Shown in pieces: positions 1 to 64,000 of a stretch of 64,000 bases of DNA. Position numbers and translations under genes: made by a program. The notes beneath the pieces were generated by a model that saw nothing but the letters and a program-made list of their open reading frames with translations, was not told the DNA's origin and made no database searches. Origin of the DNA: Parvularcula dongshanensis (lineage in GTDB: Bacteria > Pseudomonadota > Alphaproteobacteria > Caulobacterales > Parvularculaceae). Numbering within the stretch: position 1 is the first letter of the stretch; each line of letters starts with the position of its first letter. Location of the stretch: assembly GCF_014199615.1 (NCBI RefSeq), contig NZ_JACHOB010000003.1, positions 1 to 64,000 of the forward strand, in the 5' to 3' direction.

Positions 1-1
1 A

Positions 2-94
2 CGCTCCTACCACGAAGACTTCACCACCGAAGAGAAGACCAAACGACAAGAACAAGGCCCCATGAACGGCGCCGCCGCGGTGCCAACACGATGA
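2..94 (+). CDS. 3' end of an unidentified gene (partial at window edge)
   Basis: An open frame enters from the left edge and stops with TGA at 92-94, giving a 30-residue hydrophilic tail rich in Glu, Lys, Gln and Arg and ending AVPTR. The piece is too short to assign to a family. It could be the end of a transposase or any other gene. Only the absence of stops and the position before a decayed glycosyltransferase fragment support it. Confidence 0.25.
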   Translation, partial: RSYHEDFTTEEKTKRQEQGPMNGAAAVPTR

Positions 95-128
95 GTGCTC
101 AGCGCATGGAAGCCATCAGAAGTGTCGA

Positions 129-455
129 ATGCTGACGGCTCGCGTCGACGGGGAGGTTCTCGAAGCGAGCATCGTCAATCCGACCTACGCACGGCCGGAC
201 AAACTTGCGGCATGCCTTCGGAGCTTGTGCCGTCTCAATGATGAAGTGACGTTCGAAGTCGTCGTGGTCGACGACGGTTCGCCCGAACCGGTCGCGCCTA
301 TCGTCAAGCGGTTCAAGCCGCAACTCGACATACGCTGTATCCGACAGGCGAACGCCGGCCCGGCACGGGCGCGGAACCTGGGAGCGAGCGAGGCTCGCGG
401 GCTATGGCTCGCCTTTACTGACGACGATCGGTTTCGCTCGGGAAGCCATACGTAG
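129..455 (+). pseudogene. Truncated GT2 glycosyltransferase fragment
   Basis: The 108-residue frame carries only the front of a GT-A family 2 fold. It has the nucleotide-binding strand (SIVNPTYARPDKL, normally S-V-V-I-P-T-Y-N-R), the VVVVDDGS motif, the NAGPARARNLG segment and the metal-site strand LAFTDDDR. It ends immediately after that strand, where an intact enzyme needs another 150 residues or more. No continuation was found in the other frames. It faces the sulfotransferase end of the glycan operon and looks like the remains of a former glycan gene. What is seen is the truncation; its loss by deletion is inference. Confidence 0.7.
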
Positions 456-617
456 GCGCGTCGGCGAAAGCGGCGCCGTCTGATCAACCGAAAGGCCCCA
501 AAGAATACCTCGACCGGAATGAATTGCCTTGCGCTGCATCGGCGAGACCCGAACGCCGGGTAGGGCGAGTTGCCGGCAGCGTATCTAGGCCAAATACGTC
601 TTGCGTCGATACGTGAG

Positions 618-1415
618 TCAAAGCTCGTAGCCCAAACGGTCCCACGCCCCCCGGCCATAGCACCGAGGCTGAAGGCCGTTCAGGTAACCGGCGTTCTGAT
701 TGCTGAGGGTAGCGAACCTGTCTTCGAGTTGAAGTTCGTGTTTTCTGGGCGGCAGCCCCAAAGCGCTTCCGATATGCGTCAGGACGGTATCAGGATCGTC
801 CACCATGTCTTCGTAACGCAAGACGATACTGTCGTTCTGGTCGATCGCATCTAGCGCCGCGTCGTAGGCGACGTGCCAATGGTAGACGAGATCCGTATGG
901 CTCGCGTCGCGCCACTTTGCCGTTGCTCCTGCGACCGCGCGCGGATCGCGGGCGAGGAGAATGAAGGCGGCGCCAGGAAACACGGTGCGAAGCCAAGCGA
1001 TCTTGGTCAAGTTCGGCGGGCTCTTTTCCAACAGGACCGGCGAGTCGCCTACCCGCCAAGAGGACCAACACGAAAGAAGCCTCTCACGCGCCGAGTTCGC
1101 CTCCTCGGGGCCCGGCGGCAATGGGTGCATCTGCGGCGAGAAGGCGAAGCGTCCGACGCCGCCATGCACCATCGCCGCCGGATAGACGTCCTGTAAGAAC
1201 TGCCCCTCGTTCTCAGGCACTGGTGCACGGAGGGCGGACAGATCGTAACGCGCGTGAAGTTGTTGCTCGAGGATCGTGGTTCCGCTGCGGTGCAAGCCGC
1301 ATACGAAGACGACCCGCTCTATGCCGTGAGGTTCTGCAGATGGACGCAGAAGCGGGAGGGGAGGACGCTTCGCACGGGCGATCGCCTCACGGATGAACCT
1401 CGGTCCGCCGCGCAT
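618..1415 (-). CDS. Sulfotransferase family protein (last gene of glycan operon)
   Basis: This 265-residue cytosolic enzyme probably transfers sulfate from PAPS to a glycan or lipid-linked acceptor. The 5'-phosphosulfate loop GLHRSGTT is at residues 40-47, and a second PAPS-binding segment, FILLARDPRAVAGATAKW, starts near residue 151. A longer frame is open upstream, but the ATG at 1415 overlaps the TGA of the preceding sulfotransferase (TGATG), which fixes the start. It is the distal gene of six co-directional, overlapping genes. The acceptor is unknown. Fold and cofactor are secure; a glycan substrate is inferred from the neighbours. Confidence 0.85.
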   Translation of the reverse strand: MRGGPRFIREAIARAKRPPLPLLRPSAEPHGIERVVFVCGLHRSGTTILEQQLHARYDLSALRAPVPENEGQFLQDVYPAAMVHGGVGRFAFSPQMHPLPPGPEEANSARERLLSCWSSWRVGDSPVLLEKSPPNLTKIAWLRTVFPGAAFILLARDPRAVAGATAKWRDASHTDLVYHWHVAYDAALDAIDQNDSIVLRYEDMVDDPDTVLTHIGSALGLPPRKHELQLEDRFATLSNQNAGYLNGLQPRCYGRGAWDRLGYEL

Positions 1416-2434
1416 CACATTTCCCGAAGGCCTAGCGTCTTTCGGACCCGTCGTTCGGCGCCGTCCGCAGCGAGCAGGCAGAGCGCGCTTGCCCTTCCGT
1501 GCCGCCTCGCAGGCTCGTCGCAGCTGAACGGGTAGGACAGTGCACGCATCTCGTCTTCGCAGTACCCTTCTATCATTGCGACTTGCCAAGGCGCGAGCTC
1601 TTCGCGCCAGCGCTCGAGCGCATCGCTCGATACGGGACGAGCCGCTCGGTCCTCATGCTCTCCGATCCAGCCGCGCCACGCCGTCTCGGCCGTCGCCTGA
1701 CTGCGAGGTACCGCCGTTCGCTGCGTCAGCATGGCGGAATCGAAAGTCTCGCCTAGGCGATCGCAAACGCGCTGTAGCTCTGCCTCGGGTGCCTTCACCA
1801 GCGATGCATAGGATACCGGCACGACCCTGTCGTCGTCTCGCCATCGCATGATGCTGCGTGCCGCGTCTCTCCAGTCCACGGTCCTATCCGCCGTGTGCAC
1901 CGCGAGCGAACGTCGCATGAGAGGCGCCGCCAGCCGTCCGGGCCGAAGCTGCTCGGTCACCCAAGGAGACTTGAGCGCGGAGGCGACGGTCGCGTGAGGG
2001 TCGCGATGAAGGAAGATCACGACCGCCTTTGGAAACCAGTCGAGGAGACGCTCGAGATAGCGGTAATGGCCGGGCGTCTTCTCGCCTGCGCGGGTCTTGC
2101 CATGTTCGGATGCGTGTACCGACAGAAGCGCCGCGAAGCAGGATTTGAAGCTGCGCTCGCCGTCCTCGTCGATCACGGTCAGGAGGCGATCCAGATCGAT
2201 GCCCGTGTTCCTGACGTTCCGAGACTGCCGGAGCTCGGACCAGAAGGCGTCGAAGTCTTCGGGTGCCTCGCGTGATCCTGCGCCATGCGCGTAGGCCAGC
2301 TTCATGTAGTGGGTCTCGGTCGGCACCGCGAAGACCGGATGAGCGGCGAGCATGGTTCGCATCAAGGTGGTGCCGGACCGTCCGGCGCCGACGACGAAGA
2401 CCGGCCGGTCGCAAGCACGCATCGACGGGGTCAC
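1415..2434 (-). CDS. Sulfotransferase family protein
   Basis: A 339-residue PAPS-dependent sulfotransferase. The 5'-phosphosulfate loop GAGRSGTT is at residues 16-23, directly after the first beta strand, and the second PAPS segment reads VVIFLHRDPHATVASALKS. The GTG start at 2434 overlaps the TGA of the upstream ABC transporter (GTGA); an ATG four codons later is possible. It shares little sequence with the next sulfotransferase beyond the PAPS loops, so the two probably act on different positions or acceptors rather than being a recent duplication. Confidence 0.87.
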   Translation of the reverse strand: MTPSMRACDRPVFVVGAGRSGTTLMRTMLAAHPVFAVPTETHYMKLAYAHGAGSREAPEDFDAFWSELRQSRNVRNTGIDLDRLLTVIDEDGERSFKSCFAALLSVHASEHGKTRAGEKTPGHYRYLERLLDWFPKAVVIFLHRDPHATVASALKSPWVTEQLRPGRLAAPLMRRSLAVHTADRTVDWRDAARSIMRWRDDDRVVPVSYASLVKAPEAELQRVCDRLGETFDSAMLTQRTAVPRSQATAETAWRGWIGEHEDRAARPVSSDALERWREELAPWQVAMIEGYCEDEMRALSYPFSCDEPARRHGRASALCLLAADGAERRVRKTLGLREM

Positions 2435-4239
2435 GACGACACGACCCGTGCCGAGCCGCCGCCGACTTCGATGATCCGGTCCGCGACCGCAGGGACCGCC
2501 GGCTGGTGAGAGACCGCGATGATCGTGACCCCGGGCCTGAGCGCCAGGACCGTCTCGAGCACGGCCGCCTCCGTTGCAGTGTCGAGCCCCGCCGTTGCTT
2601 CATCGAGGATGAGGAGCTTCGGCCGGCGCACGAGCGCGCGGGCGATGGCGATGCGCTGCCGCTGGCCGCCGGAGATGCGGGTGCCTCGTTCGCCTACGAC
2701 GTAGTCAAGACCCCCCGGAAGCTCGCGGACGAACGACCAGGCCCCAGCGGCCTTCAACGCCGCCTCGACCTCCTCGTCGGTCGCGGTGCCAGCGAGCGCC
2801 ACGTTCGCTCTGATCGTATCGAAGAAGAGCAGGACTTCTTGGGGGACGTAGCCGATCGACCGGCGCCATGCGCCCATGTCGACCTCACCGAGGGGAGTGC
2901 CACCGATCGAGACCATGCCGGCGCTGACAGGGGAGAGGCCAGTGATGACATCCATGAGCGTCGTCTTGCCCGAGCCGGACGGCCCCGTGATCGCGGTCAT
3001 GCGGCCAGCCGGGATTGTCAGGTCGATGCCTGAGAGGACTTGGTGTTCGCCATAGGTGACGGCGACGCCTCGGAGCGTGATGCCGTCTCCGAGTTGCGGT
3101 ACCCTTCCGGCGTGAACGCGAGGCTCGCGCGCCCGTTCAGCCGCGTGCACCGCCGTCATCAGCATGCCGAAGCTGTGTCCGTTGAGGACGGCGGCCTGAT
3201 AACGGCGCTGCACCTGACTGGCTTTCGTGATCAAGCGGTAGAAGACGACGGCAAGCACGACCAGTTCGGTCAACGGTACGCTCGTCTTCGTCAGCGCTAG
3301 GTAGAGGCCGATGGCGATGATCAAGGTAGCGATCGGGTCCCAGAAAGCCGCTGCGCTCTCGCGAGCGACGATCGCTTGCCTTTGCGTCTCCTCGAACGCC
3401 CGGGTCTCGTGCTCGAGGAGCGGCCAGACCTCCGTCTCCTGACCCATCGCCTTGACCGGTTTAATGGCCGCCAGGACCTCCGTCAGGCGGCTGATGATCG
3501 TCCGCATCACGATCGCTTGCCGCTTCCCGGCGTTTCGCGTCCGGCGAACGAAGGGACCGAAGACGAAGGCCATGAACGCGCCGCTGACGACTGCCAGCAA
3601 GGCTGCAAGCGGCGAGATGACGAGGACGACCGCCAGGTAGATGATCCCCTGGATCGCCTCGGCGGCGCACGCACAACTGTCCGCGTAAGCCCCCGCCGAA
3701 CGGTTCGCCTGATCCGACACTGCCGCCGTCAGGTGACCGGTCGGCTGGCGCGAGAAGTGCCGCCAGTCCGCCTCCGTGAGGGCCTTTATCAACCGCTGCC
3801 GCAGGCGAGTGGAGACCATGGCGGCCGTGAACCCGACTTGGCGCATGGCGAGCCACATCGCGATGGCCCGCAGCGTCATCAGGAGAACGATCAAGGTCAG
3901 AATCAACCCTAGCGTCGGCTCGATGCCTAGCGTCTCGAAGAAGCGTTCGGTGGCGCCGGGCGGCGCTTCGGAAGACCCTCCGCCGGCGTTTGGAAGAACC
4001 AGTCCGACGAGCGGCAGCAGAGCGACGAGGCCGACTCCCTCCGCCAAGCCCGCCAGGATCAGAAGCGCGATCATCAGCGCCGTCCGCAGCGGGTAGGCGC
4101 GAGCGAAGTAGGCAAGGAAGCCGCCTTCTTCCTGCTCTTCGGCAGGACCGACTTGTGCGCTCTGCACGGACGCGCGAGCGGACCGCTTCGCCATCACGTT
4201 TCTCAGCCGCAGTGTGGTTCGTTCCGCGAGGCTCGCCAT
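2431..4239 (-). CDS. ABC exporter, fused membrane and ATPase domains
   Basis: A 602-residue half-transporter of the MsbA/PglK type. The membrane domain spans about residues 45-350 and the ATPase domain about 385-600. Walker A GPSGSGKT is at 419-426, signature ISGGQ at 522-526 and Walker B LLILDE at 542-547. The frame is open further upstream, but ATG 4239 lies 2 nt after the stop of the double glycosyltransferase, matching the tight spacing of the whole operon. With three glycosyltransferase genes before it and two sulfotransferases after it, it probably flips a lipid-linked glycan across the inner membrane. The cargo is inferred. Confidence 0.88.
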   Translation of the reverse strand: MASLAERTTLRLRNVMAKRSARASVQSAQVGPAEEQEEGGFLAYFARAYPLRTALMIALLILAGLAEGVGLVALLPLVGLVLPNAGGGSSEAPPGATERFFETLGIEPTLGLILTLIVLLMTLRAIAMWLAMRQVGFTAAMVSTRLRQRLIKALTEADWRHFSRQPTGHLTAAVSDQANRSAGAYADSCACAAEAIQGIIYLAVVLVISPLAALLAVVSGAFMAFVFGPFVRRTRNAGKRQAIVMRTIISRLTEVLAAIKPVKAMGQETEVWPLLEHETRAFEETQRQAIVARESAAAFWDPIATLIIAIGLYLALTKTSVPLTELVVLAVVFYRLITKASQVQRRYQAAVLNGHSFGMLMTAVHAAERAREPRVHAGRVPQLGDGITLRGVAVTYGEHQVLSGIDLTIPAGRMTAITGPSGSGKTTLMDVITGLSPVSAGMVSIGGTPLGEVDMGAWRRSIGYVPQEVLLFFDTIRANVALAGTATDEEVEAALKAAGAWSFVRELPGGLDYVVGERGTRISGGQRQRIAIARALVRRPKLLILDEATAGLDTATEAAVLETVLALRPGVTIIAVSHQPAVPAVADRIIEVGGGSARVVSS

Positions 4240-4241
4240 GC

Positions 4242-6113
4242 TCAAACCGTCCTCGGCTCGGTCTTGCCGTCGAGGCGGCGCGCCCGCGCCCTTAGACCGG
4301 AGGGAAGCATCATGTAACCGAGCCAAGGGTAGAGGCGCAGGTTTCGGGGTTGCAAAGCGAGCGCGGTCAGAACGTCGGCACGGCCAAGCCAAGCGTGCCT
4401 GCCCTCGGCGCCGAGGCGGGTGCGGGCCGCTTCCATCGTAACGAGTTGGCGAAGGCCTAGCGCTGCGACGTCGAGTGCGTAGCGTCTGCGCATGATCGCC
4501 CTCGCGGCAAGGTCGTTCTCGACGTTACGGGAGCGCCTCTCGGCAACCGCGTCGTCCATGTAGCGGACGAAGGCGCCCGGTACCGCAAGCACCGGGAAGA
4601 ACCTCGCCGCGCGGAGGAGAAAGTCCCAGTCCTCGTTCGCCGGCAGCCCCGTGTCGAAGCCGCCGATCGTATCGGTAACGTTCCGTGTAAAGACGCAGGA
4701 GCTGCCGCTGCCGTGCATGACGTTACGGTGCAGAAGGCGCTGGAAGAGGTCGCCTTCTGTTGTCGGCTCGAACCGCTGGACGCCCCCGTCTGCGCCGATC
4801 GTCTCGGCCCCGGTGTAAGTGAGCGCATCGCGTGGGCCTGTCGCCAAGGCGGACCCTTGTGCGGCTAGCTTGCCCGGCAGCCAGACGTCATCCGAATCCA
4901 AGAGCCCGATGGCGTGCCCCGTCGCTTCACGTAGGCCACGGTTGCGGGCGGCAGCGACCCCTTGGTTCCTGTCCTGCCGCAGAAGCTGCAGCCTGCCGTG
5001 TCCGAGGGACGATACCGCCTCTGCGGTCCTGTCCGTCGAAGCGTCGTCGACGACGAGAACCTCGTGTGGAGGCGGATCCTGCGCCAGCGCACTCTCGATC
5101 GCCCGCACCGTCGCGTCCGGCCGGTTGTAGGTAGGGATGATGACGCTGATACTCGGAACCGCCAGCGCCCGGGTCGCCCCAGCCGGTAGCGGCACCTCCC
5201 GACGTGAGGGGGCAGGGCGCAAGGTTTCCTGGATCCGGGCGCTGCCTCGGCGCGCGATCTGACCTGCCTGGAGCCGGAATGGTTTCACGCCGAGTACTCG
5301 GCGCCGCTGTCGCGCCTCTTCGACTAGGTCCGGCGCTGCCTTCGCGTCTGCCTCGACGACCTTCAGCGCGTGTGCCAGCGGTGTTCGGTAGCGCGCGAGC
5401 TGGCCGTTGGCTCGCAGCCGCCCTTCGATCCCATCGAGGATCTGCAACCGGTCGGCGACACCCTTCGCAGTTAGGCGTTGGCCGCTGAGCGTTGCGCCCG
5501 GCATCGTGCCCTCGCGATAATAGGCGACGCCGCCCTGCGCGCGGTGCAGCGTCATTCCGTCGGCGAGCGCTCGCATCATCAGATCGCCGTCGTCGTTCAC
5601 CAACTGCCTGTCCGCCCAGCCCCCCGCTGCCGCGACGGCTTCGCGGGACCACAGTACGGCACAAGGGGGGCAGTACCACCCCGTCAGCCAAGCGGAGAGG
5701 TCGTCCTGACCCCACCCGCGCGGATCGCGGCGGGGCGGACCTGTCACCCAAGCTTCGTTCTCGAGACTAAGGTCCTGCCAAGCGCAGATCGCTGCGCTAC
5801 CGGACCGAACGGCGTCGCGCAGCCAGCGAAGAGCGTCAGGACCCAAGAGATCGTCTGCGTCCAAGAACAGAACGAACGGCGCGTCCGTCGCAGCTAGTCC
5901 TGCGGCGCGAGCGGGCGCCGCGCCGCCAAAGGGACCTTCGATCACCCGCGCGCCGTTCACCCGGGCAACGGCCGCCGAACCGTCCGACGACCCGTCATCG
6001 GCTACTACCACTTCTACTGGGCGCTGAGTCTGATTCGCGACCGAACGCAGCGCAGCGGCCAGGTAGGCCGCCCCATCCCGACAAGGGACGACGACGGCGA
6101 CGTCGGAAAGCAC
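4242..6113 (-). CDS. Tandem double GT2 glycosyltransferase
   Basis: This 623-residue protein contains two complete family 2 glycosyltransferase domains. The first starts at residue 4 (DVAVVVPCRDG) and has its metal-binding DADD at about 85-88. The second starts near residue 321 (SISVIIPTYNRP) and has DSDD at about 406-409. Such fusions usually add two sugars or build an alternating disaccharide. The start is GTG 6113, 2 nt after the TGA of the GT61 gene; the frame is open upstream but overlaps that gene. Donor and linkage cannot be read from the sequence. Confidence 0.88.
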   Translation of the reverse strand: MLSDVAVVVPCRDGAAYLAAALRSVANQTQRPVEVVVADDGSSDGSAAVARVNGARVIEGPFGGAAPARAAGLAATDAPFVLFLDADDLLGPDALRWLRDAVRSGSAAICAWQDLSLENEAWVTGPPRRDPRGWGQDDLSAWLTGWYCPPCAVLWSREAVAAAGGWADRQLVNDDGDLMMRALADGMTLHRAQGGVAYYREGTMPGATLSGQRLTAKGVADRLQILDGIEGRLRANGQLARYRTPLAHALKVVEADAKAAPDLVEEARQRRRVLGVKPFRLQAGQIARRGSARIQETLRPAPSRREVPLPAGATRALAVPSISVIIPTYNRPDATVRAIESALAQDPPPHEVLVVDDASTDRTAEAVSSLGHGRLQLLRQDRNQGVAAARNRGLREATGHAIGLLDSDDVWLPGKLAAQGSALATGPRDALTYTGAETIGADGGVQRFEPTTEGDLFQRLLHRNVMHGSGSSCVFTRNVTDTIGGFDTGLPANEDWDFLLRAARFFPVLAVPGAFVRYMDDAVAERRSRNVENDLAARAIMRRRYALDVAALGLRQLVTMEAARTRLGAEGRHAWLGRADVLTALALQPRNLRLYPWLGYMMLPSGLRARARRLDGKTEPRTV

Positions 6114-6115
6114 GC

Positions 6116-7291
6116 TCAAAGACCAGCCGCCTCCAGCGCGGCCGCCACGCGCCGGGGCGCGACGTAAAGGTCTCGTTCCACCGGCTTGGAAGGAGATCCC
6201 CCGACGCTCTCCGCTTCGACGATGGCGTAGTCGTGTCTCATGGCGCACGCCGTGGCGTAGAAGTTGGGATTGGGGAAGCCGGGATCGGCCATCTCGATCA
6301 CGGTCGCGCCTTCAGGACAGAAGATCTGGTTGGTGAGACCGGCACCGTGCGGCGCGGCCAGCATAGCTGTGCGGCCCATCAGAGCCAGCTGTTCGGGGAA
6401 AGACAGATCCTCCATGCGGACGCGTTCGAAGCCGGCGTCGCGGAACAAAGGCCACACCTCGTCCTCGTTGACGAGCCGCCGCCGCTCCGCGCCCGCACGG
6501 CTGACGTAGACGCGGGCGGTCGCAGGCGCCGACGGTTTGACGCGCAACGCATCGCCGGCCCGGCGCAGTAGGTCCGGTCTGAAGCGGTCGGTGACGAGCA
6601 GGGTGAGCCGCTCGGCCACCATCGGCCGGTCCGTAGGTATTCGGCGAACCGTATCCGGGTTCCAGCCGAGGCGGCGCAACGTGTCGTCCATGACCGCGCT
6701 GCGCCGGTCGGGCAGGACGAGGCAGTCGGCGATGCCAAGTTCCTTCAGCAAGCAGAGCTTCGGCAGGTGAGCGCTCAACCAGTGCGAGTGGTTGTGAAAC
6801 ACCCGCTCGGCGATCCAAACGGCGTCTGCGACCGAAGATGCGTTCGACCCGCTCAGAGTCTCGCGGAAGTGTCGCCGGTAATCGATTTCCCGTGTGCGGA
6901 GGGCTCTTCCATCTCTTCCGATGAGGCAGACATGGAAGTCACTCTCGGGGTCGGTATGGAAGGCTAGGGTGGCGTTCGGCAGCGTGACGAGGGCGGTCTC
7001 TCCAGACACCCTCTCAGGTACGTCACGGAAGGCGTAGCCCCACCAGCCCGGATCGCCAGGGAGGACTGAACGATCGGCAACGTTGATTGGCAGCGGATTG
7101 CTTTCACGCTGTGCGGGGGAAAGGACCTGGTAGGTGCCACCAGCGGCAGCAGTTGAGGCCGCGTTCAAAGGGCGCCGATCCATCCAGGCATGACCGAACG
7201 CCTTGGGCGGCAGATGGCGGCGCAACGCCGCCGCGGCTATGCGTGCCCGTTGGCGCGGCCTTGCGCGGTCCAGAACGGTCTGCGCCCTCAT
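6116..7291 (-). CDS. GT61 (DUF563) glycosyltransferase
   Basis: A 391-residue member of the GT61/DUF563 family found in capsule and glycan clusters. The central part has the HNHSHW segment. The C-terminal half carries YVSRAGAERRRLVNEDEV and the family hallmark LAAPHGAGLTNQIFCPEGA, followed by VIEM. No signal peptide is present, so it should act in the cytoplasm. Its ATG overlaps the stop of the upstream GT4 gene as ATGA. The sugar transferred is unknown. Confidence 0.88.
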   Translation of the reverse strand: MRAQTVLDRARPRQRARIAAAALRRHLPPKAFGHAWMDRRPLNAASTAAAGGTYQVLSPAQRESNPLPINVADRSVLPGDPGWWGYAFRDVPERVSGETALVTLPNATLAFHTDPESDFHVCLIGRDGRALRTREIDYRRHFRETLSGSNASSVADAVWIAERVFHNHSHWLSAHLPKLCLLKELGIADCLVLPDRRSAVMDDTLRRLGWNPDTVRRIPTDRPMVAERLTLLVTDRFRPDLLRRAGDALRVKPSAPATARVYVSRAGAERRRLVNEDEVWPLFRDAGFERVRMEDLSFPEQLALMGRTAMLAAPHGAGLTNQIFCPEGATVIEMADPGFPNPNFYATACAMRHDYAIVEAESVGGSPSKPVERDLYVAPRRVAAALEAAGL

Positions 7292-8454
7292 TGGCGTCGC
7301 TCGATGAGATCTGTGTAGGCGTCAAGGGTTGAGGCCACGTCGTACTGTCGTGCGCGGTCCCGAGCGCGAGCGCCCATCTCGGAGAGGGCACTAGTGTCCG
7401 ACAAGAGCGATTCCAAGGCTGCGCCCAAAGCATCCTCGTCTTCTGGCGGAACGGTTCGTCCGCACTCTTCATCCACGACTTGTGGCACCGCGCCAACCTT
7501 CGTCGCCAGCACCGGCAAGCCACATGCCATTGCCTCTAGGAGCGCGAGTGGGAGGCCTTCGCTCCTCGACGGCAGAACGTAGAGGTCGGCCGCTTGGAAA
7601 GCTCCTCGAAGCTCGTCGCGTGACAGGCACCCTGCATAGGTGATGCGATCCGCGACCCCAAGATGCGAAGCGAGGGCGCGCAGGTTCTCCTCCTCCGCGC
7701 CGTCGCCGGCGATCAGGAGCGAGGCGGCCCGGGGGGCGTGCGCAGCGAAGGCTCTGATCAGTGTGTCGAACCCCTTGACGGATTCCAATCGCCCGGCTGC
7801 GACGATCCGCAGATCGTTGTGGGGCCTCGCTTCGTCGCTTGCGGCAGACGGTTCGAAGGGGTGCCAGTACTCGGTATCGACGCCGTTCGGGATGACCCTA
7901 GGTTTCGCCTCGTGCTGGCAGTGTACGGCTGCATCGGCGAGTTCCTTAGACACCACCGAGACCTCGTCCGCCATGCGCAGGTACCAGGGAAGGGCGCGGC
8001 GCAGCGCGACGTTGTCGGCGGGCAGGTCGGCCCCATGGAAAGAGAGAACGAGGCGGTAGCGGAGGAACGGCTTCAAGAGGACGAAGTAGAGCGCTTCGCC
8101 CCGCGGGAAGTGCACGTTGACGACGTCGAAGCGCAGCCCCGCGAGGCGGTGGGCGAGCGCCGCGCCGTCGCGTAGAACCCGTCGCGCTACGCCTCCGGTT
8201 GTTTCGTTCGCGCTTCGCGTCGCTTTGAGGGGCAAGGCCCACGTGTCGCCGTCCGCATCGCCCCTCGATCCGTCGTCTTCGTCAACCCACGCATCGACGA
8301 CGTTGTGTCCTAAGCTGCGGAGGTGTCGAACCAGCCCCTCAACGACGACTTGGGTCCCGCCGCGCACCGCGCGGGGAGCGCCGGAGTACACTAAGACGCG
8401 CAGCTTACGGGATTGCGGCCGGCTGTCACTCGACGCTGTATCTACGGCATGCAT
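7288..8454 (-). CDS. GT4 glycosyltransferase (first gene of glycan operon)
   Basis: A 388-residue retaining GT-B glycosyltransferase. The N-terminal acceptor domain begins RVLVYSGAPRAVRGGTQ. The C-terminal donor domain includes VAAGRLESVKGFDTLI, and the E-x7-E motif SEGLPLALLE has its glutamates at residues 299 and 307. It is the first of six coupled minus-strand genes, so the operon promoter should lie in 8455-8562. It probably adds an early or branching sugar in a sulfated-glycan pathway; that role is inferred from its neighbours. Confidence 0.9.
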   Translation of the reverse strand: MHAVDTASSDSRPQSRKLRVLVYSGAPRAVRGGTQVVVEGLVRHLRSLGHNVVDAWVDEDDGSRGDADGDTWALPLKATRSANETTGGVARRVLRDGAALAHRLAGLRFDVVNVHFPRGEALYFVLLKPFLRYRLVLSFHGADLPADNVALRRALPWYLRMADEVSVVSKELADAAVHCQHEAKPRVIPNGVDTEYWHPFEPSAASDEARPHNDLRIVAAGRLESVKGFDTLIRAFAAHAPRAASLLIAGDGAEEENLRALASHLGVADRITYAGCLSRDELRGAFQAADLYVLPSRSEGLPLALLEAMACGLPVLATKVGAVPQVVDEECGRTVPPEDEDALGAALESLLSDTSALSEMGARARDRARQYDVASTLDAYTDLIERRQ

Positions 8455-8562
8455 CGCGGCAGTAAGCGGCGCGTTGGGTCGGAAAACAACGGCATCACTG
8501 TCACGAAACGGCGCGCTACCGTGTCGCTACGACGTTAAGTTCAGCCTATCTTTAGACGCTGC

Positions 8563-9110
8563 GTGAAGCTCGAGATGAGCGTCTTCTTCCGTACCCTCGC
8601 GCCCGGGGGGACGGTCTACCGTATCCGCGACATAAACGCTGCCGTCGCTACGACCTTGGCGGGCATCATGTGCTCCGAGATCGGCAGGCTCGAACTCAAC
8701 GAAGTCCAGTCTCAGCGAGCCGAAGTGACCGAGCGTATCAAGTTGGAAGTCGCCGATGCGGTCCCGGAGTGGAGCATCCAACTCCGCGGGCCGAGGTCCT
8801 CGACGTGAACCGAGATCAGGCCAGGCGCGACACGATGCGGCTCGAGGCCGACGGCAAACTCTACGCCGCTCAGAAGGCTGCGGAAGCAAGGGTGCTGGAG
8901 GCCGAGGCAGAAGCGAGAGCGACGCAGGTCGTCGCCGCTGCGTTGAGCAAGCACGGTACTCAGGCAGCCGAGTACCAAGTCGCCTTGAAGCAGGTAGAGG
9001 CTCTCGCAGTGATGAGCAGGAGGAATGGAAACGAGACGATCATCCTGCCCGCGGCGGCGCTCGACGCCTTCGGGAGGGTAGCAAGGCTTCTCAAAGGAAA
9101 CCCGTCATGA
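8563..9110 (+). pseudogene. Frameshifted, N-truncated SPFH/Band 7 protein
   Basis: Two overlapping frames together give the second half of a stomatin/prohibitin-like protein. The first frame (8563-8808) has YRIRDINAAVATTLAGIM and EIGRLELNEVQSQR, the end of the SPFH domain. The second (to 9110) starts in the stretch that reads RAEVLDVNRDQARRDTMR and continues with the typical Ala/Glu-rich coiled coil and ETIILPAAALDAFGRVARLL. The shift is near 8770-8795. The N-terminal membrane anchor and first half of the SPFH domain are missing, so the gene is broken both by truncation and by a frameshift. Confidence 0.75.
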
Positions 9111-9142
9111 TCTGGGCAGTCTGGTGGGTCTGGTTGATGCCG
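9107..9142 (+). pseudogene. Possible NfeD start remnant
   Basis: An ATG at 9107 overlaps the TGA of the broken SPFH gene as ATGA and begins MIWAVWWVWLMP. A Trp-rich hydrophobic N-terminus and overlap with an SPFH gene are typical of NfeD partners. The similarity fades after about 12 residues. A stretch near 9195-9235 (RGRARIGAERATL) in another frame could be a trace of the NfeD OB fold. This is an inference from gene order and a few residues. Confidence 0.35.
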
Positions 9143-9387
9143 AATGCCTCGGACCGCGCCGTCCCCGCTGCGATCTCCAGACGGCAATTCGAGGTGTCGG
9201 GGTCGCGCACGCATCGGTGCGGAACGCGCTACGCTTCACTTGGCGGCGCCGCTAACGCCTGCATTCGCTCGACTCTTCGGGCCGAAGGTTATGTGCGAAC
9301 GGTCGATCCGCATCATAGCCCCGGCCTCCGATGCCTCCGCAGCGCTCCCCCTATCGCTAGGGCTGGTGGCACCGTTATAGGCTCGGC

Positions 9388-10575
9388 GTGCCTGTGTCCC
9401 GCGAAACCTCCTACGACGTTCTTGTGGTCGGTGCTGGCGCAGCGGGCTTGATGGCGGCATGGGAGGCAGCAAAGCGTGGGCGAAACGTCCTGATCGCGGA
9501 CCACGCGAAGAAGCCCGGCGAGAAGATTCGCATCTCGGGCGGCGGTCGGTGCAACTTCACCAATATGCACTGTACGCCCGATGCGTTCCTCTCCGAGAAC
9601 CCACACTTCTGCCGCTCGGCGCTTAGCCGTTATACGCAGTGGGACTTCGTGGAGCTCGTGGCCGAGGCCGGACTCGCCTATCATGAGAAGACGTTGGGCC
9701 AGCTCTTCCTGGACGGCTCGGCACGCGCGATCGTGGACCTCCTGGTGGACGGCGCTACGGGGGCGGGGGCGACCTTGCGAATGGCGGCGCCGGTGATGAT
9801 CCCCGAGCGGGACGAAAAAGGCTTCCGCGCCGAAGTCGGTGGCGAGATCGTCCGGGCCAGTCATGTCGTCGTCGCCACCGGCGGCAAGTCGATCCCCAAG
9901 ATGGGCGCGACGGGATGGGGGTACGATGTGGCGAGGCGGTACGGTCTGCGCGTCACTGACACACGCCCCGCACTCGTCCCCCTGACCCTGGACGAGGACG
10001 CCAAGGAGCGGCTCAAGAGCCTGGTCGGCGTGGCGGTTCCCGCCAGGACGGCGCATAGCGGGACTTCCTTCGACGAGGCTGTGCTGTTCACACATAGAGG
10101 CCTCTCCGGCCCCGCCATCCTGCAGGTGTCGAGTTACTGGCGGGAAGGGGAGGACGTTACGTTGGACCTCAGCCCAGGCGCCCCCGTCCTAGACGCTCTC
10201 CGAGCGGCCCGCGCGCAGAACGGCCGGCAGACGCCGCGCACGGCACTCGCATCGCTTCTCCCCAAGAGCCTCGCCGCGACCTTGACGGCCGACATGGACC
10301 GTCCGCTGGCGGAGACGTCCAACGCAGCACTGGAGATACTCGCGGCGCGCGTACATGCCTTTACCGTGCGTCCCGCCGGGACGGAGGGTTACCGGACTGC
10401 CGAGGTGACGCTGGGTGGGGTGGCGACGGAGGAATTGGATCAGAAGACGATGGCCGCGCGGACCCTGCCGGGGCTTCACTTCGTCGGCGAGGTTGTCGAC
10501 GTGACGGGATGGCTCGGCGGGTACAACTTCCAATGGGCTTGGTCGTCCGGCTGGGCGGCGGGGCAGGCCGTGTAG
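9388..10575 (+). CDS. BaiN/HI0933-type flavoprotein, NAD(P)/FAD-dependent oxidoreductase
   Basis: A 395-residue FAD-binding protein of the YhiN/HI0933 family. The dinucleotide fold reads VVGAGAAGLMAAWEAAKRG at about residues 13-31. The family motif RISGGGRCNFTN follows near residues 48-59. VVVATGGKSIPKMG and the C-terminal FVGEVVDVTGWLGGYN close the FAD site. Length is normal. The GTG at 9388 was taken as start; a second GTG two codons later is equally possible. The physiological substrate of most family members is unknown. It stands alone between a pseudogene pair and a recombinase. Confidence 0.9.
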   Translation: MPVSRETSYDVLVVGAGAAGLMAAWEAAKRGRNVLIADHAKKPGEKIRISGGGRCNFTNMHCTPDAFLSENPHFCRSALSRYTQWDFVELVAEAGLAYHEKTLGQLFLDGSARAIVDLLVDGATGAGATLRMAAPVMIPERDEKGFRAEVGGEIVRASHVVVATGGKSIPKMGATGWGYDVARRYGLRVTDTRPALVPLTLDEDAKERLKSLVGVAVPARTAHSGTSFDEAVLFTHRGLSGPAILQVSSYWREGEDVTLDLSPGAPVLDALRAARAQNGRQTPRTALASLLPKSLAATLTADMDRPLAETSNAALEILAARVHAFTVRPAGTEGYRTAEVTLGGVATEELDQKTMAARTLPGLHFVGEVVDVTGWLGGYNFQWAWSSGWAAGQAV

Positions 10576-11062
10576 AAGGGGCAGTGGGCTCTGCGGATAG
10601 CAGGAGCGGGCACTCCGTTCCGCCGTTCGGCCCCAGCACCGCCCGCATAACCCACCGTCATGGCATCGGCAGACTGGCGCCTACGATGGGCCGAGACCTA
10701 GGTCTGCGGTGGCGGTTAGAACGGAGGGCCTCCGAGGTCTGTCGCCGCAACGTCCGTACAACACAGAGGATTTCGAGGGCACCCGCAACGTCGAAAGGGT
10801 AGCGAAAACTGTCGAACATGTATGATGGAGAACGCGAGTCTCGAACGCTAGACATCTATAAGTTCATGCTAGTCGAAAATGGTCTTGCGCAAACCCAATA
10901 AGGTCGGTCCGATCAGTATCTTATCTCTGTCAGCCGCAATCTCGTTCTGAGTATGCGTTCAAACCTTGGCTAACTTAGTCGCCACTCTAATGGTGGGTAG
11001 AGATCGATAACCCTCCTGGCGAAAGGGAGAGTCTGATCACGACTAGCCTAACCGCGATCCGT
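10576..11062. other. Gene-free stretch upstream of recombinase
   Basis: No convincing reading frame, and no tRNA was found even though a recombinase gene follows. Base composition becomes visibly more A+T-rich from about 10800. A perfect 12-bp palindrome, AGACCTAGGTCT, lies at 10694-10705. Short A+T-rich segments at 10800-10990 could hold the recombinase promoter, but no clear -35/-10 pair stands out. Confidence 0.5.
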
Positions 11063-12289
11063 GTGCAGAATATCAAGGAACTGGGCCGAAATACCGACGG
11101 TGGCTCGGGGGTTATCCTACAAGTGCGACAGGGTAGGGCGGGACGGCTCAGCAAGTCCTGGCTCTTGCGCTACAGCTTTGCTGGCCGCCGACGAGAGGTT
11201 GGCCTTGGTGCATATCCGGTGACATCGTTAGCGGAAGCGCGGGAGCAGGCCCTAGCCATCAGAAAGTCGATCGCACTGGGAGCCGATGCAATCGCCGATC
11301 GCGAGGCTCGGAAAGCAAGAGCGGTAAATGAGGTCGAACGAGCGAGCCGCTCCGCAGATTGTGCCCAGGCCTACATCAACGCGCACGAACCGACCTGGAA
11401 GAATCCAAAGCACCGCCAGCAGTGGCGCAATACGCTCGCGACGTACGCGTATCTAGTCATTAGAGACATGGACGTTGCCGACATCGAAACAGAACACGTG
11501 CTGCGCGTGATCGAGCCACTTTGGTACGAGAAGACGGAGACAGCAAACCGGGTGCGGGGCCGGATCGAGGCGGTGCTCGCTTACGAAATTGCGCGAGGCT
11601 ACAGGAAGGATGTCAATCCCGCCACGTGGCGAGGTCAGCTCAACGCTCTTCTTCCCGTCCGTTCCCGCGTCGCGCCTATAAAACATCAAGAAGTGCTACC
11701 CTATGCAGCGCTTCCCGCCTTCATGGTCCAACTGCGTGCCCGGTCAGCTCCAGCTGCGCGAGCACTCGAACTACTCATATTGACCTGCGTACGTTCTTTC
11801 GAATTGCGAGGCATGGTGTGGAATGAAGTCGATTGGTCATCTGGTGTCTGGACGATCCCGAAAGAACGATCGATAACCGACGTAGAGCATCGCGTCCCCC
11901 TGAGCGCGCCCATGCTGACGCTGCTTCTCGCGCAGCTCGCGGTTCAAGGCGTATCGCGACCTTCCGATGCCGACAGGTCCGGGTATGTCTTTCCCAACCA
12001 GTTGGGTACAGGCCCGTACTCCGATAGCGTTTGGCGCGCGCTGTTTCGCCGAATGGGTCATCCTGAGATCACTGCAGATTGCTTCCGTTCGACGTTTCGA
12101 GACTGGTGTGGAGAAACGACGGACTTCCCACGTGAACTCGCAGAGCACGCCCTCGGGCACCAAGTCGGCAACGCCGTGGAACTGGCCTATCGTCGAGGGG
12201 ACGCCCTTAAGTGTCGCCGGCCGTTAATGGAGCAATGGTCGACGTATGTCCTCGCCGAGTTGAACCGCGGTGCTCTACATCTCGGTTAG
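11063..12289 (+). CDS. P4-type tyrosine recombinase with altered active site
   Basis: A 408-residue integrase of the P4/prophage-CP4 type: N-terminal arm-binding domain with SWLLRYSFAGRRREVGLGAYP, core-binding region, and a catalytic domain. The first Arg is in TCVRSFELRGM, the Arg of box II in CFRSTFRDW, the second His in ALGHQVG, and the Tyr in AYRRGD. The usual HGFRSTFRDW box reads DCFRSTFRDW, so the first catalytic His is replaced by Asp. GTG 11063 was used as start, but similarity continues about ten codons upstream (SLTAIR) in an open frame with no ATG, GTG or TTG. It may no longer be functional. Confidence 0.8.
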   Translation: MQNIKELGRNTDGGSGVILQVRQGRAGRLSKSWLLRYSFAGRRREVGLGAYPVTSLAEAREQALAIRKSIALGADAIADREARKARAVNEVERASRSADCAQAYINAHEPTWKNPKHRQQWRNTLATYAYLVIRDMDVADIETEHVLRVIEPLWYEKTETANRVRGRIEAVLAYEIARGYRKDVNPATWRGQLNALLPVRSRVAPIKHQEVLPYAALPAFMVQLRARSAPAARALELLILTCVRSFELRGMVWNEVDWSSGVWTIPKERSITDVEHRVPLSAPMLTLLLAQLAVQGVSRPSDADRSGYVFPNQLGTGPYSDSVWRALFRRMGHPEITADCFRSTFRDWCGETTDFPRELAEHALGHQVGNAVELAYRRGDALKCRRPLMEQWSTYVLAELNRGALHLG

Positions 12290-13077
12290 GCCAATTACCG
12301 TTCCGAGCGACTCTTTGATGTCGGAAATCACCCAAAAGCAGACATTTCCAGTCGTGGCGCCCTGTAGGCTGAAGAGAGCAATGCTTCGCTTCTCCTGCAG
12401 CGTTAGTTAGGCACGCTGCTCCTCGGTTCATATGGAAGGAGGTAGGAGGTTCAATTGCCGAAGCCAACCGTCAAGAGTTGTTTCTAGAAATCATCACCTC
12501 AATCTTTACCTTCGAACATCGCGACCGTCGGGAAGTGCACGGCAAGTGGTGCGTCGCCAAACGACGTTCCGACCGCCTTTCGCAGTCCACAAGCTCTGCC
12601 GTGTTCGACACCATGTTCGTTGAGGCGCTGGCTTTAGATGCGGGTGCCAGAATAGGAGGGTATGCGAACGCAACGCTATCACGCCGACTGCCAGTAGCCA
12701 ATCTATTCTCGCGTAATCACTTCGGTCGACGCGTGGACAGTGGGGCGATACCTGTCGGTATCTTAGCCATCGAGACGTAGTCCGCCGAACGGTTCGCACC
12801 ACTCGCCGGGCACGGCCGTAGGCATACTGCCCATCAGGTGCGGCGCGGAGTTGCTGCCCGTCGTTTCGCGGTGTGAACCGGGCGGACTGGTCCTACATTC
12901 CGCGCGGGGCGATCTCCGGTACCAGTCTCGTCCGTCCGGACCCGAAGGAGTGGCGCTCTTCGTGCAAGCAGGGCGAGCACGTCACAGACGGCGGGGTCAT
13001 GAACCAGGCGTGCCTAGCCCTGCACCCGGATACCTTCACGCGGGACGAGTCGGCCCGAACCGGGCGCGGTGGCCTAC
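12290..13077. other. Gene-poor stretch downstream of recombinase
   Basis: No supported gene. Several short overlapping frames exist on both strands, none with a recognisable domain. The first 500 bases are more A+T-rich than the chromosome around them. Together with the solitary recombinase this suggests the remains of an integrated element. No flanking direct repeat or tRNA gene was recognised. Confidence 0.5.
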
Positions 13078-13929
13078 CTACGTGCCGACGAATGCGCAGG
13101 ACTTGCTGCTGCGTGCCAGTGCGTAGAACGCCTGCCACTCGTCCGTAACGGTAAGGCCGCGGTCCGCCGGTGCGTACCGGTCCGCGGCCTCCGGCCAGGA
13201 CCTGACGAAGAGCTCGCCGGCCTCTTCGATGCTAGGGTGGGTCGTCCCGGTGGCGAGGTCGCTTGCGAGCCGTCTCGCGCTTTGCTGCGCGGTGCGTTCG
13301 AACGAGCCGAGCGAGGCCGCTACGCTCTTCGGATCGACCGCGTCCCGGGGGGCGGCGAAGACCGCGCTATCGTACGGACGCCAAGTCCGAGCGACGGTTG
13401 CACGCCTCGCCCCCAACATCGCGAGGAGGGTCGCGCCCCGTCTCAGCGCCTCGGTGCTTTCGTCCGAACATGTCCAAAGGCGTGCCGCAGCCGACAGGTC
13501 CGCGCCCCGCGTCGTCAACACGAAGTCTGTATCGATGAATCGACGCGCATGCCTTGCGGTACGGCCCTTCATAGCAGCCGGCGTCGCGAGGACGAGGCGC
13601 CGCCCGGAGACGGGTTCCTCGCGAAGGCCGAGTAACGCCTGGCGCTCCGACAGAACGACCGTATGCGGCCGCTGCCGGGGGGAGATCTGCCCGACCACGG
13701 CCGATAATCCCCACACAGTGCGGTCGTCGACTTCGCTGAGCGAACGATGGTGGCGGACCGGGGTCAGAAACAGAGGCACGCCGCTCTCTCCGGCGACCTC
13801 GCCCACTCTCTCGCCGAGGGCAACCGGATCATCCTCTTTGCAGAGAAGACACCAGACCTCGCCGTAGATGGACGGCAGCTCGGCGGCCCGGGTTTCGATC
13901 AACGCATCGTAGGGCATGATGGAATCCAT
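13078..13929 (-). CDS. Unrecognised protein downstream of SulP
   Basis: I do not recognise this 283-residue protein. It has no signal peptide or membrane segment, and charged and aliphatic residues alternate as in a soluble alpha/beta fold. Segments such as YGEVWCLLCKEDDPVALG, HTVVLSERQALLGL and RFIDTDFVLTTRGADLS look like buried strands followed by helices. The frame is open up to a GTG at 13968, but that codon lies inside a strong hairpin, so ATG 13929 (or ATG 13917) is preferred. No good ribosome site is seen. It follows the SulP gene on the same strand. Confidence 0.55.
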   Translation of the reverse strand: MDSIMPYDALIETRAAELPSIYGEVWCLLCKEDDPVALGERVGEVAGESGVPLFLTPVRHHRSLSEVDDRTVWGLSAVVGQISPRQRPHTVVLSERQALLGLREEPVSGRRLVLATPAAMKGRTARHARRFIDTDFVLTTRGADLSAAARLWTCSDESTEALRRGATLLAMLGARRATVARTWRPYDSAVFAAPRDAVDPKSVAASLGSFERTAQQSARRLASDLATGTTHPSIEEAGELFVRSWPEAADRYAPADRGLTVTDEWQAFYALARSSKSCAFVGT

Positions 13930-13944
13930 TCCCACAAGAACGAA

Positions 13945-13974
13945 GCCGGCGTGCCGTCGGAGCGGCACGCCGGC
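13945..13974 (-). terminator. Strong hairpin after the SulP gene
   Basis: Perfect 11-bp inverted repeat (GCCGGCGTGCC and its complement) with an 8-nt loop, seven bases after the SulP stop on the minus strand. It is followed by the partly T-rich TTCGTTCTTG. This fits a terminator or a partial read-through attenuator before the downstream gene. The T-tract is imperfect, so termination is inferred. Confidence 0.6.
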
Positions 13975-13980
13975 GCAGGG

Positions 13981-15531
13981 TCACCCGACGGCGGCGACGA
14001 GCGCACGGCTGGCCGGGCTGTCGCCTCCGGTCACCTCGGCGATCCCGCCGCTCCTGCGTTTGCGCGTGACGGCATCGGAGATAAGCTCGACCGACGTGTG
14101 ATCGACGAAAGTCAGACCTTCCGTTCGGATACGGATCGGCCCCTCCGAAGGCAGGTCATCGAGCGCTCTGGTCAGCCTGCTGACCTCCAACATGCTGACC
14201 CGTCCATCGAGGTGCAGCTCGTGCGTACCGTCGCTCGAGCGCGCCTCGACCTTGCTGCGTTGCCGCCGCAGGTGCGGGATCACTTCGAGCAGCGACAAGC
14301 CGAGCCCGACCATGACACCCACGAGGAGGTCGACTGCGACGGTCGTCCCGAGCGTAGCGACGTAGATCACCGCGGGGAGCCAGCCATGCTTCTTGAACAA
14401 GTCGACCGCGTCGCCGAGTTTCACCAGCTTCCAGCCGACGACGACCAGCACGCCCGCCAGAGCTGCCGTGGGGACCACTGCGAGGACACCCGGTAGGAAG
14501 GCAACGAAGGCCAGTATCCACACGCCGTGCAGGATCGCGGACAGCCGCGATACGGCGCCGGCCTGGACGTTGGCCGAGGACCGGACGATCACGCCGGTCA
14601 TCGGCATCGCACCGACGAGACCGCAGAGGAAGTTGCCGATGCCTTGCCCGCCGAGCTCCTTGTCGAAACGCGTCCGCACGCGGTCCTGCATCTTGTCGAC
14701 CGCGGCGGCGGAGAGCAGCGTCTCGGCACTGGCGATGAACGCGACCGCAAGGGCCGTGAAGATGATGCCAGGCATGGCGAGCATGGACAGGTCAGCCGTG
14801 GTAGGAAGGCTGAAACTCGAGAAGATGTTCTCCGGCACGTCGATCGTCGCGACGTCGAGACCGGCGGCGGCAACAAGACAGCCAGCGACGACGCCGAGCA
14901 GCGCACCTGGCATGAGCTTGAGCCGTGCCGGCTTGTAGCGGTCCCACAAGACCATCGACGCGATGGTCACGATGCCGACGATCAGCGCCTGCTCGGCCTG
15001 GCCGATCGTCATCACGCTGATGTCGAAGAAGGCGGAGGGTATCGCAGCGAGGTTGTCGAGTCCGTGCGCTCTGGGCGCGTCGGCGAAGAGGACGTGAATC
15101 TGGCCGGCGACGATCAGGACGCCGATGCCGGCGAGCATGCCGCTGATGACGGCGGGGGAGACACCTCTAAAGAAGCGTCCGAGCCGGAAGTAGCAGCCCG
15201 CTAGCTGCATCGCGCCTGCGAGGAGCAGAATTGGAGCCAGCGCCTCGACCCCGTAGTCCTGAACGATGTCGAACACGATGACGGCGAGGCCGGCCGCAGG
15301 CCCGCTTACCTGAAGCGGCTGGCCGGCGGCCATGCCCACGGCGATGCCGCCGATGATCCCCGTCATCAGGCCGAGTTCTGCGGGCACGCCGGAGGCGAGC
15401 GCGATGCCGAGGCAGAGCGGGATCGCTACGAGGAAGACGACGAAGGAGGCCGCGACGTCCTTGACCAGGCTCTTCCTGTCGTAGGCGACCGGCAGGCCAA
15501 GACGCTGAGTGGGTTTCGAGATCTGCAACAT
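13981..15531 (-). CDS. SulP-family anion transporter with STAS domain
   Basis: A 516-residue inner-membrane protein. About ten to twelve hydrophobic segments fill residues 25-400, starting with SFVVFLVAIPLCLGIALASG; the family motif QVSGPAAGLAVIVFD follows. A C-terminal STAS domain (about 415-515) contains FVDHTSVELISDAV. SulP proteins carry sulfate, bicarbonate or other small anions; the substrate cannot be read here, though sulfate would suit the PAPS-using sulfotransferases upstream in the window. A TTG two codons earlier is possible, but ATG 15531 lies 3 nt after the stop of the small gene before it, which suggests coupling. Confidence 0.9.
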   Translation of the reverse strand: MLQISKPTQRLGLPVAYDRKSLVKDVAASFVVFLVAIPLCLGIALASGVPAELGLMTGIIGGIAVGMAAGQPLQVSGPAAGLAVIVFDIVQDYGVEALAPILLLAGAMQLAGCYFRLGRFFRGVSPAVISGMLAGIGVLIVAGQIHVLFADAPRAHGLDNLAAIPSAFFDISVMTIGQAEQALIVGIVTIASMVLWDRYKPARLKLMPGALLGVVAGCLVAAAGLDVATIDVPENIFSSFSLPTTADLSMLAMPGIIFTALAVAFIASAETLLSAAAVDKMQDRVRTRFDKELGGQGIGNFLCGLVGAMPMTGVIVRSSANVQAGAVSRLSAILHGVWILAFVAFLPGVLAVVPTAALAGVLVVVGWKLVKLGDAVDLFKKHGWLPAVIYVATLGTTVAVDLLVGVMVGLGLSLLEVIPHLRRQRSKVEARSSDGTHELHLDGRVSMLEVSRLTRALDDLPSEGPIRIRTEGLTFVDHTSVELISDAVTRKRRSGGIAEVTGGDSPASRALVAAVG

Positions 15532-15533
15532 TA

Positions 15534-15692
15534 TCAAACCTCCGCGGCCGCTGCGACGGCGCGGCCATCCGAGCGGTCGCCGATCAACGCGCGAGGCGGC
15601 TGACCGTCTTGGGGCAGACGTTCGAACGGGGGCTTCTCTTGCAAGAAGACGTCGCGCGCACGTGACGCGAGGTCGAGGGGCAGCATGGACAC
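15534..15692 (-). CDS. 52-residue small protein coupled to SulP
   Basis: A small frame starts at GTG 15692, eight bases after a near-perfect ribosome site (AAAGGAGG). Its TGA ends three bases before the SulP ATG. The product begins MSMLPLDLASRARDVFLQ and is hydrophilic, with no membrane segment and an Ala-rich end (AVAAAAEV). The ribosome site makes translation likely. It may be a leader that sets SulP translation by coupling, or a small partner protein. I know no family for it. Confidence 0.55.
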   Translation of the reverse strand: MSMLPLDLASRARDVFLQEKPPFERLPQDGQPPRALIGDRSDGRAVAAAAEV

Positions 15693-15757
15693 GTGGGTAT
15701 CCTCCTTTGCGGGTGCCATCGAAAGGGGAATTTGCGTGCGGAGTTTTCTGCTGTGCG

Positions 15758-17101
15758 TCAGCCTCGTGACGAAGTGTGTCTGACCTCGAGGGGAAGCGTC
15801 ACAACGGCGCGAAAGCCGCCGCCAGGGCGGTTCGACAAGGTGAGCGTGCCGTCGTGGGCGGCCGCGATCTGCGCCGCGTTGGAAAGCCCCAAGCCGAAGC
15901 CCTCGGTCGTGCGTGCACGGGCATGATCGCCCCGAAAGAAGGGCTCGGTGAGGTGCGGCAGCACGGCCTCGTCGACGCCCTCGCCCTCGTCGTCGACGCT
16001 GAGCGTCGCCTTCTCGTCGTGGACGTCCAACGTGACGTGCGCGCCGCCCCCGTACTTCACGGCATTGTCGACAAGGTTGGCGATCGCCCGTTTGAGTAGG
16101 AAGGGGCGCACGACGGCATCGACCCGGGCGGGGCCCTCATAGACTGCGGGTCTCCCCGCATCGGCCGCCTCGGCAACTACGGTCTCGACCAGGCTCGCGA
16201 GATTGATCCGCTCCATCTTCTCCTGCGCGGCGGCGTCGTTGAGGAACGCCAGAAGCGACGACAGCATGGCGTCCATCTCGGCCAGATCGGCTCGCATCCC
16301 TGGCCGCTCATCATCGAGACTCGGCGCCTCGAGACGAAGACGCATGCGCGCGAGGGGGGTTCTCAGGTCGTGGCTGACAGCGGCGAGCGCGCGCGTTTGG
16401 GAGGTCAGGAGGTTGTCGATCCGCGTCTGCATCCGGTTGAGCGTTCCTGCGAGCCGGCGAAGGTCCGGCGGACCGCGTTCTTCTTCGAAGGGTATGCGGA
16501 CGCCCGTACCGACGAGATCCGCGGACGAAGCGAGCGCTCTTAGGGGGGCGCCGAGCGTGCGAACCAGCCACACGGCTACGACCATGACGAGCAGCGCGAC
16601 CGTCGCGACCCAGACGATCGTCGTCATTATCGATGCGAACCCGCCGAGAGGCTCGTCCGTTTCGAACCGGACCCAAGTGTTCTCGTCGACGCGGAGCGTT
16701 CCCTCGATGCGGCCCTGCGCGCCCGGCGCGGAGAACCGCGCGGCGGTGATGATGAGTTCCTCGGCGGCCAAACTCGGTTCCCACCGTAAAATCTCGGAGA
16801 GGACCGCTCCCGTCCTGGGGCTGGTCCCGTCGCTGAGGTCGATCGGTTCGTCGGTCAGCGAGAAGGTGAGGTGTTCGGTCGAGAGGTTCGGGATCGTTTC
16901 GGCGCCGCCGTCCTCCAGAATGCGGCCCGCGACGACGAGCTGTTCGGCGATCCGCCGAGCGATGTCGGTTCGCTCGAGTTGCCGCTCGGAGAGGCCGATC
17001 AAGATCGCGGCGCCTGCCCACTGAGCGGCGATCGCGGCCAACAGGACGATGGTGACCCATCCGACGAAGCCGGACGGCCAGAGGCGCCCGCTGGGAATCA
17101 T
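15758..17101 (-). CDS. EnvZ-like sensor histidine kinase
   Basis: A 447-residue membrane sensor kinase. Membrane helices lie at about residues 12-35 and 160-180 and flank a periplasmic domain of about 125 residues. A HAMP region follows (LGAPLRALASSADLVG). The dimerisation box AAVSHDLRTPLARMR has the phospho-acceptor His244. The ATPase domain contains NLVDNAVKYG, VDDEGEGVD and EGFGLGLSNA. The start overlaps the stop of the response-regulator gene (ATGA), so both proteins come from one message. The signal is unknown. Confidence 0.93.
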   Translation of the reverse strand: MIPSGRLWPSGFVGWVTIVLLAAIAAQWAGAAILIGLSERQLERTDIARRIAEQLVVAGRILEDGGAETIPNLSTEHLTFSLTDEPIDLSDGTSPRTGAVLSEILRWEPSLAAEELIITAARFSAPGAQGRIEGTLRVDENTWVRFETDEPLGGFASIMTTIVWVATVALLVMVVAVWLVRTLGAPLRALASSADLVGTGVRIPFEEERGPPDLRRLAGTLNRMQTRIDNLLTSQTRALAAVSHDLRTPLARMRLRLEAPSLDDERPGMRADLAEMDAMLSSLLAFLNDAAAQEKMERINLASLVETVVAEAADAGRPAVYEGPARVDAVVRPFLLKRAIANLVDNAVKYGGGAHVTLDVHDEKATLSVDDEGEGVDEAVLPHLTEPFFRGDHARARTTEGFGLGLSNAAQIAAAHDGTLTLSNRPGGGFRAVVTLPLEVRHTSSRG

Positions 17102-17829
17102 CGGGTCACGCCGGCCGTGAAGGTGTAGCCGACGCCCCGCACCGTCTTGATCAGGTCGCGGCCGCCCTCATAGGCGCCCAGCTTTCGGCGTAGGCGGCTG
17201 ATCAACACGTCGACGGAGCGATCGGAGGCGTCGCCGCTCGCGACCCGGTCGCGGGACTGCTCGAGGAGGTACTCTCGTCCGACCACCCGGCCGGGCGCGT
17301 CGAGCAGGACGCATAGAAGGTCGAACTCACCGCCGGAGAGGATCACCTGTATGCCGTCCGGCGTATGGACTTCGCGGCGGCGCCGGTCGACGGACCATCC
17401 GTCGAACTTCGTGAGGCGGCTCGCGGGTTCGCCCGCGCCCCGTCCGCCGAAGGAGATGCGTCTCAGCACGGCGCGGATGCGGGCGACGAGTTCTCCTACG
17501 TCCACGGGCTTGGGCACATAGTCGTCCGCCCCGAGCTCGAGCCCGACGATGCGGTCGGTGTTGTCGCCCCTAGCGCTGACGATGATGATCGGGACTTCGC
17601 TATGGCTCCTGATCCAGCGGCACAGGTCCAGTCCGTTTGTCCCAGGCAGCATGATGTCGAGGATGATCAGGTCGAAACCGTTCTCCTCCATGACCTCGCG
17701 CATCTGCGGGCCGGAGCGTACGCCGGTCGCCTCGAAGCCGCGTTCGCGCAGGCTTCTCGACAGAAGTGTTCGCAACGCGCCGTCGTCCTCGACGATCAGG
17801 ATGCGGGGCGGGGCGTCGGCGGGCGTCAT
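17098..17829 (-). CDS. OmpR-family response regulator
   Basis: A 243-residue two-domain regulator. The receiver has EDD at 14-16, the phospho-acceptor Asp58 in LIILDIMLPG and Lys107 in YVPKP. The C-terminal winged helix (about 140-240) has the OmpR-type LSGGEFDLLCVLL and SVDVLISRLRRKLG with RGVGYTF at the end. It is co-transcribed with the EnvZ-like kinase. A small secreted protein is divergent from it across a 174-base gap, a likely target of regulation. Confidence 0.94.
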   Translation of the reverse strand: MTPADAPPRILIVEDDGALRTLLSRSLRERGFEATGVRSGPQMREVMEENGFDLIILDIMLPGTNGLDLCRWIRSHSEVPIIIVSARGDNTDRIVGLELGADDYVPKPVDVGELVARIRAVLRRISFGGRGAGEPASRLTKFDGWSVDRRRREVHTPDGIQVILSGGEFDLLCVLLDAPGRVVGREYLLEQSRDRVASGDASDRSVDVLISRLRRKLGAYEGGRDLIKTVRGVGYTFTAGVTR

Positions 17830-18003
17830 GGAGAACCTATAGGCAGTCGGTAGCGCGGATAAAGGGACTCGGACGCGATCTGGAAACCTCTCCTGCCGCG
17901 CAGAAACATTTCGTCACGCAAGCCGTCGAGGCGTCGCAACAAACCCTCCCCATGTCCCCGACGCCCGCATGAGAACGGGCATATCGAATTAGAGGAGGAT
18001 AGG

Positions 18004-18321
18004 ATGACGGCTACGAGGACGACTGCGATCATGTCGGCTGCCATCGTTTGCTTGGCAGCCACATCGAGCCACGCGCAGACCGATCAACGCAGTTCTCCGA
18101 GGTGGACGATGACGGCGCCCGACCGGACCGCCCGCGACGGGGAGGCGGGAACCTATTCGAAAGCGCCGACCGGCGATCGACGCCCCTTTCACTTCGGGCC
18201 CCGACACCACCAAGGTAAGTGGATCGGTGTTCGCTCAAGGGTCACGGAAGCGAGAGCCGTCGATGCGACCCGTTCCGCCGACGCATCCGCGCCCAAGCGC
18301 CGAAGAGGGCCGGCCGACTAG
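18004..18321 (+). CDS. Small secreted protein of unknown function
   Basis: A 105-residue protein preceded by an excellent ribosome site (GAGGAGG, 17991-17997). Residues 1-24 form a signal peptide (IMSAAIVCLAATSSHA before QT), so the mature protein is about 80 residues, very basic and without cysteines. Its last eight codons lie inside the left arm of a long inverted repeat, so its C-terminus (KRRRGPAD) may have been replaced by insertion of that repeat. It is divergent from the OmpR/EnvZ operon. No family recognised. Confidence 0.65.
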   Translation: MTATRTTAIMSAAIVCLAATSSHAQTDQRSSPRWTMTAPDRTARDGEAGTYSKAPTGDRRPFHFGPRHHQGKWIGVRSRVTEARAVDATRSADASAPKRRRGPAD

Positions 18322-18434
18322 AAGGCAAACGGCAACTCTCGCCAGCCCGCTCGGCCCGCGAAGACCGGCTATGTCCGGTTTTGCGCCCCTCGAACCGGCG
18401 GCCTTCCGCCGAGGAGGCCGGCCCTCTTCGGCGC
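18297..18434. repeat. 138-bp element with 19-bp perfect inverted repeats
   Basis: The left arm (18297-18315, GCGCCGAAGAGGGCCGGCC) and the right arm (18416-18434) are exact reverse complements. The 100 bases between them hold a smaller hairpin at 18361-18382 (ACCGG, 6-nt loop, CCGGT, then TTTT), which could end transcription of the small secreted gene. No flanking target duplication is visible. It resembles a short non-coding inverted-repeat element. Confidence 0.75.
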
Positions 18435-18489
18435 GTGGCGTGTCTTCTCGAATGGTTGGACCCATCGGTCGCAGAGCATCACGCTCTCC

Positions 18490-18699
18490 TCACGCCTCGC
18501 GCCGCGCCCTGTATTGCGCGACCGGCAGACCGCCGACGCCCCAGGCCTCCAACGGCACCTGCTCGATGACCACGAAGGTCGTCGCAGGGTCCTTTCCCAG
18601 CACCGCGGCGAGGCAGGCCGTAATGCCCTTGATGACGTCCGCTTGCTGTTGCGGGGTCACGTTTCCTTCTTCGGTTATTTTCACATTGACGTAGGGCAT
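18490..18699 (-). CDS. 4-oxalocrotonate tautomerase family protein
   Basis: A 69-residue member of the 4-OT/MIF fold. After removal of the initiator Met, Pro1 is the expected catalytic base (MPYVNVKIT). Length and the VTPQQQADVIKGITACLAAVLG helix are typical. A longer frame exists, but ATG 18699 has the site GAGGAGG four bases upstream and creates the N-terminal Pro. The start lies 19 bases inside the end of the preceding gene, so they are co-translated. The likely substrate is a small enol or electrophile. Confidence 0.88.
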   Translation of the reverse strand: MPYVNVKITEEGNVTPQQQADVIKGITACLAAVLGKDPATTFVVIEQVPLEAWGVGGLPVAQYRARREA

Positions 18700-19070
18700 A
18701 GAGCCTCCTCTTCGAACGAGAAAACCTTCGCGATCACCTGCCACCGCCCGCCGTCGCGCACGAGGCTAAGAAAGTCTGTGTACGACCGTCCGAAGTAGGC
18801 GCAGGTCAGCTCGACCGTTGCCGTCGCCTCGCCGACCTGCCGGATGCGGACGACCCGGCCGTTACGCTCGGCGCCCGCTTCGGAAGGGGGCATCCGCTTT
18901 CCCATCTCGGCCATGTAGGCCTCGAGGCCGAAGATCCTGGCCGGCACCTCGTCGGCGGTAGCGTAGAGGAGTGCGGGGTGGAACACCGTCCGCAGCCGCT
19001 CGCTGTCCGCGTGCCACAGCCCGTCGAGGTAGACGTCGATCAGCGTGTCGATGGCCGGATCGTAGGTCAT
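18681..19070 (-). CDS. Lumazine-binding-like (NTF2-fold) protein
   Basis: A 129-residue protein of the Lumazine_bd_2/NTF2-like group. Recognisable parts are the first helix TLIDVYLDGLWHADSERL, AVFHP-like VFHPALLYA, VELTCAYFGRSYTDFLSLV and GGRWQVIAKVF. ATG 19070 begins the conserved domain, so the longer open frame upstream was not used. These small cone-shaped barrels are often assigned no reaction. It is the first gene of a two-gene unit with the tautomerase, divergent from an HxlR regulator. Confidence 0.82.
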   Translation of the reverse strand: MTYDPAIDTLIDVYLDGLWHADSERLRTVFHPALLYATADEVPARIFGLEAYMAEMGKRMPPSEAGAERNGRVVRIRQVGEATATVELTCAYFGRSYTDFLSLVRDGGRWQVIAKVFSFEEEALCPTSM

Positions 19071-19280
19071 GCGGCGCCGAGCAGGCGCCCGGCGCGCGAC
19101 CGGGGCCTCTCCGCCGGGCGCGCGCTGACTCCTTCGCGAAGCCTGGCGAGAGCGGGCCACGTCTTCAGCGAGCATCCTGCCTCAAGCGGCGCGATCCGCG
19201 CGGCGGGGGAGCAGGCGCCAGGGTCGTAGCAGGGTCTCACATCGGTCTCCTCGAGCTACCGATCGCTCCGCCGCTATCCT

Positions 19281-19324
19281 TTGACAACCTGCTTTCCGAT
19301 GGTAACTGGCGCTTTCGAGTTACC
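19281..19324 (+). promoter_or_regulatory. HxlR-type operator overlapping promoter
   Basis: A perfect inverted repeat, GGTAACT at 19301-19307 and AGTTACC at 19318-19324 with a 10-nt spacer, lies 14 bases before the HxlR start codon. A consensus -35 hexamer TTGACA is at 19281-19286, and the repeat covers the expected -10 region. Dyads of this shape are bound by HxlR dimers, so autoregulation is likely. Confidence 0.65.
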
Positions 19325-19338
19325 CTACGGAAACCGAG

Positions 19339-19692
19339 ATGGTCGTTAAGGTCCGCAAGACGCGGGCACCCACGCCGCCCGAACCCTGCCTGCTAACCGA
19401 GTGCATGGCCGTGATCGCCGGCGCGTGGGCACCGAACGTGATCTGGTGCCTGCGAAGCGGCCCCCGCCGATTCAACGAGCTGAAGGGCGACATCCCCCCG
19501 ATCTCGAGCAAGGTCCTGTCGACGAGGCTGAGCGAGCTTCGCGAGCGCGGGGTGGTAGCGAGGACCGTGCGGCCGACCAAGCCGCCGACCGTCGAGTACG
19601 ACCTGACCGAGTTGGGGCGAGACCTGATCCCGGCGCTCGATGCGATCGTCGCCGTCGGCCACAAGCTCAAGGCCGTTCGCGCACGCAGCTAG
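19339..19692 (+). CDS. HxlR-family transcriptional regulator
   Basis: A 117-residue winged-helix regulator. The family start CLLTECMAVIAGAWAPNVIWCL carries two Cys (about residues 17 and 22), close to the redox or thiol sensor cysteine known in YodB/HypR-type members. GPRRFNELKGDIPPISSKVLSTRLSEL is the recognition helix region and VEYDLTELG the wing. It is divergent from the NTF2-like/tautomerase pair, with a good dyad upstream. A role in sensing electrophiles such as quinones is plausible but inferred. Confidence 0.9.
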   Translation: MVVKVRKTRAPTPPEPCLLTECMAVIAGAWAPNVIWCLRSGPRRFNELKGDIPPISSKVLSTRLSELRERGVVARTVRPTKPPTVEYDLTELGRDLIPALDAIVAVGHKLKAVRARS

Positions 19693-19800
19693 ACAAGGTA
19701 CCGGTCACCGCCGAAGCGGCATGGGCCCTGCGGCGGTTGGTTGTCCTTTTGTACCTTGGCGTCCGGTTCGATCCAGATCGCGACCGGTGCGCGATCGGAC

Positions 19801-21150
19801 CTAGGCGGAGCGGGCCCGGCCGATCGCCGCGAGGACGCGGGCGACCGAGGCGTCGTCCGTCCGCCAGGACGAGACGCTGAGGCGGAAGGCTGGCTCGCCG
19901 CGCCAGACCGTCTGGCCGAACCAGACTTCGCCGTCGCTCTGTACCGCTTCGGTCAACGCGCGGGTCGCGGCCGGACTCTCGAGGCGGCAGAGCACCTGGT
20001 TGAAGACGACGCGATTGAGGACCTCGACGCCGAGCGGCCGGCATCCGTCCGAGATCGCGACCGCGCGGCGATGATAGCCATCGACGAGGTCGGCGACGCC
20101 GCTGCGTCCGAGCGTGCGCAGGACAGCCCAGAAGCCGAGTCCCCGCGCGCGGCGTGAGAACTCCAAGGTCAGGTTCTTCTGCGCGTCCGGTTCGCTCGGC
20201 GCGTAGACGGCCTCGGCGTTCATCGTTCGTGCCAGGACGTCGGCGCGGCGGCAGATCGCGACGGCGCCGTCATAGGGCGTGTTCAGCGTCTTGTGGCCGT
20301 CGGTCGTCCAGCTGTCGGCGAGTTCGACGCCTTGCGCCAACTGCGCCAGGTCTCGCGATGCCCGGACCCATAGACCGAACGCGCCGTCGACATGGACCCA
20401 GGCGCCTGCCGCCTTCGCACGCGGCACGATCTCGGCGAAGCGATCGAACTCGCCTGTGTTCACCTCGCCTGCCTGCAAACAGAGGATCGTCATCTCGTCC
20501 AGGGCGGGCAGAAGCGCCGGATCGAGCCGGCCGTAGGCGTCCGTCGGAACGACGACGATGTCATCGGTCCCGAAGCCGAGAAGGCGGATCGCCTTCTTCA
20601 CGGTCACATGGACGGTGTCAGGAACGACGATCCGCACCTGCGGTGCGGCGCGCAGGCCTTTCCGCTGCAGGTCCCAGCCCGCCTTCTCGAGCAGACAGGT
20701 CTGCGCGGCAGCGAGGCAGGCAAGTCCGCACGCGGTCGCGCTGGTTCCGAAGCCGACGCCGGCCTCTCGCGGCAGGTCGAGGACCTCGAGGAGCCAGCCC
20801 GCCGCCGTCCGCTCCACCGCGTCCATGACCGGCGAGTTCACAGCGCTGGAAGCGCATTGATTCCAAGCCAGCGCCAGGCGTTCCGCCGCCCCGGCGATCG
20901 GCAGCAGCGCCCCGACCACGAAGCCGAAGTAGTTCGGCCCGTTCGACGTCACGGTCGCGCGCGAGCCGATATCGTCGAGTAAGTCGAGCGTCGCGGCCGG
21001 GTCGGCAGGTCCATCCGGCAGGGGGCCGCCTAGCGCGTCCAATGCGGCGACCGCCTCACGCGGCGGAAAGGCCGGCCGGCGACCGACCGAAGCGATGTAA
21101 GCGGCAGCACGCTCGTCGGCGTCTGCCCAAAGAGCGCGTTCCGCCTCCAT
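19801..21150 (-). CDS. Group II PLP-dependent decarboxylase
   Basis: A 449-residue fold-type I PLP enzyme of the aromatic-amino-acid/glutamate decarboxylase group. The cofactor Lys is in SWTTDGHKTLNTPYD. The substrate-side motif VHVDGAFGLWV contains the conserved Asp that binds the PLP ring nitrogen, and the early segment NGPNYFGFV is typical. No signal peptide. The amino acid decarboxylated, or whether it acts as an aldehyde synthase, cannot be told from sequence alone. The gene is monocistronic and converges on the HxlR gene. Confidence 0.88.
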   Translation of the reverse strand: MEAERALWADADERAAAYIASVGRRPAFPPREAVAALDALGGPLPDGPADPAATLDLLDDIGSRATVTSNGPNYFGFVVGALLPIAGAAERLALAWNQCASSAVNSPVMDAVERTAAGWLLEVLDLPREAGVGFGTSATACGLACLAAAQTCLLEKAGWDLQRKGLRAAPQVRIVVPDTVHVTVKKAIRLLGFGTDDIVVVPTDAYGRLDPALLPALDEMTILCLQAGEVNTGEFDRFAEIVPRAKAAGAWVHVDGAFGLWVRASRDLAQLAQGVELADSWTTDGHKTLNTPYDGAVAICRRADVLARTMNAEAVYAPSEPDAQKNLTLEFSRRARGLGFWAVLRTLGRSGVADLVDGYHRRAVAISDGCRPLGVEVLNRVVFNQVLCRLESPAATRALTEAVQSDGEVWFGQTVWRGEPAFRLSVSSWRTDDASVARVLAAIGRARSA

Positions 21151-21455
21151 GATTGGCCTGTCCCCGATCTATCTTCGATGGACGGCCTTGCCGAAAGCCT
21201 GGCCGACGACAACGCGCGGTAAGCAGCTCGCTCGCGAAGTAGCCAATTCTCGGCTGCCGCTCGCGTCCGGTCCTGCGCCGTCGCGGCTGTGATCTACCCT
21301 TGGGCATCCCGCCGAGGAAGCCTTCGTCGAGCGGGCTCAACAGCCGCGCTGACATTGGCCGGTGAGCGCACGGCTTTGTCGCACCAGCTTGAGGCTCTAA
21401 AGGGGGCGAAGCGAACCGCTGATAGCAGCAATGGCCTATGCTGAGAGGTGACGCC

Positions 21456-22964
21456 GTGGCGCACGACCAAACCCGTCAGAGCGAAAGGCGGTGTTCGACT
21501 GGTGTCGAGGGGCTGGATGACATCCTCGGCGGTGGCCTGCAGTGCGAGCATACCTTCCTTCTCGAGGGGCACCCCGGCACGGGGAAGACGACGATTGCCC
21601 TCGACTTCCTGCTTGCCGGGGCGCGGGAGGGCGAGCGGGGTCTCTACATCACGCTGTCCGAGACCGAAGCCGAGCTTCGTGCGAGCGCCGCCGCCCACGG
21701 CTGGACGCTGCCGGAGGAGATCACCGTCTTCGAACTGGTCCCGCCGGAGAGCCTGCTCGATGCCGACCAACAGCAGAGCCTTCTCTACTCGTCCGACTTG
21801 GAGCTCGGCGAGACGACGAGGATGATCTTCGACGCGATCGATCGCGTGAAGCCGGATCGGATCGTGCTCGACAGCCTCTCCGAGATCAGGCTGCTCGCGG
21901 AGAGCAGCCTCCGCTATCGCCGTCAGGTCCTCGCGCTCAAGCACGACTTCGCCAAGCGCGGCGTGACGGTGCTCATGCTCGACGACATGACGTCGACGAC
22001 GAAGGACAAGACCGTTCACAGCGTCGTTCACGGCGTGATCGGTCTTGAGGAGTTGGCCCCCGACTACGGCGGAGAGCGGCGCCGCCTGCGCATCCACAAG
22101 ATGCGGGGACAGACCTATCGCGGCGGCTATCACGACTTCAGCATCAAGACGGGCGGGGTCGCCGTCTTTCCGCGTCTCGTGGCAGCCGAGCACAAGACGT
22201 CCTTCGAGCGGGGTACACTGACGACAGGCATCACCGAGCTGGACGCGCTGACGGGCGGGGGCATCCAGCAGGGCTCGAGCGCTCTCATCCTCGGTCCTTC
22301 GGGGGCAGGGAAGAGCGTCTTCGTTCTTCAGTTCGTCGCGGCTGCCGCCGCCCGGGGCGAGCGGGTCGCGATGTTCGTGTTCGACGAGGAACTCGAGCTG
22401 CTCTTGAACCGGTCGGACGACCTCGGCTTCGATCTGCGGCGTTACGCCGAAGAGGGCACGGCCCTCATCGAGCAGGTCGACGCGGCAGAGTCGTCGCCGG
22501 GGGAGTTCGCGCATCGCGTGGCGAGGGCCGTCATCGAGACCGGCGCGAAGACCGTCGTGATCGACAGCCTCAACGGCTACATGGCAGCCATGCCCGAGGA
22601 GCGTGCCCTCCTTCTCCACGTCCACGAGCTGTTGCAGTACCTGAACCGGCAAGGCGCGACGACGTTCCTGACGCTGGCGCAGCGCGGCATGGTCGACGAC
22701 ATGCGGTCGCCCATCGACCTGACCTACCTGGCCGACACGGCGATCCTGCTGCGGTTCTTCGAGGCGATGGGGCACGTGCGACGAGCCGTCTCGATCATGA
22801 AGAAGCGGACGGGGGCGCACGAGGACACGATCCGCGAGTTCAAGATCGGGGGGGGCGGATTGACGCTCGGTGAGCCGCTTGAGCACTTCCAGGGCGTGCT
22901 GCGCGGGACGCCACAGTATCACGGTCAGGACGGCCCGCTTCTGCGCCAAGACGAACCCGAGTGA
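21456..22964 (+). CDS. KaiC-like double RecA-fold ATPase
   Basis: A 502-residue protein with two KaiC/RecA domains in tandem. Walker A of the first is GHPGTGKT at 38-45, with GLDDILGGGL just before it; Walker A of the second is GPSGAGKS at 280-287, with LDALTGGGI before it. Acidic residues follow each first strand (TLSETEAEL and VFDEELELLL). GTG 21456 was chosen because AGAGGTGA precedes it; an ATG 18 bases upstream has no ribosome site. KaiA and KaiB are absent. The stop overlaps the next gene, a histidine kinase, so the pair acts as one signalling unit. Confidence 0.88.
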   Translation: MAHDQTRQSERRCSTGVEGLDDILGGGLQCEHTFLLEGHPGTGKTTIALDFLLAGAREGERGLYITLSETEAELRASAAAHGWTLPEEITVFELVPPESLLDADQQQSLLYSSDLELGETTRMIFDAIDRVKPDRIVLDSLSEIRLLAESSLRYRRQVLALKHDFAKRGVTVLMLDDMTSTTKDKTVHSVVHGVIGLEELAPDYGGERRRLRIHKMRGQTYRGGYHDFSIKTGGVAVFPRLVAAEHKTSFERGTLTTGITELDALTGGGIQQGSSALILGPSGAGKSVFVLQFVAAAAARGERVAMFVFDEELELLLNRSDDLGFDLRRYAEEGTALIEQVDAAESSPGEFAHRVARAVIETGAKTVVIDSLNGYMAAMPEERALLLHVHELLQYLNRQGATTFLTLAQRGMVDDMRSPIDLTYLADTAILLRFFEAMGHVRRAVSIMKKRTGAHEDTIREFKIGGGGLTLGEPLEHFQGVLRGTPQYHGQDGPLLRQDEPE

Positions 22965-24655
22965 CTGCAAGGCCGCCGGAACCGGTCGCACTCGTCCTCG
23001 CGCCTGCGGGTCGAGACGCAGAGCTGCTGGTGAGGCTCTTGAAGGAGCGGCGCATACGGTCCGAAGTCCATCGTGACCTACCGAGCCTCGTCGGCGCCCT
23101 ACGGGAGGAAGCCGCGTTCGTCGTCCTCACCGAGGAGACCGTTCGCTCATCGGATCTGCGACCGTTGTCCGCCTGGGTCGAAGCGCAGCCGAGCTGGTCG
23201 GGCCTTGCCTTCATCATCCTGACGAGACGCGGGGGCGGCCCGGAGAGAAACCCCGCCGCCACTCGCCTGCAAGAACTGCTCGTCAACGTCAGCTTCGTCG
23301 AACGGCCATTCCATCCGACGACCTTCATCAGCGTCGCGATGACCGCGAAGCGAAGCCGGGAGCGCCAGTACGAGGCAAGGGCGCGCCTCGCCGACCTCGC
23401 GCAGAGCGAGGCGCGCCTCCGCCGGTTGACCGACACGCTCGAGGAGCAAGTCGAACGGCGAACTGAGGAGCTTTCGGCCGCGAACGACCGACTTCTCAAG
23501 GAGGCGCAGCAGCGTCAGGAGGCGGAGCGCAAGTTGCTTCAAGCGCAGAAGATGGAGGCCCTCGGACAACTGACCGGGGGCGTCGCGCACGACTTCAACA
23601 ACCTCCTCATGGCGATCCTCGCCAACGTCGAGATGCTGGAGAAGCAGCTCGCAGACCATCCGCCCCTCATGACGCTCCTCGCGAGCGCACGCGAAGGCGC
23701 AGAGCGCGGCGCAGCCCTCACGCGGCGCATGCTCACCTTCGCGAGGCAGCAAGAACTGGTCGCGGAGCCGATCGATCCCGCCGATCTTCTCGAGGGAATG
23801 CGGACCCTCCTCGAGCGCTCGATCCCGCCGGAGATCGAGTTGAAGACCACCGTCGGGGAGGGGCTGAGAGAGATCCTTGCCGACCGGAACCAACTCGAGC
23901 TGGCTCTGCTCAACCTCGTCGTGAACGCACGGGACGCGATGCCCGATGGCGGCACGATCAGCATCGACGTCGCGGGGTCGAACCCTGAGGCGGAGACAGG
24001 TCTGGACGCCGGCTCGTACCTGCGTGTGCGGGTCTCCGACACCGGCGAGGGGATGGACGAGGCAACGCTCGCCCGCGCTACCGAGCCGTTCTTCTCGACC
24101 AAGGAGGTCGGCAAGGGGACCGGTCTTGGCCTCGCCATGATCCACGGACTCGCCGAGCAGATGGGCGGCGCCCTGCGCCTCTCGAGCGTTCTGGGCGAGG
24201 GAACGCGGGCGGAGTTGTGGCTGCCCTTCGCCGAGGAGCGTGTTGTCGCCGATGAACCTCGTGCGACCCCGCATCAGGGCGAAGAGCCGGCGCGAACTTC
24301 CCACGAGAAGTACCGCATCCTCGTCGTCGACGACGACGCCTTGATCCAGATGAACACCGTCATGATGGCGCGCGGCCTCGGGCACGACGTCATCTCGGCA
24401 TCCTCGGGTTCGGAAGCCTTGAGCCTCATCGAGAAGGATGACGCGATCGACCTCGTTCTGACCGACCACGCCATGCCGAAGATGACGGGCGCGGAACTCG
24501 CGATGAGAATCGCATCGTTGCGCCCGGACATCCCGATCGTCCTCGCGACCGGTTATGCTGAGCTACCGGGCGGCGAATGCCAGAGCTTGCCGCGGCTGAG
24601 CAAGCCGTACAGCCAGTCGGACATGGCGGCGATGATCGCTTCCGTGATGTCGTGA
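22961..24655 (+). CDS. Hybrid histidine kinase paired with the KaiC-like ATPase
   Basis: A 564-residue soluble kinase. Residues 1-130 resemble a receiver fold but have Glu in place of the phosphorylated Asp (VVLTEET), so this may be a pseudo-receiver. A coiled coil follows (about 140-195), then the dimerisation box LGQLTGGVAHDFNNLL with His210 and an ATPase domain with NLVVNARDAM and GKGTGLGLAMIHG. The C-terminal receiver (about 451-564) has Asp502 in VLTDHAMPKMTG and Lys in LSKPY. The GTG start overlaps the TGA of the KaiC-like gene (GTGA). There is no membrane segment, so the signal is internal. Confidence 0.9.
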   Translation: MTARPPEPVALVLAPAGRDAELLVRLLKERRIRSEVHRDLPSLVGALREEAAFVVLTEETVRSSDLRPLSAWVEAQPSWSGLAFIILTRRGGGPERNPAATRLQELLVNVSFVERPFHPTTFISVAMTAKRSRERQYEARARLADLAQSEARLRRLTDTLEEQVERRTEELSAANDRLLKEAQQRQEAERKLLQAQKMEALGQLTGGVAHDFNNLLMAILANVEMLEKQLADHPPLMTLLASAREGAERGAALTRRMLTFARQQELVAEPIDPADLLEGMRTLLERSIPPEIELKTTVGEGLREILADRNQLELALLNLVVNARDAMPDGGTISIDVAGSNPEAETGLDAGSYLRVRVSDTGEGMDEATLARATEPFFSTKEVGKGTGLGLAMIHGLAEQMGGALRLSSVLGEGTRAELWLPFAEERVVADEPRATPHQGEEPARTSHEKYRILVVDDDALIQMNTVMMARGLGHDVISASSGSEALSLIEKDDAIDLVLTDHAMPKMTGAELAMRIASLRPDIPIVLATGYAELPGGECQSLPRLSKPYSQSDMAAMIASVMS

Positions 24656-25155
24656 TCGCGGCGGCGCTCCTCGCGATGTCGACTGGCCTTTCGATCGCTC
24701 GCGTGTCCGCTCCGCGCGGAAGGAAGATCGCCGGCGTCGGGCCGTCCCGGGTCGATGGCGAAGAGTTCCGGCCCCAGTCGAATAGCGCGGCTCCGACGGC
24801 CGTTCGGACCTTACAGGCGCCTACGGACTATGTCCGCGCCTACGCCGTGACGACCTTCTCCCCGAGCCAAAGTAGGTACCATCGGCAGGGCGCTGACCGA
24901 AGACGCAGCGCCGGAAGCGTTTGTCAGCAGACACCCGGGGGTTTGAAACCCTCGCAGTCGCGACTAAAGCCGAAGGGTGCAATCGACGCCACGCTGACCC
25001 GGACGAGCCATTCGGGCCAACCTCTTGAAGGCTAGAAGGCCGAGACGGCCGCCGTCGGGTAGGTCGTCAGCTACGTGCTGCACGACATCGTCGTAACATG
25101 GGACCATCTCAAGACCGAACGTCAACAGAACAGCTGCAGTGTCGCGTAGGAGGCA
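24656..25155. other. Intergenic stretch, no supported gene
   Basis: About 500 bases between the kinase and a broken methyltransferase gene. Frames here are short and have no recognisable domain; the composition is like the chromosome. It may contain the degraded end of the methyltransferase gene, whose readable part stops at 25156. Confidence 0.45.
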
Positions 25156-25480
25156 CTAGTCTCTTACGTCCGTTTGGATGAGGCTGACGTTCTGCAGGCC
25201 TGCCGATTGAATATGCCCACGCCCTTCGCCAGCATGCCGTCGGAAAGGTCGATGCCGATAACTTGGCCTCCCAAACCAACGGCCGCCGAGAGACCTCCTA
25301 AGTTGATGCCCGTTCCGCAACAGAGGTCCACCACAGCGTCATTGGGCGACAGACCGAGGTTCCCAATCAAACGACGTTGGTACTAGCCGAAGCCCAACGC
25401 CCGGAAGCCGGGCGTGAGAAGGTGGTAGCGATCGGCGATCCGGTCGCAGAGCCTCTCGATCTGCTCGCGGTTCAGGACGG
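25156..25480 (-). pseudogene. Broken class I SAM methyltransferase
   Basis: Reading on the minus strand gives NREQIERLCDRIADRYHLLTP, an in-frame TAG, then NAVVD-type DAVVDLCCGTGINLGG (SAM motif I), QVIGIDLSDGMLAKG (motif II), and, after a frameshift near 25200, AGLQNVSLIQTD. A UbiE/COQ5-like methyltransferase needs about 100 more residues. It therefore has a nonsense codon, a frameshift and a lost C-terminus. It follows the broken CDF gene closely and was probably the last gene of the metal-efflux operon. Confidence 0.75.
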
Positions 25481-26314
25481 TCCTCGGGTCGGCGCTCCCG
25501 TTGTCTTACTTGGGGTGACGGACGCATTCGCCAGATCGACATCGGCGCTCATGTGCTCCGCCCCGAAGCGTTCGTGCAGGAGGGCTTTCGCTGCTCACCG
25601 GACAGGTGAAGGATCGGTACCCAGCACAGCCTCGATCCCCAGAATAGTATCGGCCTCTGTTCTATGATGAACCAGACATGAACGTGCCAGACGCCCGTCA
25701 TCCCTGGCACGTCCGCGAGGAGTACCGCACGGATCTTCTTAGCCTGCAGACCTTCGGCGCGCTTTCGATCAAGATCGACGCCCTTTCCTTCGTGACCAAG
25801 CAGACGGCGCGCAGGATCAGGGTAGTGACGAAGACGGAGAGGATCGGGTCGATCGGTATCCATCTCGTCGGCATAATGACGAGTGATGCGCCGATGGTGC
25901 CGACGGAACCGGGGAGGTCGCTGAGTACGTGCACGGCCGCCGCCCGGACGTTGAGTTTCTGTCCCTTCCGGCGGCTGAGCACCCAGAACGGGGCGATGGT
26001 GACGAGGAGCCCCGAGATCGCGAACAGCGCAAAGCTGTTCACGAAGGCCGCGAGCATGGAGAAGCGGGTCGTAGCCTTAGCACCGCTTTCACGTCGCAGG
26101 GCGCCGGGACACGTGGACGGCGCCAAGCGGTAGGGCGAACGTGCCGGACGCCCGTCATCATGGGTCGGACGTTGGCGCAGAGGCGAGGGAGCCCGAAGGG
26201 CGGCCGCCGACCAACTTGGCGAGCATGAAGGCACCCGGTAAAGCCGGCCGCGACGACGAGCTTCCGCTCGCTCTGCCGCGGCACGTCGCAGCTGTGGTCG
26301 TGTGAACCGCTCAC
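25472..26314 (-). pseudogene. Broken CDF-family (CzcD/ZitB-like) metal exporter
   Basis: Pieces of one cation diffusion facilitator appear in order in different frames. These are the His-rich start SGSHDHSCDVPRQSERKLVV, FMLAKLVGG, the third-helix region MLAAFVNSFALFAISG, the helix NVRAAAVHVLSDLPGSVG that normally carries His and Asp metal ligands, PIDPILSVFVTTLILR, the cytoplasmic VWHVHVW, and the end LLHERFGAEHMSADVD. At least three frameshifts and an in-frame TGA separate them. It begins 9 bases after czcA. The ancestral role was export of Zn, Cd or Co. Confidence 0.85.
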
Positions 26315-26323
26315 GGGGTTCTC

Positions 26324-29300
26324 TTACTCTGCCGGCATTGCGCTCATGGGCGCCTCGCTGTTTTGCATGCCACCCCGCTCCTCCTGCAGCCGCGGGGCGA
26401 ACCAGCGGTGCAGGGCCGGCAGGACGAACAGGGTGAGCAAGGTCGAGGTGACGAGGCCGCCGACAACGACCGTCGCCAGCGGCCGTTGCACCTCGGCTCC
26501 AACGCCGGTCGCGAAGAGCAGGGGAGCGAGGCCCAGTGCCGTCGTCAGCGCGGTCATCAGCACCGGGCGGGCTCTGGAGACGGCGCCTTCGACGGCCGCC
26601 TGGTCGAGCGGCCGCCCCTCCTTCGCAAAGCGGTCGAGGTAGCTGACCAGCACCATGCCGTTGCCGAGCGCGATGCCGAAGAGAGCGATGAAGCCCACCG
26701 TGGCGGGCACTGAGACCGGAATGCCGGTCACCCACAGCGCGAGCGCCCCGCCGACGAGGGCGAGCGGGATGTTGAGGAGGATCAGGAAAGCCGACTTCAG
26801 CCGCCCGAAGGTGAAGAGCAGGATCAGGAGCACGATGCCGAGCGTGATCGGGATGACGACCGCGAAGCGCTGGTTCGCCTGCTGCTGCAACTCGAACTGC
26901 CCGCCCCAGACGACGCGGTAGCCGGGCGGCAGGTCGAGCTCCGCCGCCGCGAGCGTCTGCGCTTCCTGAACGAACGAGCCGATGTCTCTTCCTCTGACGT
27001 TCGCCTGGACCGTGATGAAACGCTGACCGTTCTCCCGCGTGATCTGCCGGGGACCGACGACCTCGCGAACGTCGGCTATGGCCTCGAGCGGGACGAGCGC
27101 CCCGCCCGGTGCCTCGATCACAAGGCGCCGGACTGCCTCCGGTGTGTCGCGCGCCGCTTCGTCGTATCGCACGAGGATCGGGAACTGCCGCACGCCCTCG
27201 AACACGGTGCCGGCGGTCTCGCCGCCGATGGCGGCCCTGACAGTGGTCAGCGCCTTGTCGATGGTGATGCCGTACCGAGCGAGGGCGCTGCGATCGAGAT
27301 CGACTTGGAGCTGCGGTGCGCCGGTCACCTGGTCCATCTGGACATCGCTCGCGCCGCGCACGCCCTGCATGACGCTCTGCAAGGCGCCGCCGGCCCCGAT
27401 CAGCTCCTCCGTGTCGGGACCGAAGATCTTGACGGCGAGCTCCGCCTTTGTGCCGGTCAGAAGCTCGTCGATGGACATGGCGATGGGTTGGCTGACGTTG
27501 ATGAGGACGCCGGGGAAGCGCTCCAGCTCTTCCGAGATCGCCGCCCTGAGCGCTGGGGCCGTCAACCCGTCCCGCCACTCTGATTTCCGCGCCAGCGCCA
27601 GAAAGGACTCCGCGCTGTTGGTCGGATCGGCGTGGGCCCCGACCTCGCCGCGCCCGATCCGGGTGACGACCCGCTCGACCTCGGGGAAGCTGTCGAGAAT
27701 GCGCCGCTCGACCTTGGTCATGGTCTCCCGCGCCTCGGTCAGCGAGATGGACGGTGGCATGGTCGTCCGGAGGAGGATGTCGCCCTCTTCGAGCGTCGGC
27801 GTGAACTCCGAGCCGACGCGCGGGACGACAGCCGCGCCGATCAGAAGCAAGAAGCATGCAAGCCCGACCGCGACCGCCCGCCTGCGGACGAAGAACGCCG
27901 CGGCAGGTTCGATCAGCCTGCCAAGCCTACCCGGTCCTTCGGCTTCTCGCTGCAGCTCCGGCCGCATTACCCAGCCGGCGATCGCCGGCGCGACGAGCCC
28001 TGCGTAGAGTAGCGAGCCCGTCATCGCGAGCGCCGCGGAGGCGGCGAGGGGGCCGAAGGTCTTCCCGGCCACGCCCTCTAGCGCGAAGAGCGGCAGGAAG
28101 ACGACGATCACGACCGCGACGGCGGCGAGGAGGGGGGCGATCACCTCCGCCGTGGCCTCGGCGACCGCGCGGCGCCGGTCTTCGCCCGGACGGTCGGTCA
28201 GCACCCGGTCGACATTCTCCGCGATGACGATCGCGCCGTCGACCATCATGCCGATCGCGATGGTGACACCGCCGAGCGACATCAGGTTCGCCGAGACGCC
28301 GAAGAGCTTCATGCCGAGGAAGGCGAAGCCGACCGAGAAGGGGATCGACAGGACGACGACCAGGCTTGGCCGCCAGCCGCCCAAGAACACGAAGATTAGG
28401 ACGGCGACGAGGAGGGCGCCCTGCCACAGGGCCGTCGTGACGGTCGATGAGGCCGCGTTCACGAGCGTCGCCTGGTCGTAGTAGGGGACGGCCCGCACCC
28501 CGTCCGGCAGCGAGGCGTTAATCTCATCGAAGCGGTCTCGCGCCCGCGCGATCACGTCGGAGGTGTTGGTGCCGTAGAGTTTCAGCACCATGCCGCCGAC
28601 GATCTCGCCTTCGCCATCGGCGGTCATCATGCCCTGCCGCACGCCGCCGCCGATCTCGAGCGTGGCGACGTCGCGTACGCGGACTGGCGTTCCCTCTACG
28701 GTCTTCAGGACCGCGTCGCCGAGGTCGTCTAAGTCCTCAGCAAGGCCGATCCCGCGGACGACGTACTGCTCCTGATCGACCTCGAGGTACTGCGCGCCCG
28801 TCGTGCGGTTCCCTGCCTCGAGCGCCGCGACCACATCCTCGATCGCAAGGTCGTAGCGCAGTAGGGCGTCAGGGCTAACTTGGACTTGGTACTGCTTCTC
28901 GAACCCGCCGAGCGACAGCACCTCCGTGACCCCGGGAACGGTCTGTAGCTGAACCTTGATCAGCCAGTCCTGGATCTCGCGCATCTCGATAAGGCTGCGC
29001 GTGCCCGTCTCGTCGACGAGGTTATAGTAGAAGATGATGCCGAGCCCCGTGCTAATCGGGCCCATCTTCGGTTCGCCGAAACCTTCGGGTATCGCCTCGC
29101 GCGCCTCGGCCAGGCGCTCGCCGACGACCTGCCGGGCGAAGTAAACGTCCGTTCCGTCCTCGAAGTAGATGTTGAGGACGGAGAGGCCAAAGTTCGAGAC
29201 CGATCGGATCTCCTCGAGCTTCGGCAAGCCGGACATGGACGTCTCGAGCGGATAGGTGATGTAGCGTTCGACTTCCTCGGGGGCGAGGCCATCGGTCTCG

Positions 29301-29449
29301 GTGAAGACTTGCACGAGGGCGGGAGTGACGTCGGGAAAGGCGTCGACGGGGAGGGCGCGGAAGGCCCAAAGTCCGCCGATCGTCATGGCGAGGGCGGCGA
29401 GTCCGGCGAGGAGCCGGCCGCCGACCACGCGGGAGAGAAGGCTGGTCAT
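26324..29449 (-). CDS. czcA: HME-RND heavy-metal efflux pump
   Basis: A 1041-residue RND pump of the inner membrane, full length, with twelve expected helices and two large periplasmic loops. The proton-relay helix reads AIGMMVDGAIVIAEN (about residue 400). This differs from the DFG-type helix of the classic Zn/Co/Cd CzcA and from the DAA-type helix of CusA, so the transported ion is left open among divalent metals. It lies third in a czcCBA-type operon and forms the tripartite system with the adaptor and outer-membrane genes upstream. Confidence 0.93.
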   Translation of the reverse strand: MTSLLSRVVGGRLLAGLAALAMTIGGLWAFRALPVDAFPDVTPALVQVFTETDGLAPEEVERYITYPLETSMSGLPKLEEIRSVSNFGLSVLNIYFEDGTDVYFARQVVGERLAEAREAIPEGFGEPKMGPISTGLGIIFYYNLVDETGTRSLIEMREIQDWLIKVQLQTVPGVTEVLSLGGFEKQYQVQVSPDALLRYDLAIEDVVAALEAGNRTTGAQYLEVDQEQYVVRGIGLAEDLDDLGDAVLKTVEGTPVRVRDVATLEIGGGVRQGMMTADGEGEIVGGMVLKLYGTNTSDVIARARDRFDEINASLPDGVRAVPYYDQATLVNAASSTVTTALWQGALLVAVLIFVFLGGWRPSLVVVLSIPFSVGFAFLGMKLFGVSANLMSLGGVTIAIGMMVDGAIVIAENVDRVLTDRPGEDRRRAVAEATAEVIAPLLAAVAVVIVVFLPLFALEGVAGKTFGPLAASAALAMTGSLLYAGLVAPAIAGWVMRPELQREAEGPGRLGRLIEPAAAFFVRRRAVAVGLACFLLLIGAAVVPRVGSEFTPTLEEGDILLRTTMPPSISLTEARETMTKVERRILDSFPEVERVVTRIGRGEVGAHADPTNSAESFLALARKSEWRDGLTAPALRAAISEELERFPGVLINVSQPIAMSIDELLTGTKAELAVKIFGPDTEELIGAGGALQSVMQGVRGASDVQMDQVTGAPQLQVDLDRSALARYGITIDKALTTVRAAIGGETAGTVFEGVRQFPILVRYDEAARDTPEAVRRLVIEAPGGALVPLEAIADVREVVGPRQITRENGQRFITVQANVRGRDIGSFVQEAQTLAAAELDLPPGYRVVWGGQFELQQQANQRFAVVIPITLGIVLLILLFTFGRLKSAFLILLNIPLALVGGALALWVTGIPVSVPATVGFIALFGIALGNGMVLVSYLDRFAKEGRPLDQAAVEGAVSRARPVLMTALTTALGLAPLLFATGVGAEVQRPLATVVVGGLVTSTLLTLFVLPALHRWFAPRLQEERGGMQNSEAPMSAMPAE

Positions 29450-29494
29450 GATCGTTGTCCTACGGAATATGCGGGGGGAAGCTCGGCGCGGGCG

Positions 29495-30691
29495 CTAATG
29501 CGCATGCCCGCCGCCGAAGGCGTCCTTCTCGAGCTCGGCCTTGAGGGTGAACGCGCCGCTCGCGACGAAGGAGTCGCCCGATGCGAGGCCGTCTTCGATC
29601 ACGACCCGCCCGCCCGCGGTCCGTCCCGTCCTGACGGGCTTGGCGAGGTATCCATCGCCCTCGGGCACGAAGACGACGTCCTCGCCCTCGACGCGGACGA
29701 CGGCCTCGCTCGGCACAGTCACGGCGGTGGCGCCGGACCCGGCCTCAATGCTGGCGCGGACGTACTGACCGGGACGCAGTCTTCCGTTCTCGTTCGGCAG
29801 GACGACACGGGCGGTCGCAGTGCGCGTGCCTTCCGTCAGCTGCGGCGTCACGAAGGCGACTTCGCCCTCGGCGACGATTGTGCCGGACCGGTCCGAAAGA
29901 CGGACGGGCTGGCTTTCCCTGATGCGATCCAGGTCGACGGCATAGATCTGCACGTCCGCCCAGACGACGGCGTCGTCTGCGACGACGAAGGCGGGCGAGC
30001 CGCCATCCTCTCCGGCCTGGACGGACTGCCCGAGGGCAAGGTGCCGCTCGATGACCCGGCCGGCGATCGGTGCGGTCAGGCGGTAGCGCCCGGCAGCCCC
30101 GTCCGGACTGCTCGCCAGCGCCTCGATCCGGTCGTGATCGACGCCGGCGGCGTGAAGCGCGGTCTCTGCCGCCTCGCGCCGGGCGGCGGCGCCCGCTGCC
30201 GCCTGCCGCGCTTCGGCGAACTCCGCTTCGGAGGTGACGCCCTGATCCAACAGCCGGCGTTTTCGCTCGTAGGTCGCCTGGGCGTAGCGCTCCTGCGCCT
30301 CGCCTTCTTTGTAGGCGGAGACGAGGCTCGCGAGCCGTCCGCTGTCGAGGACGGCAAGAACGTCGCCCGCGTCGACGATGTCGCCTTCTGTCGCATCGAT
30401 CGCGTGCACGACACCGCCGACGCGCGGGACGATCATGGCGAGCCGGTCGGCCGCGAAGCGGATCTCGGCCGGCAGGTCTGCCGTGTCACCGACGACGCTT
30501 TCTTCCGCGACGGCGATCTCGATGCCGAGGTCGGCCAACGCGTCAGGGGTAAGTGCGACGAAGCCGGCACGCTCTTCGTGCTCGCCTTCATGAGGTTCTT
30601 CTGCCCCGGCGTTCGTCGGTTGGCGTTCGCTTCCGCAGGCGACGAGGACGAGGAGGGCGGCTGTTGCAGTGGCCATGGAGAGTCGGGTCAT
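29495..30691 (-). CDS. czcB: RND periplasmic adaptor lipoprotein
   Basis: A 398-residue membrane fusion protein. The lipobox LVLVAC puts a lipidated Cys near residue 19. His/Glu-rich EEPHEGEHEE follows and GGGHAH ends the protein, both potential metal-binding tails. The lipoyl half-motifs (GVVHAIDATEGDIVDAGD and LTAPIAGRVIERHLALGQ) flank a coiled-coil hairpin of about 90 residues. ATG 30691 overlaps the TGA of the czcC gene (ATGA) and has GGAGG eight bases upstream; it was preferred over an ATG six codons earlier. Confidence 0.92.
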   Translation of the reverse strand: MTRLSMATATAALLVLVACGSERQPTNAGAEEPHEGEHEERAGFVALTPDALADLGIEIAVAEESVVGDTADLPAEIRFAADRLAMIVPRVGGVVHAIDATEGDIVDAGDVLAVLDSGRLASLVSAYKEGEAQERYAQATYERKRRLLDQGVTSEAEFAEARQAAAGAAARREAAETALHAAGVDHDRIEALASSPDGAAGRYRLTAPIAGRVIERHLALGQSVQAGEDGGSPAFVVADDAVVWADVQIYAVDLDRIRESQPVRLSDRSGTIVAEGEVAFVTPQLTEGTRTATARVVLPNENGRLRPGQYVRASIEAGSGATAVTVPSEAVVRVEGEDVVFVPEGDGYLAKPVRTGRTAGGRVVIEDGLASGDSFVASGAFTLKAELEKDAFGGGHAH

Positions 30692-32022
30692 CGGTTCGCC
30701 TCCTGACAATATGTCGGCGAGAAGGGGGGCAGGCTCGCAAGAGAGAGGACGTCCGCCTGTCCCTGTCGAGCGGCGAGGGCGGCCGTCAGCGCGGCTCGGC
30801 GCGTCTCGACGAGCCTTGTCTGCGCGTCGAGCGCGGTGGTGAGGTCGAACTTGCCCTCACGGTATCCGATCCGGGCGGCCTCGGCTGCAGCCTCTGCGGC
30901 TGGCAGAGCCTCTTCGACGAGGGTCCGGCGCCGTCTCTCGGCCCGCTCGGCGAGGGCAACGGCCTGGCCCGCCCTGGCAACGAGGCGGCGCGCCGCGATT
31001 TCGGCTTCGTAGGCGCTGCCCGCCGCCCTGGCTCTCCCAGCCCTTCGGTTGCCCTGGTTCCGATCGAACAGCGGCAGCGGCACGCTAAGGCCTGCGACGA
31101 GCGCTTCGGTCCCGTCCGCCTCGAAGCGGCGGACGCCGACGCTCGCCGTCACGTCGGGATAGGCTTCGGCCCTCGCCGCCCGGTGTTCGGCGGCGCGGGC
31201 TTCCGCGGTGGCGTCGGCGATGCGTCTTTGCGGGTGGTCAGTCAGGCGCGCCGTCAGCCGTTCGATCGGCGGCAGCTGCGCCTCGTTCCAGAAGGACGGA
31301 AGGTCGACCTCGACCGGCGCTGTCCGCCCCCATAGCGTAGCGAGCGCAAAGGCGAGGGCTTCCGCCGTACCGAGCGCTTCTTCGGCTGCAGCCTCGGCGT
31401 CCGCGCGCGCCGCGACAGCGCGGTCGAGCGCGGCGCGGGGCGACTCGCCTGCCTCGACGCGAGCCCGGACGGCCCCCTCGAGATCCTCGGCCAGGCCTGC
31501 CGCTTCCTCGAATAGCGACGCCGCTTCGCGAGCCGCGGCGAGTTCGTAGGCGAGAGAGACGGCTTCGCGCTCGACGGTGCGTAGGACGAGGTCGCGGTCG
31601 GCTGCGGCGACGGCCGCCCTGGCCGCGGCTGCCCGACGGTCCAGCCGACGCTGACCGCCAATGCGGAAGGTCTGGCCGATGGAAACCGTCGTCTCGGCGG
31701 CGTCGTAGCCGCGTAGCGGACCTGCACTGCCAAGGGCGTCGGCGCCGAAGTTCTCCGCCTCGACCGAGAGGACGGGGTTCTCCCAAAGTCCGGCCTGCGC
31801 CGCCTCGTGTCGCTGAGCGACGGTTTCCAGAGCGGCGGCGCGGATGTCAGGGGATGCCGCCCGGACGGCGTCGAGGATCGCCGGGATGGTCAGCGATCCG
31901 GTGTCCGCTGGTATGGGGGCCGCCGCTGGCGGCACGGCGCATGATTCCTGCGCGACTGCCGGAACGGCAGGCAGGAGAGCGAGGACCGCCAATGCGGCCC
32001 CGCCCGAATGACGGATGGGCAT
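30688..32022 (-). CDS. czcC: TolC-family outer-membrane efflux protein
   Basis: A 444-residue outer-membrane channel subunit. Residues 1-24 are a signal peptide (ALAVLALLPAVPAVAQ). The two repeats of the TolC fold are long Ala/Glu/Arg-rich helices. PVLSVEAENFG and LSVPLPLFDRNQGNRR are the conserved family segments. It is the first of the three pump genes and overlaps czcB. It closes the tripartite efflux system at the outer membrane. Confidence 0.9.
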   Translation of the reverse strand: MPIRHSGGAALAVLALLPAVPAVAQESCAVPPAAAPIPADTGSLTIPAILDAVRAASPDIRAAALETVAQRHEAAQAGLWENPVLSVEAENFGADALGSAGPLRGYDAAETTVSIGQTFRIGGQRRLDRRAAAARAAVAAADRDLVLRTVEREAVSLAYELAAAREAASLFEEAAGLAEDLEGAVRARVEAGESPRAALDRAVAARADAEAAAEEALGTAEALAFALATLWGRTAPVEVDLPSFWNEAQLPPIERLTARLTDHPQRRIADATAEARAAEHRAARAEAYPDVTASVGVRRFEADGTEALVAGLSVPLPLFDRNQGNRRAGRARAAGSAYEAEIAARRLVARAGQAVALAERAERRRRTLVEEALPAAEAAAEAARIGYREGKFDLTTALDAQTRLVETRRAALTAALAARQGQADVLSLASLPPFSPTYCQEANR

Positions 32023-32079
32023 GGATCTTCCTTCGCGTGGGCTGAACCTGAAGCGCGCACGAGGCGCGCGAGCGTCAGG

Positions 32080-32439
32080 TCAGCCGCGCGGCGGTCGGAA
32101 GAGGCCGTCGGTTAGCGGAAAAGGCAGAGAGTCCGACGAAGGCTGGCCGACGCTGCCCGCAATCCTAACGGCGGGCGCTATCCGAAGCGGGTTCGTTGCT
32201 AAAGCGTGGCCATGGCACGAGCCGCACGGCGCGTGGGCGGGATGGTCGTGCTGAGACCTCTCACTGTCAGGCGCTTCGGATGGGTCAGCCTGCACGCCTT
32301 CCACTGCGACTCGATCGAGGTCGCCCCCGTGGATGAGCGCTTCTTCCGTTGCGTGGACCGACGCCATGATGCCGCCGACAAGCCCCAGGCTAGCCGTGAT
32401 CGCTAACAGGAGGCGAAGGGAAGACGGAAGTCGAACCAC
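32080..32439 (-). CDS. Secreted or anchored His-rich small protein before czcCBA
   Basis: A 119-residue protein. A hydrophobic N-terminus (LRLLLAITASLGLVGGIMA) is a signal peptide or anchor. A central cluster, HDHPAHAPCGSCHGH, combines five His with two Cys and should bind a transition metal. Small proteins of this kind often sit at the head of czc, cus or cop operons. The gap to czcC is 57 bases on the same strand, so it is probably the first gene of the operon, acting as a periplasmic metal chaperone or sensor. No named family is certain. Confidence 0.7.
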   Translation of the reverse strand: MVRLPSSLRLLLAITASLGLVGGIMASVHATEEALIHGGDLDRVAVEGVQADPSEAPDSERSQHDHPAHAPCGSCHGHALATNPLRIAPAVRIAGSVGQPSSDSLPFPLTDGLFRPPRG

Positions 32440-32684
32440 GCCCGGTACCTAATACGGCTCGCGTGAATGCAAAATGAACTGACGGTCACAGGCCATCGGT
32501 AGAACGTGCAACGCGCCGACGCAGCGGCGCGTTCAGCCTGTTTCTTGCCGACCCAGACGGCGCGAAATCCACGAGTGCTTCATATCCGCTTCTGCGCCTG
32601 GCAGGAGATACAGGGTACGGCGAAGTGTGCAGGTTCAGTATCTGACTCGGCGGACTGCGTCCGCTCGACGTTTGAGAAGGGCAA

Positions 32685-34484
32685 TTAGCAGTTCGCGGTT
32701 TCGCCACCTACTTTCAAATCAGCCGGCCCGTTACGAGGGCAGCCATGTAGTAGACGCTCTACCATGAGCAGGAGGGCATCGCGGCGGATCGGCTTAGAGA
32801 GGTATCCGTCCATATCCCGCTCTCGACAGATCGCTTCCTGTTCCGCGGAAGCATGTGCCGTCAGGCACAGTACAGGGGTTCGGTCCAGCCCTTTCCGCTT
32901 CTCGATGGACCGGATGAGAGCCGTCGCTTCGTACCCATCGAGTTTTGGCATCGAGAGGTCCATGAGGATGACATCGAAGCGGTCCTGCTCGAAAGCCTCG
33001 ACGGCCGCCTCGCCATCGTTGGCCATGACCAACTGATAGCCGTCCGCCTTCAGGAACTGCTCGACGACCATCCGGTTCACGGCGTTGTCGTCAACGACAA
33101 GCACGCGGGAGATCCGTGGTTCATTCGCGTCGAGGAAGGATCGCGTCGCGCTATCGCCGTTCCGACTGGTTACTGATCCAGCGGGTTGAAGCGCCTCGTC
33201 GGGATCAGCGCAGACGGAGAAAAGGTCGAGCTTGAACGTGGACCCACGACCAAGCTCCGACGTGACGCTCAGCGTTCCGCCCATCAGGGAAACGAGGCGC
33301 CGTGAGATCGCCAAGCCAAGTCCGGTTCCTTCGAACCGACGCGTCATCGCACCATCGGCTTGACTGAATTCCTCGAAGATCGTCTCGATCTTATCCTCGG
33401 CGATGCCTATCCCAGTGTCATCCACGGCGACGGACCAAGCCAGCTGAGCGTCGTTCTTCTGGCAGGCGAGAGTGACAGTAACGCTGCCCCTCTCGGTGAA
33501 CTTGATCGCGTTGCCGACAACGTTCATCAGAACCTGTCGGAACCGACCAGCGTCGCCGAATATGGTTGGGACGGCATCGCAGCAGGCGAAATCGAGGCTC
33601 AAACCCTTCCGGTCGGCGGTCGATCGAAGGAGAAGAACGACGTCTTCGGTGACGGTGCGAGGATCGAACGGTGCGTCGGCGAGATCGATGTGGCCGGCTT
33701 CGATCTTAGAGAAGTCGAGAACGTCGTTGATTACCGTGAGAAGCGCCTCGCCGGACGTGAAGATGGTTTGCGCGTAACGTCGCTGCTGCTCGTCGAGCGT
33801 CTCTTCGAGTAAGAGTTCCGCCATCGCCAATACACCGTTCATCGGTGTACGGATTTCGTGACTGATGTTTGCGAGGAAGGCGGATTTTGCCGCGCTCGCC
33901 TCCAGGGCGACCCTTCGTTCGTTCTCGGCTTCCTGCAACTCTCGTTCTGCCGCTAGGCGCTGAAGGTGGGCCATGCCCGTCGCTGCGGCACCGGTCAGTC
34001 GAACGAGCCGTTCGGTCTCGGAGACCTGCCACCGGGCGAAGTGCCGTGATAGTAGAACGACGATCTTTCTTCTGTTCTGGACCGGAAACGGAAGGAGCGC
34101 GGCACCGCGGTATCCATGCCACCCTTCTGGCATGCCGACGGTATCGGCAGTCCATACTCGGTGGAGGTCTGGAAGGACGACTGTCTGTCCAGAAAGAACG
34201 CGCTTGAGTGCCTGGTTGTCGTCCAAGCCTAGGCCAACCCAAGAGGATCGGGACGACGCGCGGCATACCCAGGCAGTGTCAGCGTACTCGAAGACAGAGG
34301 CAACATCGGCTTCCTCGAAGCCGGAGAACATGGCGTCGAAGGTTTCAGTCTCTGTGGTTGCCGACAGGGTTCGTGCGTTTACCGCCTGTACAAGGTCGGC
34401 ATCATGAAGATGGGACAGCGCCTTCTCGTGTTTGCGCTGAAGGCTTCGAAGCGCTTCGCGGAGGCGTTCCTCAGTCTGCGGCAT
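32685..34484 (-). CDS. Hybrid sensor histidine kinase coupled to FIST protein
   Basis: A 599-residue soluble hybrid kinase. An N-terminal coiled coil and a GAF-like domain (about 35-175) come first. The box SAFLANISHEIRTPMNG follows with His209, then the ATPase domain with NVVGNAIKFTERG and FEGTGLGLAISRRL, and a receiver from about residue 458 with Asp509 in ILMDLSMPKLDG. ATG 34484 was chosen over an upstream TTG; it lies 14 bases inside the FIST gene, so translation is coupled. The FIST protein is expected to be the sensor input. Confidence 0.9.
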   Translation of the reverse strand: MPQTEERLREALRSLQRKHEKALSHLHDADLVQAVNARTLSATTETETFDAMFSGFEEADVASVFEYADTAWVCRASSRSSWVGLGLDDNQALKRVLSGQTVVLPDLHRVWTADTVGMPEGWHGYRGAALLPFPVQNRRKIVVLLSRHFARWQVSETERLVRLTGAAATGMAHLQRLAAERELQEAENERRVALEASAAKSAFLANISHEIRTPMNGVLAMAELLLEETLDEQQRRYAQTIFTSGEALLTVINDVLDFSKIEAGHIDLADAPFDPRTVTEDVVLLLRSTADRKGLSLDFACCDAVPTIFGDAGRFRQVLMNVVGNAIKFTERGSVTVTLACQKNDAQLAWSVAVDDTGIGIAEDKIETIFEEFSQADGAMTRRFEGTGLGLAISRRLVSLMGGTLSVTSELGRGSTFKLDLFSVCADPDEALQPAGSVTSRNGDSATRSFLDANEPRISRVLVVDDNAVNRMVVEQFLKADGYQLVMANDGEAAVEAFEQDRFDVILMDLSMPKLDGYEATALIRSIEKRKGLDRTPVLCLTAHASAEQEAICRERDMDGYLSKPIRRDALLLMVERLLHGCPRNGPADLKVGGETANC

Positions 34485-35664
34485 GGCCAAGCACCGAACA
34501 TGCAATCATGAGGTTGCCGTGCTGATTGCCGGCAGTGACGCTCGCGCCCTGCTCGCCGAAGGTGAAGGCCGTGAGGAAAGGCGCTGGACCCAACTTCTGA
34601 CGGAGCGCATCGACCACTTCGTCGAGTCGATCAGGCATTCCCATCATGCAGCCGGCACAGAAGATGATCAGAGCACCAGCTGTCTCGTCGTCTTCGAAGC
34701 CTGCCAGGCTCCGCGCATCCGCGACCGCCATGCCCGCCCGCCGAATGACACTCGCGCCGTCCCCAGTCATGACGCTAAGTTCCTCTCCGTCGTGAATGTC
34801 GGCGAAGACGCCGACGCTGCCATCGGCTTCGAAGGTTGCGGCATGGAGAAGTAGGTACTCGTCAACGCCTTCGAACGTGCCGAGAAACCGCCCGAATGGG
34901 GTCGGAAGCTTGGTCGCGACTAACGCTTCGCTCACGCTGGCGTCGGCATCGAGCCCAAAGAGTTCGCGGCGGTAGCGGTTAGCGGCAGGCTGCCCGTCGA
35001 GCGTATGAATCACTCGTCGTTCGGTAGCGCGGACGCGCATCGTCCGGCCCGTCGGCGCGTAGCCGCTTTCGAAGGCCAGGCCGTTGGCGCCTGATGGGAA
35101 GAGCACAGCCACTGAGACGGCGGTTTGATACGTGCCGTTCCGACCGAACTGGCGCCAGTTCCCGGCAATCGTATTATCGGCCGAGGAACCCCCGACGATG
35201 GGACAGTTCGGTCCAACGACGGCAGCGATGCCGCTCAGAACCTCTTCCTCATGGCCGGGCGGTGCGCACAGCCAAACCTGAGCGGGCGCTTCGTAAGGGC
35301 GACCGGCATCGATCAGCGCTTGTTCAACTGCTTTGGACGCCGCGTCGCCCGCGCTTGCCTCGATGACGACGGTCGAGGCGCCGTAGCATCCCTGTTCGTC
35401 TATGACTGCGAGTAGGGACGTAACGGCCTCGCCATGGTGGCTTCCTGTTTCAGTCAGGACGCCACCACTCGTGGTGCCGCCGAAGATCGGCGTATCGGGG
35501 AAAGCTAGAGAGAGCGCGCGGACGAAGTCGTCGGTGGCAACGTCTTCGGTCGCGTACGCGACCAGGAGGCTGATGCCCGCGTTGGTTCGGCTCGCGATCG
35601 AAGCACGAAGCTCGGCGACGGCCCCCCGTGCATCGGTCGCTCGCGATATGGCTGTCAGTAACAT
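34471..35664 (-). CDS. FIST-domain sensory protein
   Basis: A 397-residue protein with FIST_N (about 20-230) and FIST_C (about 235-375) domains. Typical strands are ISLLVAYATEDV, IFGGTTSGGVLTETG, IVGGSSADNT and, near the end, LIIFCAGCMMGM and FLTAFTFGEQG. FIST domains are predicted small-ligand sensors, possibly for amino acids. ATG 35664 has GGGGGA four bases upstream; the longer open frame before it has no ribosome site. It is the first gene of a two-gene unit with the hybrid kinase. Confidence 0.9.
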   Translation of the reverse strand: MLLTAISRATDARGAVAELRASIASRTNAGISLLVAYATEDVATDDFVRALSLAFPDTPIFGGTTSGGVLTETGSHHGEAVTSLLAVIDEQGCYGASTVVIEASAGDAASKAVEQALIDAGRPYEAPAQVWLCAPPGHEEEVLSGIAAVVGPNCPIVGGSSADNTIAGNWRQFGRNGTYQTAVSVAVLFPSGANGLAFESGYAPTGRTMRVRATERRVIHTLDGQPAANRYRRELFGLDADASVSEALVATKLPTPFGRFLGTFEGVDEYLLLHAATFEADGSVGVFADIHDGEELSVMTGDGASVIRRAGMAVADARSLAGFEDDETAGALIIFCAGCMMGMPDRLDEVVDALRQKLGPAPFLTAFTFGEQGASVTAGNQHGNLMIACSVLGHAAD

Positions 35665-36135
35665 TCGTTCCCCCGGCAAACGACACTGTAAGAAGGCACA
35701 GATTAAGTTGCGATGAAGATTGAGCTTTCTCGGACGGGTGACCCACCTCCCACCCCTCGCGATCGAGTGACTTCTCATTGTTCTGGTTGAGCGTTCTCTG
35801 CCGACCGGTACGGCGAGTACGATGTCAGCGATGTACCCCAGCACGAGCGCGAGGCGTTGCCTGCGGCACCCTCTTTCTCCTGAGCGTCGTCTCGCGGGCC
35901 TCGACGCTGACGGGAAACATCACCGCTGTCGCGACCGCCACGTCGTCGTCAGCCGGACGCAGCTCCGGCGTCAGGTTCTGGCTCATGAAAGGTTTGACGT
36001 TCCAGGGCGATGACCGAGCCCGAAGCGACACGATCCGTTCGCGTACCGCAGCGCCGACCACTCCGGACCATGCACGCCAATGAAGGAACTTGGGCACAGC
36101 TCGCGCGTTCGTTCGATAACTGCACGAGGGTCCTC
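35665..36135. other. Divergent intergenic stretch
   Basis: About 470 bases between the FIST operon (minus) and the PEBP gene (plus). Short frames on both strands carry no recognisable domain. Promoters for both units must lie here, but no strong consensus was singled out. Confidence 0.4.
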
Positions 36136-36702
36136 ATGCTTGAAAACGTTCCTGCTTTCCTCGGACGTTCGTTGAAGAACGTCCGCGCCGGACCCGCGAA
36201 GCTAATGGCGGCGAAGCCGTCTACCGCGCCCCGTGCGCCTTCCGACGGATTCACTCTGACCAGTCCCGCGTTCGAACCCGGCGGGACGCTGCCGGCCCGG
36301 TTCACGGCCGATGCGAAGGAAGAGGCCGTGTCGCCGCCCCTCGCTTGGACCGATCCGCCCGCCGGCACGAAGTCGCTGGTTCTGGTCGTCGAAGACGCGG
36401 ATGCGCCTAGCCCCGAGCCGTTGGTTCATTGGCTCGCCTGGGACCTCCTCGGGCAAGGGGGCAGTTTGGCCGACTCAGCGTCGGTGCCGTCGACCGGTCG
36501 AAACTCGTACCAGCAACAGGCTTGGCTGCCCCCCGATCCTCCGAACGGGCATGGCGCTCACGACTACGTCTTCCAGCTCTTCGCGCTAGACGTACCGATC
36601 GACCTGAAGTCCGGGTCGGGTCGGACAGCGGTCGAAGACGCGCTGACCGGTCATGTCCTCGCAGTTGCGGTGCTGCAGGCCTCCTACGAGCGGCCGGGGT
36701 GA
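36136..36702 (+). CDS. YbhB/YbcL-type PEBP family protein
   Basis: A 188-residue phosphatidylethanolamine-binding-protein fold. Landmarks are FTLTSPAFEPGGTLPARFTAD, the ligand-pocket segment LVLVVEDADAPSPEPLVHWLAWDL, and GHGAHDYVFQLFALD. The start at ATG 36136 (MLENVPAFLGRSL) follows GAGG and gives the usual N-terminal helix; the frame is open further upstream. Bacterial members have no settled function. It is monocistronic. Confidence 0.88.
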   Translation: MLENVPAFLGRSLKNVRAGPAKLMAAKPSTAPRAPSDGFTLTSPAFEPGGTLPARFTADAKEEAVSPPLAWTDPPAGTKSLVLVVEDADAPSPEPLVHWLAWDLLGQGGSLADSASVPSTGRNSYQQQAWLPPDPPNGHGAHDYVFQLFALDVPIDLKSGSGRTAVEDALTGHVLAVAVLQASYERPG

Positions 36703-36981
36703 CGGGCAGCTCTAGCCGAGGAACGGAGAACCGGCGGCGACTCCGTCGGACGCCAAGTCGGCTTGCCGCTCTTTACGTTGCGGAACTCGATCCTACGGTA
36801 CGGCGGAATGTCGCCGTAGTCCTCGCGGGAGAGAGCGGCATGGTCAGCCCGCAAGCCCGCGGGGAGACCATTCTAGCACACGCGGAATGTCCGAAGATGC
36901 GACGGACCGAACAGGTCGTAGTGGCAGGTCACATAGCGTCCGGCTTCGGGTGAGAACCGAAGCCGAAGTTGCGCTGATCGG

Positions 36982-38154
36982 TTACGGCGTCATCACGCAC
37001 TTCACGCAGCCGTCGTCCTTTGCGCGGAAGGTCTTGTAGAAGTCCGGGCCCGCCTCGAGTCCGCCCCTATGGGTGATGATCATGGAGGGGTCGATCTCGC
37101 CGCCTTCGATCCGCTCGAGCAGCGGGCGGAGGTAGCGCTGCACGTGGGTCTGGCCCGAGTTCATGCTCAGCGCCTTGTTCATGAAGGGTCCGATCGGGAA
37201 CACCGTCATCGCGCCGTAGACGCCAGGCACGGACAGCGTGCCGCCCTTGCGGGTGGACTTGACCATCTCGGACAGAACGTGGGGCCGGTCCATCGCGCCC
37301 GTGGTGTGGAGTTGGATCGACTCGGCGATGCTGGCGCCGTGATTGTGGCCGTGACTCTCCGCGCCGACCGCGTCGATCGACCGGTCGGGGCCGCGCCCGC
37401 CCGTCATCTCGTCGAGACGCTCCTTCACGTCGCCCTGGTTGAAGTCGATCACCTCGGCGTTGCCGTAACTCTTGGCCAGCGCGATCCGCTCGGGCACGCC
37501 CTCGATCGCGATGACACGGCCCGCGCCCAGCATCCAGGCCGAGCGGATGGCGAAGAGCCCGACGGGGCCCGCGCCCCAGACGGCCACGGTGTCGCCTTCT
37601 TGGATGTTCGCGTTCTCTGCAGCCATGTAGCCGGTAGGGAAGATGTCGGAGAGGAAGAGGACTTTCTCGTCCGAAAGCGTGTCGTTCTCGACCTTCACTG
37701 GCCCTACGTCGGCATGAGGTACACGGACGTACTCGGCTTGGCCGCCTGCATAGCCGCCCAGGAGGTGCGAGAAGCCGAACAGGCCGGCGGGCGCGTGACC
37801 CATCGCCTCGATCGCGTTCTCTTTCGTACGGTTGGTGTTGTCGCAGAGCGAGTAGAGTTCACGCTGGCAGAACCAACACTCGCCGCAGGAGATGGTGAAG
37901 GGGACGACGACCCGGTCGCCGACCTTCAGGCGACGGACCTCGCTGCCGATCTCGACGACCTCGCCCATGAACTCGTGGCCGAGAACGTCCCCGTTCTCCA
38001 TCTTCGGCACCAGCCCGTCGAGGAGGTGAAGGTCGGAGCCGCAGATCGCGGTCTTAGTGACCCTGACGATGCAGTCCCGAGGATCCTCGATCGAAGGGTC
38101 GGGCACGGTGTCGTGCCGAACGTCGTTTTTTCCGTGCCAAACCAGCGCGCGCAT
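36982..38154 (-). CDS. Zinc-dependent alcohol dehydrogenase (FdhA-like)
   Basis: A 390-residue medium-chain dehydrogenase. Catalytic-zinc ligands are Cys38 with His60-Glu61 (VLGHEF). Structural-zinc cysteines are 90, 93, 96 and 104 ([11 protein letters not shown]). The NAD fold carries [16 protein letters not shown]. The length and the insertion around SHGHNHGAS resemble glutathione-independent formaldehyde dehydrogenase relatives, so an aldehyde or alcohol substrate is likely. Monocistronic. Confidence 0.92.
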
Positions 38155-38611
38155 CGGGAACCTCTTACGTCAAGTCGGCTGGCGTAGCGGAAAGCCACCC
38201 CCGGCCTGGACTCAAGGAACGTTAGTGCCCGCGTTTCGTTCCAACGCGCTATGAGGGCTCCATCCTCTGACTAGCACTCCCGAGCATTCTCAGGCGATGA
38301 TACAAAAGCCCGTCGCCCGTTCGGTAAGCGCGATGAACCGTTCAGCACGCCGATCTTGCGTAGGCACGATCGGTCCGGAACCTTCTTCGAGCGGTGCGTC
38401 CATCGCTCAAACCTCGGACGGTCGCTTACGGTGGTAATTGCAACCTACTCGTTGCCTATCGGGTGAGAACGCCGCAGGCCGGGTCCAGACGCGTCCGGCT
38501 CGACTGTACGATGCTACAGGCAGGGCAGGAGAGCCGATGGTTGTTACCAGGCTTCCAGCGCACCGCGCCGACCGACGAGCGCCACCCCTTTCCGCAAGGA
38601 GCAGCTTCAGC
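38155..38611. other. Intergenic stretch, no supported gene
   Basis: About 455 bases between two minus-strand genes. The plus-strand frames here have no recognisable domain and run into the antisense of the membrane-protein gene. The dehydrogenase promoter must lie at its left end, but no clear signal was identified. Confidence 0.4.
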
Positions 38612-39355
38612 TCAACCCAGCGGCGCTATACCGTACCTCTGGCTTGTAAGAACGATCCCTGCGATCTGCGCGCCGACGCTGGTAGCGATGTTCAGCGACA
38701 CGACGACCGCAGCGAGAAGCGCAGCGCGCCATGCCCTCCCGAACGGGCCCTTCGTGCGGAACGCTCCGCGATAGCCCGTCTGCGTGTCGATGGCGAAGGT
38801 GATTGCCGCCAGACCGAGGGCGTAGGCCGTGAGGCTATCGCCCGGCACGAAGAGCATCATCGTCATGAAGACCGGCATCAGGCTGGCGCTCGGAACGATG
38901 ACCGCAAAGAAGTAGCGTTGGCGCAACGCAGCGGAGGTGCGCTCACCCCAGAAGGGATAGACGAGCGAAAGCGCGACCATGGTGACGATCTGAAGGATCG
39001 GTACGAGGCCGAAGATCCAAAGCACCGCTTCCTTGCCGATGTCGCCCATCGTCTTGCCGGGCGGAACGATGACGCCCGCCTCGGCGAAACCGGCGGCATA
39101 GGCGTCGATCATCCCGGTATTGCCGCCGATCCACCAGACCTTGAGGAGAGAGTAGAGAGCGAAGAAGGAAAGATAGAGCCGGATCGAGGGCGTGTAGGTC
39201 CCGTTCCAGTCGAGCGACCGCGCCGCCGCGAAGTAGCGCTTCGGCCGAGCCCAAAGCATGCGGACCGACCGAAGGCCGCGGACGTTCAGGCCGAAGAGGT
39301 CCTCGGCCAGCGCGTCCATCGGCAAGGTCGCGAGGTCGCGTGTCTGACTACTCAT
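38612..39355 (-). CDS. Integral membrane protein (DUF3667-like)
   Basis: A 247-residue protein with about five hydrophobic segments: near LYLSFFALYSLLKVWWIG, VLWIFGLVPILQIVTMVALSLVYP, YFFAVIVPSASLMPVFMTMMLF, a following Ala/Leu helix, and AALLAAVVVSLNIATSVG. The cytoplasmic N-terminus with RMLWARPKRYFAAAR and YTPSIRLYL is similar in layout to DUF3667/Yip1-like membrane proteins. Function unknown. Monocistronic, divergent from the acyltransferase operon. Confidence 0.75.
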   Translation of the reverse strand: MSSQTRDLATLPMDALAEDLFGLNVRGLRSVRMLWARPKRYFAAARSLDWNGTYTPSIRLYLSFFALYSLLKVWWIGGNTGMIDAYAAGFAEAGVIVPPGKTMGDIGKEAVLWIFGLVPILQIVTMVALSLVYPFWGERTSAALRQRYFFAVIVPSASLMPVFMTMMLFVPGDSLTAYALGLAAITFAIDTQTGYRGAFRTKGPFGRAWRAALLAAVVVSLNIATSVGAQIAGIVLTSQRYGIAPLG

Positions 39356-39530
39356 CGCCGCGTCTCCCTTCGCGAACTCTTCAAGCCTAGGGCCGCATCG
39401 AACGTTTGGCGAGGCGTAGGACCAGTACGCCGAGCAACCGAACCGTCTGTGGTCCTGACCTCGCCGGAGAGTGCGGGTCCGTCGCGCCGCTTCAAGCGGG
39501 CGACGACCGAACCTAACGCCCCCCCCAGCG

Positions 39531-39569
39531 GATATACCGGTTTACATCGTGAACCGGTATATCTATATC
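39531..39569 (+). promoter_or_regulatory. Promoter covered by a perfect 12-bp palindromic operator
   Basis: GATATACCGGTT (39531-39542) and its exact complement AACCGGTATATC (39552-39563) are separated by 9 bases. A -35 hexamer TTTACA (39541-39546) and, 17 bases on, a -10 hexamer TATATC (39564-39569) put the dyad over the -35 box and spacer, an ideal place for a repressor. The operon behind it ends with a winged-helix regulator gene, the obvious candidate to bind it. Confidence 0.75.
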
Positions 39570-39594
39570 GCGGTCTCTAGTATGGGAGAGGACG

Positions 39595-40770
39595 ATGTCT
39601 GACGTTGGAGACGAACGATTGCATGCCCTGGATGCCGTGCGCGGCGGCGCACTGTTCCTCGGGCTCGCCTTCCACGCCGGGTTGTCTTTTCTGCCGGGCG
39701 ATCAGGTGTGGCTTGTCATGGACCAGGCACGCAGCACTCCCATCGCCTGGCTAACCTTCGTTCTGCATATCTTCCGCATGGCGACCTTTTTCCTTCTCGC
39801 CGGGTTCTTCGGGCGTCTGGTTCTGCAGAGGAAAGGCTATGGCTACTTCGTCCGCAGCCGATCGAAGCGGATCCTTCTGCCGCTCCTCATCTTCTGGCCA
39901 CTCGTTACCGCGGCCTTCATTGGACTGATGGCTTGGCTCTATCGCGGCAAGTTCGGCCTGACGGCTGAGCAGCTTCCCCCGCCGCCCCCGCCGAGCATCG
40001 ACACCTTCCCGCTGACACACCTTTGGTTCCTCTACGTCCTGATTTTGTTCTACGTGGCCATGCTCATCTTGCGCCCGGTGCTGGCCCTCGATCGGGGCGA
40101 ACGTCTGCGTGCCTTCGCTGGCACCGCCGCGGCGTGGAGCATCAGGCGCGGGTTGCTGCAGGTTGTCCTTGCGGTTCCCGTCGCCACGGCGCTGCTGTGC
40201 CAACAAGGCTGGCCACTGTGGTTCGGCGTGCGGACACCCGACACGGGACTGCTCCCGAACACGCCGGCGCTGGTGACCTACGGCAGCGCCTTCCTACTCG
40301 GTTGGGTGCTGAACCGCCCCGGCGAACCCCTGTCCGCCATGCGAAGCAATTGGCCTGCGAACCTTCTTGCCGCAGGGGCATTCACCGCGATCTGTCTCGT
40401 CCTCCTCGGCGGAAAGGCGACTGGCGGATCGGATATCACGGGCGTCGAGCGGGTCGGCTACGCCGCGAGCTACGCGCTGGCGATCTGGACCTGGACCTTC
40501 GGCCTGATCGGGGCAGCGCTGACCTTCCTCAACGGTGAGCGCCGCTGGGTGCGCTACGTCGCGGACTCGTCCTACTGGGTCTACATCGTCCACTTGCCGA
40601 TCGTGTTCGCGCTGCAGATCGCGGTGATGGACCTGCCATGGCCTGCGCCTGCGAAGTACGCGGTGATCCTGGGCGCGACGCTCGCCCTGACGCTCGCGAG
40701 CTATCAGCTGCTGGTCCGGCACAGCTTCGTCGGTAGTCTTCTAAACGGACCGAGGAGGAAACGCTCATGA
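39595..40770 (+). CDS. Acyltransferase 3 family membrane protein (OpgC-like)
   Basis: A 391-residue membrane enzyme with about ten hydrophobic segments. The family signature LDAVRGGALFLGLAFHA has the conserved Arg and His near the first helix, and RMATFFLLAGFFGRLVLQRKG follows. The last part, SSYWVYIVHLPIVFALQ, is the usual tenth-helix motif. Such proteins O-acylate (succinylate or acetylate) periplasmic glucans or other envelope glycans. The ribosome site GGGAGAGG precedes ATG 39595. First gene of a three-gene operon with an operator in its promoter. Confidence 0.88.
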   Translation: MSDVGDERLHALDAVRGGALFLGLAFHAGLSFLPGDQVWLVMDQARSTPIAWLTFVLHIFRMATFFLLAGFFGRLVLQRKGYGYFVRSRSKRILLPLLIFWPLVTAAFIGLMAWLYRGKFGLTAEQLPPPPPPSIDTFPLTHLWFLYVLILFYVAMLILRPVLALDRGERLRAFAGTAAAWSIRRGLLQVVLAVPVATALLCQQGWPLWFGVRTPDTGLLPNTPALVTYGSAFLLGWVLNRPGEPLSAMRSNWPANLLAAGAFTAICLVLLGGKATGGSDITGVERVGYAASYALAIWTWTFGLIGAALTFLNGERRWVRYVADSSYWVYIVHLPIVFALQIAVMDLPWPAPAKYAVILGATLALTLASYQLLVRHSFVGSLLNGPRRKRS

Positions 40771-41405
40771 CCTCGCAGCTCCGCGACCCCGCGAACGAGG
40801 ACCAGGCCCGCGCCGACCTCGCCTTCCTTCGAAACGTCGTGTCCGGGGAGCGACCGTTCGGTCGCAGCATGGGGATCGTCTACGGCGCGGCAGGTCTGCT
40901 CTACGGAACGCAGTGTGCGGTTTCTCTCGCCCACTTGTGGCGGCCGGGCGGCCTGTCCCCATGGGTCAACCTTGCCAACGCCGTGCTGCCGACGGTCCTG
41001 TTTGTCCTGGTCCTGGTGACGGCGGGCAGGGCGGATCGCCATGGAGGCGGCGTGAAGGGGCCGGTCGGGCGAGCCATCGATGCGGCCTTCAGCGGAACGG
41101 GTCTCGCGATCCTCGTCTTGATCGTCGTGTTCGGTGTCAGCGCGTATCGACAGGACAGCATGACCATGTGGCTCTATCACCCCGTGGTGGTCTGTGTGCT
41201 CCAGGGGGCGGTTTGGTACGGCGCCGCCGTACTCAGGCGACGTTGTTGGATGGGCGGCGTCGCGGCTGGATGGCTCCTCAGCGGCCTGGCCGCAGGGCTC
41301 CTCGTCGAGAACCTCGAAGCCTACCTTCTCGTGCTGACCGTCGCTTTGTTCGCCTTCATGGCGGTGCCCGGCTACGTCCTGCTGCGGTTGAGCCGGACGG
41401 GCTGA
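40767..41405 (+). CDS. Conserved membrane protein of unknown function
   Basis: A 212-residue protein. A soluble N-terminus (DPANEDQARADLAFLRNVVSG) is followed by about six hydrophobic segments, among them SMGIVYGAAGLLYG, VLPTVLFVLVLVTAG, GLAILVLIVVFGVSAY and YLLVLTVALFAFMAVPGYVLL. The ATG overlaps the acyltransferase stop (ATGA). No reaction can be assigned. Its coupling to both an acyltransferase and a regulator suggests a shared envelope function. Confidence 0.78.
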   Translation: MTSQLRDPANEDQARADLAFLRNVVSGERPFGRSMGIVYGAAGLLYGTQCAVSLAHLWRPGGLSPWVNLANAVLPTVLFVLVLVTAGRADRHGGGVKGPVGRAIDAAFSGTGLAILVLIVVFGVSAYRQDSMTMWLYHPVVVCVLQGAVWYGAAVLRRRCWMGGVAAGWLLSGLAAGLLVENLEAYLLVLTVALFAFMAVPGYVLLRLSRTG

Positions 41406-41419
41406 CGGCGAGAGGCTTC

Positions 41420-41722
41420 GTGAGTGAGATCGAGAAGATCGATGAGGTCATCCACGGCCGCCTGCGCCTGGCGATCATGGCCTACCTCGCCAACGCCGAG
41501 AGCGGCTCGTTCAACGAGCTGATGGACGCGCTCGGCGCGAGCAAAGGGAATCTCTCCGTACAGATCAGGAAGCTCGAAGATGCTGGCTACATCGAAGTCG
41601 ACAAGCGCATCGTGGCGCGCAAGACGCTCACGACGTGCCGGCTGACGAAGGACGGCAAGGCCGCGTTTCGGACTTATCTCGACAACTTGACGAGCATGCT
41701 CGGGCTCCCGACGCCGAAATGA
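41420..41722 (+). CDS. Winged-helix transcriptional regulator (HTH_34-like)
   Basis: A 100-residue single-domain winged helix. The body reads VIHGRLRLAIMAYLANAE, recognition region SFNELMDALGASKGNLSVQIRKLEDAGYI and wing VARKTLTTCRLTKDG. This is the ArsR/MarR-like HTH_34 type. GTG 41420 follows GAGAGG by four bases; longer upstream frames overlap the membrane-protein gene. As the last gene of the operon it probably represses the promoter at 39531-39569. Confidence 0.85.
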   Translation: MSEIEKIDEVIHGRLRLAIMAYLANAESGSFNELMDALGASKGNLSVQIRKLEDAGYIEVDKRIVARKTLTTCRLTKDGKAAFRTYLDNLTSMLGLPTPK

Positions 41723-42162
41723 TCGTGGCTACTACTTCGAGCTGACGCGGCCACTCGTCCAATCCTGGCTGGTCGTCACGGAGAAGGGCTCCCGCACGCT
41801 CAACGTCGGCCCGACGAGGGACCGGGCCAAGACGTACGAGCTCGAAGAGGATAGCCAGGCGACACCCTCCGCGACCAAACGCCAAGGCCAGCGTGAAGCT
41901 GCCCCGTCGGAGCAGGGCAGGCCCTTCGCCGCTACCTTCGAACGAGCCGCCCCCAACCGCCCGCGAAGGCACGAAGCAGGCGCATTCGGTCAGGGGGCGA
42001 TCACCGGGGCGGGCTGGTCGGGGGCGCGCCTCTTCGGGCTCGCCGGCAAGGGGGCGGAACTGGGAGCCGGCGCGGATCGCTCCGAGCGAACCGATGCTTA
42101 GGTCGGCAGCTTCCTCGCACCTTCCATCGCTGAGGCGATCCTGGAAGGCATTAGGATATGAG
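41723..42162. other. Startless open frame beside the tRNA-Ser 3' end
   Basis: A plus-strand frame is open from before 41727 to a TAG at 42102-42104 (about 125 codons) and reads like protein (GYYFELTRPLVQSWLVVTEK and KTYELEEDSQA), but it contains no ATG, GTG or TTG start. It ends about 60 bases from the 3' end of tRNA-Ser. It may be the truncated end of a gene from an element once inserted at the tRNA. A hairpin at 42120-42148 (CCTTCC/GGAAGG with inner ATCGC/GCGAT) lies just beyond the tRNA. Confidence 0.4.
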
Positions 42163-42252
42163 TGGCGGAGGAGGTGGGATTCGAACCCACGGTACGCTTG
42201 CGCGCACGCCGGTTTTCAAGACCGGTGCATTCGACCGCTCTGCCACTCCTCC
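42163..42252 (-). tRNA. tRNA-Ser (UGA anticodon)
   Basis: A complete class II tRNA. The acceptor stem is GGAGGAG paired with CTCCTCC. The anticodon arm is CCGGT-CTTGAAA-ACCGG with anticodon TGA at 42218-42216. A long variable arm (CGTGCGCGCAAGCGTACC region) and the T-loop GTTCGAATC follow. Discriminator G and an encoded CCA complete it. Confidence 0.97.
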
Positions 42253-42264
42253 GTTCAGGAGCCT

Positions 42265-43878
42265 CTAGCCGCCGTAGAGGCGGTCCGGCAACCACGTCGC
42301 GAGCCCTGGGACGAGGGCGAGGACGCCGAGCATGAGGAGCTGGATGAACACGAAGGGCACGGCACCCTTGTAGATGGCGCTCGTCGCCAGCTCGGGCGGC
42401 GCGACGCCGCGCAGGTAGAAGAGAGCGAATCCGAAGGGCGGGGTGAGGAAGCTTGTCTGGAGGTTCACCGCCATCATCACCCCGAGCCAGATGGGGTCGA
42501 CGCCCGCCGCCAAGAGCGCCGGAGCGACGAGAGGCACGACGACGAGGGTGATCTCGATGAAGTCGAGAAAGAACCCCAACAGGAACATGACCAGCATCAC
42601 GACCGCGATCGCACCGACGGGCCCGCCCGGCGTGCGCGCGAGGGCCGCCGTCACCGTCTCGTCGCCGCCAAGGCCGCGGAAGACCAAGCTGAACAGCGCC
42701 GCGCCGATCAGGATGGTGAAGACCATTCCCGAGATCTCGGTCGCTTGACGCGCGACGGGGGCGAGGAGGCCGGACCGCGCGAACGACCACGCGGCGGCGA
42801 GCGTACCGGCGACGAGCACCAAGCTGGCTACGCTTGCGGCGGCGATGGCGATTCCTTCGTCCCGCGTTCGATCGGGCCGACCGAGCCGAAGGTCGAAGTG
42901 CCATACCAGCACGGCTAGAACCGGCACGGCCAGAAGCCCGGCTATCGTCAGCCATCGCGCCCCCGGGCGGGCCGTGCGCCGCCGACTGCCCGCGATGAGA
43001 AGCGCGCCGAGAGCGCCAACGGCGGCCGCTTCGGTCGCCGTGGCGGTGCCCGTCAGGATGGACCCAAGGACCGCTGCGATCAGGACGAGCGGGGCGGGGA
43101 GGCTGCGGAGCGCCGCCTTCACGCCCTCGCCGAAGCCGAAACGGTCCTCGGGCGGCACGGCGGGGCTCGTATCGCCTTTGAAGAGCGCGAGTCCGATAAG
43201 ATACGTCACGTACAGGGTGACGAGAACGAGGCCGGGGATCAGGGCGCCCGCGAAGAGGTCGCCGACCGATACGGTCTCGGGAGAGAAAACGCCGCTCGCG
43301 AGCTGGCTCTCCTGATAGGCGTTGGACATCACGTCGCCGAGCAGGATGAGCACGATAGACGGGGGGATGATCTGGCCGAGCGTACCCGCCGCTGCAATGC
43401 TGCCGGCCGCCAAGGCCGGGTCGTAGCCACGCTTGAGCATGGTTGGCAGGCTGAGGAGGCCCATGGTGACGACGGTCGCGCCGACAATGCCGGTGGAGGC
43501 AGCGAGAAGGGCACCCACGACCATCACCGATAGGCCGAGGCCGCCGCGCATCGAGCCGAATAGCCGCGCCATCGTGTCGAGCAGCTCCTCCGCGATCTTC
43601 GCCCGCTCGAGGATCACGCCCATCAGGACGAAGAGGGGCACGGCGAGCAAGATCTGGTTCTTCACGATACCGAATATCCGTATCGGGAAGGGGTCGGCGA
43701 TGAAAGCCGGATCGAACGATCCCATGGCAAGGCCGAGAAGACCGAAGAGCAGCGCGACGCCGGCGAGCGTGAAGGCAGCCGGAAACCCCATGAGGAGCAG
43801 CGCGCAGAGCGTGAGCACCATCGCGATGTCGAGCCAGCCCGCGCAGGCGCAGAAGCAAAGGACGACTTGGTCCCACAT
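42265..43878 (-). CDS. dctM: TRAP transporter large permease (DctM type)
   Basis: A 537-residue inner-membrane permease with about twelve or more hydrophobic segments. Typical are LLAVPLFVLMGVILERA, GIVGATVVTMGLLSLPTML, GTLGQIIPPSIVLILLGDV and LQTSFLTPPFGFALFYLRG. It is longer than most DctM proteins because of an insertion of about 100 residues in the middle. ATG 43878 overlaps the DctQ stop (TGATG); the open frame upstream was ignored. It uses the sodium or proton gradient to import organic acids with DctQ and DctP. Confidence 0.93.
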   Translation of the reverse strand: MWDQVVLCFCACAGWLDIAMVLTLCALLLMGFPAAFTLAGVALLFGLLGLAMGSFDPAFIADPFPIRIFGIVKNQILLAVPLFVLMGVILERAKIAEELLDTMARLFGSMRGGLGLSVMVVGALLAASTGIVGATVVTMGLLSLPTMLKRGYDPALAAGSIAAAGTLGQIIPPSIVLILLGDVMSNAYQESQLASGVFSPETVSVGDLFAGALIPGLVLVTLYVTYLIGLALFKGDTSPAVPPEDRFGFGEGVKAALRSLPAPLVLIAAVLGSILTGTATATEAAAVGALGALLIAGSRRRTARPGARWLTIAGLLAVPVLAVLVWHFDLRLGRPDRTRDEGIAIAAASVASLVLVAGTLAAAWSFARSGLLAPVARQATEISGMVFTILIGAALFSLVFRGLGGDETVTAALARTPGGPVGAIAVVMLVMFLLGFFLDFIEITLVVVPLVAPALLAAGVDPIWLGVMMAVNLQTSFLTPPFGFALFYLRGVAPPELATSAIYKGAVPFVFIQLLMLGVLALVPGLATWLPDRLYGG

Positions 43879-44459
43879 CAGCGGCGCAACCCTCGCGCCA
43901 AACCATCCGCTCTGACGAAGGCGGCGAGAGCCACAAGGACCCCGAAAGCGGGGATCAGCGACTTCAGGAGGTAGACGGCGTGAATGCCGGACGGCTCGGG
44001 TGAGCGCTCGAGGTCGGCCCAACTCTGGGCGACGTAAGGCCCCGCCGCGACGACGATGAGGCCGCAAACCGGCAGCACGAAGAGGGTCAGGCCGCATAGA
44101 TCGACGAGCGCCCGCCGGCGCGGCGGCCATCTGCTGTAAAGAACGTCGACGCGAACATGAGCGTCAGCGAGTAGAACGGCGCCGCCCGAGAGAAGGAAGG
44201 TTGCCCCGAACAGGTAGAGGGGCAGTTCCTGGAGCCAGACCAAGCTGATCGAGAACACGGACCGCAGCAGCACGACGATGCCCATCGCCAGGGCGAGGAG
44301 GAGAGTGGCGCAGCAGGCGAGAACGAACGCGGCGAGGACGATCCTTCGTGCCGATCCCGCCAGGCGGCCTGAGAGTTGTCTGGCGGCGTCGCTGCGAAGG
44401 CCGAAGAACGGCAAGGAAGCCAGGAAACCGAGGCTGAGGCAGGTGCAGACGATCAACAT
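43878..44459 (-). CDS. dctQ: TRAP transporter small permease (DctQ type)
   Basis: A 193-residue protein with four main membrane segments in the DctQ pattern, including VLLRSVFSISLVWLQELPLYLFG (conserved W-x-E-E/L-like core), ADAHVRVDVLYSRWPPRRRALVDL and the last helix LLKSLIPAFGVLVALAAF. It has an extra N-terminal hydrophobic segment. It lies between the binding protein and the large permease. Confidence 0.88.
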   Translation of the reverse strand: MLIVCTCLSLGFLASLPFFGLRSDAARQLSGRLAGSARRIVLAAFVLACCATLLLALAMGIVVLLRSVFSISLVWLQELPLYLFGATFLLSGGAVLLADAHVRVDVLYSRWPPRRRALVDLCGLTLFVLPVCGLIVVAAGPYVAQSWADLERSPEPSGIHAVYLLKSLIPAFGVLVALAAFVRADGLARGLRR

Positions 44460-44477
44460 CGGTGCCGCTCGCTCCGT

Positions 44478-45623
44478 TTACTCGATCCCGAAGGCGCGGC
44501 CGCGCGCAGCCAAGTAGGCCTCGTCCGAGATCTTGTTCCAACCAGCGCTTCGACGGAGGCTTTCGCGGTAGCTCTCCGCGATGCGGCGGGCGATTTCGGA
44601 GGAGGCGGCGACATCCTCCAGCACATCAGCCGTGGCCTTCGCGAGTGCGTCCATGACGTCGTCCGGCATCCGGCGAAGCTGTACGCCGTGCTCCCGGACG
44701 AGAAGGTCGAGCGCCTGGGCATTCCGCGCTTGGTACTCGGCTAGAGTAAGGTGGTTCACCGCCCGTGCCGCTGTCTCGATGACGGCGCGTTCCTGCGCCG
44801 TCATATCCTCCCACAGACGAAGGTTCACGCCGACCGACAGCTGCGCGCCGGGCTCGTGGAAGCCGGGCCAATAGTAATACGGCGCTTCGCGATAGAGGCC
44901 GAAGGCGAGGTCGTTCCATGGGCCGACCCACTCGGTCGCTTCGATGGCTCCGGACTGGAGCGCTTGGTATATCTCGCTGCCAGGAATGTTGACCGGCGAG
45001 GCTCCGGCCCGCCGCATGACTTCCCCGCCGAGGCCGGGCATTCGAATGCGAAGGCTGCGCAGCTCGTCCAGGCTGCGTACCTCGCGCTTGAACCACCCGC
45101 CCATCTGGTGCCCGGTATTCCCCGCCGCGAAGGGCTTGATTCCGAACCGGGCTGCGAGTTCGTCCCACAGCGCCTGCCCGCCGCCGAACTCGGTCCAGCC
45201 CATCTGCTCGACTGCCGTCATGCCGAAGGGCACGGCCGTGAAGAAGGGATAGGCGCGGTCCTTTCCGGTCCAGTAGTAGTCCGCACCGTGATAAAGGTCG
45301 GCCGAACCGCCGGAGACGGCATCGAAGGCGTCGAAAGCGCCGACGAGTTCGCCCGCGGCGAAGACGCGGATGCGCAATGCCCCGCCGGACAGCTGCGCGA
45401 TCATCGACGCCATCCGCTCGGCGGCCTCCCCCAGCCCGGGAAAATCCTTCGGCCAGGTCGTGACCATCTTGAGCTCGCGGGGCCGGAGGCCTTCGGCGCG
45501 CGTATCGACGGCGCCGCAACGCTCCGCGCAGTCGCAACCGGCGAGCGCGAGGGGCGCGATGGCGGCGCCCCGTTTCAGGAACCCCCTTCGGTCGATAGCC
45601 CTGCGATCCGACGCGTCCCCCAT
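44478..45623 (-). CDS. dctP: TRAP transporter substrate-binding protein (DctP/TakP-like)
   Basis: A 381-residue periplasmic receptor. A twin-arginine signal (DRRGFLKRG followed by APLALAGC) is present; the Cys could also be lipidated. Family segments are LKMVTTWPKDFPGLGEAAERM, SGGSADLYHGADYYWTGKD, LRIRMPGLGGEVMRRAGASP and ATEWVGPWNDLAFGLY. The WVGP/ND pocket residues resemble TakP-type binders of 2-oxo or other carboxylic acids. First gene of the TRAP operon. Confidence 0.92.
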   Translation of the reverse strand: MGDASDRRAIDRRGFLKRGAAIAPLALAGCDCAERCGAVDTRAEGLRPRELKMVTTWPKDFPGLGEAAERMASMIAQLSGGALRIRVFAAGELVGAFDAFDAVSGGSADLYHGADYYWTGKDRAYPFFTAVPFGMTAVEQMGWTEFGGGQALWDELAARFGIKPFAAGNTGHQMGGWFKREVRSLDELRSLRIRMPGLGGEVMRRAGASPVNIPGSEIYQALQSGAIEATEWVGPWNDLAFGLYREAPYYYWPGFHEPGAQLSVGVNLRLWEDMTAQERAVIETAARAVNHLTLAEYQARNAQALDLLVREHGVQLRRMPDDVMDALAKATADVLEDVAASSEIARRIAESYRESLRRSAGWNKISDEAYLAARGRAFGIE

Positions 45624-45671
45624 GACCCCTCCCGGCTCGCCGAGACTGCCGCTCGGTCCTAGCTTTCCGGT

Positions 45672-45977
45672 ATGGACCGTGCCGCGATCGAGGCCGAGTG
45701 GCTAGACCTTACCCGCCGGAAGCTTCCGGCGGTCGCCGAGGCGCGTGGTTGGCCGATCCGATTCGATCATTGCTTCCAGCGCGTGCTGCTCGACGCGGCG
45801 TTCGGCGACGTCTGGTACAAGCATGTGGAGGGGCGGCCCGCCTACGCCCACGCGTCCGACGCCGCGCTCTCCCGCGCAGTGGCGCTCGGCGAAGCCATAT
45901 TGGAAGGGCGAGCGGACCTACCTGCGCTGAACCGGCAAAGTCTCGCTTTTCGGGGGAAGGCGGGGCGGCCGCGCTAA
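45672..45977 (+). CDS. Conserved hypothetical protein
   Basis: A 101-residue soluble protein. It has WPIRFDHCFQRVLLDAAFGDVWYKHV, PAYAHASDAALSRAVALGEAIL and LPALNRQSLAFRGK. Proteins of this shape are common in alphaproteobacteria and are sometimes named after GCN5 acetyltransferases, but no acetyl-CoA motif is visible. The pattern of Cys, His and Asp in FDHC is unexplained. Its stop overlaps the stop of the convergent gene (CTAA). Confidence 0.75.
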   Translation: MDRAAIEAEWLDLTRRKLPAVAEARGWPIRFDHCFQRVLLDAAFGDVWYKHVEGRPAYAHASDAALSRAVALGEAILEGRADLPALNRQSLAFRGKAGRPR

Positions 45978-47197
45978 CGCCGTTTCGGCTTGTCGGGTCC
46001 GAACTGACGGCGATCGGTCTTGTTCAGCAGGGCCGTCCGGTCGGTATCCAGCCTCGCGCGGTTCTCGGCCGCCTTGCCGGCGCCACGGAGGTAACCCGCG
46101 GCCCGCCCAGCCCCTTCGCTGAGAATGCCGAGCATCACGGCGCGGCCATGACGCTTCGGGTTAACGGTCGGGTCGCTGCCCGCGAAGATGCTGCCGCGGG
46201 AGCGCCGATAGTTTCGGTGCGCGCCCAGCAACGAGCCGACCGCCTTCGCAGTACGCTTCGGAAGGCCGATCGACCGGCTCTCCTGCGCGGCGGCGAGGCG
46301 CCCGGCCGCGAAGCGTGCGCCGAGAGCGCCCTTCATCGTCGACGGGTTCAGGATGCCGACCCGCGCACCGTCATCCATCAGCAGCGGCAGGTTCTGACGC
46401 CGCAAGCGTTCGATCAGTGCGCCGTCATGGGACAGCAAGGCAGCCAGATCGTCCTGCATCGAAGCAAGCACGTCCCGGCGAAAGACCAGGTTTCGCGAGG
46501 GCAGGGCGTCGACCTCGCCACCAGCCAGACCGTCGCGCCAACGGCCGTACTCGATGAGCATGTGGCTCCAGGAATGAGGCGAGCGCGGATTGGCGTTCAC
46601 GTAGGCCGAGCCGAGAGCTCCGAACCGTGCGAGTCGATGCGATATGACGGCCTCCGCCCAATCCACTGCGGGGAAGGCGTAGTCGTCCAGGAGCGCGATG
46701 AGGTCGCCCTGCGCTGCGCGCAAGCCTGCGGCCGCCGCCTCCGCGTAACCTGCGTCATCGGGGACCGACACGACCGAGACGCTGCGCAGCGCGCCCGTCG
46801 GCAGTTGCCCATCGAGCGGTCCCGGGCTGACGAGGAGAAGGTCGATCATCGCCGCTTCGGTCTGAAGGCCGAGTGCCTCGACCGTCCGGCGGACGGATGA
46901 CCAGCCGCGTAGGGCGACCAGCACGACGCTGAGCGGTGCCGTGCCCTGTGCCGCAGAACCGCCTGCGGTCAAGGTGCCCGGCGCCGGGTCGGGCATCGTG
47001 GGTAGGTCCGGGGCAGGGCCGCCCGGTATGTCGATCACGGGTGCGCCGGGCGCACCTCGTCCCGATGGACTGTGCCCTTCATCGGTCCCGGACGTCGTGC
47101 TCGGCGATCTCATGTCGGACGCGGGGCGGGGCGCCTCGTTCTTGGAATCGGGGATGCTGCCGAACAGATCCTTCAGCCCATGGGGTCGGTCGGTCAT
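45974..47197 (-). CDS. GT2-like glycosyltransferase with Pro-rich N-terminus
   Basis: A 407-residue protein. The first 85 residues are low-complexity, rich in Pro, Gly, Ser and Asp. A GT-A domain follows: LSVVLVALRGWSSVRRTVEAL, YAEAAAAGLRAAQGDLIALLDDYAFP and SRNLVFRRDVL. The motif LLDDYAFP has a DD where family 2 enzymes bind metal. The C-terminal 100 residues are basic. ATG 47197 (MTDRPHGLKDLFG) was preferred to a start 14 codons upstream. Substrate unknown. Confidence 0.75.
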   Translation of the reverse strand: MTDRPHGLKDLFGSIPDSKNEAPRPASDMRSPSTTSGTDEGHSPSGRGAPGAPVIDIPGGPAPDLPTMPDPAPGTLTAGGSAAQGTAPLSVVLVALRGWSSVRRTVEALGLQTEAAMIDLLLVSPGPLDGQLPTGALRSVSVVSVPDDAGYAEAAAAGLRAAQGDLIALLDDYAFPAVDWAEAVISHRLARFGALGSAYVNANPRSPHSWSHMLIEYGRWRDGLAGGEVDALPSRNLVFRRDVLASMQDDLAALLSHDGALIERLRRQNLPLLMDDGARVGILNPSTMKGALGARFAAGRLAAAQESRSIGLPKRTAKAVGSLLGAHRNYRRSRGSIFAGSDPTVNPKRHGRAVMLGILSEGAGRAAGYLRGAGKAAENRARLDTDRTALLNKTDRRQFGPDKPKRR

Positions 47198-47299
47198 CGC
47201 ACTCTCGCCCTGTTCGCCGTCTTCTCGCAAGCTCTCCACCTTACGCCTGTTCGGCGCCCTAGGTCACCTGCACTGCTGCACCGCACGGTGGCGCTTTCC

Positions 47300-47893
47300 T
47301 CAACCGAGGAGAGGCCCCGACGCGGTCGGCAACAAGATGGCAAGAACCGCGCCGCCGATCGCCCCGCCAAGGTGTGCTTCATGGGCAATTCGGCCCTTTC
47401 CGCTCATGGCGAAGGACGAATAGGCGACGTAGCCGAGGCCGAAGGCGAAAGCAGGCACAGGGATCGCGAAGAAGAGATAGAGCTTCGCCAGCGGCGCGAA
47501 GACGCAAAAGGCCAGGACGACGCCAGACACCGCGCCGGAGGCACCGAGGGCGTTGTAGCTCGCGTCGTCGCGCTTGCGGTAGAGCGTGTAGCCTTGCGCG
47601 GCCAGCTGGCTGCCTAGGTAGATGATCGCGAGGCCGCTCGTGCCGTACACGACCTCGACCGCCGGTCCGAAGAAGTACAAGGTCAGCATGTTGACCAGCA
47701 GGTGGCCGATATCGGCATGAAGGAAGGCCGGCGTCACCATCCTGTACCACTGGCCGCCGCGGACCGCGCCGACGTTGAAAATGCCGCCCGATACGAAGCT
47801 GCGGTCCATCATCAGGCCATAGAGGCTGGCGAGGGTCGTGACGGCCAGAAGCGTGAAGGCGAGAGGCGCGTCGCTAGGGAGGATCGGCGGCAC
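47300..47893 (-). CDS. Rhomboid-family intramembrane serine protease
   Basis: A 197-residue membrane protein with six expected helices. The catalytic Ser is in ALGASGAVSG and the His in HEAHLGGAIGG. The early WYRMVTPAFLHADIGHLLVNMLTLYFFG carries the conserved R, H and N of the family. GTG 47893 overlaps the TAG of ychF (TAGTG). Substrates are membrane proteins, unidentified here. Confidence 0.93.
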   Translation of the reverse strand: MPPILPSDAPLAFTLLAVTTLASLYGLMMDRSFVSGGIFNVGAVRGGQWYRMVTPAFLHADIGHLLVNMLTLYFFGPAVEVVYGTSGLAIIYLGSQLAAQGYTLYRKRDDASYNALGASGAVSGVVLAFCVFAPLAKLYLFFAIPVPAFAFGLGYVAYSSFAMSGKGRIAHEAHLGGAIGGAVLAILLPTASGPLLG

Positions 47894-48990
47894 TAGGCGC
47901 CCGTCCTGAAGTGCATGACGTCACCGTCCTGCACCTCGTATTCCTTGCCCTCGATGCGTTGCTTGCCCGCCTCCTTGGCACCGGCCTCGCCTCTCAGAGC
48001 GACGTAGTCGTCGAAGCTGATCGTCTCGGCGCGGATGAACTTCTTCTCGAAGTCGGTGTGGATGACGCCTGCGGCCTCGGGCGCCTTGGCGCCCCGCCGT
48101 ACGGTCCAAGCGCGCGCCTCCTTCGGTCCTGCGGTGAAGTAGGTCTGAAGCCCAAGGAGGTCGTAGCCGGCGCGGATCAGGCGGTTGAGGCCCGGCTCGT
48201 CGAGGCCGAGCTCGCTCAGGTACTCGGCGGCCTCCTCGTCGTCGAGCGTGGCGAGTTCCGACTCGATCTTCGCGCTGATCGCGACGGCTACGGCGTTCTC
48301 TTCCTTCGCCCGCTCGGCGACCTTGGCCGAGTAGGCGTTGCCCTCCGCCGCGGACCCCTCGTCCACGTTCGAAACGAAGAGGACGGGCTTCGCGGTCAGA
48401 AGCTGCAGGCCACGCCATGCTTTCATCGCGTCGGCGGGCACCTCGGCGGCGCGGGCGGGGTTACCCTCACGGAGCTGCTCGAGGGCAAGGTCGACGAGGA
48501 CGAGCGCTTCTTTCGCTTCCTTGTCTTGGCCCTTCGCCTTCTTCTCCAGGTTCACCCGCCGCTTCTCGAGGCTCTCGAGGTCGGCGAGCATCAGTTCGGT
48601 CTCGACCGTCTCGAAGTCCGAGATCGGGTCCACGCGACCCTCGACGTGGGTAACGTCGTCGTCCTCGAAGCAGCGCAGCACGTAGGCGACGGCGTCGACT
48701 TCGCGGATGTTGGCCAGGAACTGGTTGCCGAGTCCCTCGCCCTTAGACGCGCCTTTGACGAGCCCGGCGATGTCCACGAACTGGAGACGCGCCGGGATGA
48801 CCTCGGCGCTCCCTGCGATCTCCGCGAGCTTGGCGAGCCGCGGCTCGGGCACGGCGACGTCGCCGACGTTCGGCTCGATCGTGCAGAAAGGATAGTTCGC
48901 GGCCTGCGCGGCGGCCGTCTTGGTCAGCGCGTTGAAGAGGGTGGACTTGCCGACGTTCGGCAGGCCGACGATCCCGCATTTGAAGCCCAT
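47893..48990 (-). CDS. ychF: Redox-regulated ATPase YchF
   Basis: A 365-residue Obg-family nucleotide hydrolase. G1 is GLPNVGKST near residue 10; [19 protein letters not shown] is the switch region. The G4 motif is SNVDEG rather than NKxD, the change that gives YchF/OLA1 its ATP preference. A coiled-coil region and a C-terminal TGS domain ([29 protein letters not shown]) follow. ATG 48990 begins the conserved GFKCGIVG. It follows pth, a gene order common in bacteria. Confidence 0.97.
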
Positions 48991-48994
48991 GGGG

Positions 48995-49690
48995 TCAGTC
49001 CTTCTTGCGCCCGAGCGAGGCGAGCGCGTCGATGAATGGGTTGGCACGTTCGGGCGCCACGGGGGCGGGCGCCGGTGAGGGGCGTGGCGCGGAGCGCGCC
49101 TTCGGCTTGTCCGCCGCGCCGGGCTGAATGACGGCAGACACGAAGCGGCTGCCGTTCTCCTCCGACAGAGGCACGAGTTTCGGCGCGGCGCGGCCGATGC
49201 CGTCCAGCATCTCCGCGACCCAGCCCTCGCGCTCTTCCTTGGCGAAGTCCTTGAGCACGTGCGCGACGACGGCCTTCTTGTCGCCAGGATGGCCGACGCC
49301 GATCCGGACCCGCCAGGTGTCGGCACTGAACTGCGCCGCGATCGACCGCAGGCCGTTGTTGCCTGCGAGGCCGCCGCCCTTCTTCACCCGAAGCTTGGCG
49401 GGGGCGAGGTCGATCTCGTCGTGAAAGACGACGACGTCGTCGGGCGCGAGCTTGTAGAACTGGGCCGCCGCCTGCACGGCCCGCCCCGCCTCGTTGTAGT
49501 AGGTCATCGGCTTCAGAATCAGCGCCTTCTCGGGTCCGAGGCGCCCTTCGCGCACGAGGCCCCGAAACTTCTCGCGCTCAGGGCCGAACCCCTGGGCCTC
49601 CGCGATGGCGTCCACGGCCATGAAGCCGGCATTGTGCCGGTTTCCCGCGTACTTCGCGTCCGGGTTTCCGAGGCCGACGAGGAGGATCAT
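48995..49690 (-). CDS. pth: Peptidyl-tRNA hydrolase
   Basis: A 231-residue enzyme that releases peptides from peptidyl-tRNA. The active-site segment is LVGLGNPDAKYAGNRHNAGFM (Asn and His near residues 9 and 19), with VVVFHDEIDLAP and KGGGLAGNNGLRSI further on, and VRIGVGHPGDK. The C-terminal 40 residues, Lys/Pro/Ala-rich, are an extension beyond the usual 190. ychF follows within 5 bases. Confidence 0.97.
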   Translation of the reverse strand: MILLVGLGNPDAKYAGNRHNAGFMAVDAIAEAQGFGPEREKFRGLVREGRLGPEKALILKPMTYYNEAGRAVQAAAQFYKLAPDDVVVFHDEIDLAPAKLRVKKGGGLAGNNGLRSIAAQFSADTWRVRIGVGHPGDKKAVVAHVLKDFAKEEREGWVAEMLDGIGRAAPKLVPLSEENGSRFVSAVIQPGAADKPKARSAPRPSPAPAPVAPERANPFIDALASLGRKKD

Positions 49691-49800
49691 GCGCGGCAGT
49701 TACGGGCGGGGGGCCAAGGGTTCAAGCCGCCCGCTGGGTGCTTGCGTTGCGCGGAGCGCGACGCGTCGCTAGCGCCGATGAGCAAGCAGGAGGCAAGTCC

Positions 49801-50673
49801 ATGGCCCGCACCGTCCTCGCCGTCATCGGCGGCTCCGGCCTCTACGACCTCGAAGGGCTCGAGGTCACCGCGACTCACGACGTCGATACCCCTTGGGGGG
49901 CGCCGTCCGACACGATCGTCGAGGGCGAATATGCGGGTGTCCGTCTTCTCTTCCTTCCGCGTCATGGACGCGGGCACTTCATCTCCCCATCCGAGGTGCC
50001 CTACCGCGCCAACATCGACGCATTGAAGCGGCTCGGCGCGACGGACGTGCTCTCGATCTCGTCCTGCGGTTCGTTCCGCGAGGAGATGGCGCCCGGCACC
50101 TTCGTCGTCGTCGATCAGTACGTCGACCGCACCAAGGGGCGTCCCTCGTCCTTCTTCGGCACCGGCCTCGTCGCGCACGTCTCGATGGCGCAGCCGGTCT
50201 GCGAAGGTCTCTCAGCGAAGGTCTTCGCCGCCTGCGAAGCGGCGGGGGTGACCGCGTTCGAACGCGGCACCTACCTCGCTATGGAAGGCCCGCAGTTCGG
50301 CACGCTGGCCGAGAGCAACCTCTACCGCGCCTGGGGCATGGACGTCGTCGGCATGACAGGGATGCCCGAGGCGAAGCTCGCCCGCGAGGCCGAGCTTCCC
50401 TACGCCTGCTGCGCGATGATTACCGACTATGACTGCTGGCACGAGCCGTCGGGCGCGGTGGACGTCGCCAGCGTCCTCAAGGTCATGGGCAGGAACGGCG
50501 AGAACGCCCGCGCGATGCTGCGCGCGCTGATCCCGACGATCGGGCCCGAGCGGACGCCCAGCCCCGCCGGGATCGAGCACGTCCTCGACACCGCCCTCAT
50601 CACCGCGCCCGACAAGCGCGACCCGGCGCTCCTCGCGAAGCTCGATGCGGTGGCCGGTCGGGTGCTCGGCTAG
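49801..50673 (+). CDS. mtnP: S-methyl-5'-thioadenosine phosphorylase
   Basis: A 290-residue purine-nucleoside phosphorylase-type enzyme of methionine salvage. The phosphate site GGSGLYDLEG is near residue 10. LPRHGRGHFISPSEVPYRANI and SSCGSFREEMAPG follow. The purine/sugar site TYLAMEGPQFGTLAESNLYR and GMTGMPEAKLAREAEL complete the family pattern; ITDYDCWHE is the adenine-pocket segment. AGGAGG lies seven bases before ATG 49801. Confidence 0.95.
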   Translation: MARTVLAVIGGSGLYDLEGLEVTATHDVDTPWGAPSDTIVEGEYAGVRLLFLPRHGRGHFISPSEVPYRANIDALKRLGATDVLSISSCGSFREEMAPGTFVVVDQYVDRTKGRPSSFFGTGLVAHVSMAQPVCEGLSAKVFAACEAAGVTAFERGTYLAMEGPQFGTLAESNLYRAWGMDVVGMTGMPEAKLAREAELPYACCAMITDYDCWHEPSGAVDVASVLKVMGRNGENARAMLRALIPTIGPERTPSPAGIEHVLDTALITAPDKRDPALLAKLDAVAGRVLG

Positions 50674-51152
50674 CGGCCTTCCTCGACGGGCAATGTCAGG
50701 GTCAAGCTCTGCCCGCTCTCGAAGGTGAGGGTGACCGGCACGCTGTCCCCTTCGCGCAGGGATTCGTCGGCGCCGATCAGCATGAGGTGCGTACCCTCGG
50801 GCTCCAGGCTGACGGTCTCGCCGGCGGGGAGGGGGAGGCGGGGAACGGGGCGCATCCGCATGACGCCGTCTGCTTCCTTCATCTCGTGCACTTCGACAGC
50901 CTTGAAGAGCGGTGAGCGGGCGCTGATCACGGCGTCGTCTTGATCCGAAGTGATCCGCAGGTAGCCAGCGGTGCCGGACACGCCGTCAGCCATCGGCCGG
51001 ACCCGGCCGTCGAGGACGCGGATGGCGGCGCCCGCCTCTCCGACCGAGCCGAGGGGCGCTGCGGCGGGCGAGGAGACTTCGGCTTCGCCGCAAGCGGCGA
51101 GCAGAAGCGCACAGAGCGCCATCGGCTTGGCAATCCGGTACGTAAGGGTCAT
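50670..51152 (-). CDS. PCuAC-family copper chaperone, lipoprotein
   Basis: A 160-residue periplasmic protein. A lipoprotein signal (ALCALLLAAC) is followed by a cupredoxin-like PCuAC domain. Its copper site is VEVHEMKEADGVMRM, matching the H-x-x/M-x10-M pattern, with THLMLIG later in the protein. Such chaperones supply copper to cytochrome oxidase. ATG 51152 begins the signal; the upstream frame was ignored. Its stop overlaps that of convergent mtnP. Confidence 0.88.
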   Translation of the reverse strand: MTLTYRIAKPMALCALLLAACGEAEVSSPAAAPLGSVGEAGAAIRVLDGRVRPMADGVSGTAGYLRITSDQDDAVISARSPLFKAVEVHEMKEADGVMRMRPVPRLPLPAGETVSLEPEGTHLMLIGADESLREGDSVPVTLTFESGQSLTLTLPVEEGR

Positions 51153-51255
51153 ATCGGCCTCTCTTCTGGGCTGGCGCGAACGGCGCGCTACCCTCCCTTC
51201 GCGAACCCCGCAACGCGGCTTCCTCGCCGCGCTGGCACACCCGAGGAGGACCCTC

Positions 51256-51480
51256 ATGTCCCCGACCGACATCGCCCGCCTGCAACGCTACCTGCAAGGC
51301 CTCTTCGCCAACCCCTCGATCGACGTGCGCGCCCGTCCGAACAAGGCGGACAGCGCCGAGGTCTTCATCGGTGACGAGTTCATCGGCGTCCTCTTCCGCG
51401 ACGAGGACGACCCCGAGGACTACCACCTCAACATGTCGATCCTCGGCGTCGACCTCGAGGACGTCGGAGGCACGGCGTAA
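51256..51480 (+). CDS. DUF3126 family protein
   Basis: A 74-residue protein of a family found in alphaproteobacteria. The pattern LQRYLQGLFANPSIDVRARPNKADSA fits the family, as does VFIGDEFIGVLFRDEDD followed by NMSILGVDLEDV. GAGGA precedes ATG 51256. Function is unknown. The uracil-DNA glycosylase frame begins at its very end. Confidence 0.9.
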   Translation: MSPTDIARLQRYLQGLFANPSIDVRARPNKADSAEVFIGDEFIGVLFRDEDDPEDYHLNMSILGVDLEDVGGTA

Positions 51481-52106
51481 GCGCCGATCTCGACGACCTC
51501 CGGCGAAGGCTGTCGGCCTGCCGCCACTGCGAGCGGGCCGGCCTGATTCCGAAGGCGCGGCCGGTCTTCCAACTGCCCGAAGGCGCGACGATCGGTCTGT
51601 TCAGTCAGGCGCCGGGCAACCTCGCGCATCAGGGCGGACGGCCCTTCCTCGACCCCTCGGGCGTCCGCCTGCGGGCCTGGATGGGGGTTACGGAGGAAGA
51701 GTTCTACGACTCTGGCCGGGTCGCGATCGCGCCGATGGCGTTCTGCTTCCCAGGTTATGATGGCAAGAGCCCGACCGGGAAGGGAGGTGACCTGCCGCCG
51801 CCCGCCGTCTGCGCGGAGATCTGGCGCGCCGAGGTCATGGCGGTCGTCTGGTCGCAGCTGCAGGTCGTCCTGCTCGTCGGCGCCTACGCCCAGGCTTGGC
51901 ACCTCGGAAAGAAGCGGGGACGAACATTGACCGAGACGGTCGGCGGCTGGCGCGAACGGGTGGCCGAGACGGCGTCGGGCGAACCCCTCATCATGCCGCT
52001 GCCGCACCCTTCCTGGCGTAACAACGCTTGGCTCAAGAAGAACCCATGGTTCGAGGCCGACGTGCTGCCGACGCTTCGGCTCGCGGTCCGTCAGGCCCTC
52101 AAGTAG
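51477..52106 (+). CDS. Uracil-DNA glycosylase family protein with unclear start
   Basis: About 209 residues. The first part has a CRHCERAG Cys pair like iron-sulfur UDGs. The uracil-recognition motif is GLFSQAPGNLAHQGGRPFLDPSGVRLRAW. The second motif near the end is LPLPHPSWRNNAWLKKNPWF. MAFCFPG and VLLVGAYAQAWHLG are also typical. The conserved domain begins before the first ATG (51681), yet no ATG, GTG or TTG is in frame at its start. GGAGG at 51466-51470 is followed six bases later by GTA at 51477, used here as the nominal start. Confidence 0.78.
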   Translation, partial: VSADLDDLRRRLSACRHCERAGLIPKARPVFQLPEGATIGLFSQAPGNLAHQGGRPFLDPSGVRLRAWMGVTEEEFYDSGRVAIAPMAFCFPGYDGKSPTGKGGDLPPPAVCAEIWRAEVMAVVWSQLQVVLLVGAYAQAWHLGKKRGRTLTETVGGWRERVAETASGEPLIMPLPHPSWRNNAWLKKNPWFEADVLPTLRLAVRQALK

Positions 52107-52132
52107 AAACGGCGCCCCGAAGGGCGCCGTTT
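52107..52132. terminator. Perfect 11-bp terminator hairpin
   Basis: AAACGGCGCCC (52107-52117), loop CGAA and the exact complement GGGCGCCGTTT (52122-52132) start on the base after the UDG stop. A/T ends on both sides let it serve both the UDG gene and the convergent gene at 52156. Confidence 0.85.
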
Positions 52133-52155
52133 CCCGCTCGATTGCCGCTGATAGC

Positions 52156-52467
52156 TCAGTCGGGGTTGCGCTCGACGTCCGCATCGACATCGACGTCGAC
52201 GTCGGGCGCGTTCAGGCCTTCGTCATCGACGATCTCGTCTTCCTCGCCATCGGCATCGTCTTCCGGCACGTCGATGCCGATCGTCGGCACTTCGACGGTC
52301 TCGGTGCCCGTCGTAACTTCGGGTCCGCGCACGTCGACGTCGGGCATGGAGCCACCCTCGACATCGACGTCCGGCAGCGAGCCACCCTCGACATCGGTAT
52401 CGGTGAAGTACATCCAGCCGAAGATCAGGATCGCGATGACGACGATCGCAGCGATCACCTTACCCAT
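52156..52467 (-). CDS. Membrane-anchored acidic repeat protein
   Basis: A 103-residue protein. One N-terminal membrane segment (VIAAIVVIAILIFGWMYF) leads to a highly acidic exterior. Two near-identical units, DVEGGSLPDV and DVEGGSMPDV, are followed by an Asp/Glu run and a DVDVDVDADV end. ATG 52467 has GAGGAG eight bases upstream. No family is recognised; the tail could bind divalent cations or be a spacer. It converges on the UDG gene across the terminator. Confidence 0.72.
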   Translation of the reverse strand: MGKVIAAIVVIAILIFGWMYFTDTDVEGGSLPDVDVEGGSMPDVDVRGPEVTTGTETVEVPTIGIDVPEDDADGEEDEIVDDEGLNAPDVDVDVDADVERNPD

Positions 52468-52726
52468 AATTCGAACTCCTCGTTTCCACGTTTCGACGCA
52501 TTGGTGACAGCGGTGTAAGGGTGAGGGTTCCGATTCGTCCAGGCACAGACTGCCCAATGTCGAGCGCATGTGATGAAGGGACGGGAGCTGCCCCGGCCGC
52601 ACTCACCTGTCCGGTGTGACGTTCTGTCCAAGCAAACAGCAGGAATGAGCAGCCAGTCTCCGTGTTCTCTTCGTAAGGCAGGGAACTTTTGTTCGGCCGT
52701 AGTCCGGACGTTCCAGGGAGAAAGTA

Positions 52727-53380
52727 ATGAAGAAACTAGCGACTAGTCTGACGGCGGGCCTTCTCGCTGCCGGCTTCGGCCTCGGCGCCCAGGCCGCGCC
52801 GCTTACTGGCGGCGTAACCGTCGTCGAGGTGACGGCCGACCTGGAGGGTCTCGAGGTGAGCGGAGCGCCGGTGGGATCCGCGACGGTGGAAGTGAACGAG
52901 GCAGGCAACCCTGTCTTTGGCTTCCCGATCACGGGCGGCGACATCGACCCTGCCTCGCTCGCCGGCATGATCATGCACGATGGCAGCGGCCTGTCATTGA
53001 CGAATGAGAGCGGGATCACTGTCTCCCTAACGAACTTCGTGATCGACACGGCAGCGAGCATGATCATGGGAATGGTCACCGTGTCGGATGGTACGGACGA
53101 CACCATGATCGCTGATGCGCACATCTTCGATTTCGACGTCAGCAGCCTTTCGTCGATCGACATGCTGTTCGACACCGAAGACCCGATGCTGTCGCTGACC
53201 TTGAGCAGCTTCGCCGGTGACGCGCTCGAAGGGTTCTTCGGCGCGAACCTGACGGGCGCGGAGATCGGCTTGGCGGCGACGGCCCCGGTCATCGGTGAGG
53301 CCGTGCCGCTGCCGGGCGCCGCGGTGTTCTTCGCGACGGGCCTCGCGGCCTACGCGGCGCGCCGGCGTCTAGCGGCGTAA
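52727..53380 (+). CDS. Secreted protein with VPLPGA/RRR sorting tail
   Basis: A 217-residue exported protein. The signal peptide is MKKLATSLTAGLLAAGFGLGAQA. The mature domain is rich in Ser, Thr, Asp and Gly, with beta-type strands (VTVVEVTADLEGLEVSG; GITVSLTNFVIDTAASM). The end, VPLPGAAVFFATGLAAYAARRRLAA, combines a short Pro motif, a helix and an Arg cluster, the layout of PEP-CTERM-like sorting signals. GGGAGAA precedes the ATG. No exosortase gene is in the window. Confidence 0.8.
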   Translation: MKKLATSLTAGLLAAGFGLGAQAAPLTGGVTVVEVTADLEGLEVSGAPVGSATVEVNEAGNPVFGFPITGGDIDPASLAGMIMHDGSGLSLTNESGITVSLTNFVIDTAASMIMGMVTVSDGTDDTMIADAHIFDFDVSSLSSIDMLFDTEDPMLSLTLSSFAGDALEGFFGANLTGAEIGLAATAPVIGEAVPLPGAAVFFATGLAAYAARRRLAA

Positions 53381-53382
53381 CC

Positions 53383-55209
53383 TCACTCCGCCGCCAAGCT
53401 CTGCGTCTCCGACTGCTGTCGCCACAAGGAGGCGTAGAGCCCACCACGGGCGAGGAGGGCGTCGTGCGTGCCCTCTTCGACCACGCGTCCTTCCCGCAGG
53501 ACGACGATGCGGTCGGAGTCGACGATCGTGCTCAAGCGGTGTGCGATGACGAGGGTCGTCCTACCGTTCTCGACCTCCCGCAGCGCGGAGAGGATGCCCG
53601 CTTCCGTCGTGCTGTCGAGCGCGGAGGTCGCTTCGTCCAGGATCAGCAAGGGTGGGTCCTTCAAGATCGTCCGCGCGATCGCGACCCGCTGCTTCTCGCC
53701 GCCCGAAAGCTTCAACCCGCGTTCGCCGACTAGGGTGTCGTAGCCCTTCGGTAGGGAGAGGACGAAGTCGTGGATCTGCGCGAGCTTCGCCGCCCGTTCC
53801 ACCTCTGCCTGTGTGGCACCCGGCCGTCCGTAGCGGATGTTGTAGCCGACGGTGTCGTTGAACAGCACCGTGTCCTGAGGGACCATGCCGATGGACGCAC
53901 GCAGGGAGCGCTGCGTCACGTCCCTGAGGTCCTGCCCGTCGATCCGGACCGACCCGCCTTCGAGGTCGTAGAAGCGGTAGAGGATCCTCGCGATCGTGGA
54001 CTTGCCTGCCCCCGACGGACCGACGATCGCGACCTTCTCGCCCGGCTTCGCGGTGAAACTCACGCCCTTCAAGATCTCCCGGTCCGGGTCGTAGCGGAAG
54101 CGGACGTCGTCGAAGACCACCTCCGCGCCCGAGATTTCGAGCGGCTTCGCGTCCTTCGCGTCGGCGACCTCGGGGACCACGTGCAGAAGCTCGAACATCC
54201 GTTCCATGTCGATCAGGCCCTGCTTGATCTCCCGATAGGCGAAGCCGAGGATGTTGAGCGGCTGGTAGAGCTGCATCATCACGAGGCTGACGGCCGTCAC
54301 CTCACCGATGCCCAAGTTTCCGGCGGTGACGTCTCTGATCGTCAGCCAGAGCGCCGCCAAGAGCCCTACATTGATGATCACCGCCTGGCCGATGTTGACC
54401 ACGGCGAGGGAGTTCTGCGACTTGACCGCCGCGTCCTGATAATCGCGAAGCGCGGCATCGTAGCGTCTCGCTTCGTACCCCTCGTTTCCGAAGTACTTGA
54501 CCGTCTCGTAGTTGAGGAGCGCGTCGACCGCCCGCGTGTTGGCGAGCTGGTCCTTCTTGTTCATCTCGCGGCGGTACTTCAGCCGCCACTCCGTGCTCGT
54601 CACCGTGAACCAGAAGTAGAGGACCACCGTCACGGCCGCGATCAGCGACAGCCAAAGGTCGTAGCGGATCGCGAAGGTCACGCAGACGATGCCGAGGAGG
54701 AGGATCGTCGGCCCGATGTTGAAGAGCAGGAAGCGGAACAGAAAGTCGATCGAGCGGATGCCGCGCTCGATGACACGCGAAAGCCCGCCGGTTCGCCGTT
54801 CGAGGTGAAAGCGCAGGGAAAGGGTATGCAGGTGCTCGAAGACGCCGGTCGCGACTTCGCGCTGCGCGCTCTGGCCCACGACCGAGAACAGGAACTCGCG
54901 GAGCTGGGGCAGGGCGGCCGATAGCAGGCGCAGCGCACCGTAGCCCAAGACCAATGCGAAGACGGTCGCGACGATGGCCGCTTCCGTGTCGAGTCGGTTG
55001 ATCGCGTCGGCGAGCGCGAAGGGTGCGATCACGGTCGCGATCTGACCGGCGAGGATGACCGCGATCGAGGCGACGATCCGCAGCTTGAAGCCGGGCCGGT
55101 CGGCCCGCCACATGTAAGGCAGCAGGTAGCGCAGCGAGGCGAGTTGCTCTCGCAGGCTCGTTTCCTTGGCGTTGTCGAGGTCGGGGGCGGTCACGGAGGG
55201 AGGAGGCAT
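53383..55209 (-). CDS. Atm1-type ABC exporter
   Basis: A 608-residue half-transporter. The membrane domain (about 30-330) contains the Atm1 glutathione-site segment NYETVKYFGNE. The ATPase has Walker A GPSGAGKS, signature LSGGEKQRVAIAR and Walker B LLILDEATSALD. Bacterial Atm1 relatives export glutathione-linked metals or sulfur compounds. NYETVKYFGNE is distinctive, so the class is well supported; the substrate is inferred. Monocistronic. Confidence 0.93.
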   Translation of the reverse strand: MPPPSVTAPDLDNAKETSLREQLASLRYLLPYMWRADRPGFKLRIVASIAVILAGQIATVIAPFALADAINRLDTEAAIVATVFALVLGYGALRLLSAALPQLREFLFSVVGQSAQREVATGVFEHLHTLSLRFHLERRTGGLSRVIERGIRSIDFLFRFLLFNIGPTILLLGIVCVTFAIRYDLWLSLIAAVTVVLYFWFTVTSTEWRLKYRREMNKKDQLANTRAVDALLNYETVKYFGNEGYEARRYDAALRDYQDAAVKSQNSLAVVNIGQAVIINVGLLAALWLTIRDVTAGNLGIGEVTAVSLVMMQLYQPLNILGFAYREIKQGLIDMERMFELLHVVPEVADAKDAKPLEISGAEVVFDDVRFRYDPDREILKGVSFTAKPGEKVAIVGPSGAGKSTIARILYRFYDLEGGSVRIDGQDLRDVTQRSLRASIGMVPQDTVLFNDTVGYNIRYGRPGATQAEVERAAKLAQIHDFVLSLPKGYDTLVGERGLKLSGGEKQRVAIARTILKDPPLLILDEATSALDSTTEAGILSALREVENGRTTLVIAHRLSTIVDSDRIVVLREGRVVEEGTHDALLARGGLYASLWRQQSETQSLAAE

Positions 55210-55402
55210 TGCTCCTCAAGTAGGGTGCGCGGTGCCGCTTGGACATGCCTCCGAGGGCGGACCGAGGTCGGACTGCCTTAGCATCCCGTCACGTCTGCCC
55301 GGGTTGGCCCGGCGGTAACCCTTCTTATACCTTGCCGCCTGACGAGTAACCATGAGAACCGCGCGGCGGCTTCGCCGTTCGCGCCTTGATCCGGGTGTGA
55401 CC

Positions 55403-56716
55403 ATGAGACGCTTCCTCGCCGGCCTCCTCGCCGGCGCTTGTGCGTTCGCTTTTACCGCGAACGCTTCGGCACAGGTCGAGATCGACATCACGCGCGGCCG
55501 GACCGATCCGTTGCCGATCGCCGTGCCGTCCTACGTTGCGAGCGGCGATACGGCCGAACTTTCGACGCAGATCACCGAAGTCATCGAGGCTGACCTCGAA
55601 CGCTCCGGTCTCTTCGCGCCGATCGATGAGCGCGCCTTCGTCGAGCAGATCAGCTCCATCAACGTACGGCCGCGCTTCGCGGACTGGCGCGTGATCGGCG
55701 CGCGGGTCCTCGTTACCGGCGAGGTCGAGCCGCTCGGCGATGGCCGGGTCCAGCTCAACACGCGCCTCTGGGACGTTGCGGGCAATCAGCAGCTCGGCTC
55801 GGTCGCCTACAAGACCCCGCGCGAGAACTGGCGCCGCGCGGCGCACAAGGTGGCCGACTTCATCTACTCGAACCTGACGGGCGAAGAGGGCTACTTCGAC
55901 ACCCGCATCGTCTTCGTCTCGGAGTCGGGAAACAAGCTCGACCGGACCAAGCGGCTGATGATCATGGATCAGGACGGCGCCAATCCGCAGGCGCTCACGG
56001 ACGGCCTCAACTACGACGTCCTGACGCCTCGCTTCAGCCCGTCGAACCAGCAGATCACCTACCTCGCCCTGTTCGATAACCAGCCGGCGCAGGTCTACCT
56101 CTTCAACATCGAGACCGGCGAGCAGGAAGCGCTCGGCACCTATCGCGGCATGACCTTCGCGCCCCGCTTCAGCCCAGACGGGCAGAGCGTGCTCTTCTCT
56201 GTCGAGCAGAACGGCAACTCCGACGTCGCGATCATGGACCTGCGCACACGCCGGCTGCGTACCCTGACCGACAACCCGGCGATCGACACCTCGCCGACCA
56301 TGTCCCCCGACGGCCGCCAGATCGCCTTCGCCTCGGATCGGGGCGGGTCGCAGCAGATCTACGTCATGGACGCGGACGGCACGAACCAACGGCGCATCAC
56401 CTTCGGCGAGGGCACCTACGGCACCCCCGTCTGGAGCCCGCGCGGCGACCTCATCGCCTTCACGCGCCAGTACAAGTCGCGCTTCTACATCGGTGTCGTC
56501 AGGACGGACGGTACGGGCGAGCGCCTGCTGACCGAGAGCTACCTCGACGAAGGGCCGACCTGGAGCCCGAACGGTCGGGTCTTGATGTTCCACCGCGAGG
56601 AGCGACCGGGTGGCCCGGTCGGCCTCTACTCCGTCGACTTGACCGGTCAGAACCTGCGCCCCGTCCCGACGCCCGGCGAGGCGTCCGATCCGGCTTGGTC
56701 GCCGCCCTTGAACTGA
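55403..56716 (+). CDS. tolB: Tol-Pal system periplasmic protein TolB
   Basis: A 437-residue periplasmic protein. Signal peptide FLAGLLAGACAFAFTANASA. The N-terminal domain is followed by a six-bladed beta-propeller with repeats such as PRFSPDGQSVLFSV, PTMSPDGRQIAFASDRGG and PVWSPRGDLIAFTRQ. ATG 55403 opens the signal; the frame is open earlier. It binds Pal and belongs to the Tol-Pal envelope-constriction machine. pal follows 246 bases downstream. tolQ, tolR and tolA are not in the window. Confidence 0.96.
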   Translation: MRRFLAGLLAGACAFAFTANASAQVEIDITRGRTDPLPIAVPSYVASGDTAELSTQITEVIEADLERSGLFAPIDERAFVEQISSINVRPRFADWRVIGARVLVTGEVEPLGDGRVQLNTRLWDVAGNQQLGSVAYKTPRENWRRAAHKVADFIYSNLTGEEGYFDTRIVFVSESGNKLDRTKRLMIMDQDGANPQALTDGLNYDVLTPRFSPSNQQITYLALFDNQPAQVYLFNIETGEQEALGTYRGMTFAPRFSPDGQSVLFSVEQNGNSDVAIMDLRTRRLRTLTDNPAIDTSPTMSPDGRQIAFASDRGGSQQIYVMDADGTNQRRITFGEGTYGTPVWSPRGDLIAFTRQYKSRFYIGVVRTDGTGERLLTESYLDEGPTWSPNGRVLMFHREERPGGPVGLYSVDLTGQNLRPVPTPGEASDPAWSPPLN

Positions 56717-56962
56717 TCGAACCGGCACTGTTGCGTAAACGGAACAGTGTGGCTGGGGGGCACCAACAGGCCCTCCGATCCGCGTTGATCGGCCGCGGGG
56801 CGATGGTATTTTGCCCTGCAATTGACACCCTCCCTTGCCAGGCGGCCCCCGCCCTCAAGGAGGGTGGCAACGAAGCGGTAAGGCAGTTCGGGTAGGCTGC
56901 CTTTGACCGCCGATCATGGGGATGGCGGGAGATCTTATGTCCCCGACGAAGCGGAGCGAGAG
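56717..56962 (+). promoter_or_regulatory. tolB-pal intergenic region with two inverted repeats
   Basis: Two dyads lie here. CACTGTT at 56726-56732 and AACAGTG at 56743-56749 enclose 10 bases. CACCCTCC at 56826-56833 and GGAGGGTG at 56858-56865 enclose a longer loop. Neither is followed by a T-run, so they look like attenuators or protein sites rather than terminators. They could set the higher Pal level relative to TolB. Confidence 0.4.
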
Positions 56963-57484
56963 ATGATTAAACGAACCCTTGGAAAAGCGGGCCTGATCCT
57001 GGCCCTCGGCGCGATGGCGGCTTGCGCCTCGACGCCGGAAGAAGCGAACACGGCGAGCGACTACGAAACCGTCGCGCCGACGACCACTGCGCGGACCGAG
57101 CCCGTCGGGCCGGAGCCGGGCACGCTCGAAGACTTCCAGCAGAGCGCGGGCGATCGCGTCTTCTTCGGCTACAACCAGTACAACCTGACGAACGAGGCGC
57201 AGGGTACGCTGTCGCGTCAGGCGGCCTGGCTGAAGGAGTTCCCGGAAGTCCGCCTGCGCCTGGTCGGCAATGCCGACGAGCGTGGCACGCGTGAGTACAA
57301 CCTCGCCCTCGGCGCCCGCCGGGCGAACGCGGCCAAATCCTACCTGGTGGGCCTCGGCATCGACCCCTCGCGGATCACGACGATCTCCTACGGGAAAGAA
57401 CGTCCGATCGATCCCCGCTCCACGCCGGACGCTTGGGCCAAGAACCGAAACGCGACCACCATGCTGGTCAGCGTCGGTTCGTAA
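56963..57484 (+). CDS. pal: Peptidoglycan-associated lipoprotein Pal
   Basis: A 173-residue outer-membrane lipoprotein. The lipobox is AMAAC, with Cys at about residue 21. An OmpA-like peptidoglycan-binding domain fills residues 70-173: VRLRLVGNADERGTREYNLALGARRANAAKSYL contains the Asp and Arg that hold diaminopimelate. ATG 56963 fits the signal. It partners with TolB. Confidence 0.96.
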   Translation: MIKRTLGKAGLILALGAMAACASTPEEANTASDYETVAPTTTARTEPVGPEPGTLEDFQQSAGDRVFFGYNQYNLTNEAQGTLSRQAAWLKEFPEVRLRLVGNADERGTREYNLALGARRANAAKSYLVGLGIDPSRITTISYGKERPIDPRSTPDAWAKNRNATTMLVSVGS

Positions 57485-57509
57485 GCCGGCCTAAAGAAAC
57501 CTTGGGGGA

Positions 57510-57547
57510 GAGGCTCGGAACGAGAATGTTCCGGGCCTCTTTTTTTT
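57510..57547 (+). terminator. Rho-independent terminator of tolB-pal
   Basis: A 12-bp stem with one mismatch (GAGGCTCGGAAC and GTTCCGGGCCTC, 6-nt loop) is followed by eight T. The stop codon of the convergent RHH gene lies within the T-run. Confidence 0.93.
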
Positions 57548-57779
57548 ATGCGCCGGCCGCCCGCTTGAGCAGGTAAACCCGCACCGCCGACGCCAGGGGT
57601 CGTCCCCGGTCCAGTCGCGCTTCGTCGATCCGGGCGAGGAGGCCGGCGAGGCTGAGCTTCTCGGCGTCCGCTGCTGCGTCCAACGCGTCCCAGAACTCGG
57701 GCTCGAGCGCGAGGCTGGTCCTATGACCACCGAGCGTCACCGAGCGCTTCTTCAGCCCGCTCAGCGACCCTTCGTCCAT
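57546..57779 (-). CDS. Ribbon-helix-helix protein (RHH_4 type)
   Basis: A 77-residue small DNA-binding protein. KKRSVTLGGHRTSLALEPEFWDALDAAA is the ribbon followed by helix 1, and LSLAGLLARIDE the second helix, of the RHH_4 family. It probably acts as a dimeric transcription factor. Its ATG lies 19 bases inside the end of the preceding small gene. Its stop lies in the T-run of the pal terminator. Confidence 0.85.
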   Translation of the reverse strand: MDEGSLSGLKKRSVTLGGHRTSLALEPEFWDALDAAADAEKLSLAGLLARIDEARLDRGRPLASAVRVYLLKRAAGA

Positions 57780-57982
57780 TCGTCGATCCCATTTTGGCGA
57801 ATGCCTTCCACGGCGGCGGTCATCCCATCCATCACGCCAGCCATGTGCGACAAGGCCTCGGAATCGGCGGCCGTCATGTCGATCCCAAGCGCAGCGTAGA
57901 GGGTCTCGAAGTCGATTCCGCGCGCGATGCAGAACTGCGCCAGCGCGATGCGCATCCGGCTGTGAGACGAAACGTCGGACAT
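57761..57982 (-). CDS. Small protein of unknown function
   Basis: A 73-residue soluble helical protein. It has MRIALAQFCIARGIDFETLYAALGIDM and MAGVMDGMTAAVEGIRQNG. It is co-translated with the RHH gene by a 19-base overlap. ATG 57982 was chosen; an upstream start eight codons earlier is possible. No family was recognised. Confidence 0.65.
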   Translation of the reverse strand: MSDVSSHSRMRIALAQFCIARGIDFETLYAALGIDMTAADSEALSHMAGVMDGMTAAVEGIRQNGIDEWTKGR

Positions 57983-58043
57983 GCTGGGGCCTTTCGTGGT
58001 TACCATGGCACCGAGGCGCTCCGACGCAAGAGACGTGCCAGCT

Positions 58044-59486
58044 TCATGTCTTGATAGCCTTGTATCGAGCGAGCGCCTCGTCCCGCCGCGCAGCGTGCTC
58101 GACGATCGGTTCGGGGTAATCCTTCCCCAGCACGACGCCAGCCTTCTTCAGCACGTCCGCCAGCGCATCCCAAGGGGCGTGGACGTGCTTCTTGGGTAGG
58201 TCCTTCAACTCGGGGCACCAGCGTTTCACATACGCACCCTCGGGATCGAACCGCTCGCCTTGGCCGACCGGGTTGAAGACGCGGAAGAAGGGGCTCGCGT
58301 CCGCCCCGCAGCCTGCGATCCACTGCCACTGCGCGGTGTTGTTGGCGGGGTCGGCGTCCACGAGGCAGTCCCAGAACCACGCCATTCCGCGCCGCCAGTC
58401 GAGAAGCAGGTCTTTCACGAAGAAGCTGCCCGTGATCATGCGTACCCGGTTGTGCATCCAGCCCGTCTGCCAGAGCTGCCGCATGCCCGCATCGACGATG
58501 GGGTAGCCGGTCTGCCCTTTCGTCCAGGCGCGGTAAGCATCATCGTCCGTATCCCACTCGAACCGCTCGAACTTCGCATCGAGCGGCTTGTCGAACATCT
58601 CGGGGTGGGCGCAGAGGAGTTGGTGGTGGAACTCCCGCCAGGCGAGCTCGGACAGCCAGCTCTCTCCCTGGTCCTCCGGCACGTCGCCGTCTTCGATCCT
58701 CTCACGCAGATCGTGCCACGCCACCACGGGACTGGTCTCACCGAAGTGCAGGTGGGGCGATTGGCGCGAACTCGCGTCGCGGCCGGGAAAGTTGCGATCT
58801 TCGTCATAGGACGTCGCGTTCGACTTGAGCCACGAGAGCCAGCGCGCCCGCCCGCCGCGCTCGCCGGGCTCCCAAGTCTCCTCGAAGGCGCCGGCCCAGT
58901 TCGGTTGGGTAGGGAGAAGATTCCAGTCGCCGAGGTGATCTGAGGACGGAAGCTTCGCGGGGGCATCGAGCTTCTGCACCTTTGCGAGCTTCTCGGGCAC
59001 CTCCCGCTCGCGCAACTTCCGCCAATAGGGCCCGAAGACCTTGTAGATGTTGCCGCTCCCGGTTCTGATCTCTCCTGGTTCGAAGAGGACCGTTCCGCGG
59101 AAGGTTCGCACCTCGATCTCCTGCTCCTGGAGTGCGTGCGCAACGTCGTCGTCGACCTCCTTCTGCCAGCCGATGTAGCGCCGGTTCCAGGTCACGAGGT
59201 CCGCGCCGACCTCTTGCGCGACGCTCGGCACGACGCCGCGGGAGTCGCCCCGGCGAAGGATCAGCGCGCTGCCGATACGGTCGAGCTCCGCCGCGAGCGC
59301 CTCGAGGCTCTTATGGAGCCACCATCGCTGAGCGCCCCCCATGGCCCAGTCGCCCGGGGTCACGTCGTCGAGGACGTAGAGGCACGCGGCGGGGCGGTCC
59401 GAATCGGCAGCGGCGCGCAGCGCGGGGTTGTCCTCGAGGCGCAAGTCGTTGCGCAGCCAGACGAGGGCGGGGGCGGTGTCGGGCAT
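58044..59486 (-). CDS. phrB: Deoxyribodipyrimidine photolyase
   Basis: A 480-residue light-driven DNA repair enzyme of the class I photolyase/cryptochrome family. The N-terminal Rossmann domain begins LVWLRNDLRLEDNPAL. The FAD-binding domain has GQTGYPIVDAGMRQLWQTGWMHNRVRM and WRRGMAWFWDCLVDADPANNTAQWQWIAGCG. The DNA-binding end is FNPVGQGERFDP. The Trp chain residues (WQ, WF, WQW) are kept. ATG 59486 directly follows an in-frame TTG. Confidence 0.95.
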   Translation of the reverse strand: MPDTAPALVWLRNDLRLEDNPALRAAADSDRPAACLYVLDDVTPGDWAMGGAQRWWLHKSLEALAAELDRIGSALILRRGDSRGVVPSVAQEVGADLVTWNRRYIGWQKEVDDDVAHALQEQEIEVRTFRGTVLFEPGEIRTGSGNIYKVFGPYWRKLREREVPEKLAKVQKLDAPAKLPSSDHLGDWNLLPTQPNWAGAFEETWEPGERGGRARWLSWLKSNATSYDEDRNFPGRDASSRQSPHLHFGETSPVVAWHDLRERIEDGDVPEDQGESWLSELAWREFHHQLLCAHPEMFDKPLDAKFERFEWDTDDDAYRAWTKGQTGYPIVDAGMRQLWQTGWMHNRVRMITGSFFVKDLLLDWRRGMAWFWDCLVDADPANNTAQWQWIAGCGADASPFFRVFNPVGQGERFDPEGAYVKRWCPELKDLPKKHVHAPWDALADVLKKAGVVLGKDYPEPIVEHAARRDEALARYKAIKT

Positions 59487-59535
59487 CAAAGGGGTTCCTC
59501 CTCGCCCAGGGAGCTAACCCGGCAAGCTCTCCCGT

Positions 59536-60507
59536 CTATAGGACGCCTGTGTCGAGGCAGTCGTGAACGTGGAGAAGGCCGACGGGCCGCGTCCCTTCGA
59601 CGACGAAGAGTGCCGTGATCTTCGTGCGGGACAGGATGCCCAGCGCCTCGGCGGCGAGCGTGTCCGGTGACACCGTCTTCGGGCCACGGGTCATCATGGC
59701 CTCGACTGTTAGACGATCGAGGTCGTCGCCGATATGCCGCCGGATGTCGCCATCGGTGGCGATGCCGACGAGCGCGTCCCCGTCCAGCACGCCGACGCAG
59801 CCGAACCCGCCGCGACTGAGAACCGAAACGGCTTCGCGCACCGGCGTTCGCAACGGCACCAGCGGCAACTCGCGCCCTTCATGCATCAAGTCGCGGACCC
59901 GCTTCAGAGAGGCACCGAGCTTGCCGCCGGGGTGAAGCGTGCGGAAGTCGTCACTCGTGAACCCCCGGGCGTCCAGCAGTGCGACCGCGAGCGCGTCGCC
60001 GAGAACGACCGCGAGCGTCGTGGAGGTCGTCGGCGCCCGCGTCGCGCGGCAGGCTTCTTCTGCGTCGGGAAGGGGGAGCACGATGTCCGCGGCCTTGCTG
60101 AGCGAGGACTGAGGGACCGACGTCACGGCGATGAGCGGCACGCCGAACCGGCTGCAATAGGTCACGATCGAGCCGAGTTCCGGCGTTTCCCCGGAGTTCG
60201 ACAGGGCGAGCACCACGTCTTCCTCGCCGATCATGCCGAGGTCGCCATGGCTCGCTTCGCCGGGATGAACGAAGGCGGCGCGTTGTCCGGTACTGGCCAG
60301 CGTCGAGGCGATCTTACGGGCGACGTGACCGGACTTGCCCATTCCGGTGACGATGACTCGACCCGGTGTGTGAAGGAGCGCGTCGAAGGCGGCATCGAAG
60401 GCGCGAGCCAAAGGGGTGGCGGGGTCGTCGAGGGCGCCGAGAAGCGCGTCCACTCCGCAGCGCTCGGTCCTGACGGCCGCAGCGGCGGTCTCGAGAGCGC
60501 GGCTCAT
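59536..60507 (-). CDS. kdsD: D-arabinose 5-phosphate isomerase (KdsD/KpsF)
   Basis: A 323-residue enzyme. A SIS domain comes first: [35 protein letters not shown] and [12 protein letters not shown]. Two CBS domains follow: [13 protein letters not shown] and [13 protein letters not shown]. It converts ribulose 5-phosphate to arabinose 5-phosphate for Kdo. It is divergent from kdsA by 68 bases, so the two Kdo enzymes share one control region. ATG 60507 was taken over a GTG one codon earlier. Confidence 0.94.
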
Positions 60508-60575
60508 CACTTGTTCCCTTTCGGCCTGCCCGCCATGTACGGCCCCAAGCCGCCAGCGTCCACGGAGCCGACCCG

Positions 60576-61448
60576 ATGCCAGAAGAGAACACCGTCGAGA
60601 TCGAGGCCGCCGCCGGAACCGTAAGGATCGGGAACGGTCAGCCTTTCACGCTCTTCGCGGGCCCTTGCGCGATGGAGAGCCGCGAGCACGCGATCGAAGT
60701 GTCGAGCGCGATCAAGGAGATCACGGACGAGCTGGGCATTCCCTTCGTATACAAGACGAGCTTCGACAAGGCGAACCGGACGAGCCTGGGCAGTGCGCGC
60801 GGGGTGGGACTGAAGGACGCGCTGCCGATCTTCGCCGAGGTGAAGGAGCGCTTAGGCGTCCCCGTCCTGACAGACGTGCACGAGCGCGAGCAGTGCGCGC
60901 CGGTCGCTGCGGTCGTCGACGTGCTGCAGATCCCGGCCTTCTTGTGCCGGCAGACGGATCTTCTGGTCGCGGCGGCGGAGACCGGCGCGGTGGTGAAGGT
61001 GAAGAAGGGCCAGTTCCTGAGCCCGCACGACATGAAGAACGTCGTTGCCAAGGTGCGCGGCGCGGGCAACGACCGGGTGCTCGTCACCGAGCGCGGGGTC
61101 AGCTTCGGCTACAACACGCTCGTCAGCGACTTTCGCGGCATCAAGGTGATGGCGGAGGAGACGCGCGCGCCGGTGATCTTCGATGCGACCCACTCCGTCC
61201 AGCAGCCGGGCGGTCAGGGCGGCACCTCGGGCGGTCAGCGCGAGATGATCCCGAGCCTGTCGAGGGCGGCGATGGCTGTGGGCGTCGCGGGACTCTTCGC
61301 CGAGACCCACCCCGATCCCGACAAAGCGCCCTCGGACGGGCCCAACATGATCCCACTCAAATGGCTGCGCGGGTTCCTCTCCGAAATGGTCGAGCTGGAC
61401 CGGCTCGCGAAGAGCCGGTCCAGCCTGCATGGCTTTCCTGAAGCCTGA
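60576..61448 (+). CDS. kdsA: 3-deoxy-8-phosphooctulonate synthase
   Basis: A 290-residue TIM-barrel enzyme. It joins arabinose 5-phosphate and phosphoenolpyruvate to Kdo 8-phosphate. Conserved parts are [61 protein letters not shown] and [12 protein letters not shown]. The Cys in LCRQ and the Asn in KNV are conserved; the NV pair suggests the metal-independent form is not certain. Its substrate is made by the divergent kdsD gene. Confidence 0.95.
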
Positions 61449-61454
61449 GCCGTC

Positions 61455-62117
61455 TTACGCGGCGGCCTTCTTGCGGCGGGCGTAGCCGAGGCCGGCGATG
61501 CCCGAGGCGAAGAGGAGGCCGGCGGCCGGAACCGGCACGGCGTTCACGTCGATCGACGAGATGTAGAAGGGCTTGTTGATCTTCGCGAAGCCGATCGCGT
61601 CGATGTCGAGGAAGAACGCATCGCCCATGGCCGCCATGGCCATGAAGGCACCGACGCAGTCGATGCGCAGGTCGACGCCCGCTTCGCTCAGGGTCGCAAT
61701 GGCGATCGTGGCCGCGCTCGAGAGGAGGTTGCCGTGCGTGTCACGGAACTCGAAGCTCGTCACGTCGAAGGGCCCTTCGAGGAAGCCGAAGCCGACGCCT
61801 TCGCCCAGGTCGATCGGGCTGTCCGAGGCATGCTTGCACTGGTCACCGACGGTGAGGCCGGTCGAGCAGACACCGAGGCCGGTCGGCTTGCCGAAGACCT
61901 CGCCGTTCAGGTACGGGTTCGCAGCGTGCGGGAAGAGCGGCAGACCGTCGACCGCGCCGAAGACGAGGTTGAAGCCGTCGATGTTCAGGACTTCGAACTC
62001 ATCCAGACCCTGTTCGCCGTTGGCGGCGGCATAGCCGGCGAAGTCGATGGTCGCGGCGGACGCAAAGCCGGTCATCGCGATCGCGGCACCGGCGAGAGTG
62101 GAGAGAAGTTTCTTCAT
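61455..62117 (-). CDS. Secreted protein with PEP-CTERM-like VPVPAA tail
   Basis: A 220-residue exported protein. The signal peptide is MKKLLSTLAGAAIAMTGFASA. The mature part has a beta-rich domain with FEVLNIDGFNLVFGAVDG and EFRDTHGN, similar to PEP-CTERM substrate domains, and a Cys pair (GVCSTG and QCKHA). The end, VPVPAAGLLFASGIAGLGYARRKKAAA, is a Pro motif, helix and basic cluster. It converges on kdsA with a 6-base gap. Confidence 0.85.
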   Translation of the reverse strand: MKKLLSTLAGAAIAMTGFASAATIDFAGYAAANGEQGLDEFEVLNIDGFNLVFGAVDGLPLFPHAANPYLNGEVFGKPTGLGVCSTGLTVGDQCKHASDSPIDLGEGVGFGFLEGPFDVTSFEFRDTHGNLLSSAATIAIATLSEAGVDLRIDCVGAFMAMAAMGDAFFLDIDAIGFAKINKPFYISSIDVNAVPVPAAGLLFASGIAGLGYARRKKAAA

Positions 62118-62293
62118 GTTTAAAGCCCCCTGTCGATGACGTCCGAGCGGCCCCCCGCCCCGTTAACGTCTGGGTAACCTCGCTCTCGCAATCGGCGTGC
62201 CAGAAGGTGACGATCCGTTAAGGACAAAATCGGAACGACGCGTTTCGTTCTCTTTCCGTTCCAGCTAGAAGGGCAGACCCGCCGGAGGACGCC

Positions 62294-64000
62294 ATGGCAA
62301 GGAAGCCGACCAAGACAGCCCCGAAGCCGAAAGCCGCGCCGAAGCCGCGCGCGGACGAGATCTTCGACGAGCCGATCTCGGAGGCGCTGTCGCGGCGCTA
62401 CCTCGCCTATGCGCTCTCGACGATCACGGCGCGGGCGCTGCCGGACGTACGCGACGGCTTGAAACCGGTGCATCGCCGCATTCTCTACGCCATGCGCAAC
62501 ATGCGCCTGACCCCCAATGGCGGCTACAAGAAGTCGGCGAAGGTCGTCGGCGAGGTGATGGGCAACTTCCACCCGCACGGCGACCAAGCGATCTACGACG
62601 CGATGGTGCGCCTGGTGCAGGACTTTTCCGTCCGCGTGCCGCTGATCGACGGTCAGGGGAACTTCGGCAACGTCGACGGCGACAACGCCGCCGCTATGCG
62701 GTACACGGAAAGCCGCCTGACGGCGGCGGCCGAGCTTCTGCTTGCGGGCATAGACGAGGACACGGTCGACTTCCGGGAGACCTATGACGGGGAGGGGCGG
62801 GAACCCGTCGTCCTGCCCGCCGCCTTCCCGAACCTGCTCGCCAACGGCGCCAACGGCATCGCGGTCGGCATGGCGACGAGCGTGCCACCCCACAACGTCG
62901 CCGAGCTGATCGACGCGACGATCCACCTCATCAAGACGCCCGCCGCGAAGACCGAGACACTGCTCAAATACGTCAAGGGCCCGGACCTGCCAACGGGCGG
63001 GGTCTGCGTCGAGGGCTTCGAGGAGATGGTCGAGGCCTACGCCACCGGCCGGGGCGGCTTCCGCATCCGCGCTAAGTGGGAGGCGGAGGATTTAGGCCGA
63101 GGCCGCTATCAGATCGTCGTCACCGAGGTGCCCTACCAGGTCCAGAAGTCGAAGCTCGTCGAGCGCATCGCCGACCTCATCAATACGAAGAAGCTCCCCA
63201 TCCTTACGGACGTGCGAGACGAAAGCGCCGAGGACATCCGCCTCGTGCTGGAGCCCCGCTCGGGCAGCCTCGACCCTGCCGTCGTCATGGAGACGGTCTT
63301 CAAGCTCTGTGACCTCGAGACCCGCATCCCGCTCAACATGAACGTCCTCGACGCGTCGGGCACGCCGCGCGTCATGGGCCTGCGTGAGGTCCTGCAGAGC
63401 TTCGCGGACCACAGGAAAGAAGTTCTCGTCCGGGGCACGAACCACCGCCTCGAGAAGATCGCCCGCCGCCTCGAGGTTCTCGACGGCTTCATCATCGCCT
63501 TCTTGAACCTCGACGAGGTGATCCGGATCATCCGCTACGAGGACGAGCCCAAAGCGCAGTTGATCGCCACCTTCGATCTGACGGACGTGCAGGCCGAGGC
63601 GATCCTCAACATGCGCCTGCGCTCTTTGCGCAAGCTCGAGGAGATGGAACTCAAACGCGAGCGCAAGGAGCTCCAAGCCGAGCAGAAGGATCTCCGCGCG
63701 CTCCTGAAGTCGGACGACCTGCAGTGGACCCGCATCACCGAGCAGCTCCGCGAGACGAAGAAAGCCTTCTCGCCCACGACTCCGCTCGGCCGCAGGCGGA
63801 CGGCAATCGAAGACGCGCCCGCTGCCGAAAGCCTCGACGAGGCGGACATGATCGAACGCGAGCCCGTTACCGTCGTCATCTCGGAGAAGGGATGGGTCCG
63901 CGCGCTCAAAGGCCACGTCGAGGACGAGGCCGGCATCAAGTACAAGGATGGCGACCAGGGCCGCTTCGCCTTGCCCGCCCAGACCACCGATAAGCTCATG
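62294..64000 (+). CDS. parC: DNA topoisomerase IV subunit A (partial at right edge)
   Basis: 569 residues are visible, running off the window. The breakage-reunion domain has [15 protein letters not shown], the quinolone region [14 protein letters not shown] and the catalytic Tyr137 in [12 protein letters not shown] Lys/Pro/Ala-rich tail (1-20) precedes it. The coiled arm [17 protein letters not shown] and the start of the C-terminal propeller follow. ParC rather than GyrA is preferred because of the basic N-terminus and the [13 protein letters not shown] variant. GGAGG lies five bases before the ATG. Confidence 0.93.

Follow-up and report, generated by a model that had tools for sequence, protein, structure and literature searches.

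Which protein controls the three-gene acyltransferase operon at 39531-41722 of this stretch of the Parvularcula dongshanensis genome (64,000 nucleotides, hereafter the window), and what does the palindrome in front of the operon contribute to that control? The reading favoured here, held at a probability of about two in three, is that the operon is autoregulated: a dimer of the winged-helix protein HTH_34 would repress the operon through the palindrome, the membrane protein MID would relieve the repression upon an envelope signal, and the acyltransferase AT3 would then acylate a glycan.

The first gene (39595-40770, plus strand) encodes AT3, a 391-aa protein of family PF01757 (109.1 bits against a cut-off of 31), in which the motifs R16-X10-H27 and R89-x-x-R92 are invariant in 10/10 hand-chosen aligned sequences. 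An R-X10-H motif in helix 1 and an RXXR motif mark AT3 enzymes in the available part of PMC9833829, and the window's AT3 carries both. The MID gene (40767-41405, plus strand) overlaps the AT3 gene by 4 nt and encodes a 212-aa membrane protein of no named family, with no Pfam match up to E 1 and no NCBIfam match over the cut-off. Its structural model (pLDDT 91.3) consists of seven helices, a short N-terminal one followed by six that are long enough to span the membrane, and the model suggests that the first helix, which contains the invariant Asp17, is likely cytosolic. A fold search yielded no confident match for MID, the best of 156 weak PDB matches having an E-value of 0.87 or worse; TMEM45A, the best looking at TM 0.45, was not used. 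The third gene (41420-41722, plus strand, GTG start) encodes the 100-aa winged-helix regulator HTH_34 (PF13601, 92.9 bits against a cut-off of 27), which is modelled with a pLDDT of 94.1 and has a recognition helix comprising residues 42-54, including Lys42, Ser46, and Gln48. Its best PDB match, whether ranked on sequence or on fold (TM 0.87), is 1ub9, the structure of PH1061, the solved member of the HTH_34 family, with which the window's regulator shares sequence family and fold. The gene content is as the first-pass annotation described it: an acyltransferase, a membrane protein in the middle, and a one-domain winged-helix protein at the end. A divergent 247-aa open reading frame with no Pfam or NCBIfam match over the cut-off lies upstream of the operon on the minus strand (38612-39355).

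The palindrome, GATATACCGGTT-9-AACCGGTATATC, has perfect 12-bp arms and occupies 39531-39563, where the inverted-repeat search also scores it as a 15-3-15 repeat at 93%. Perfect 12-bp arms separated by at most 20 nt begin at six positions (five places) in the window, whereas 20 dinucleotide shuffles gave 0.1 such positions on average; the perfection of the arms alone is thus not unique within the window. The copy at 39531-39563 is the only one with arms of at most 50% GC, and no repeat of this kind occurred in a second set of 20 shuffles. Other inverted repeats in the window with perfect 12-bp arms and a short spacer are located at 13945, 23380, 52106, and 61394, and each of them is GC-rich. 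Underneath the palindrome lies a promoter predicted from sequence (39541-39569, plus strand), composed of a -35 element TTTACA (39541-39546), a 17-nt spacer, and a -10 element TATATC (39564-39569). By our own count it agrees with the sigma-70 consensus at 9/12 positions, and a sigma-70 promoter is plausible; a consensus promoter scan of 38800-42400 listed no promoter, and omits this pair because the -10 element must end in T to be accepted. The palindrome spans the -35 box and the entire spacer, a position that would agree with repression.

Whether the palindrome accompanies the operon in relatives was examined in 79 loci that carry an AT3-MID-HTH_34 operon (triads), of which 28 without upstream DNA and 10 with an already used regulator were set aside, leaving 41 with the window's own included. 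Within 200 nt upstream, the window core GTTTACANNNTGAAC is found in 29/41 triads (28/40 without the window) if up to two mismatches are allowed and in 37/41 if up to three are allowed; dinucleotide shuffles predict 0.2 and 1.6, respectively. A related site is recognisable by eye in three more (L116, L123, and L130), and the site is absent upstream of one of the 41, L032, whose AT3 reading frame is discontinuous in alignments. By these counts, which answer a check that the first-pass annotation had asked for, the palindrome is a conserved putative operator that travels with the operon. The form in which it is conserved differs from the one originally put forward, in which the perfect 12-9-12 repeat was the ideal operator. 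Among aligned relatives, the conserved element has its centre at 39547 and covers approximately 23 bp, with the rough sequence ACnnGTTTACAnnnTRRACnnGT and a conserved core GTTTACATCGTGAAC at 39540-39554, whereas the outermost GATAT/ATATC arms show no conservation. Positions ±8 and ±9 are complementary in 25 and 17 of 39 triads, with 22.2 and 15.3 after shuffling, and hence without excess covariation; the perfect 12-bp arms of the window therefore seem to be partly a local accident.

The 23-bp pattern is found in 4/299 genomes of the order, with one match each, all preceding an AT3-MID-HTH_34 operon, and with none in a reversed control; because neither the window's own site nor most triads fit the pattern, these matches are evidence of specificity and not of coverage. 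In the organism's own genome, a 17-bp core with at most three mismatches occurs at five places, of which only the window's is exact; the four others carry three mismatches each, and a reversed control gives two. There is no sign in this genome of a larger regulon beyond the operon.

The aligned sites also bear on how the operator and the promoter are combined. In 39 of the 41 triads (all except L032 and L123), the left half-site has C at the inner position specific to the -35 element in 37/39, whereas its mirror image, a G in the right half-site, occurs in 1/39, an asymmetry that fits a left half-site doubling as the -35 box; the -10 region of these triads has T or C in 34/39, followed by A in 30/39. 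The site extends from the -35 box across the spacer, and MerR-type activators act from such spacers, so that the HTH_34 regulator might be thought to activate its operon instead of repressing it. This is very unlikely, since the -35 box lies inside the site, the spacer has the normal length of 17 nt, a MerR-like protein is absent, and a dimer sitting there should obstruct the polymerase.

The membrane protein and the regulator form a unit that extends well beyond the triads. MID homologs are present in 212/299 genomes of the order (E 1e-10) and HTH_34 in 207/299 (E 1e-20). In the loci examined, with redundant loci counted, HTH_34 lies directly downstream of 123/135 MID matches; of the other 12, six run off the locus, four are first copies of tandem MIDs, and two are in tandem in L134, where 126 nt remain. 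AT3 lies directly upstream in 79 of the 123 MID-HTH_34 pairs and is not detected in the remaining 44 (redundant loci again counted), and in one genus (g18) it is replaced by a 21%-identical member of PF01757 while MID is retained. Open frames of 428-1277 aa around MID in six genomes raised the possibility of an AT3-MID fusion, which was rejected, as the loci show separate genes in different frames. A site of the form STTTRNANNNYAAAS is found upstream in 33/39 MID-HTH_34 loci without detected AT3, compared with 0.7 expected. Judged from gene neighbourhoods, the core of the system is the MID-HTH_34 pair, often without AT3. The earlier suggestion of an envelope-modification module holds in one part, in that the AT3 family makes an envelope role likely, and changes in another, the system being centred on the pair and not on the acyltransferase. 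In one genome (G262:C11) MID is matched five times, including one tandem pair.

This pairing is also what separates the favoured reading from one in which the regulator binds the palindrome and senses a small ligand of its own, with MID either assisting the acyltransferase, as a subunit or partner, or acting as a separate effector. The MID gene does sit between the enzyme and regulator genes and overlaps the former, and the 1ub9 match gives the regulator a MarR/ArsR-like fold, of a kind that commonly binds ligands. MID nevertheless adjoins HTH_34 far more constantly than it adjoins AT3, and it stays in place where the first gene has been exchanged, which makes such a division of labour unlikely.

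The identity of the palindrome-binding protein was approached by a scan of all regulator columns in 133 HTH_34 regulators with a site, in which each varying operator base was predicted by leave-one-out. The pair at ±7 is best predicted by residue 42 (0.977, baseline 0.56, next column 0.871), the pair at ±5 by residue 46 (1.000, baseline 0.92, next column 0.975; 119 rows, with 14 that have other pairs left out), and the pair at ±3 by residue 48 (0.880, baseline 0.68, next column 0.820), and all three residues lie within the modelled recognition helix. Among the 133 regulators, residue 42 goes with C at ±7 when it is Asp (70/70), Pro (2/2), or Trp (2/2), and with G when it is Gln, Asn, Ala, Arg, Lys, Ser, or Gly (58/58). 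At ±3, Gln48 goes with A:T in 29/31 and His48 with some G:C in 88/101; as the latter lacks G:C in 13/101, and in 7/29 of the prospective set described below, the ±3 rule is best regarded as a tendency.

The ±7 and ±3 rules were written down from a comparison of helices and sites, and only afterwards was a fresh set of 60 loci retrieved, 29 of them belonging to the order and 31 lying beyond it. The usable loci numbered 33, including 8 from beyond the order; L152 was excluded because its site lies inside a gene, L161 and L176 because they have a 10/11 match and no regex motif (later a GNLE helix), and the remainder for want of a 10/11 site or of the regex motif. The ±7 rule held in 33/33 usable loci, and at ±3 Gln went with A:T in 2/3 and His with some G:C in 22/29. 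A plasmid set was reduced from 26 records to 20 listed and 13 loci taken, spanning Bacteroidota, Actinomycetota, Chloroflexota, Thermomicrobiota, Alphaproteobacteria, and Archaea. Nine of these have a site, which in L213 lies far upstream; L215 has the helix motif and no site. The ±7 rule is obeyed in 8/9, with Asp opposite C in 4/4 and Ala or Arg opposite G in 4/4, and an archaeal Glu goes with an asymmetric site, while the ±3 rule is followed in 9/9. In all 13 plasmid loci a multi-TM open reading frame precedes the regulator, and the cargo varies, with creD in Bacteroides and ABC transporter genes in Thermomicrobium. The ±5 rule, by which Ser or Ala at residue 46 goes with T:A (43/43, L152 included) and Gly, Glu, or Asp with C:G (10/10), was found in these same prospective and plasmid loci and is not itself prospective. 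All 8/8 family members without the xGNL helix motif have no site, and 12/73 later loci have the motif and no site, five of them of the GNLG type and some without the upstream DNA of a triad.

It is conceivable that another cellular protein binds the palindrome and that the neighbouring HTH_34 is coincidental, but this is highly improbable: for each of three operator bases, the best predictor is a column in the recognition helix of the local regulator, the site follows the HTH_34 regulator into other phyla and to other cargo genes, and a second MID-HTH_34 pair in the organism's own genome (C1:453113-454029) has its own site, GTTTGAAATGCAAAC, and combines Asn42 and His48 with GTTTG..CAAAC as the rules ask. 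Shared descent inflates the residue-base counts and to that extent weakens the matching. In a tree of 110 of the regulators, built with the two trait columns removed, residue 42 and the ±7 base each change five times, with only two independent pairs on supported branches, so that no significant sign test is possible for the ±7 rule. The operon's own HTH_34 regulator is very probably the binder of the palindrome, and the matching points in the direction of the self-regulation that the first-pass annotation had proposed for an operator over the -35 box.

In the mechanism suggested by these data, an HTH_34 dimer bound to the palindrome would cover the -35 box and spacer and thereby hold down expression of its own operon, with the recognition helix reading the outer core through residue 42 at pair ±7, residue 46 at pair ±5, and residue 48 at pair ±3. 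As the constant companion of the regulator, the six-TM protein MID would sense the state of the membrane or envelope and weaken the hold of the regulator on DNA, probably by binding it via the cytosolic N-terminal helix. Release of the regulator would then lead to increased levels of AT3 and to acylation of a glycan at the outer side of the inner membrane.

An envelope-modification role for AT3 is likely from its family, and the available parts of PMC9558356 and PMC9833829 describe AT3 enzymes of the MdoC/OpgC type that have PF01757, R-X10-H, and RXXR in common with the window's AT3. The enzyme could be taken for the organism's periplasmic-glucan succinyltransferase MdoC/OpgC, as the best named model is MdoC (NF003014, 143.2 bits) and the genome also carries MdoG (E 1e-176). 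MdoG is needed for glucan synthesis. The score of AT3, however, is far below the equivalog cut-off of 338 of that model, three genomes from the same genus as the window (G004, G007, and G009) have the triad and are without MdoG, and no association with MdoG is found across the order: MdoG occurs in 9/60 genomes with a triad-type MID (best match at most 1e-60, by which G050 at E 1.1e-60 falls outside) and in 43/239 others (p 0.70). As MdoG is no commoner in triad-type genomes, the data lend no support to periplasmic glucans as a substrate general to the order, and assignment of this AT3 as MdoC/OpgC is quite unlikely.

Among known systems, the closest in design is the HAAS-PadR dyad, in which, according to the available part of PMC11237479, a stand-alone winged helix is coupled in an operon with a membrane protein, an arrangement proposed as an alternative to two-component systems. 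The window's pair shares this arrangement and differs in its families: MID has no HAAS/DUF1700 domain among Pfam matches up to E 1, and the PadR match of the regulator (14.3 bits) is below the cut-off of 27. On these sequence tests, the MID-HTH_34 pair would work like that system without being a member of it. Similarly, the Listeria PadR repressor LltR, as described in the accessible text of PMC6624303, shares its operon with a DUF1700 protein that spans the membrane several times, and the operon is strongly induced when the repressor is lost; the regulator and the membrane protein belong to other families there, and no AT3-type acyltransferase appears in the operon as that text gives it. An ArsR/SmtB-type comparison gives 38.1 bits with HTH_5 (cut-off 22), far below the score with HTH_34, while the ArsR/SmtB metalloregulator model NF033788 gives 28.4 bits against a cut-off of 55, and in 34 regulators no column that is invariant or nearly so holds a Cys, as conserved metal binding would require. 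Searches of the literature for 'PF13601' or 'HTH_34' gave no match, those for 'PH1061' gave unrelated matches only, and neither any of 12 operator 15-mers nor a described operator or partner for the HTH_34 family was found, in a body of text that excludes most subscription papers, so that an earlier description is possible. By this comparison, what may be new here is the pairing of a stand-alone winged helix of the HTH_34 family with the membrane protein MID, the kind of pairing being already known from HAAS-PadR.

Winged-helix repressors are very common, and their sites can seldom be predicted from protein sequence. Here, three residues of the recognition helix co-vary with three operator bases from Alphaproteobacteria to Archaea, which may make the sites, and with them the controlled genes, predictable for many unstudied regulators; the wiring of such operons would become readable from a conserved switch and from three amino acids that track three bases. 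The arrangement further points to a compact coupling of membrane and transcription without a kinase, and could provide a handle on the timing of surface-glycan acylation in these bacteria. More tentatively, and with somewhat less than even odds, MID-HTH_34 may represent one branch of a widespread and so far undescribed class of dyads that signal from the membrane in both bacteria and archaea, in which a small multi-TM protein would control a stand-alone winged helix on a near-universal operator, [C/G]T[T/C]T[A/G]nAnnn[T/C]A[A/G]A[G/C]. In such a class, the code of 42/±7, 46/±5, and 48/±3 would predict the sites, and the cargo would be exchanged, with AT3 in the window, CreD in Bacteroides, and an ABC transporter in Thermomicrobium.

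Several loci show further variations in layout. In a Bacteroides finegoldii plasmid record (L221), a membrane protein, HTH_34, and creD follow one another in a row, and CTTTGTATCACAAAG lies approximately 640 nt upstream of the HTH_34 match. In an Actinomyces oris plasmid record (L214), the near-identical sites GTTTGAAACGCAAAC and GTTTGCAACGCAAAC lie 38 nt from each other, in front of genes for a hypothetical protein and for a transcriptional regulator. Four loci (L166, L167, L169, and L176) encode HTH_34 proteins with a DGNL[E/D]AH helix and carry two palindromes of the CTCTGnAnnnCAGAG type, 31-35 nt apart, approximately 1.1 kb upstream. A 3-kb contig of the organism's own genome (L004, G000:C14) carries a divergent HTH_34 with a DSALSKH helix, which follows a small open reading frame with hydrophobic stretches.
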